The position numbers and the translations under genes are program-made. From positions 1 to 20,366 of the IMG/VR virus record IMGVR_UViG_3300046327_000047: DNA of 20,366 nt; one strand, written 5' to 3'. This document shows positions 1 through 20,366 of this stretch, one piece after another. Source of the DNA: a virus. The notes beneath the pieces are model-generated. The model saw only the letters and a program-made list of their open reading frames with translations, searched no databases and was not told the origin of the DNA. The first letter of the stretch is position 1. Every line of letters begins with the position of its first letter.

Positions 1-1
1 A

Positions 2-175
2 CCAGTGCAACCCGCCGCTGGCATTGCCGCGCTACCTCCTCAAGATAGCAAGCCCAAGGTCACACGCTCGCTCATCATCAACCACACATGGGATGCACAG
101 AAAGAAGTGGACAAGCTCAGCGTGATGCAAGCGCGTGCTCTGTATGATTTACTCAAGACGATCTTTGGAGGTTGA
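2..175 (+). CDS. C-terminal end of an unrecognised protein (partial at left edge)
   Basis: This frame is open from the left edge to a TGA at 173-175 and gives the last 57 residues of a protein whose start lies outside the window. The visible part begins with a Pro/Ala/Gln-rich stretch and ends in a probable helix (residues DKLSVMQARALYDLLKTIF). I do not recognise the family. The stop lies one base before the next ATG, and the GGAGG that serves the next gene sits inside the last codons of this one, so the two are probably in the same transcript. The other two forward frames have stops early in this stretch, which supports this frame. Confidence 0.6.
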   Translation, partial: PVQPAAGIAALPPQDSKPKVTRSLIINHTWDAQKEVDKLSVMQARALYDLLKTIFGG

Positions 176-176
176 T

Positions 177-368
177 ATGCACGACAAGAAATACGGCTGG
201 CCCACGACACGGTGCTTCCCTCGCACTACAAAGGATGCGTTCCCTGACGACATCGAAAACGCGCAGTGGTGGTTCCCACCCGAGCAACGCTGGCAAGACA
301 AGGTGTTCTTCTGGGTTGCTATTGCTATGTGGGTTGTAGTTGCGGTTTACCTTTGGAGAACAACATGA
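177..368 (+). CDS. Small single-span membrane protein, unknown function
   Basis: The product is 63 residues. I chose the ATG at 177 because GGAGG lies just upstream (about 168-172); the in-frame ATG at 135 would overlap the previous gene and has no good ribosome site. The N-terminal 43 residues are polar and Trp/Pro-rich. Residues about 44-61 (VFFWVAIAMWVVVAVYLW) form one clear membrane span followed by RTT, which suggests an anchored protein with most of its mass on one side. It overlaps the next gene in an ATGA. No family is recognised. Holin, superinfection or host-envelope roles are possible for such phage peptides, but nothing here shows which. Confidence 0.65.
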   Translation: MHDKKYGWPTTRCFPRTTKDAFPDDIENAQWWFPPEQRWQDKVFFWVAIAMWVVVAVYLWRTT

Positions 369-550
369 CATACAAAACAATCCTCGCACCTAACGCACCA
401 TGGCCTAGCAAGTCGGTGGAGCAACCGAAGGCAGTGAAGGCTGCGCCTAAGAAGCGTGTGCCGCCACCGCCGAAGAACCCAAGCAAGATCAAACAGACAG
501 ACGAGATGTTCCAGCAATGGGCAGCAAAAAACTTAGGAGTGAATACATGA
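365..550 (+). CDS. Pro/Lys-rich small protein, unknown function
   Basis: The product is 61 residues. The start at 365 overlaps the previous stop in ATGA and has a GGAGA about six bases upstream. The middle is low complexity and basic, with runs of Lys, Pro and Ala (PKKRVPPPPKNPSK), so it is probably disordered. The last 20 residues could form a short helix. There is no cysteine and no membrane span. It ends in an ATGA overlap with the next gene. No family is recognised; a short basic tail could bind nucleic acid, but that is only a guess from composition. Confidence 0.55.
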   Translation: MTYKTILAPNAPWPSKSVEQPKAVKAAPKKRVPPPPKNPSKIKQTDEMFQQWAAKNLGVNT

Positions 551-750
551 AAGAACTTAAAGCAATCGTGGTGTGCGTCGTACCATTCATCGTGGCGGCG
601 CTGTTGTTGTACCCGTTCATGGCAATCGTGGGCGCTAACTTTGACCCCTTCATGTGGGAGCGTGCTGATCGTTTCTTCTACATGATCTCGGTTGGATGCA
701 GTGGCACTATGTTGATGTTGCGCGTGATGCACGCATCGGGGGAGCAATGA
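547..750 (+). CDS. Small membrane protein, unknown function
   Basis: The product is 67 residues from the ATG at 547, which overlaps the previous stop in ATGA and has GGAG at 534-537. The in-frame start at 517 lies deep in the previous gene. Residues about 6-29 (IVVCVVPFIVAALLLYPFMAIVGA) make a strong membrane span. A second, weaker hydrophobic stretch follows near residues 43-59. It sits between two other tiny membrane-protein genes. The family is not recognised. Confidence 0.6.
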   Translation: MKELKAIVVCVVPFIVAALLLYPFMAIVGANFDPFMWERADRFFYMISVGCSGTMLMLRVMHASGEQ

Positions 751-854
751 TCGAGAACGTACTACTCATGGCGCTACTCATGGCGCTTGGTGTGGGGCTG
801 ACTGGTGCAGTCCTGTTTGGTTTTATTTACTGGATGGAGGTTATGAATGACTAA
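747..854 (+). CDS. 35-residue single-span membrane peptide
   Basis: This very short gene begins at the ATG at 747 (ATGA overlap with the previous stop) behind a strong GGGGGAG and ends at TAA 852-854. Nearly the whole product is one hydrophobic span, about residues 5-29 (VLLMALLMALGVGLTGAVLFGF), with an acidic residue at each end. Both ends overlap neighbours in the same pattern as the rest of the chain, which is the main reason to call it real. It could be a small holin-like or regulatory peptide, but no lysis enzyme is visible nearby. Function unknown. Confidence 0.5.
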   Translation: MIENVLLMALLMALGVGLTGAVLFGFIYWMEVMND

Positions 855-1026
855 AGAAGATATGGTGCAAGTCCTGCGTAGCGTAGGTGTGAACGAGAAC
901 ACTGTCACTGCAATGTGCAACGCGTTTGATATGGGCGTAGCTCGTGAGAAAGAGCGCATCCTTGCCGTGATTGGCGACAACCAGTGCGAGTGCAACTGCG
1001 CTGACGTAGTTCGGGGCGAAGCGTGA
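847..1026 (+). CDS. Small Cys-containing protein, unknown function
   Basis: The product is 59 residues. The ATG at 847 is eight bases inside the previous gene and has GGAGG at 836-840. The N-terminal half reads as a helical region (MTKEDMVQVLRSVGVNENTV), and residues 30-42 are basic and acidic. The C-terminus has three cysteines in a CECNC cluster (residues 47-51), which might bind a metal or be redox active. I do not recognise the family. It ends in a GTGA overlap with the next frame. Confidence 0.55.
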   Translation: MTKEDMVQVLRSVGVNENTVTAMCNAFDMGVAREKERILAVIGDNQCECNCADVVRGEA

Positions 1027-1127
1027 CATGGCCCTTCCCACCACACCCACCGATACCTTGGACTCCACAACAGATCAAGGAGTATCAGAAACAGCAACGT
1101 CAACAACTACCGGAGAGCCCACTATGA
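1023..1127 (+). CDS. Possible 34-residue Pro/Gln-rich peptide with GTG start
   Basis: A GTG at 1023 overlaps the previous stop as GTGA, and the frame runs to TGA 1125-1127, which itself overlaps the next ATG as ATGA. The product is aromatic and Pro-rich at the start (TWPFPPHPPIPWTP) and Gln/Lys-rich afterwards. The competing reading in the other frame (ATG at 1028, extending the next gene at its N-terminus) gives a Thr-rich leader with little protein character. The ribosome site is weak (GGGGCGAAG). I prefer this reading because it keeps the pattern of stop-start overlaps, but the gene is short and unsupported by homology. Confidence 0.4.
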   Translation: MTWPFPPHPPIPWTPQQIKEYQKQQRQQLPESPL

Positions 1128-1411
1128 ACCTGACAACATTCGACCACGACAAGGGGTGTAGCGTCTTGAATCCCGAGGCGTTCCCCACTATCATCAATGC
1201 CTTCCACCCCGACTACGTGAAGACGTACATGCCTGAGTTCTTGACGGACTTACGCTTGGCATCAACACAGAAGGCCAATGGTGAGAAGGTTGCTAAGCGG
1301 ACTACGATGAAGATGCACCCGATCAAAGCTGCACACCTTCATCGCCCCAAGCTGGCACCCACAGATTTCTTTGTGTATCAAAAGGCAGGTATGCCAAAAG
1401 GAGTTAAGTGA
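1124..1411 (+). CDS. Conserved-looking small protein, unknown function
   Basis: The product is 95 residues from the ATG at 1124, which has GGAG at 1112-1115 and overlaps the preceding stop. An in-frame ATG at 1028 exists, but it would add a Thr/Ser-rich leader and lacks a good ribosome site. The protein is soluble, mixed charge and Pro-containing. Its C-terminal third is basic (KRTTMKMHPIKAAHLHRPKL). No motif, cysteine pair or membrane span is visible. It ends at a TGATG junction with the next gene. I do not recognise the family. Confidence 0.55.
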   Translation: MNLTTFDHDKGCSVLNPEAFPTIINAFHPDYVKTYMPEFLTDLRLASTQKANGEKVAKRTTMKMHPIKAAHLHRPKLAPTDFFVYQKAGMPKGVK

Positions 1412-1590
1412 TGGTCGATAAAGACGAAATCAAACAGGTACTCGCTGAGGTAGCGCAGACAAGTTTCGACACAGGTTGGAACGCCGCTGTCGTAGCCATC
1501 GCGCAATCCATCGAGAACATGAAAGTGTTCGGCGACACCGCCGCATCATTCGCAATCTACGTAAAGGAGTTTCATCGTGACACACAGTGA
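1411..1590 (+). CDS. Small helical protein, unknown function
   Basis: The product is 59 residues. I chose the ATG at 1411 (TGATG junction, AAGGAG at 1398-1403, seven-base spacing) over the GTG one codon earlier. The sequence is consistent with two amphipathic helices (DEIKQVLAEVAQTSF and AAVVAIAQSIENM) and ends in a charged tail. Its last 14 bases overlap the next gene. No family is recognised. Confidence 0.55.
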   Translation: MVDKDEIKQVLAEVAQTSFDTGWNAAVVAIAQSIENMKVFGDTAASFAIYVKEFHRDTQ

Positions 1591-1771
1591 CGGCGGCAAG
1601 GGCGACAAGCAACGCCCAACAGATCACAACGCGTACAGCAACAACTACGACAACATCTGGAAGAACCAGCGCGAGAAGATTGTTTGTACCGACTGCGGCA
1701 AAGAGTTCTGGTTAAAACCTAACGAGCCGCACATCCACACATGCACACCAAAGGAGAACCAACATGCTTAA
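1577..1771 (+). CDS. Phage GGKGD-type small protein with Cys/His cluster
   Basis: The product is 64 residues from a GTG at 1577, with GGAG at 1565-1568. The N-terminus SDGGKGDKQRPTD matches a motif I know from many short phage proteins of unknown role (GGKGDxxRPT). After a Tyr/Asn-rich spacer there is CTDC (C37, C40) and then HIHTC (H52, H54, C56), a likely zinc-binding knuckle. The GTG start is accepted because the conserved GGKGD motif begins only five residues in and no ATG precedes it. The next gene begins eight bases inside it. The motif and the fold are visible; the function is unknown. Confidence 0.65.
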   Translation: MTHSDGGKGDKQRPTDHNAYSNNYDNIWKNQREKIVCTDCGKEFWLKPNEPHIHTCTPKENQHA

Positions 1772-1982
1772 TACATTCACAGGCCCCGCATTTCCATTCA
1801 GCTTTGAAGTTGATGGCGAACAACGATGGGCTCACGGCGTGAGCTTGCGCGACTACGCTGCTATTGAGCTTGCCAAGGCATACGTCAAGTACCACGACGA
1901 CGTGGACGCCGTAGCGGAGAAAGCCTACGCAATGGCTGACGCATTGGCAAAAGCAAGTGTTCCACAACAAGTTACAGAATGA
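1764..1982 (+). CDS. Small phage protein of the (G)xSxRDYAAxxLA type
   Basis: The product is 72 residues with GGAG before the ATG at 1764. The central motif GVSLRDYAAIELAKAY followed by a helix ending in AYAMADALAKA matches small phage proteins I have seen, which share a 'loop, R-(D/E)-Y-(F/A)-A, helix, ADAL' layout. No biochemical role is established for them. The first 25 residues would be a beta-rich lead (FPFSFEVDGEQRWAHG). It ends in an ATGA overlap with the next gene. The resemblance is from memory, so the family link is tentative. Confidence 0.6.
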   Translation: MLNTFTGPAFPFSFEVDGEQRWAHGVSLRDYAAIELAKAYVKYHDDVDAVAEKAYAMADALAKASVPQQVTE

Positions 1983-2161
1983 AACTTGAGTTAGTGAGGA
2001 CTCACTACACCGTGCCACGTGAGCACGGTGGGCATCGCACATCTGAAGGTATGTTGATTTACTGTAAGGTGTGCGATGTATATTTCACAGACAAACAAAA
2101 AGCACGAGAGCATCGTCATGAAAAAGAGAAGCAAGTACAAACCGAAAGGCGTTCGGATTGA
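1979..2161 (+). CDS. Small zinc-finger-like protein
   Basis: The product is 60 residues, starting in an ATGA overlap at 1979. Residues 29-47 hold CKVC (C29, C32), twelve residues, then HRH (H45, H47), which resembles a C2H2 finger but with only one residue between the two histidines, so a classical finger is not certain. The C-terminus is very basic and acidic (HEKEKQVQTERRSD). The gene overlaps the following one by 44 bases in another frame, unusually long for this chain. Nucleic-acid or protein binding is plausible; the family is not recognised. Confidence 0.5.
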   Translation: MKLELVRTHYTVPREHGGHRTSEGMLIYCKVCDVYFTDKQKAREHRHEKEKQVQTERRSD

Positions 2162-2597
2162 CGCCGTGAACTGGGTGTTGGCGGGACTCAAACCGTTCAG
2201 CTCCATCTCAGTTGGCACAGACCTACGCATCAAGAACCACGCTGCGATGGACACCATACGCAGAGGTGACGCAACCAAGGAAGACATCGACGTCTTGATT
2301 GGCGCGTTCAACATGTGCGAAGCATACGCACGACTACGACCTGAGCTTGGCGCTGATTGGCAGGAAGAAATCGAAGCAGGGCAAGACGCTCTGTTCGAGC
2401 TGGGCTCACGAGGCATTGCATCGGGGCGCTTCATCCTCAAGGCAGAAGAACTCAAGGCACTCAACTTGGTGCTGGAGATTCATGACGCACAGCTAGACCA
2501 GACAACTGTGCGCGACATGGAGTTGGCGATGGACATAGTCGCTGAGCAACACAAGTCTAAGAAACTACGACGCATCAAACCAAAGGAGACAGCATGA
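2118..2597 (+). CDS. Conserved phage protein, unknown function (helical, 159 residues)
   Basis: I place the start at the ATG at 2118 (MKKRSKYKPKGVR); the earlier in-frame ATG at 2076 would add a leader translated from deep inside the previous gene. The ribosome site is weak (GAGAG). The protein has a basic N-terminus, then a mostly helical body with motifs such as LRIKNHAAMDTIRRG and FILKAEELKALNLVLEIHDAQLDQ. I recall very similar proteins in other podovirus-like genomes, always annotated as hypothetical. There is no catalytic signature or membrane span. It overlaps the DUF3310 gene in ATGA and is probably translated with it. Confidence 0.65.
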   Translation: MKKRSKYKPKGVRIDAVNWVLAGLKPFSSISVGTDLRIKNHAAMDTIRRGDATKEDIDVLIGAFNMCEAYARLRPELGADWQEEIEAGQDALFELGSRGIASGRFILKAEELKALNLVLEIHDAQLDQTTVRDMELAMDIVAEQHKSKKLRRIKPKETA

Positions 2598-2812
2598 GCG
2601 CAGAAACAAAACAAGTGGGCGGTGACCACTACAAGAAGTTAAAGATTCAGCCGATGCGTTACAGCATGCTGAACAACATGAACGCGTGCCAACACACAGC
2701 GATCAAATACATCACACGCTACAAAGACAAGGGCGACCCGATTGAGAACTTGGAGAAAGCTATCCACACAATCGAGTTGCTGATTCAATTCGAAAAGGAA
2801 CTGACAGGCTGA
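2594..2812 (+). CDS. DUF3310 protein (T7 gp1.7 nucleotide-kinase-like family)
   Basis: The product is 72 residues and starts in an ATGA overlap behind AAAGGAG. It carries the family's signature: GGDHYKKLKIQPM near the start, a conserved Asn-rich turn, then IKYITRYKDKG and NLEKAIHTIELL. DUF3310 occurs in many phages, and in T7 gene 1.7 it belongs to a protein that phosphorylates thymidylate and dideoxythymidylate. Here the domain is nearly the entire protein, shorter than T7 gp1.7, so kinase activity is not certain. It closes the first gene chain, and a 166-base non-coding gap follows. Confidence 0.85.
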   Translation: MSAETKQVGGDHYKKLKIQPMRYSMLNNMNACQHTAIKYITRYKDKGDPIENLEKAIHTIELLIQFEKELTG

Positions 2813-2978
2813 GGTAATTCATGAAGCAACGTGTGCAAGCCTTGTAGATGCGAACACATTTTGTTGGTGGTGTGGGCCTCGGCCAAACAGGATTGTCCCT
2901 GCACCATCCGCTCTCAACGCAACGAGGGGGTGCGTAATCTACTAGCCCCCTCACCCTTATAACTAACAGGAGAAGTTC
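2813..2978 (+). other. Non-coding gap between the small-gene chain and the replication genes
   Basis: This is the longest gap in an otherwise packed region. I see only tiny frames without ribosome sites here (for example a 29-codon ATG frame at 2848-2937), so I do not call a gene. It contains the hairpin listed at 2924-2952 and a GGCCTCGGCC near 2876-2884. No convincing sigma-70 promoter was found by eye. Its position suggests a transcription or processing boundary. Confidence 0.5.
2924..2952 (+). promoter_or_regulatory. G/C stem-loop, possible terminator or processing site
   Basis: GAGGGGG (2924-2930) pairs with CCCCCTC (2946-2952), seven base pairs around a 15-base loop. The following bases are ACCCTTAT rather than a run of T, so it is not a classical intrinsic terminator. 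It lies 26 bases before the next ATG and just ahead of that gene's AGGAG at 2968-2972. It could end or attenuate transcription, be an RNase site, or shield the leader. Confidence 0.4.
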
Positions 2979-3377
2979 ATGTTCAAAACACCAATCAAAG
3001 GCGAAGGCCAAATCGTTAGCGAGTACCGCGAGCTGAGCGACAAAGAAAAGCTGCATGAAGCACAGCAGTACATGAAGAGCTTGCGCAAACAAGTCAGCGA
3101 CTTAGAAGATGCCGCGATGCGGTATCGCCGCTTGCGCAAGTTAGAAGTTGTCATCATGGCAAAAGAAGGCGCGGAGTATTTGAAGGAGCACGACCTAGAC
3201 GAGTACATCGACAACTTGCCGATGAAGAACATAGGGCTTCGTGCGCAGATGATTAAAGAGTTGACCCCTGCGCTGAACAACTTGTTTGGTGAGGAGTACG
3301 CCAAGTACGAAGCTGAACACGGCGAGGAGTTTGAAAAGCTCGCAAGCAAGGAGGCGGTGCGCAATGACAAAACCTGA
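2979..3377 (+). CDS. Charged coiled-coil protein, unknown function
   Basis: The product is 132 residues with AGGAG at 2968-2972, a good site. Residues about 17-55 (ELSDKEKLHEAQQYMKSLRKQVSDLEDA) form a probable coiled coil. The remainder is helical and acidic/basic with no catalytic motif. It is the first gene after the gap and overlaps the next one by 14 bases. The next protein also has a coiled coil near its N-terminus and shares the layout 'coiled coil, AVLR/RRLRKLE, then KYLKGEDLDKY / EYLKEHDLDEYID', so the two may be diverged relatives. Function unknown. Confidence 0.65.
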   Translation: MFKTPIKGEGQIVSEYRELSDKEKLHEAQQYMKSLRKQVSDLEDAAMRYRRLRKLEVVIMAKEGAEYLKEHDLDEYIDNLPMKNIGLRAQMIKELTPALNNLFGEEYAKYEAEHGEEFEKLASKEAVRNDKT

Positions 3378-3894
3378 CTGGAAAACCAAACCGCATGAGC
3401 GTAAGCGCATGACGTTGCAACAAGAGAACGAACAGCTCAAGAAACGCATAGAGATGCTGGCGTATGAGCGTGACGAGTACCTGAAACAAGCGAACCACTT
3501 CCGTGAAGATCGTGACAAGATGGCGATCAACAAAGACCGCTACGCTGTACTGCGCACCAAAGACGTGATGGTTCTTGACGGCGAGCCTAAGTACCTCAAG
3601 GGGGAAGACCTCGACAAGTACTGCGACGAGGAGAACAGCAAGTTCTGGGGTACTGGTTTGCCTAGTTATGTGCAGAAGTTTGCTCAGCAAATCAACGGCG
3701 GTCAGAACGGCACGAAGAAACTAATCATCAACGCATCGCAAGTGGCGATAGCACAAAGACTACTAGAAGGACAACGCAATGGCAATGACACCGGAAGCAA
3801 AAGTAAAGAAGCAGATACGCAAGATTCTGGACACCACACGGACGTACTACGCTATGCCGATTGGTACGGGGTATGGAAGCAGTGGAGTACCTGA
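3364..3894 (+). CDS. Coiled-coil protein whose 3' end overlaps the VRR-NUC gene
   Basis: The product is 176 residues from the ATG at 3364, with a strong AAGGAGG upstream; the earlier ATG at 3286 is inside the previous gene. Residues about 15-60 (MTLQQENEQLKKRIEMLAYERDEY) are a leucine-heptad coiled coil. Then comes RYAVLRTKDVMVLDGEPKYLKGEDLDKY, which resembles the middle of the previous protein. The final 38 residues are encoded in an out-of-frame overlap of 116 bases with the next gene and look low in structure (Ser/Asp/Thr-rich, then Trp/Tyr-rich). The natural C-terminus may once have ended earlier. Function unknown. Confidence 0.6.
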   Translation: MTKPDWKTKPHERKRMTLQQENEQLKKRIEMLAYERDEYLKQANHFREDRDKMAINKDRYAVLRTKDVMVLDGEPKYLKGEDLDKYCDEENSKFWGTGLPSYVQKFAQQINGGQNGTKKLIINASQVAIAQRLLEGQRNGNDTGSKSKEADTQDSGHHTDVLRYADWYGVWKQWST

Positions 3895-4108
3895 CTTCCT
3901 AGCGTGCAGCAACGGCGTCTTCATAGGCATCGAAGCAAAGGCAGGTAAAGGCAAGACCACTGCGTTACAGGAAGACAACCTGAAACGTATCGCCGAGAGC
4001 GGAGGAATACCGCTGGTCATCAACGAGGCCAACGTGACCGACTTAGCAAACGCTATCGAGAACTTGGACATACTAAAACGCATGCAGTGGAAAGAGAGTG
4101 AAGAATGA
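3779..4108 (+). CDS. VRR-NUC domain nuclease
   Basis: The product is 109 residues. VRR-NUC is a small PD-(D/E)XK-fold endonuclease domain found alone in many phages and fused to FAN1 in eukaryotes, acting on branched or flap DNA. The signature is visible: TPEAKVKKQIRKILD at the start, then YGSSGVPDFLAC (Asp of the GxPD motif) and FIGIEAKAGKGKTTALQ (the E-x-K pair, then Gln). The start at 3779 is fixed by homology to the TPEAKVK opening, and an AGAAGGA lies upstream. It lies 116 bases inside the previous gene and overlaps the next in ATGA. Placed next to DNA polymerase, it probably processes replication or recombination intermediates. Confidence 0.88.
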   Translation: MAMTPEAKVKKQIRKILDTTRTYYAMPIGTGYGSSGVPDFLACSNGVFIGIEAKAGKGKTTALQEDNLKRIAESGGIPLVINEANVTDLANAIENLDILKRMQWKESEE

Positions 4109-4398
4109 GACGGACATTTGAAGAAACAAAAGAGTCGCTGGAGTTCATGGAGAAGGTGGACCAGCTAAGCCCTGAACAGCGTGAGCACATGCGCATCTTA
4201 GTGAAGCGCATCGTTGAGTGCTACCTCGATGAGACAGCGCACGGCGTGATCGTTATCAGCAAAGACGACGAGACCCGCGCCACATTACTGACCGTCAACT
4301 GCGACGAGATGGAAGCATCGGTAACGCGGGCTAAGCTGGAGTTGCTGTTCACTGAATTAAACATGGCAGATGCACCGCCAAAGGAGATGATGAATTGA
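4105..4398 (+). CDS. Small acidic protein between nuclease and polymerase, unknown
   Basis: The product is 97 residues starting in an ATGA overlap with the VRR-NUC stop. The first half is helical and charged (FEETKESLEFMEKVDQLSPEQREH). The middle contains VIVISKDDETRATLLTVNCDEME, likely beta strands, and the end is helical (RAKLELLFTELN). There is no catalytic signature. It ends so that its last bases overlap the polymerase TTG start, and the AAGGAG for the polymerase lies in its last codons. A link to replication is only by position. Confidence 0.6.
   Translation: MRRTFEETKESLEFMEKVDQLSPEQREHMRILVKRIVECYLDETAHGVIVISKDDETRATLLTVNCDEMEASVTRAKLELLFTELNMADAPPKEMMN
4383..4397 (+). promoter_or_regulatory. 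Ribosome site and TTG start that set the polymerase N-terminus
   Basis: GGAG at 4383-4386 (within AAGGAG) lies eight bases before TTG at 4395-4397. The next in-frame ATG (near 4467) falls after exonuclease motif I, so it cannot be the true start. Confidence 0.75.
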
Positions 4399-6434
4399 GC
4401 GCACCATTTAAACAAATCGTAACGATTGATTTCGAAACTCGGTGGGATAGCCGCGAGTACACATTATCGAAAATGACAACCGAGGAGTATGTTCGTGACC
4501 CAAGATTCAAAGCGTTCGGCGCATGCGTGCACGTCTACGGCAGTGACGGCAACATCCAGTGGTACACCCATGAAGAACTACCGAGAATTTTTTCTACCTT
4601 TGACTGGTCTACTACTGCTGTTCTTGCTCATAATGCACAATTCGATGTATCCATCCTCAGCTGGGTCTACGGAGTACGGCCTTGCTTTATTCTTGACAGC
4701 CTTAGTATGGCTCGTGCCCTGCGCGGGGTGGAAGTGGGCAACTCCCTCGCCAAGCTCGCAGAAGTCTTCGGGCTCCCAGCGAAAGGCAAGGCCGTGTACT
4801 CCACCGATGGCGTCGAGGAACTCAATCCGCAGATGGAGAAAGAACTCGCAGCTTACTGTCAACACGACGTATTTCTTTGCGAGCAAATCTTTGGCAAGCT
4901 CTACATTGGTTACGAGCCGACGACCGACACGCTGAGAGGCAAGTACCCCAGCAAAGAACTTCAGCTCATCAACATGACGTTGAAGATGTACACCGAACCC
5001 ATGCTCGTACTTGACGGGCCTATGTTGGAGGAGGCGCTCTATGACGAACGCACAAAACGTGAAGCCTTACTTGAGAAGCTCGGCGTGGAAGAAGCTGCGC
5101 TCGCGTCGAACATACAGTTCGCGAAAGTACTTGAGTCTCTTGGAACACCTGCGCCGTACAAGAAAAGCAAGACCACAGGCAAGCAGACTCTTGCGCTTGC
5201 AAAGAATGACGCGCTATTCCAACAGCTCCTTAATGGGTCGAACGAAGACGTCTCCCTACTCTGCGAAGCGCGTCTTAAAGTTAAGTCGACGACTGAGCGG
5301 ACACGCGCTCAGCGATTTCTTGACATCTCCCGTCGCGGCGCATTGCCTGTTCCGCTCTCATACTACGGCGCTCTCTCGGGTCGATGGACTGCCAGCAAAG
5401 GTAGCGCCATCAACATGCAAAACCTCAAGCGAGGTTCGTTCCTACGCAAAGCAATTATGGCTCCCGAAGGTTGCGAACTGGTCGTCGGCGATCTCTCGCA
5501 GATTGAGCCGCGAGTACTCGCATGGCTTACAGACTACGAAGACATGCTCGACATCTTCCGCAGTGGCGGCGACCCTTATGCCGCGTTCGGCGCTCAGATG
5601 TTTAACATACCCGGCCTTACTAAAGAGAGCCACCCTGACCTGCGGCAGTCTGCAAAGAGCGCGTTACTTGGTTGCGGCTATGGGCTCGGGTGGGCGAGCT
5701 TCGCAGCGCAGCTTCTGGTGGGATTCCTCGGTGCGCCACCGCAACGCTATGACAAATCGTTTGCGAAGAAACTTGGAGTCAACGCGACGTATGTCCAGTC
5801 GTTCATCGACTACAAAGACAACCTAGAAAAGATGGCTGAGATTCCCCACACCTGCACCGAGGAAGAACTTCTCACGCATTGTGTGGCGGCTAAGAAGATC
5901 ATCGACATCTACCGCAGTACGGCGTACCCCGTGGTTGGCTTCTGGGAAATGTGTTCCTCGTTGATGGTGAGCGCACTGCACGATGGGCACGAGCATACTT
6001 ACAAGTGCATTACGTTCAAGAAGGAAGAAATCGTCTTGCCAAACGGTATGAGTTTGCGGTATCCTAATCTGCGTCAAGTCAACAAGACCGAGAAGCTGGC
6101 CGATGGTACGATCAGAACTCTGAAAGAAAAAGAGTGGGTCTACGGCGAAGAAGGCGTTACGCCTACGAAGCTCTACGCGGGTAAGATTACCAACAACATC
6201 GTGCAAGGTGTTGCGCGTATCGTGATGACAGACGGCATGCTCCGCGTTGAGAAACGCTACCCTGTGAAGGGTACAGTGCATGACGAATTGATTGCTGTTG
6301 CACCAGCAGAAGAAGCCGATGACGCTAAGACTTGGGTCTTGGCGCAGATGACTATGGAGCCGAAGTACATGCCCGGTATTCCGCTTGATGCGGATGGCGG
6401 TCATCATGTTCGGTATGGGTTAGCTAAAAACTAA
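4395..6434 (+). CDS. Family A DNA polymerase with 3'-5' proofreading exonuclease
   Basis: The product is 679 residues, close to the 704 of T7 gp5. It copies phage DNA and proofreads. The exonuclease half shows Exo I DFE (D12, E14), Exo II AHNAQFD (H79-D84) and Exo III YCQHD (Y154, D158). The polymerase half shows motif A VVGDLSQIEPR (D366, E371), DPYAAFG (393-399), motif B R417-x3-K421-x7-YG (429-430) and motif C VHDE (H629-E631). All the key residues appear present. There is no 5'-3' exonuclease domain, as is usual for phage enzymes. The start is TTG at 4395, set by AAGGAG and by the position of Exo I. The gene begins inside the previous stop codon, so translation may be coupled. Confidence 0.97.
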   Translation: MSAPFKQIVTIDFETRWDSREYTLSKMTTEEYVRDPRFKAFGACVHVYGSDGNIQWYTHEELPRIFSTFDWSTTAVLAHNAQFDVSILSWVYGVRPCFILDSLSMARALRGVEVGNSLAKLAEVFGLPAKGKAVYSTDGVEELNPQMEKELAAYCQHDVFLCEQIFGKLYIGYEPTTDTLRGKYPSKELQLINMTLKMYTEPMLVLDGPMLEEALYDERTKREALLEKLGVEEAALASNIQFAKVLESLGTPAPYKKSKTTGKQTLALAKNDALFQQLLNGSNEDVSLLCEARLKVKSTTERTRAQRFLDISRRGALPVPLSYYGALSGRWTASKGSAINMQNLKRGSFLRKAIMAPEGCELVVGDLSQIEPRVLAWLTDYEDMLDIFRSGGDPYAAFGAQMFNIPGLTKESHPDLRQSAKSALLGCGYGLGWASFAAQLLVGFLGAPPQRYDKSFAKKLGVNATYVQSFIDYKDNLEKMAEIPHTCTEEELLTHCVAAKKIIDIYRSTAYPVVGFWEMCSSLMVSALHDGHEHTYKCITFKKEEIVLPNGMSLRYPNLRQVNKTEKLADGTIRTLKEKEWVYGEEGVTPTKLYAGKITNNIVQGVARIVMTDGMLRVEKRYPVKGTVHDELIAVAPAEEADDAKTWVLAQMTMEPKYMPGIPLDADGGHHVRYGLAKN

Positions 6435-6445
6435 CGGGGGGCGCT

Positions 6446-6658
6446 ATGGCTAAGTACACGACGTGCAAAGATATGGACGGTGTAGTTAATGCCTTGGTGA
6501 AAAAAGGATGGGTGTTCTCGCGCAATACACATGGGCGGCTCACTCATCCTAGCGGGAAGTACATCACTTTCAGCATGACACCGAGCGACAGTTACGCATA
6601 CAAACAATTGGCGCGTGACGTTAAGAGGTTACTTAAACAACTAGGAGAAGCATCATGA
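6446..6658 (+). CDS. HicA-like small protein (orphan), dsRBD-type fold
   Basis: The product is 70 residues. The sequence KKGWVFSRNTHGRLTHPSGKYITFSMTPSD followed by a C-terminal helix (LARDVKRLLKQLG) matches the HicA/YcfA layout: alpha, then three strands, with a His in the loop (H29, and H34). HicA toxins cut mRNA and use such a histidine; their antitoxin HicB is normally encoded next door. No HicB-like protein is visible here, and the next gene is a metallopeptidase. In phages, orphan relatives are common and their role is open. The start ATG has a G-rich but atypical ribosome site (GGGGGGCGCT). The gene is 11 bases after the polymerase. Confidence 0.65.
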   Translation: MAKYTTCKDMDGVVNALVKKGWVFSRNTHGRLTHPSGKYITFSMTPSDSYAYKQLARDVKRLLKQLGEAS

Positions 6659-6951
6659 AAATACCAAAGCAAATCACAGTAGGCAAACACACCTACACAA
6701 TCAACCGACCACAGACTGTGCAAGACCCTGCATCCTATGGCCGCACATACTTCGACGAGAAGCGCATCGACATCGCGGTGTTCGACAATCACGGCAACGC
6801 GTTCGAGCCAGCAGAAGTTGACGACACGTTCTGGCACGAGCTGACTCACGCTATCCTGTGGGACATGGGCCACGACCTGTGGGACAACGAGCGTTTCGTT
6901 ACAGCCTTTGCAAATCGTTTGTGCGATGCAGTTAACTCCGCAAAACTCTGA
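6655..6951 (+). CDS. Phage mini-zincin metallopeptidase
   Basis: The product is 98 residues, begins in an ATGA overlap, and carries a zinc-peptidase motif HELTH (H61, E62, H65) in FWHELTHAILWDMG. A possible third ligand is E79 in DNERF, which lies 14 residues after the second His as in several short phage zincins. The N-terminus (ITVGKHTYTINRP) is a beta hairpin-like region, and the C-terminus (FVTAFANRLCDAV) is a helix. It is only a single domain. Targets are unknown; cleaving a host or phage protein is a reasonable guess. I would place it among SprT/ImmA-like phage peptidases, not in a named subfamily. Confidence 0.75.
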   Translation: MKIPKQITVGKHTYTINRPQTVQDPASYGRTYFDEKRIDIAVFDNHGNAFEPAEVDDTFWHELTHAILWDMGHDLWDNERFVTAFANRLCDAVNSAKL

Positions 6952-6961
6952 GGAGCAAGCG

Positions 6962-7132
6962 ATGCTCGACATCATGGAGATGCGGGGGTTTAGTTGGATG
7001 GTGGACAGTACCAACATGCCTTACCTACGAACCCCTGACATGAACTGGTACGGCATCGTGCTTTTCGAAAACAAGAGCGCCATTGAAAGCGCCTTCGCTA
7101 CCTTCCAATCCCTCAACGATAAATACCCATGA
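6962..7132 (+). CDS. 56-residue protein, unknown function
   Basis: The start is the ATG at 6962, with AGGAG at 6951-6955 overlapping the previous stop. Earlier in-frame starts (6908 TTG, 6926 ATG) lie inside the zincin gene and lack a ribosome site. The product has a compact alpha/beta look (MLDIMEMRGFSW, then YGIVLFENKSAIESAFATF) with several Met and aromatic residues. No motif, Cys or membrane span. It overlaps the nuclease gene in ATGA. Confidence 0.5.
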   Translation: MLDIMEMRGFSWMVDSTNMPYLRTPDMNWYGIVLFENKSAIESAFATFQSLNDKYP

Positions 7133-7797
7133 AAAAACAAATCGCTTGGTCCCATTCCTCCCTCAAAGATTTTGAGGGCTGCGCTCGTCGCTATCACGAA
7201 GTTAAGGTCTTGAAGAACTATCCGTTCACCGAGACTGAGGCAACACGCTACGGTACGCAAGTGCATGAGAGCTTGGAGTTGTATGTGCGTGACGGCAAAC
7301 CAATCCCACCCGAGCATCTGCAATTCAAAGACGTGGTGGACAAGTTGATGGACAAGCCCGGTCGCAAGCTTCCCGAGTTTGAGATGGCGCTGACTGCTGA
7401 CTTGAAGCCAACCGATTGGAAAGCGAAAGACGTGTGGGTTCGAGGCATTGCCGACTTGCTCATCATCGACGACGACAACCTGACTGCGTGGGTGGTGGAC
7501 TACAAGACAGGCAACAACAAGTACCCTGACCGCGAGCAGTTGATGCTCATGTCGATCATGGTCTTTATCTACTTCCCGCACATCCGCAAGGTCAACTCAG
7601 CGTTGCTGTTTCTGGTCAAGAATGATATGGTTCGTATGCAGATGATGCGTGAGCAAGCCGATGCAATCTGGTGGAAATACCGCGAGCGTACCGCTCGACT
7701 CGAAGCATGCTATGATGCGGACAACTGGAACCCAACTCCTACTCCGCTGTGCGGCTGGTGCCCCGTGCGGAGCTGTGAATTTAACAAGAAACATTGA
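7129..7797 (+). CDS. PD-(D/E)XK nuclease, RecB/Cas4-like, with Fe-S cysteine set
   Basis: The product is 222 residues. The family signature is visible in order: SHSSLKDFEGCARRY (Cys18), a His in GTQVHESLELY (H46), E in EFEMALTADL (E85), D109 in RGIADLLI, D-x-K in VVDYKTG (D124, K126), and Q137 in the following helix. The C-terminus LCGWCPVRSC gives C198, C201 and C206, which with C18 match the four-cysteine iron-sulfur arrangement of Cas4, AddB and related nucleases. These enzymes cut single strands or ends in a 5'-3' or 3'-5' sense depending on the member. It starts in an ATGA overlap with no clear Shine-Dalgarno, so it may be translated by coupling. A role in recombination or end-processing in the phage is likely. 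Confidence 0.85.
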   Translation: MKKQIAWSHSSLKDFEGCARRYHEVKVLKNYPFTETEATRYGTQVHESLELYVRDGKPIPPEHLQFKDVVDKLMDKPGRKLPEFEMALTADLKPTDWKAKDVWVRGIADLLIIDDDNLTAWVVDYKTGNNKYPDREQLMLMSIMVFIYFPHIRKVNSALLFLVKNDMVRMQMMREQADAIWWKYRERTARLEACYDADNWNPTPTPLCGWCPVRSCEFNKKH

Positions 7798-7799
7798 CC

Positions 7800-8279
7800 A
7801 TGCACACTGCCACCGAGTTCAAAAAAATCTTCACGTATAAAGACGGCGAGCTTTTTTGGAATGTCCCGCGCAAGAATGTTCGCGTGGGGCGTAAAGCTGG
7901 CGGTGTGGATGTGAAGGGGTATGCACGTGTGACGGTGGACGGAACTCCGTATCTGTTACATCGCGTTGTGTACCGCATGTTTAAAGGACGTGTCCCAAAA
8001 ATGTTGGACCATGCGGATGGTAATCCGCTTAACAACCGCATAGAGAATCTACGCCCGTGTACGCAATCTCAGAACGCTCAGAACCGTAAGCTGCAAGCTA
8101 ACAACACATCGGGGATTAAAGGCGTGTACTGGAACAAAAACAAAAACAAGTGGATGGCGCGGGTCATGACAAAAGGAGCCCGTAAGTTTCTTGGATATTT
8201 CGATTCGCTTGACGCTGCTGCTGAGGCTGTCAATAAAGCGCGCGTCGCAGCACACAGCAATTTTGCTAGAACCAAATAA
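7800..8279 (+). CDS. HNH endonuclease with C-terminal AP2 DNA-binding domain
   Basis: The product is 159 residues from the ATG at 7800; the TTG at 7794 is a poor alternative. The HNH_3 core has H54-R55, MLDHADGN (D70-H71) and RIENLR (N83), with N92 further on. Then an AP2 domain follows, residues about 104-152 (SGIKGVYWNKNKNKWMARV, then FLGYFDSLDAAAEAVNKA). HNH plus AP2 is a standard homing endonuclease pairing in phages: HNH nicks DNA and AP2 binds the target. It follows the RecB-like nuclease by only two bases and precedes another HNH gene. The ribosome site is weak, consistent with a recent entry. No intron is evident. Confidence 0.88.
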   Translation: MHTATEFKKIFTYKDGELFWNVPRKNVRVGRKAGGVDVKGYARVTVDGTPYLLHRVVYRMFKGRVPKMLDHADGNPLNNRIENLRPCTQSQNAQNRKLQANNTSGIKGVYWNKNKNKWMARVMTKGARKFLGYFDSLDAAAEAVNKARVAAHSNFARTK

Positions 8280-8288
8280 GGAACCACT

Positions 8289-8555
8289 ATGCCCTACAAG
8301 AACAAAGAAGACCGCCCCTCGTACCCAGCGTATGACCAGAAGCCCGAGGTCAAAAAGAAACGCGCTGCCCGCAACCAAGCCCGCGCCATCATGGAGCGTG
8401 AAGGCAAGGTGCACAAGGGTGACGGCAAAGACGTTGACCACAAGAAGCCGCTGTCTAAGGGCGGCACGACGACGCGCTCCAACCTCACGGTGAAAGCTGC
8501 GAAAGCAAACCGCTCGTACGCACGCAACTCTGACCACACCATCAAGGGGAAGTGA
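8289..8555 (+). CDS. Small HNH-type phage protein
   Basis: The product is 88 residues. The core GDGKDVDHKKPLSKGG (D50-H51, G58-G59) with SNL (N65) and a later AKANRSY (N74) matches short phage proteins annotated as HNH endonucleases. The N-terminus is strongly basic (KKKRAARNQARAIMEREGK). It lacks a separate DNA-binding domain, unlike its neighbours. The ribosome site is AAGGAACC. It is possible that this is a stand-alone protein of the phage rather than a homing enzyme. Confidence 0.7.
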   Translation: MPYKNKEDRPSYPAYDQKPEVKKKRAARNQARAIMEREGKVHKGDGKDVDHKKPLSKGGTTTRSNLTVKAAKANRSYARNSDHTIKGK

Positions 8556-8556
8556 C

Positions 8557-8943
8557 ATGGCATTTATCAGCACGGCGGGGCCACCCGCCAACATGTACGC
8601 AAACATCACGGGCAACTCGGTCGGCTCTGTCGCAGTCAACAACTCGGTAACAGGAACGCTGTCTGTACAAAGCGGCAACCAACAAGCTGTGCGTCTCGAC
8701 AAGTACGGCGTTACCGATAGCATGCTTCGGTCGATTGATTTAGAGAAAGATGTTTTCAAGATACCGATTGACACCCTTATCAATCTCTGGGTAACACGTT
8801 TTGGAAATGAATGGGTAGACCTAGAAACGATTGATAACGATGACTTCTTTGTCAACGCATATAAGCGGCTCAAACAGTTGGGCCACCTTGAACAACACTA
8901 CCTAACGGACCGAGCGAAGTACGTGTGTAGAAAACCAGAATGA
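8557..8943 (+). CDS. Tandem paralog family member A, unknown function
   Basis: The product is 128 residues with GGGGAAG before the ATG. Residues 1-50 are Gly/Asn/Ser/Val-rich with a repetitive look (NITGNSVGSVAVNNSVTGTL) and may be disordered or form beta strands. From residue about 51 comes a folded domain: YGVTDSMLRSIDLEKDVFKIP, then LINLWVTRFGNEWVDL and a helix of A/K/L residues ending in KYVCRKPE. The core LW..RFG.EWV recurs in the next two genes. I recall similar proteins in other phages, always hypothetical. The function is not known. It starts one base after the previous stop. Confidence 0.65.
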   Translation: MAFISTAGPPANMYANITGNSVGSVAVNNSVTGTLSVQSGNQQAVRLDKYGVTDSMLRSIDLEKDVFKIPIDTLINLWVTRFGNEWVDLETIDNDDFFVNAYKRLKQLGHLEQHYLTDRAKYVCRKPE

Positions 8944-8959
8944 ATAACAGGAGAAGCAA

Positions 8960-9337
8960 ATGGGAATTTTTGATGGAGTCCTTGGAGGACAGGGCGGCAT
9001 AGCCGCCGCCAGCAATTCGCTGGGCCAGATTAAAGAGTGCACCGAAGACGAGCTTCAACGCCAGTACTTAGCGATGCAAGCTAACGTGTACTCACAGCAG
9101 TTAGCGCAGTCGATGATGAACGCTAAACAGGCGGCAATCAACCCGTTTAACCCAAACGGCAACGCGGCATACACGATGTCGATGTCGAACCTGTCTACAT
9201 TGTGGCGAGCTAAGTACGGCGATGAGTGGGTTGAGGTTTTTGATGAAGACTTTTGGCGCGACGCACGTGCACGCATGTCGAAAGCTGGAATGTTTGAAGA
9301 AGCGCACGGCTGGTTCCGTTTGAAGGAGGACGTATGA
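8960..9337 (+). CDS. Tandem paralog family member B, unknown function
   Basis: The product is 125 residues with AGGAG before the ATG. The N-terminus is Gly-rich (GIFDGVLGGQGGIAAASNS), followed by a Gln/Met-rich helical stretch (QLAQSMMNAKQAA) and an Asn/Pro turn. The last 60 residues repeat the family core LSTLWRAKYGDEWVEVF and then a helix (WRDARARMSKAGMFEEA). Gly-rich starts followed by helices are seen in some virion proteins, but the gene lies in the early block. No catalytic motif. It ends in an ATGA overlap with member C. Confidence 0.65.
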   Translation: MGIFDGVLGGQGGIAAASNSLGQIKECTEDELQRQYLAMQANVYSQQLAQSMMNAKQAAINPFNPNGNAAYTMSMSNLSTLWRAKYGDEWVEVFDEDFWRDARARMSKAGMFEEAHGWFRLKEDV

Positions 9338-9657
9338 CGCTCACGTACAAAGCCAAAGATCGTTACGCGTTCGGTTGGGATTTCGCCGACGAGCCGATCA
9401 AGATGAACTTACAACGCAAGACAGGTTTTGAGGATGTGCCCACAGATGTGCTCCGTAACTTGTGGCTCGTTAAGTTTGGTGGGCGTGTGGTGACGATCAA
9501 AGACATGCACAACCATCGCTTCGATGACATCGCAGATGTAGGTCAGGAGTTGGTGAAGCGCAATCAAATACGCCGTGAAGAACACTACCGCGCCGACACG
9601 ATGGAAAAGACGAACTACTACATACTGGAAAGAGAAGATGGAACAGAAGGAACTTAA
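9334..9657 (+). CDS. Tandem paralog family member C, unknown function
   Basis: The product is 107 residues, starting in ATGA with AAGGAGG upstream. It lacks the Gly-rich N-terminus of members A and B. It shares the core LRNLWLVKFGGRVVTI and then a helix (DDIADVGQELVKRNQI). The end is EREDGTEGT and overlaps the following HNH gene by 20 bases. The core is more diverged here (no Glu-Trp before Val). Function unknown. Confidence 0.6.
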   Translation: MTLTYKAKDRYAFGWDFADEPIKMNLQRKTGFEDVPTDVLRNLWLVKFGGRVVTIKDMHNHRFDDIADVGQELVKRNQIRREEHYRADTMEKTNYYILEREDGTEGT

Positions 9658-10102
9658 AAACAAACTGCGCTACGACCCGTTGACGGGCTCTTTTTGCTGG
9701 CGTACAACAGCGCGTAAAGGGCGTCTTGCCGGAACGCTTTCTAGCCTCGGCTACGTCAAGATAAAAATAAACAGACGCGAGTACTCGGCGCACCGTCTAG
9801 CGGTTCTTTACATGACAGGCGCTTTGCCAACGCAAGATGTCGACCACAAAAACTGCACGAGACACGATAACCGTTGGATAAATTTGCGCGTAGTGCCGCG
9901 CCAAGTGAACGCCAGAAATCGTGCAGGCGCAAACAAAAACAATGCGTGCGGTTGGGTTGGTGCGCACGAGTTTCGTGCCGGTAAGTGGGCGTCGCAAATA
10001 AATGCCGCGCACGGGAAGCAGCACCTAGGCGTGTTCAGTACGCCTGAAGAAGCACATATTGTCTATCTTATGGCTAAGGAGTTTTATTTTGGAGATCATT
10101 GA
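9638..10102 (+). CDS. HNH endonuclease with AP2-like C-terminus, wedged before the helicase gene
   Basis: The product is 154 residues. I use the ATG at 9638 (MEQKELKNKL) because the earlier ATG at 9575 would read an Arg/Thr-rich leader within the previous gene. HNH_3 residues are present: H52 in SAHRLA, D69-H70 in DVDHKN, N78 and N82 in RWINLR, and N91 further on. An AP2-like end follows from about residue 106 (WVGAHEFRAGKWASQIN, then HLGVFSTPEEAH). It overlaps the previous gene by 20 bases and the helicase gene by 14, and supplies the helicase's ribosome site. Both overlaps suggest insertion with little cost to the neighbours. A homing role is inferred. Confidence 0.85.
   Translation: MEQKELKNKLRYDPLTGSFCWRTTARKGRLAGTLSSLGYVKIKINRREYSAHRLAVLYMTGALPTQDVDHKNCTRHDNRWINLRVVPRQVNARNRAGANKNNACGWVGAHEFRAGKWASQINAAHGKQHLGVFSTPEEAHIVYLMAKEFYFGDH
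10076..10091 (+). promoter_or_regulatory. Ribosome site and TTG start of the SNF2-like helicase
   Basis: AAGGAG at 10076-10081 lies seven bases before TTG at 10089-10091. The alternative TTG at 10059 has no such site and would add a leader within the HNH gene. Confidence 0.65.
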
Positions 10103-11648
10103 AGACAAGGCGTTGCTGTTACGTACACGCAACCCGCAGAAGTACAGCATCATCCCGAAGCACAAAGTTGTGTCGGAGAACAACGGCGTCTACGAAGTCG
10201 CCGTCTACTGGGGCCTTGATGAATGTCGTGTGTTGAAGAACCTCGGCGTTAAGAATGTCCCCATGCCAATCACTCGGCGCTACGACTGGCCCGGCCGCTA
10301 CAAACCAATGGCTCACCAAGTGGAGACTGCGGCTTTCCTCACGGCACACCGCCGTGCGTTTTGTTTCAACGACCCCGGCACAGGCAAGACGCTCTCTGCA
10401 TTGTGGGCCGCTGACTACTTGATGAAGCGTGGTGAAGTTCGTCGTGTGTTGATTCTCTGCCCACTCTCAATCATGCACAGCGCGTGGATGGGTGACATCG
10501 GTAGCAGCATCATCCATCGCTCAGCAGTGGTGGCCCACCATGCGCAGTCAACTCGGCGTATTGAAATGATTCAGCAGAACTACGAGATCGTCATCGCCAA
10601 CTACGATGGCCTCAATTTGATCGCCGAAGAAATCAACGCCAACGGCAAGTTCGACCTCATCATCGTGGACGAAGCAAACGCATACAAGAACCCATCGACT
10701 CGTCGTTGGAAAGCGTTGTCGTCAATCGTCAAGCCTGAGACGTACCTGTGGATGATGACGGGTACACCTGCTTCGCAGTCACCTGTTGATGCGTATGGCT
10801 TGGCTCGATTGGTGAACCCTACCGGCGTGCCTAAGTTTCAGACTGCATGGCGCGACAAGGTGATGAACAAGATCACGATGTTCAAGTGGGCCGCTAAGCC
10901 CGATGCACGCGACAAAGTATTCGAGGCGCTTCAACCAGCGATTCGTTTCTCAAAGGCGCAGTGTCTCGACTTGCCGCCAGTCATCACGGTGACGCGTGAG
11001 GTGCCCATGACACCCCAGCAGTTGAAGTACTACAAGATGCTCAAGGAGCAGATGTTGGTGCGCACGGCGGGTGAGACGATCAGCGCGGTGAACGCTGGTG
11101 TTGCGGTGAACAAGCTGTTGCAAATCTCTTGCGGCGCGGCGTACACCGATGACAAGGAAGTTATTGAGTTCGATGCGGCTCCACGCTTGAGCGTGTTGAA
11201 CGAAGTGCTCGAAGAAACAGAACGCAAGGTCATCATCTTCGCGCTATTCCGCTCAAGCATCGACACCATCGTGACCTACCTAACTAAGCACGGCTATGGC
11301 GTGGGGCAGATTCACGGTGACGTGAGCGCCAGCAAGCGCGGTCAGATCATCAACGACTTCCAGACTACCGACAACATTCGCGTGTTGGTGATGCAGCCCC
11401 AAGCTACTGCGCACGGCATTACCTTAACGGCAGCTGACACGGTGGTGTTCTTCGGTCCGTTGATGAGCGTTGAGCAGTACGTTCAATGTATTGCGCGAGC
11501 AGACCGCAAGGGGCAGGACTCCGACAAAGTAACCGTAGTGCATATTGAATCGAGTCCTATTGAGAAAAAGTTATTTAAGGCGATGAGTACCAAAGTCAAC
11601 GACAGCGTACTTCTCACTGACATGTTTGCGCAAGAAATGGAGGGCTAA
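10089..11648 (+). CDS. SNF2-like superfamily 2 helicase
   Basis: The product is 519 residues from TTG 10089. Superfamily 2 ATPases of the SNF2 kind use ATP to move along or remodel duplex DNA. Motifs in order: YKPMAHQ (71-77), Walker A GTGKT (97-101), DEAN at 194-197 in IIVDEANAY, motif III TGTPASQS (224-231), helicase C-terminal region GQIHGDVSASKRG (around 407-418), and motif VI Q466-x3-R470-x2-R473 (QCIARADRKGQ). The DEAN form of motif II is typical for phage SNF2-like proteins. The N-terminal 60 residues match the usual lead-in of such phage proteins (RTRNPQKYSIIPKHK). The gene overlaps the HNH gene by 14 bases, and an 81-base gap follows. Likely role: replication or DNA remodelling. Confidence 0.9.
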   Translation: MEIIEDKALLLRTRNPQKYSIIPKHKVVSENNGVYEVAVYWGLDECRVLKNLGVKNVPMPITRRYDWPGRYKPMAHQVETAAFLTAHRRAFCFNDPGTGKTLSALWAADYLMKRGEVRRVLILCPLSIMHSAWMGDIGSSIIHRSAVVAHHAQSTRRIEMIQQNYEIVIANYDGLNLIAEEINANGKFDLIIVDEANAYKNPSTRRWKALSSIVKPETYLWMMTGTPASQSPVDAYGLARLVNPTGVPKFQTAWRDKVMNKITMFKWAAKPDARDKVFEALQPAIRFSKAQCLDLPPVITVTREVPMTPQQLKYYKMLKEQMLVRTAGETISAVNAGVAVNKLLQISCGAAYTDDKEVIEFDAAPRLSVLNEVLEETERKVIIFALFRSSIDTIVTYLTKHGYGVGQIHGDVSASKRGQIINDFQTTDNIRVLVMQPQATAHGITLTAADTVVFFGPLMSVEQYVQCIARADRKGQDSDKVTVVHIESSPIEKKLFKAMSTKVNDSVLLTDMFAQEMEG

Positions 11649-11729
11649 AAATATTTCGCGAAAGTTGTGGTGCCCGACAAAAAGTTCGTGTACCATTGTC
11701 AAACACTAGACAACTACAAGGAGAAGCCA
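11649..11729 (+). promoter_or_regulatory. Leader before the ssDNA-protein genes, with palindrome and inverted repeat
   Basis: This 81-base gap holds a perfect 10-bp palindrome TTTCGCGAAA (11654-11663) and an inverted repeat TTGTC (11696-11700) / GACAA (11709-11713) with an 8-base loop, then AAGGAG before the next ATG. I could not place a -35/-10 pair with correct spacing. An operator or promoter for the 11730-13383 genes is possible. Confidence 0.35.
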
Positions 11730-12182
11730 ATGAGCTACGATCTAGATGACGAGGGGGGAACTCCCCCTCAAGAAACCGTTGAGCAAGCGTCCGTACCTAT
11801 GGACAAACTTGCCAAGGTCTATCGCAAGATGGCCGCACGGATTCAAGAGCTGACCCGTGAGTACGAGACACAAGTCGAGGCGATCAAAGCCCAACAAGAC
11901 ACTGTGAAGATCGCGCTCAAGGACCAGATGTTGAAGCTGGGCGTGTCGTCTGTTCGCACAGACCAAGGAACCGTAGTGCTGTCGACCTCGACACGCTACA
12001 ACACACAAGACTGGGATTCGTTCAAAGAGTTCGTCAAGGAACACGATGCCGTGGACCTGTTGGAGAAGCGCATTGCGCAGACCAACATGCGTACCTTTTT
12101 GGAAGAAAACCCCGGCCTCGTACCCCCCGGCTTGAACTCGATGACCGAGTACAACGTATCAGTAAGGAAACCTACAAAATGA
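11730..12182 (+). CDS. Coiled-coil protein next to the SSB-like gene, unknown
   Basis: The product is 150 residues from ATG 11730 behind AAGGAG; the earlier GTG at 11667 has no site. The N-terminal 30 residues are acidic and disordered. Then residues about 35-70 are a helix with repeated charged residues (LAKVYRKMAARIQELTREYE) that probably forms a coiled coil. The following VRTDQGTVVLSTSTRY looks like beta strands, and the remainder is helical (SFKEFVKEHDAVDLLEKRI). The layout 'coiled coil then strands' resembles phage Gam or Gp157-like DNA-end or host-nuclease-binding proteins, but no motif proves it. The next gene overlaps in ATGA. Confidence 0.6.
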   Translation: MSYDLDDEGGTPPQETVEQASVPMDKLAKVYRKMAARIQELTREYETQVEAIKAQQDTVKIALKDQMLKLGVSSVRTDQGTVVLSTSTRYNTQDWDSFKEFVKEHDAVDLLEKRIAQTNMRTFLEENPGLVPPGLNSMTEYNVSVRKPTK

Positions 12183-12415
12183 CAAAGAAGATGACACCCG
12201 CAGAACTCGCAGAGTTGCCCGTCATGGTTGACACCGTGACTAAGACAGACGACGACAAAGCCTACGAACGTGCGCAAGACGCCATCTACTCTCGCCGCCG
12301 CTCACTTGAAGCCGCGATCGAGCACCACAAAACCAACGGCGGCATGCTCACAGTAGCCCAGTTGATCGACAACTCAAAAACATTCCACGCTTACATCACA
12401 GGAGAACAAGCATGA
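12179..12415 (+). CDS. Small charged protein, unknown function
   Basis: The product is 78 residues, starting in an ATGA overlap with an AGGA before it. The first 30 residues are polar (MTKKMTPAELAELPVMVDTV). The middle is a helix rich in Arg and Ala (AYERAQDAIYSRRRSLEAAIEHH), and the end (MLTVAQLIDNSKTFHAYI) is another short helix. No motif is recognised. It overlaps the next gene in ATGA, so it is likely produced together with the SSB-like protein. Confidence 0.55.
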   Translation: MTKKMTPAELAELPVMVDTVTKTDDDKAYERAQDAIYSRRRSLEAAIEHHKTNGGMLTVAQLIDNSKTFHAYITGEQA

Positions 12416-13383
12416 GCAACGTAGCAGTATTTAACCCCGCAGCCGTACCCGCCTTCGTCAAGGCACGCGGCGAATTGTCCGCAGTAGCTAAAGCCCTCGC
12501 CGGTGGCGCAGGTGGTGGCGGCAAGCGCATCTCAATCAAGGGCGGCGTGTTCCGTCTGGTGGCTGGTGGCAAAGAAGTCGCCGCTATCGAAGAACGCTAC
12601 CTCGACGTGGTGGTTGTGAACTCAGCCCCTAAAGTCAGCCGCGTGTTCTACATGGCCAAGTACGAAGCCGACAAAGTTGTTGCACCAGAGTGCTGGTCAC
12701 AAGACGGCGACAAGCCAGCGTCAGAAGTCGAGACACCTCAAGCCACGACCTGCGCCGAGTGCCCACAAAACATCGCGGGTTCAGGCAACGGTAACAGCCG
12801 CGCATGCCGCTACCAACAACGTCTCGCTGTGGTCTTGGCCAATGACATGGAAGGCGATGTGCTCCAGTTGACTCTGCCAGCCACGTCAATCTTCGGTAAG
12901 GAAGAAGGCGACAACCGCCCCCTGCAAGCCTACGCTCGCTGGTTGGTGGCACAGAACATCGACCCCACCGAAGTCGTGACCCGCATGCGCTTCGACACCA
13001 AGTCCGAGTCACCCAAGCTGTTCTTCAAGACCATGCGCTACCTGACCGACGACGAGTACCCAATCTGCACAGAGAAGGGCGCATCCGTTGAAGCCAAGCA
13101 AGCCGTCACCATGACGGTCGCCAAGATGGACAACGTGGCCAAGGTGTCTGAGCCCATCGCCGGTACAAAGCCCAAGGCCGCAGCTAAGCCAGCGCCAACA
13201 CCCGAAGCCGAGGACGACGAGCCACCAGCACCCGCACCAAAAGCTAAGGCCAAGAAAGCCGCCGCACCAGCAGCCGATGCTGACGACGAGCCAGTGGTCC
13301 GCAAGGAAGAAAAGAAGCAGACCGCCGTGCCAGCCCAGAAAGCCAACTTGGCTGACATGGTTGACGATTGGGACGCTGAGTAA
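12412..13383 (+). CDS. SSB-like single-stranded DNA-binding protein with Cys cluster and acidic tail
   Basis: The product is 323 residues. The N-terminal two-thirds contain GGVFRLVAGGKEVAAIEERYLDVVVVN, an OB-like beta region. C94, C114-x2-C117 and C132 (from PEC, CAEC and RACRY) could make a zinc knuckle. A low-complexity Ala/Pro/Lys/Glu tract at about 250-305 follows, and the protein ends with an acidic tail (DMVDDWDAE). Acidic tails of this form are typical of phage and bacterial SSBs, where they recruit partners. I recall close relatives in other phages, annotated hypothetical or ssDNA-binding. I infer the ssDNA role from the tail, position and composition, not from a canonical SSB motif. 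Confidence 0.65.
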   Translation: MSNVAVFNPAAVPAFVKARGELSAVAKALAGGAGGGGKRISIKGGVFRLVAGGKEVAAIEERYLDVVVVNSAPKVSRVFYMAKYEADKVVAPECWSQDGDKPASEVETPQATTCAECPQNIAGSGNGNSRACRYQQRLAVVLANDMEGDVLQLTLPATSIFGKEEGDNRPLQAYARWLVAQNIDPTEVVTRMRFDTKSESPKLFFKTMRYLTDDEYPICTEKGASVEAKQAVTMTVAKMDNVAKVSEPIAGTKPKAAAKPAPTPEAEDDEPPAPAPKAKAKKAAAPAADADDEPVVRKEEKKQTAVPAQKANLADMVDDWDAE

Positions 13384-13454
13384 GGAGTTCGGCCCCTGCG
13401 CTTTCCATTAACTTGGAGCTACAGACCCTGCGCGGGGGCCACCTAATCTATATG
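13382..13454 (+). promoter_or_regulatory. Hairpin-bridged ribosome binding site for the HTH gene
   Basis: A perfect AAGGAG at 13382-13387 overlaps the previous stop but has no start codon within a normal distance. Next come three bases, then an 11-bp stem: 13391-13401 GGCCCCTGCGC with 13430-13440 GCGCGGGGGCC, all paired with one G-U, around a 28-base loop. Eleven bases later is ATG 13452. If the stem forms, the ribosome site is 14 bases from the start instead of 64. The only other purine run before the ATG is in the stem itself. In phage T4 gene 25 a hairpin is known to bring a distant Shine-Dalgarno close to its start codon. Confidence 0.55.
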
Positions 13455-13682
13455 GCCTACTCACAACAAATCATCGACACAGTCAAACACGCGCCGAAGA
13501 CGCTGGGCAACCAGCTCGGGCGCTGGGCTGTGCATCTCGACTTCCCAGTAACCAAGATTGCCAAGGCAACGGGCGCATCGCGTCAGTCGGTCGTCGAGGT
13601 GCTCCTCACAATTTTGAAGTCATCATCAACAGCGGATGATGCGTGGAGAAAAGTATGCAAGCAATTCGACCTACCAACCTGA
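13452..13682 (+). CDS. Helix-turn-helix-like protein, apparently shortened
   Basis: The product is 76 residues from ATG 13452; the TTG at 13413 is inside the hairpin loop and has no site. It begins with a helix (QQIIDTVKHAPKTLGNQLGRW), then AVHLDFPVTKIAKATGASRQSV, the first part of a helix-turn-helix (IAKATG-ASRQSV). It then jumps directly to VEVLLTILKSSSTADDAWRKVCKQFDL, which in relatives follows the recognition helix (about 15 residues such as YNWF-GG-V-P-Y-R-V). So the second HTH helix appears to be missing. The C-terminal WRKVC-FDL matches the family end I remember. A DNA-binding regulator is expected of the family; this copy may have lost it. It overlaps the next gene by 28 bases. Confidence 0.65.
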   Translation: MAYSQQIIDTVKHAPKTLGNQLGRWAVHLDFPVTKIAKATGASRQSVVEVLLTILKSSSTADDAWRKVCKQFDLPT

Positions 13683-13879
13683 CAGACGAAGAAGTCCTGC
13701 GCCAAGTCTATTTGATGGGCAACGAGATGCTGCCTAAAGAGTGGGTCGAGGAGTTGTGCACACGCTTAGCCCGAGCCCTCGACAACCCCGATGCTGGCGA
13801 CCTAGAAGAAGCGGCTTACGAGCGCGGATTTGAAGAAGGCTTTGCCGCTGGCGTAGAGCACGCCGAAGAAGAAAACTAA
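13655..13879 (+). CDS. Acidic small protein, unknown function
   Basis: The product is 74 residues from ATG 13655, with GGAG at 13645-13648 and a spacing of six; an earlier GTG (13643) has no advantage. The sequence begins with MQAIRPTNLTDEEVLRQVYLMGNEML and ends with an acidic stretch (GFEEGFAAGVEHAEEEN). It is predicted to be helical with an acidic face. No motif is recognised. It lies between the HTH-like and primase-helicase genes. Confidence 0.5.
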   Translation: MQAIRPTNLTDEEVLRQVYLMGNEMLPKEWVEELCTRLARALDNPDAGDLEEAAYERGFEEGFAAGVEHAEEEN

Positions 13880-13892
13880 ACCAAGGATAGCT

Positions 13893-16829
13893 ATGACACC
13901 CGCTGAGTTTTTAGCGGTGGTTTTACCGTCTTCTGGTTTAGGCCAGTACTGTGCGGTGGAACTCACAAAACGAAAAGAGCATTTTTATGCCGAGACAATC
14001 GACGCGCTCATCCCCAAGATAGATGCGTGGCACGCAACCAAGTGCGACGTGTACTTTGCCGTGGCCACCTTCGACGAGAAGCGCGGCGCAGAACAAGCTC
14101 AGTACGTGCGATCGTTCTTCATCGACATGGACGGCTACGCCTCAAAGAAAGCTGCGGCCTCTGCGCTGACTGATTTCTTACACGAGACAGGGCTGGCTGA
14201 GTTGGGCGACCCTTTGGTGGTGGACTCGGGTGGCGGCTTGCATGCCTACTGGCCTCTGCGCGAAGACATCCCTGTGGCTATTTGGAAACCTGTTGCTGAG
14301 AACTTCAAGCGTCTGTGCAAGCAGAACAACTTCGACATCGACATGACGGTGACAGCGGATGCTGCCCGTATTCTCCGAGTGCCCGGCACGACCAACTACA
14401 AGAAGAAGTACACGACGCCGCGCCCTGTGCGCATAGTGCAGGAAGGCTCGCTGTTCGACTTCGCTGACTTCTCCCGTGTTGTGTACGAGCACGTCGAGGA
14501 AATCTTCACTCCCAAACCTGTTGCTGAGCAGATCGAGGGCGTGCGCCCCAAGCGTGACCCGAACGCTGCCCAAGTCAAACTCATGGAGAACAGCATCACG
14601 TTGTTCAAAAACATCCGTGAGCGTGGCTGTGGCCAGATCGACGACTACATCGCAACGGCACAGGACGACGGCAAGGAGCCAATCTGGCGCGGGATTCTCT
14701 CGTGGACCCAGAAGTGCCAAGACGGTATGGAGCATGCTGTTGAACTCAGCGCCATGCACCCGTACCCACCAGAGCGCATGCACCAGAAGCTCGGCGAAAT
14801 CAAAGGCCCCTACGCTTGCGCCAAGATGGATAGCGAGAACCCCGGCATCTGCTCGAAGTGCCCCCACTTCAACAAGATCACCAACCCCTTGGTGCTCGGC
14901 CGCGAGATTCTCAAAGACAACACCGAGAAACAAATCCCACTGGCTCCGCCACCCAAGACGGTTGACTTCGATGTGACCGCCGAGGACGAGGACTTCGAGC
15001 ACGAGTTCGATGAGGACTTCGAGGACGAGGACGTCAAGGACACCGCGCCCACGATCACACGCCCAGCACCACCACGCGGGTACAGCTACGGCCGAAACGG
15101 CGGGGTCTACAAGACCGTGTCCGACCAAGACGCCGAGGGCAAGACCATTACCAAAGAAGTTCAACTGCTTGGCTACGACTTGTTTGTCGTTGACCTGCTC
15201 AAGCAAGAAGCCGATCACTTGGTGCACATGGCCGCAGTACGACCCGAAGGCGTGATTACTTTGAACTTCCCCCAACGCTCGATCGTGAGCAAGGATGAGA
15301 CGCTCAAGTGGTTGGCCAGCCAGAACATCGTGGCCGGTGGCATGCACCAGAAGAACCTGTACGACTACGTGCTGGCTTGCGTGGAGCAAGCGTCTATGGA
15401 GAAGAAGGCCATCGTGGTTCCGTTCCAGTGCGGCTGGCAGGAAGACATGTCGTTTGTTTACAACAACCGCGTGTTCACGAAAGACGGGCGCGAGACTCGC
15501 ATCCCCATGCCGGGCTTGGAGAACATCAACCGCAACACCAATGGCAAGGGAACGGTCATGGAGTGGGCGCGGGTTTGGGAAGTTTTTAAAGCCAAAAAAA
15601 TGCACACCATGCTTGCGTTTTGCGCAGACGCATTTGGCTCTTCCCTCATGAAGTTCACTGAGTACGAAGGCTTCATGTGGCACATCGGCTCACGCCAGTC
15701 AGGAACTGGTAAGTCATTGACGCTCAGCGCCAAGGCTGGCGTATGGGGTCACCCTGTGCGCTACCGTACCGGCAAGAGCACGTCACCTGTGGCGATGCAA
15801 CAACGCGCTGGCTTGCTCAACAGCATGCCTTTGCTCATCGACGAGATCACCAGCCGCAGCCGTGCGGACATGGAGTGGGCACCTACCTTCATCTTCGACT
15901 ACGCCGAGGGTCAGGGTAAGGAGCGTATGGAGTCGGGCTCCAACAAAGAGCGCATCAACAACAGCACGTGGGCAGCCACGGGCACGATGACCTCGAACGT
16001 GATGCTGCTGGACTACATGGCCGGTGCGCGTACATTCAGCTCGAACGGCGAGTTGATGCGCATGCTGGAGTGGAACCCAACGGAAGAACTCAAGTGGACT
16101 GCGGAGGAGCGCGGCAACCTCAAGGGGTTGAAGCAGAACTACGGCGTAGCCGGTGAAGCGTGGGTGCGCTGGTTGACCAAGAACCAAGATGTCGCCAAGC
16201 GTTTGCTGCACAAGGTAGACGAGCGCCTCAAGGAGCGCATGAAGTTCACGGACTTGGAGCGTTACTGGCACGCTGGCTGTACCACCACGGTGACTGCCGC
16301 TATCTTGCTGGGACCGAAGTATGCCAACCTGATCGAGATGCCTGTCGAGGGCATCATGGACGCACTGCAAGCGTTGGTCGAGAAGGCACGCGCTAAGTTC
16401 AAGAGCAACATCCGCACAGCCGAGGACGTGCTCAACTCCTACACCGGCAACAACTACGGCGGCTTCGTCATCATCAAGAAGAACGAGGAGAAGCGTGTGT
16501 TGGCGGCGTGGGGTAGCGGCGAGACGGTCGACAAGTCAATCACCCGTAACAAGGTGCTGGGCCGTGTCGAGCATGAGCTGCTGACGCCGGGCTACGTGGA
16601 CTACTTCATTGAGGAGCAACTGCTCAAGCAGCACTGCGTCAATATGAGCTACGGTTATGACGACTTCAAAGAACAGTTGGGCCAGTTATTTACGGTCCAC
16701 TACATCAAGAAGGACATGCTCTCGCGCACCAACGGCCCGAGCATGCGAGTCAACGTGATGCACATCAGCTGCAAGCAGGAGGTTGTCGATGGCTCTACGC
16801 TATCCGTTGGCCAACCTAAAGCCGGGTGA
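13893..16829 (+). CDS. AEP primase fused to a DUF927-like helicase
   Basis: The product is 978 residues. The N-terminal part (about 1-200) carries an archaeo-eukaryotic primase signature: FFIDMDGY (D78, D80), VDSGGGLHAYW (S112-H117) and RILRVPGTTNYKKK (R159-K171). Next, residues about 275-325 hold C275, C309, C320, C323 and H325, probably a metal-binding region. A low-complexity acidic linker follows (371-393). The C-terminal part begins near residue 410, has a DUF927-type middle (FQCGWQEDMSFVYN), Walker A GSRQSGTGKS (599-608) and Walker B LLIDE (647-651). The product could both make primers and unwind DNA, the role of T7 gp4. The start is ATG 13893 with AAGGA. The next gene overlaps its end by 41 bases. 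Confidence 0.85.
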   Translation: MTPAEFLAVVLPSSGLGQYCAVELTKRKEHFYAETIDALIPKIDAWHATKCDVYFAVATFDEKRGAEQAQYVRSFFIDMDGYASKKAAASALTDFLHETGLAELGDPLVVDSGGGLHAYWPLREDIPVAIWKPVAENFKRLCKQNNFDIDMTVTADAARILRVPGTTNYKKKYTTPRPVRIVQEGSLFDFADFSRVVYEHVEEIFTPKPVAEQIEGVRPKRDPNAAQVKLMENSITLFKNIRERGCGQIDDYIATAQDDGKEPIWRGILSWTQKCQDGMEHAVELSAMHPYPPERMHQKLGEIKGPYACAKMDSENPGICSKCPHFNKITNPLVLGREILKDNTEKQIPLAPPPKTVDFDVTAEDEDFEHEFDEDFEDEDVKDTAPTITRPAPPRGYSYGRNGGVYKTVSDQDAEGKTITKEVQLLGYDLFVVDLLKQEADHLVHMAAVRPEGVITLNFPQRSIVSKDETLKWLASQNIVAGGMHQKNLYDYVLACVEQASMEKKAIVVPFQCGWQEDMSFVYNNRVFTKDGRETRIPMPGLENINRNTNGKGTVMEWARVWEVFKAKKMHTMLAFCADAFGSSLMKFTEYEGFMWHIGSRQSGTGKSLTLSAKAGVWGHPVRYRTGKSTSPVAMQQRAGLLNSMPLLIDEITSRSRADMEWAPTFIFDYAEGQGKERMESGSNKERINNSTWAATGTMTSNVMLLDYMAGARTFSSNGELMRMLEWNPTEELKWTAEERGNLKGLKQNYGVAGEAWVRWLTKNQDVAKRLLHKVDERLKERMKFTDLERYWHAGCTTTVTAAILLGPKYANLIEMPVEGIMDALQALVEKARAKFKSNIRTAEDVLNSYTGNNYGGFVIIKKNEEKRVLAAWGSGETVDKSITRNKVLGRVEHELLTPGYVDYFIEEQLLKQHCVNMSYGYDDFKEQLGQLFTVHYIKKDMLSRTNGPSMRVNVMHISCKQEVVDGSTLSVGQPKAG

Positions 16830-17007
16830 GAGCTTCTTCGTAGCGGGGCTTGACGTAGCAGGTATTAGGGAGCGCGGACTTACCGCCGCGCTCCCGTACC
16901 GTTACAGAATGAAGGCCACCGTGGGCTTACAGCGCGGCCTTATTGGGGTGCGATTCTGTCGACTGTACGGCGGCTTGCCGAGGCTAGGGAAATCTTCAAA
17001 GCCTTGA
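16789..17007 (+). CDS. 72-residue conserved phage protein (LKPGESFFV type), overlaps convergent gene
   Basis: The ATG at 16789 has a perfect AGGAGG at 16777-16782 and a spacing of six, much better than most genes here. The N-terminus RYPLANLKPGESFFVAGLDV matches short phage proteins I know that open with YP-L-PGESFFV and are of unknown function. The C-terminal part (KATVGLQRGLIGVRFCRLYG) is beta-like. It lies inside the end of the primase gene by 41 bases and its 3' end overlaps the minus-strand giant gene by 68 bases. A 10-bp hairpin lies within it (16868-16895). The strong ribosome site suggests high output. Confidence 0.75.
   Translation: MALRYPLANLKPGESFFVAGLDVAGIRERGLTAALPYRYRMKATVGLQRGLIGVRFCRLYGGLPRLGKSSKP
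16868..16895 (+). promoter_or_regulatory. Perfect 10-bp hairpin inside the last plus-strand gene
   Basis: GGGAGCGCGG (16868-16877) pairs with CCGCGCTCCC (16886-16895) around an 8-base loop. No T-run follows on either strand, so it is not a classical intrinsic terminator. It lies 45 bases before the convergent stop. It may help end converging transcripts or stabilise an mRNA end, or may be a result of coding. Confidence 0.4.
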
Positions 17008-20000
17008 GCTTGTCGAGCTTCAGACGCTTCTCGTCGGCGCTGATATTCATGGCACGCACGGCGTTTTCAAACTGGGTGAGCTCTTTCATTTGTGAAGTGA
17101 AGTAGTCGCCCATTTCGCCAGCCATGTACTCGTTGCCAGTCTTTTGCAGCAGCTCCTTGGCCTCGGCCATGCGGCCGCTCTCCATCATGCCGTCGACGGT
17201 GCGCTTGGTCTTCAAGGCGTCTTCGAAGCGGTCGTACGTGGCGTTGATGATGCCGCCAGCGTCATTTGGTTGGAACGCACCGCCCACCAGAGGCATCTCA
17301 GACAGTCGCTTGGTAGCTTGCTCGGGTGTGTTGCCGCGAGGAATGCCAAGGCTGACCGCTTGCAAGAACGCCAGACCCATGGGGCCGGTGTAGCCGCTGA
17401 CCAAGTTCTCCAAGATCGCTGGCGATACGCCCAGACCTTTACCGATGAGCTTGGCTGCTTCCGAGGTATTGACGCGGAACTGTTCTTCTGGGAGGAGCGA
17501 CTTCTCGTGCGCGGACAAGATGTCACGGCCCGTGTAGAACGACTTGCCCAGCCCTGCCTCGATAGCGGGTTTCAGCGCTTGAGGAATACCGTAGCTTGTG
17601 CCGCCGGGGACGGTCTGCAACAAGATTTGCTTGAACGCCTTGACTGCCTCTTCGCCGCCGTGCTCGTCCACCATGCTGTTGTACAGCGCCTCGGGCAAAG
17701 CCTTGAAGATGTAGCCGACTTCAAATGGTACAGGAATACGTACAGGTTCTTCGACACCCGGGATGCGCACGAACCAGTTGCCGTACTTTTGATCTGGGGT
17801 GGCGTTCTTGTAGGCATCGTCGTCCTGCATCATGGCGGCGTAGGCCAGAGTGCCAGCAGCCAGCATGCCACCGCGCACCAACATCTTTTCTTGGATGCGC
17901 AGACGCTCGTTGAACGGCATGTTGCCGGTCATGGCTTTGTAGAGCACGTTCAGACCCTGAATCTGGGCGTTGAAGAACGGAATCATCGCGCCAATGATGT
18001 GGATGCTAGGCGACGCGCCGCGCTTGTTGAAGTTCATGGATTCCAGCGCCATGAGCGTGGCTTCCATCTCCGACAAACCTTGTTTGATGTAGCTGTTGTA
18101 CTGGGCGCGGCGAGTCAACGCATCGGCCTCCATACCAATCGCTTCGGCCTTGGCCAAGGCGTTCAACCAACCAGACTTACCGTCGGTGATGTCGCGCAGA
18201 ATCTTGGTCAAGTCCTCAGACGTGCCAGTAAAAACCTGACCGCCGGTGATACCGCGACGCTCCAACAACTCCTTGGAAGGCTGGTTGATTTCCTTGAGCG
18301 CACCGAACACAGGTTTGAAATCAGCGCCGGACAAGATTGGGGCGGCCAACGAGTCACGGAACAACTGCTTGGCAGCGTACAGAGGGCTCAAGGTCACACC
18401 CTTGCGCAGCAAACGAGAAGGCAGCGACATGACGCGGAAGATCGCGGGCATCTGGGTGGGGATACCCTGCATGCCTTTCACCAACAAGTCACCGGGAATA
18501 CCGGCGCTGTCCGTCTCGACGCTGGCGTACTTGTCTTTGCCGTCCACCTTGAACTTGACGATGTTGTTGCCAGTAGAGGCACCAACGATCTTAGCCATAT
18601 CCATGTCCACCAACTCAAAGATGGCGTTCTTGGCGGCGAGGTTGCGCAAACCCATGTCCGCGATCATGTTGGTGTTCTGCACCGAGCTCGTCATGAAGTC
18701 GAGGATTGGCTTGTCGCCGCCAACCAACTCGTGCAAGTACGGCTGCTCGGCAATGCTGCCGATACGGATGCGGGACTCACCGCCAATCATGAGCTCGGCA
18801 ACGCCGTTGTTCTCGCGATACCAAGGGATGTAGTCGTTCTCTTTCACCAAGTCTTTGCGGGTCTGCTCAGAGATAGCGCCAGTGCTGGCCAAGAACTCCA
18901 TCATGTCGCGGTTGTACTGGTTGTACTCCTCGCGTGCGCGGGCAAAGACATCCTTGAGTTCTGCGTTGCCGTCCACGGCCTTCATGGCGGCATCGAGGTC
19001 GGATTGAGACACGTCACTGCCAAAGTTCAGCGACGCAAAACCTTTGGACTTGGCACGGATGCCGGACATGTACATCGTGAACAGGCGGTTGATCGCCTCG
19101 CCATTGCCCACCATGGGCTTGGCTTCGTTCAAAATCTCCACCACACCTTTGATACTGGCACCGGGCGTTGCCTCGATCACATACTCTTTCTGGCCGTCAG
19201 CACGCTCTTTCTCAGCCAGTTTCAAAGCACCGTTCTCCACGGCTTGCGACACGAAGTTCATGCGCTGGTCGTACATGCGCATGTAGTACATCATCTGGCT
19301 GCCCTTGAGCGCGTCCATTGTTTTGGAGAGGCGCTCGAAACCGGCGAAGCGGTCCACCAACTGCGTCTCCAAACCGAGGAAGCCGCCGGCGGCTGCAAGC
19401 ACACGGTCCTTGACCGACTTCTGTTTTGCCACAAACTTGTCTGTGAGAGCGCCCACAGCAGCCATTTCATCGTTGGCGTAGGTTGGCGTACCGGCCGCAA
19501 GCGTCTTGGCATCGAGCTTAGCGGACTGCATGTACAGGCGCTCGATCAGGTCTTGGGCTTCTTGCGTGCGGGTGACATCAGGCTTCACACCGATGAGCTG
19601 CATCACGTAGTCGAAGAACTTGCGCAGCATGGAGCGGTCGTCCAGTTTGTCGCGCAGGTTGGCGTTGGACTGCACTTCGGATGCGAACTCTTTGACGTTG
19701 GTAGCCGCGTACTCACCTGTCAGCGTGCCGTCAGCAGTGAGATCGTCAAACATCTTTTGCAAGGCTTGTTTGGCAGCGAGCTGGTCTTCGTTCAGCTTGG
19801 TTTCTGGCCCTTCGAGCGCACGGATGGTGGCTGCGTGGGTTGCTTCGTGCACCAAGTTCGCCTCAGTCATGTAGTCTGGGTGAATCAAGATGGCGTTCTC
19901 TTCCGAGTTGTACGCCGCAGGAACTTGCTTGCCATTCACCTCGATGTCGTCGGTCACATACACGCGGGTACGCGCCACCAGCTTGCGCAGGGCGGCCGCA

Positions 20001-20366
20001 TTGTCTCGGATGAACGGCGAAGAACCGTTAGCCGCCACATCGTCAAGTGCATCCAACAGGCGGCCATCATCCAAGGCTTCCTTGGCTTCAGCTGACAACT
20101 GCACCTGCTGCGCGGAAGTGGTCTCGGTGGCGAGCTTACCGGCCTTCTTGGCCTCTTTGCCTGTCATGATCGTGGGCTGGCCTGAAACCTTCTCGCTGCC
20201 AGTACGGAAAGGTGTGTCCTTGGCGCGTGAAAGTTCTGTCTTGACCGTGGCGGCTGCCTGCTTGCGGCGAGGCTTGCCTTCATCCAAAACGTCGAGCTGC
20301 GCTTGCAGCGACTGAATCTTCTGGGCCAACTCTTTCTTGCGCTCAGCGGTTGTGCCTTTGGTGCCC
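16940..20366 (-). CDS. C-terminal 1141 residues of a giant phage polyvalent-type protein with zincin domain (partial)
   Basis: The frame runs from the right edge to TAA at 16940-16942 and stays open at the edge, so the start is outside; a TTG at 20329 is not the true start. The visible N-terminus is coiled coil (ERKKELAQKIQSLQAQLD). A zinc peptidase-like region follows with HEATH at 19835-19849 and a possible third ligand Glu in KEFASEV (about 19680). Middle and C-terminal regions show LSPLYAAKQLFRD, IPFFNAQIQGLNVLYKA and FVRIPGVEEPVRIPVPFEVG, which I associate with LPD38-like domains of phage 'large polyvalent' proteins. Such proteins are thought to be packaged and ejected with DNA. It converges on the plus-strand genes with a 68-base overlap. 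Function is inferred from layout. Confidence 0.75.
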   Translation of the reverse strand, partial: GTKGTTAERKKELAQKIQSLQAQLDVLDEGKPRRKQAAATVKTELSRAKDTPFRTGSEKVSGQPTIMTGKEAKKAGKLATETTSAQQVQLSAEAKEALDDGRLLDALDDVAANGSSPFIRDNAAALRKLVARTRVYVTDDIEVNGKQVPAAYNSEENAILIHPDYMTEANLVHEATHAATIRALEGPETKLNEDQLAAKQALQKMFDDLTADGTLTGEYAATNVKEFASEVQSNANLRDKLDDRSMLRKFFDYVMQLIGVKPDVTRTQEAQDLIERLYMQSAKLDAKTLAAGTPTYANDEMAAVGALTDKFVAKQKSVKDRVLAAAGGFLGLETQLVDRFAGFERLSKTMDALKGSQMMYYMRMYDQRMNFVSQAVENGALKLAEKERADGQKEYVIEATPGASIKGVVEILNEAKPMVGNGEAINRLFTMYMSGIRAKSKGFASLNFGSDVSQSDLDAAMKAVDGNAELKDVFARAREEYNQYNRDMMEFLASTGAISEQTRKDLVKENDYIPWYRENNGVAELMIGGESRIRIGSIAEQPYLHELVGGDKPILDFMTSSVQNTNMIADMGLRNLAAKNAIFELVDMDMAKIVGASTGNNIVKFKVDGKDKYASVETDSAGIPGDLLVKGMQGIPTQMPAIFRVMSLPSRLLRKGVTLSPLYAAKQLFRDSLAAPILSGADFKPVFGALKEINQPSKELLERRGITGGQVFTGTSEDLTKILRDITDGKSGWLNALAKAEAIGMEADALTRRAQYNSYIKQGLSEMEATLMALESMNFNKRGASPSIHIIGAMIPFFNAQIQGLNVLYKAMTGNMPFNERLRIQEKMLVRGGMLAAGTLAYAAMMQDDDAYKNATPDQKYGNWFVRIPGVEEPVRIPVPFEVGYIFKALPEALYNSMVDEHGGEEAVKAFKQILLQTVPGGTSYGIPQALKPAIEAGLGKSFYTGRDILSAHEKSLLPEEQFRVNTSEAAKLIGKGLGVSPAILENLVSGYTGPMGLAFLQAVSLGIPRGNTPEQATKRLSEMPLVGGAFQPNDAGGIINATYDRFEDALKTKRTVDGMMESGRMAEAKELLQKTGNEYMAGEMGDYFTSQMKELTQFENAVRAMNISADEKRLKLDKLKALKISLASASRRTVDRIAPQ

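What the first reader, a model, noticed from the sequence alone, without database searches (positions are those of the whole stretch)
13382..13454. Shine-Dalgarno split from its start codon by an 11-bp hairpin
AAGGAG (13382-13387) has no start codon in normal range. An 11-bp, fully paired stem (13391-13401 with 13430-13440, one G-U) lies between it and ATG 13452. Folding would reduce the distance from 64 to 14 bases. Gene 25 of T4 is an established example of this type of control. The gene controlled here is a helix-turn-helix-like protein, so its dose could depend on RNA folding or on temperature and translation of the upstream gene.
Basis: partly seen in the sequence, partly recalled or inferred. 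Interest (0 to 1): 0.6.

Follow-up and report, generated by a model that had tools for sequence, protein, structure and literature searches.

The report
Hairpin-split ribosome site in phages
In a group of uncultured phages (viruses of bacteria), a folded RNA hairpin sits between the ribosome-binding signal and the start of a small gene and probably folds the two together; related phages carry quite different RNA folds at the same place, while the distance left after folding hardly changes.

Summary
AAGGAG (13382-13387) overlaps the TAA stop of the upstream gene. A fully paired 11-bp stem (13391-13401/13430-13440) follows, then ATG 13452. The spacing is 64 nt linear and 14 nt with the hairpin excised. 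The stem is the only one of its size in the window (0.05 expected per shuffled window), and its seven-member family shows compensatory changes in 7 of 11 pairs.

In 383 related viral loci the same junction carries RNAs of unrelated sequence and length: UUCG hairpins, GAA/AGUA-loop RNAs, a covarying ~135-nt RNA, and the window's type. None matches Rfam. Linear stop-to-start distance is 28-138 nt (5-95%); after excision it is 11-25 nt. None of 212 distinct upstream contexts has a distant start without a hairpin. An SD core lies 5' of the hairpin in about half of the gaps and 3' of it in 3 of 151.

The best explanation is a hairpin-accommodated ribosome site, as in T4 genes 25 and 38, with reinitiation from the upstream gene. 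Untested: translation itself. Against a purely translational role, similar hairpins follow the upstream gene where the next gene has its own SD. A thermometer is not supported. In this window the HTH protein has lost 17 residues, including its recognition helix.

The parts
12412..13383 (+). Upstream gene, 323 aa, SSB-like by position and acidic WDAE tail (inferred); its TAA stop (13381-13383) overlaps the SD
   Evidence: phrog_27714 6.7e-34, unknown function; hundreds of viral relatives with conserved tail; AF2 model low confidence, no PDB fold match
13382..13387 (+). AAGGAG, Shine-Dalgarno, split from its start codon
   Evidence: SD core 5' of the hairpin in about half of 151 junctions; GGAG in 33/150 against 6.7 expected by shuffling
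13391..13401 (+). 5' arm of the 11-bp closing stem
   Evidence: 7 of 11 pairs with two-sided changes in 7 sequences, 100% paired
13403..13418 (+). Inner 5-bp stem-loop UUCCA/UGGAG
13419..13429 (+). 3' internal loop CUACAGACCCU, shared with other members of the family (GGAGCUACAGACCC was part of the search pattern, so its invariance is partly by construction)
13430..13440 (+). 3' arm of the closing stem
13441..13451 (+). 11-nt single-stranded spacer ACCTAATCTAT between hairpin and start codon
   Evidence: hairpin-to-ATG distance median 9 nt, 10-90% 6-12 nt in relatives
13452..13682 (+). HTH-like ORF, 76 aa (92 aa in relatives); in-frame deletion of 17 residues at about 13590-13595 removes YNWFAGGEVFVAYRPIV

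Best explanation
The hairpin makes an accommodated (split) ribosome binding site that couples two genes. A ribosome finishing the upstream SSB-like gene stops at TAA 13381-13383, exactly over AAGGAG. The 50-nt hairpin stays folded and is looped out, so 16S rRNA paired to AAGGAG sees AUG 13452 about 14 nt away instead of 64, and the small HTH gene is initiated or reinitiated. Shown: the stem, its conservation by compensatory change, the conserved effective spacing across unrelated RNA inserts, and the near absence of any other SD. Inferred: that this SD serves this AUG, that the hairpin stays folded on the ribosome, and that output depends on translation of the upstream gene.
For: Stem real: z -3.72; 1/5000 shuffles; 11-bp stem 100% paired, 7 pairs with two-sided changes, 18 cells against 6.3 shuffled; slid controls 37-57% paired. 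Geometry conserved: 151 distinct stop-to-ATG gaps, linear 28-138 nt and hairpin-excised 11-25 nt (5-95%), although the inserts have unrelated sequences. All 212 distinct upstream contexts of the HTH gene either overlap or abut a stop (24, hand-corrected) or are hairpin-bridged (188); none is distant without a hairpin. SD core 5' of the hairpin in 75/151, 3' in 3/151; GGAG 5' of it 33/150 against 6.7 expected. With another gene downstream of the hairpin, that gene usually has its own SD after the hairpin, and GGAG before it is 0 of 18 distinct flanks. The SD+hairpin+ATG module also precedes the HTH gene after unrelated upstream genes (L293, L099, L119, L268, L022, L055; L433). Most other window genes have an SD at 3-8 nt. 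T4 genes 38 (22 to 5 nt) and 25 (27 to 11 nt) are proven precedents (PMC3014915).
Against: About half of the hairpin-bearing junctions have no SD core before the hairpin, so in those the bridge would have to shorten stop-to-start distance rather than SD-to-start distance. Similar hairpins follow the SSB-like gene when the next gene has its own SD (about 20 distinct viral cases; Pseudomonas phage Rollin), so the RNA has some role or history independent of bridging. The Fisher test for GGAG placement is only suggestive (p = 0.07) and ignores relatedness. 14 nt is longer than the 5-9 nt usually optimal in E. coli (from memory). No expression data.
Confidence: 0.6

Rival explanations
1. The hairpin is mainly a 3' element of the SSB-like gene: it protects or sets the 3' end of an abundant upstream message (block to 3' exonucleases, processing point or weak terminator). 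The HTH gene merely follows closely and is translated by coupling, and AAGGAG at the stop codon is incidental.
For: Hairpins follow the SSB-like gene in about 20 distinct loci where another gene follows, usually with its own SD, in cultured Pseudomonas phage Rollin (hairpin then CCGGAG) and Rhizobium phage RHph_TM27A. A C-type RNA directly follows an unrelated SSB gene (DUF669, PHROG single strand DNA binding) in L416, where the next gene has its own SD.
Against: Phages whose stop and start overlap (TAATG) have no such hairpin nearby. In other loci the hairpin sits before the HTH gene and not after the SSB-like gene. 3' flanks lack T-runs in nearly all cases (L016 is an exception), so these are not typical intrinsic terminators. 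It does not explain the near absence of an SD 3' of the hairpin when HTH follows (3/151).
Confidence: 0.25
2. The hairpin is a specific RNA operator: a protein (the SSB-like protein, the HTH protein or a host factor) or a small molecule binds its conserved loops and switches HTH translation.
For: Conserved unpaired nucleotides in each RNA family (UUAA and GGAGCUACAGACCC in the window type; GAA/AGUA internal loop in the 65-75 nt type; several invariant blocks in the 135-nt type).
Against: Unrelated RNAs, down to a bare UUCG hairpin, occupy the same site in front of the same gene, so no common recognition element is seen. No Rfam family matches.
Confidence: 0.1
3. RNA thermometer or masking: structure hides the SD or start codon and opens with temperature or with passage of upstream ribosomes.
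For: In the 121-nt fold GAGUA-A-GG at the stop/SD can pair with CCUACUC in codons 2-5 of the HTH gene; SD paired about 50%.
Against: The stem does not contain the SD and stays paired from 4 to 65 C. The outer GAGUA/UACUC helix is not maintained: 117 of 313 loci break it, so it most likely follows from codon constraints.
Confidence: 0.03
4. A short leader peptide from CTG 13396 (8 nt after AAGGAG, ending TAA 13444-13446) is translated and hands ribosomes on to ATG 13452.
For: The frame is open in the window.
Against: CTG starts are rare, and the inserts in relatives share neither sequence, length nor frame.
Confidence: 0.02

Closest known systems
Phage T4 gene 25 (gene 26-25 junction) accommodated ribosome binding site
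   Same: SD and start codon separated by an RNA stem at an intercistronic junction; excising the stem gives a usable spacing (27 to 11 nt there, 64 to 14 nt here) (PMC3014915)
   Different: Unrelated genes. Here the SD overlaps the upstream stop, the stem is longer and GC-rich, and relatives carry several unrelated RNA folds at the site; T4 relatives either have the one stem or lack it.
Phage T4 gene 38 translation initiation region
   Same: Structure between SD and AUG cuts the spacing from 22 to 5 nt (PMC3014915)
   Different: Much smaller insert; replacement by larger structured RNAs is not mentioned there.
Translational coupling of neighbouring genes by termination-reinitiation
   Same: Start codon close to an upstream stop; some relatives have the plain TAATG form. 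Coupling is most efficient at short intergenic distance and has been seen without an SD (PMC12548453)
   Different: Here the short distance exists only after a hairpin is folded out, an arrangement not described in the parts of that review read here.
Hairpins at phage gene 3' ends (for example the UUCG hairpin after T4 gene 32; from memory, not tested)
   Same: GC-rich UUCG hairpins directly after a replication gene
   Different: No T-run, and a start codon 5-12 nt after the hairpin without its own SD.

Membership tests
Accommodated (hairpin-split) ribosome binding site, T4 gene 25/38 type | SD too far from the start codon in linear sequence, no other SD in normal range | tested here: met
   64 nt linear; only good anti-SD match near the ATG lies inside the paired 3' arm
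Accommodated (hairpin-split) ribosome binding site, T4 gene 25/38 type | Stable stem lies wholly between SD and start and reduces the spacing to a usable one | tested here: met
   14 nt effective; stem p>0.92; T4 gene 25 has 11 nt
Accommodated (hairpin-split) ribosome binding site, T4 gene 25/38 type | Stem conserved in relatives by compensatory change | tested here: met
Accommodated (hairpin-split) ribosome binding site, T4 gene 25/38 type | SD retained 5' of the stem across relatives | tested here: inconclusive
   75/151 have an SD core, 33/150 GGAG, the rest none
Accommodated (hairpin-split) ribosome binding site, T4 gene 25/38 type | Translation falls when the stem is disrupted and recovers when pairing is restored | not testable with these tools
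   needs reporter assays
Intrinsic transcription terminator | GC-rich hairpin followed directly by a T-run | tested here: not met
   3' flank is ACCTAATCTAT; terminator scan does not list it
RNA thermometer | SD or start masked by a structure that melts in the growth range | tested here: not met
   SD outside the stem; stem paired from 4 to 65 C in silico
Known Rfam family | Score above a gathering threshold | tested here: not met

The most novel reading that the evidence does not exclude
This junction is a natural swap site: many unrelated structured RNAs, 15 to about 140 nt and several of undescribed families, have replaced one another between a stop/SD and a start codon in one phage group, and any of them works because only the geometry matters, so ribosomes routinely initiate or reinitiate across a large folded RNA domain, even without an SD.
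Probability: 0.35. Interest if true: 0.75.

Novelty: new variant of a known kind. Interest (0 to 1): 0.55.

Why it matters
Hairpin-bridged initiation rests on very few proven cases, mainly T4 genes 25 and 38. Here a whole phage group supplies more than a hundred natural variants in which RNA sequence, length and architecture change while the flanks stay short, plus natural controls with overlapping stop-start codons or with an SD after the hairpin. This makes two open questions directly testable: how large a folded RNA a bacterial ribosome can accommodate between SD and start, and whether termination-reinitiation can step over a folded domain.

Tried and rejected
RNA thermometer: stem does not melt from 4 to 65 C in silico. 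Outer lock helix GAGUA/UACUC between stop and codons 3-5: broken in 117 of 313 loci. Intrinsic terminator: no T-run. Known RNA family: none in Rfam, the window region also at E up to 10. tRNA in L134 and other long inserts: ARAGORN finds none. CTG leader peptide: not conserved. Ribosome bypassing as in T4 gene 60: considered only; gap lengths fall in all three frames and no take-off/landing pair was noticed. Identity of the upstream protein by fold: AF2 mean pLDDT 49.6 and no PDB match with E<=0.001, so SSB remains an inference. A search of 100 loci with the window RNA model found no members beyond those already known. First script to classify upstream contexts returned nothing because of a bad option and was rerun.

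Full report
Observation. AAGGAG (13382-13387) overlaps the TAA stop (13381-13383) of a 323-codon gene. The stem 13391-13401/13430-13440 is fully paired with one G-U, and ATG 13452 opens a small ORF. There are 64 nt between SD and ATG, or 14 without the hairpin. The fold of 13360-13480 has z = -3.72 with 0/200 shuffles as stable. The stem is the only one of at least 11 bp with GC>=9 and loop<=60 in the window, against 0.05 per shuffled window, and 1/5000 shuffles of the interval itself gives one. Most other starts examined in the window have an SD match 3-8 nt upstream; this one has its only good match inside the paired 3' arm.

Setting. The upstream gene lies among replication genes (DNA helicase, a Gp157/Gam-like protein, a DUF927 primase-helicase). 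Its acidic tail (WDAE) suggests a single-stranded DNA binding protein, but no family or fold confirms this, so 'SSB-like' is an inference. The downstream protein is 92 aa in relatives with a weak HTH match (PF13384, E 0.0013, below its cut-off). In this window it lacks 17 residues, YNWFAGGEVFVAYRPIV, by an in-frame deletion, so its DNA-binding helix is probably gone. The window itself is a virus record.

Relatives. Searches with the upstream protein and with HTH proteins gave 383 viral loci. Where the two genes are adjacent, the gap holds RNAs of unrelated sequence: GGGGGCUUCGGCCCCC-type hairpins; GGGGGGAAAGC...GCGAGUACCCCC types whose GAA/AGUA internal loop looks like a bulged-G (loop E/sarcin-ricin) motif; a 116-143 nt type with invariant blocks; the window type; and others. 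In 151 distinct gaps the linear stop-to-ATG distance is 28-138 nt (5-95%) and the distance outside the largest stem-closed domain is 11-25 nt, median 16, made of about 7 nt before and 9 nt after the hairpin. This narrowness alone is not proof, since an element inserted into a short spacer would give it too.

Structure is real. In the window-type family (7 sequences; the search pattern fixed part of the loop, not the closing stem) the 11 pairs are kept in every sequence and 7 pairs change on both sides, 18 cells against 6.3 in shuffles; slid controls pair 37-57%. In the 116-143 nt type 11 of 26 pairs have two-sided changes, 59 cells against 20.4 in shuffles, and 99% of cells pair. None of the RNAs scanned matches Rfam.

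Link to translation. An SD core lies between stop and hairpin in 75 of 151 gaps and between hairpin and ATG in 3; GGAG occurs 5' of the hairpin in 33 of 150 against 6.7 expected from shuffled flanks. When another gene follows the hairpin, that gene usually carries its own SD after the hairpin, and GGAG before it is seen in 0 of 18 distinct flanks, a list compiled by hand (Fisher p = 0.07, relatedness ignored). When a different gene precedes HTH, the same SD-hairpin-ATG order reappears at that gene's stop (L293, L099, L119, L268, L022, L055; L433). Over 212 distinct contexts, every HTH start either overlaps or abuts a stop codon or is bridged by a hairpin (automatic classes 173 bridged, 32 close, 7 unresolved; reading these by hand moved 8 of the close and all 7 unresolved to bridged, giving 188 and 24).

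Evidence pulling the other way. The hairpin also follows the SSB-like gene where it is not needed for bridging, including a cultured relative, Pseudomonas phage Rollin, where SD CCGGAG lies after the hairpin, and the 135-nt RNA follows an unrelated DUF669 SSB gene in L416 with an independent downstream start. A 3' role for the upstream message is therefore plausible and may be older; bridging could be a later use. Half of the junctions have no SD, so for them the claim is shortened stop-to-start distance, in line with SD-independent coupling reviewed in PMC12548453.

Comparison. T4 genes 38 and 25 are the proven precedents, with spacing reduced from 22 to 5 and from 27 to 11 nt and destabilising mutations lowering initiation (PMC3014915). 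The window site meets the sequence-level criteria of that kind; SD retention across relatives is inconclusive and the functional criterion cannot be tested here. I therefore file it as a new variant of a known kind, likely but unproven. What is new is the replacement of the bridging element by unrelated RNAs at a conserved geometry across one phage group.

Not shown: translation from ATG 13452, use of AAGGAG, dependence on upstream translation, the function of the HTH protein, and whether this window's deleted copy is functional.

Noticed in passing
window 13590-13595: In-frame deletion of 17 codons in the HTH-like gene relative to all relatives, removing the recognition-helix region; a near-identical relative (L002) has the full 92 aa. 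Either a real deletion or an assembly artefact.
   Followed up: partly
L103:1875-2000, L208:1866-2000, L428 and others: Covarying 116-143 nt RNA family with invariant blocks (AGCGGUCGC, CCUCGUUA, ACAUGCACACGA, AGCGUUUCC), not in Rfam, almost always after the SSB-like gene.
   Followed up: partly
L416:2519-2645; L397:1960-2090: The same RNA family outside the usual junction: directly after a DUF669 single-strand DNA binding gene (L416) and before a gene with its own SD (L397).
   Followed up: partly
L185, L145, L092, L111, L042, L427 and others: RNAs closed by GGGGG/CCCCC with a GAAN/NAGUA internal loop resembling a bulged-G (sarcin-ricin/loop E) motif, topped by very different structures.
   Followed up: partly
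L134:1858-2000: Insert contains GTGAGTTCGAATCTCACCAGTG, like a tRNA T-arm; ARAGORN finds no tRNA.
   Followed up: partly
window 16868-16895: 10-bp perfect GC-rich hairpin between convergent gene ends, possible bidirectional end signal without T-run.
   Followed up: no
window 6446-6658: 70-aa ORF with a weak HicA-toxin match (PF07927, E 0.0006, below cut-off) next to the DNA polymerase gene.
   Followed up: no
L196, L198-L202: In these relatives HTH directly follows, with TAATG overlap, a gene ending in a second SSB-like tail about 950 nt after the first, suggesting a duplicated SSB-like gene.
   Followed up: no
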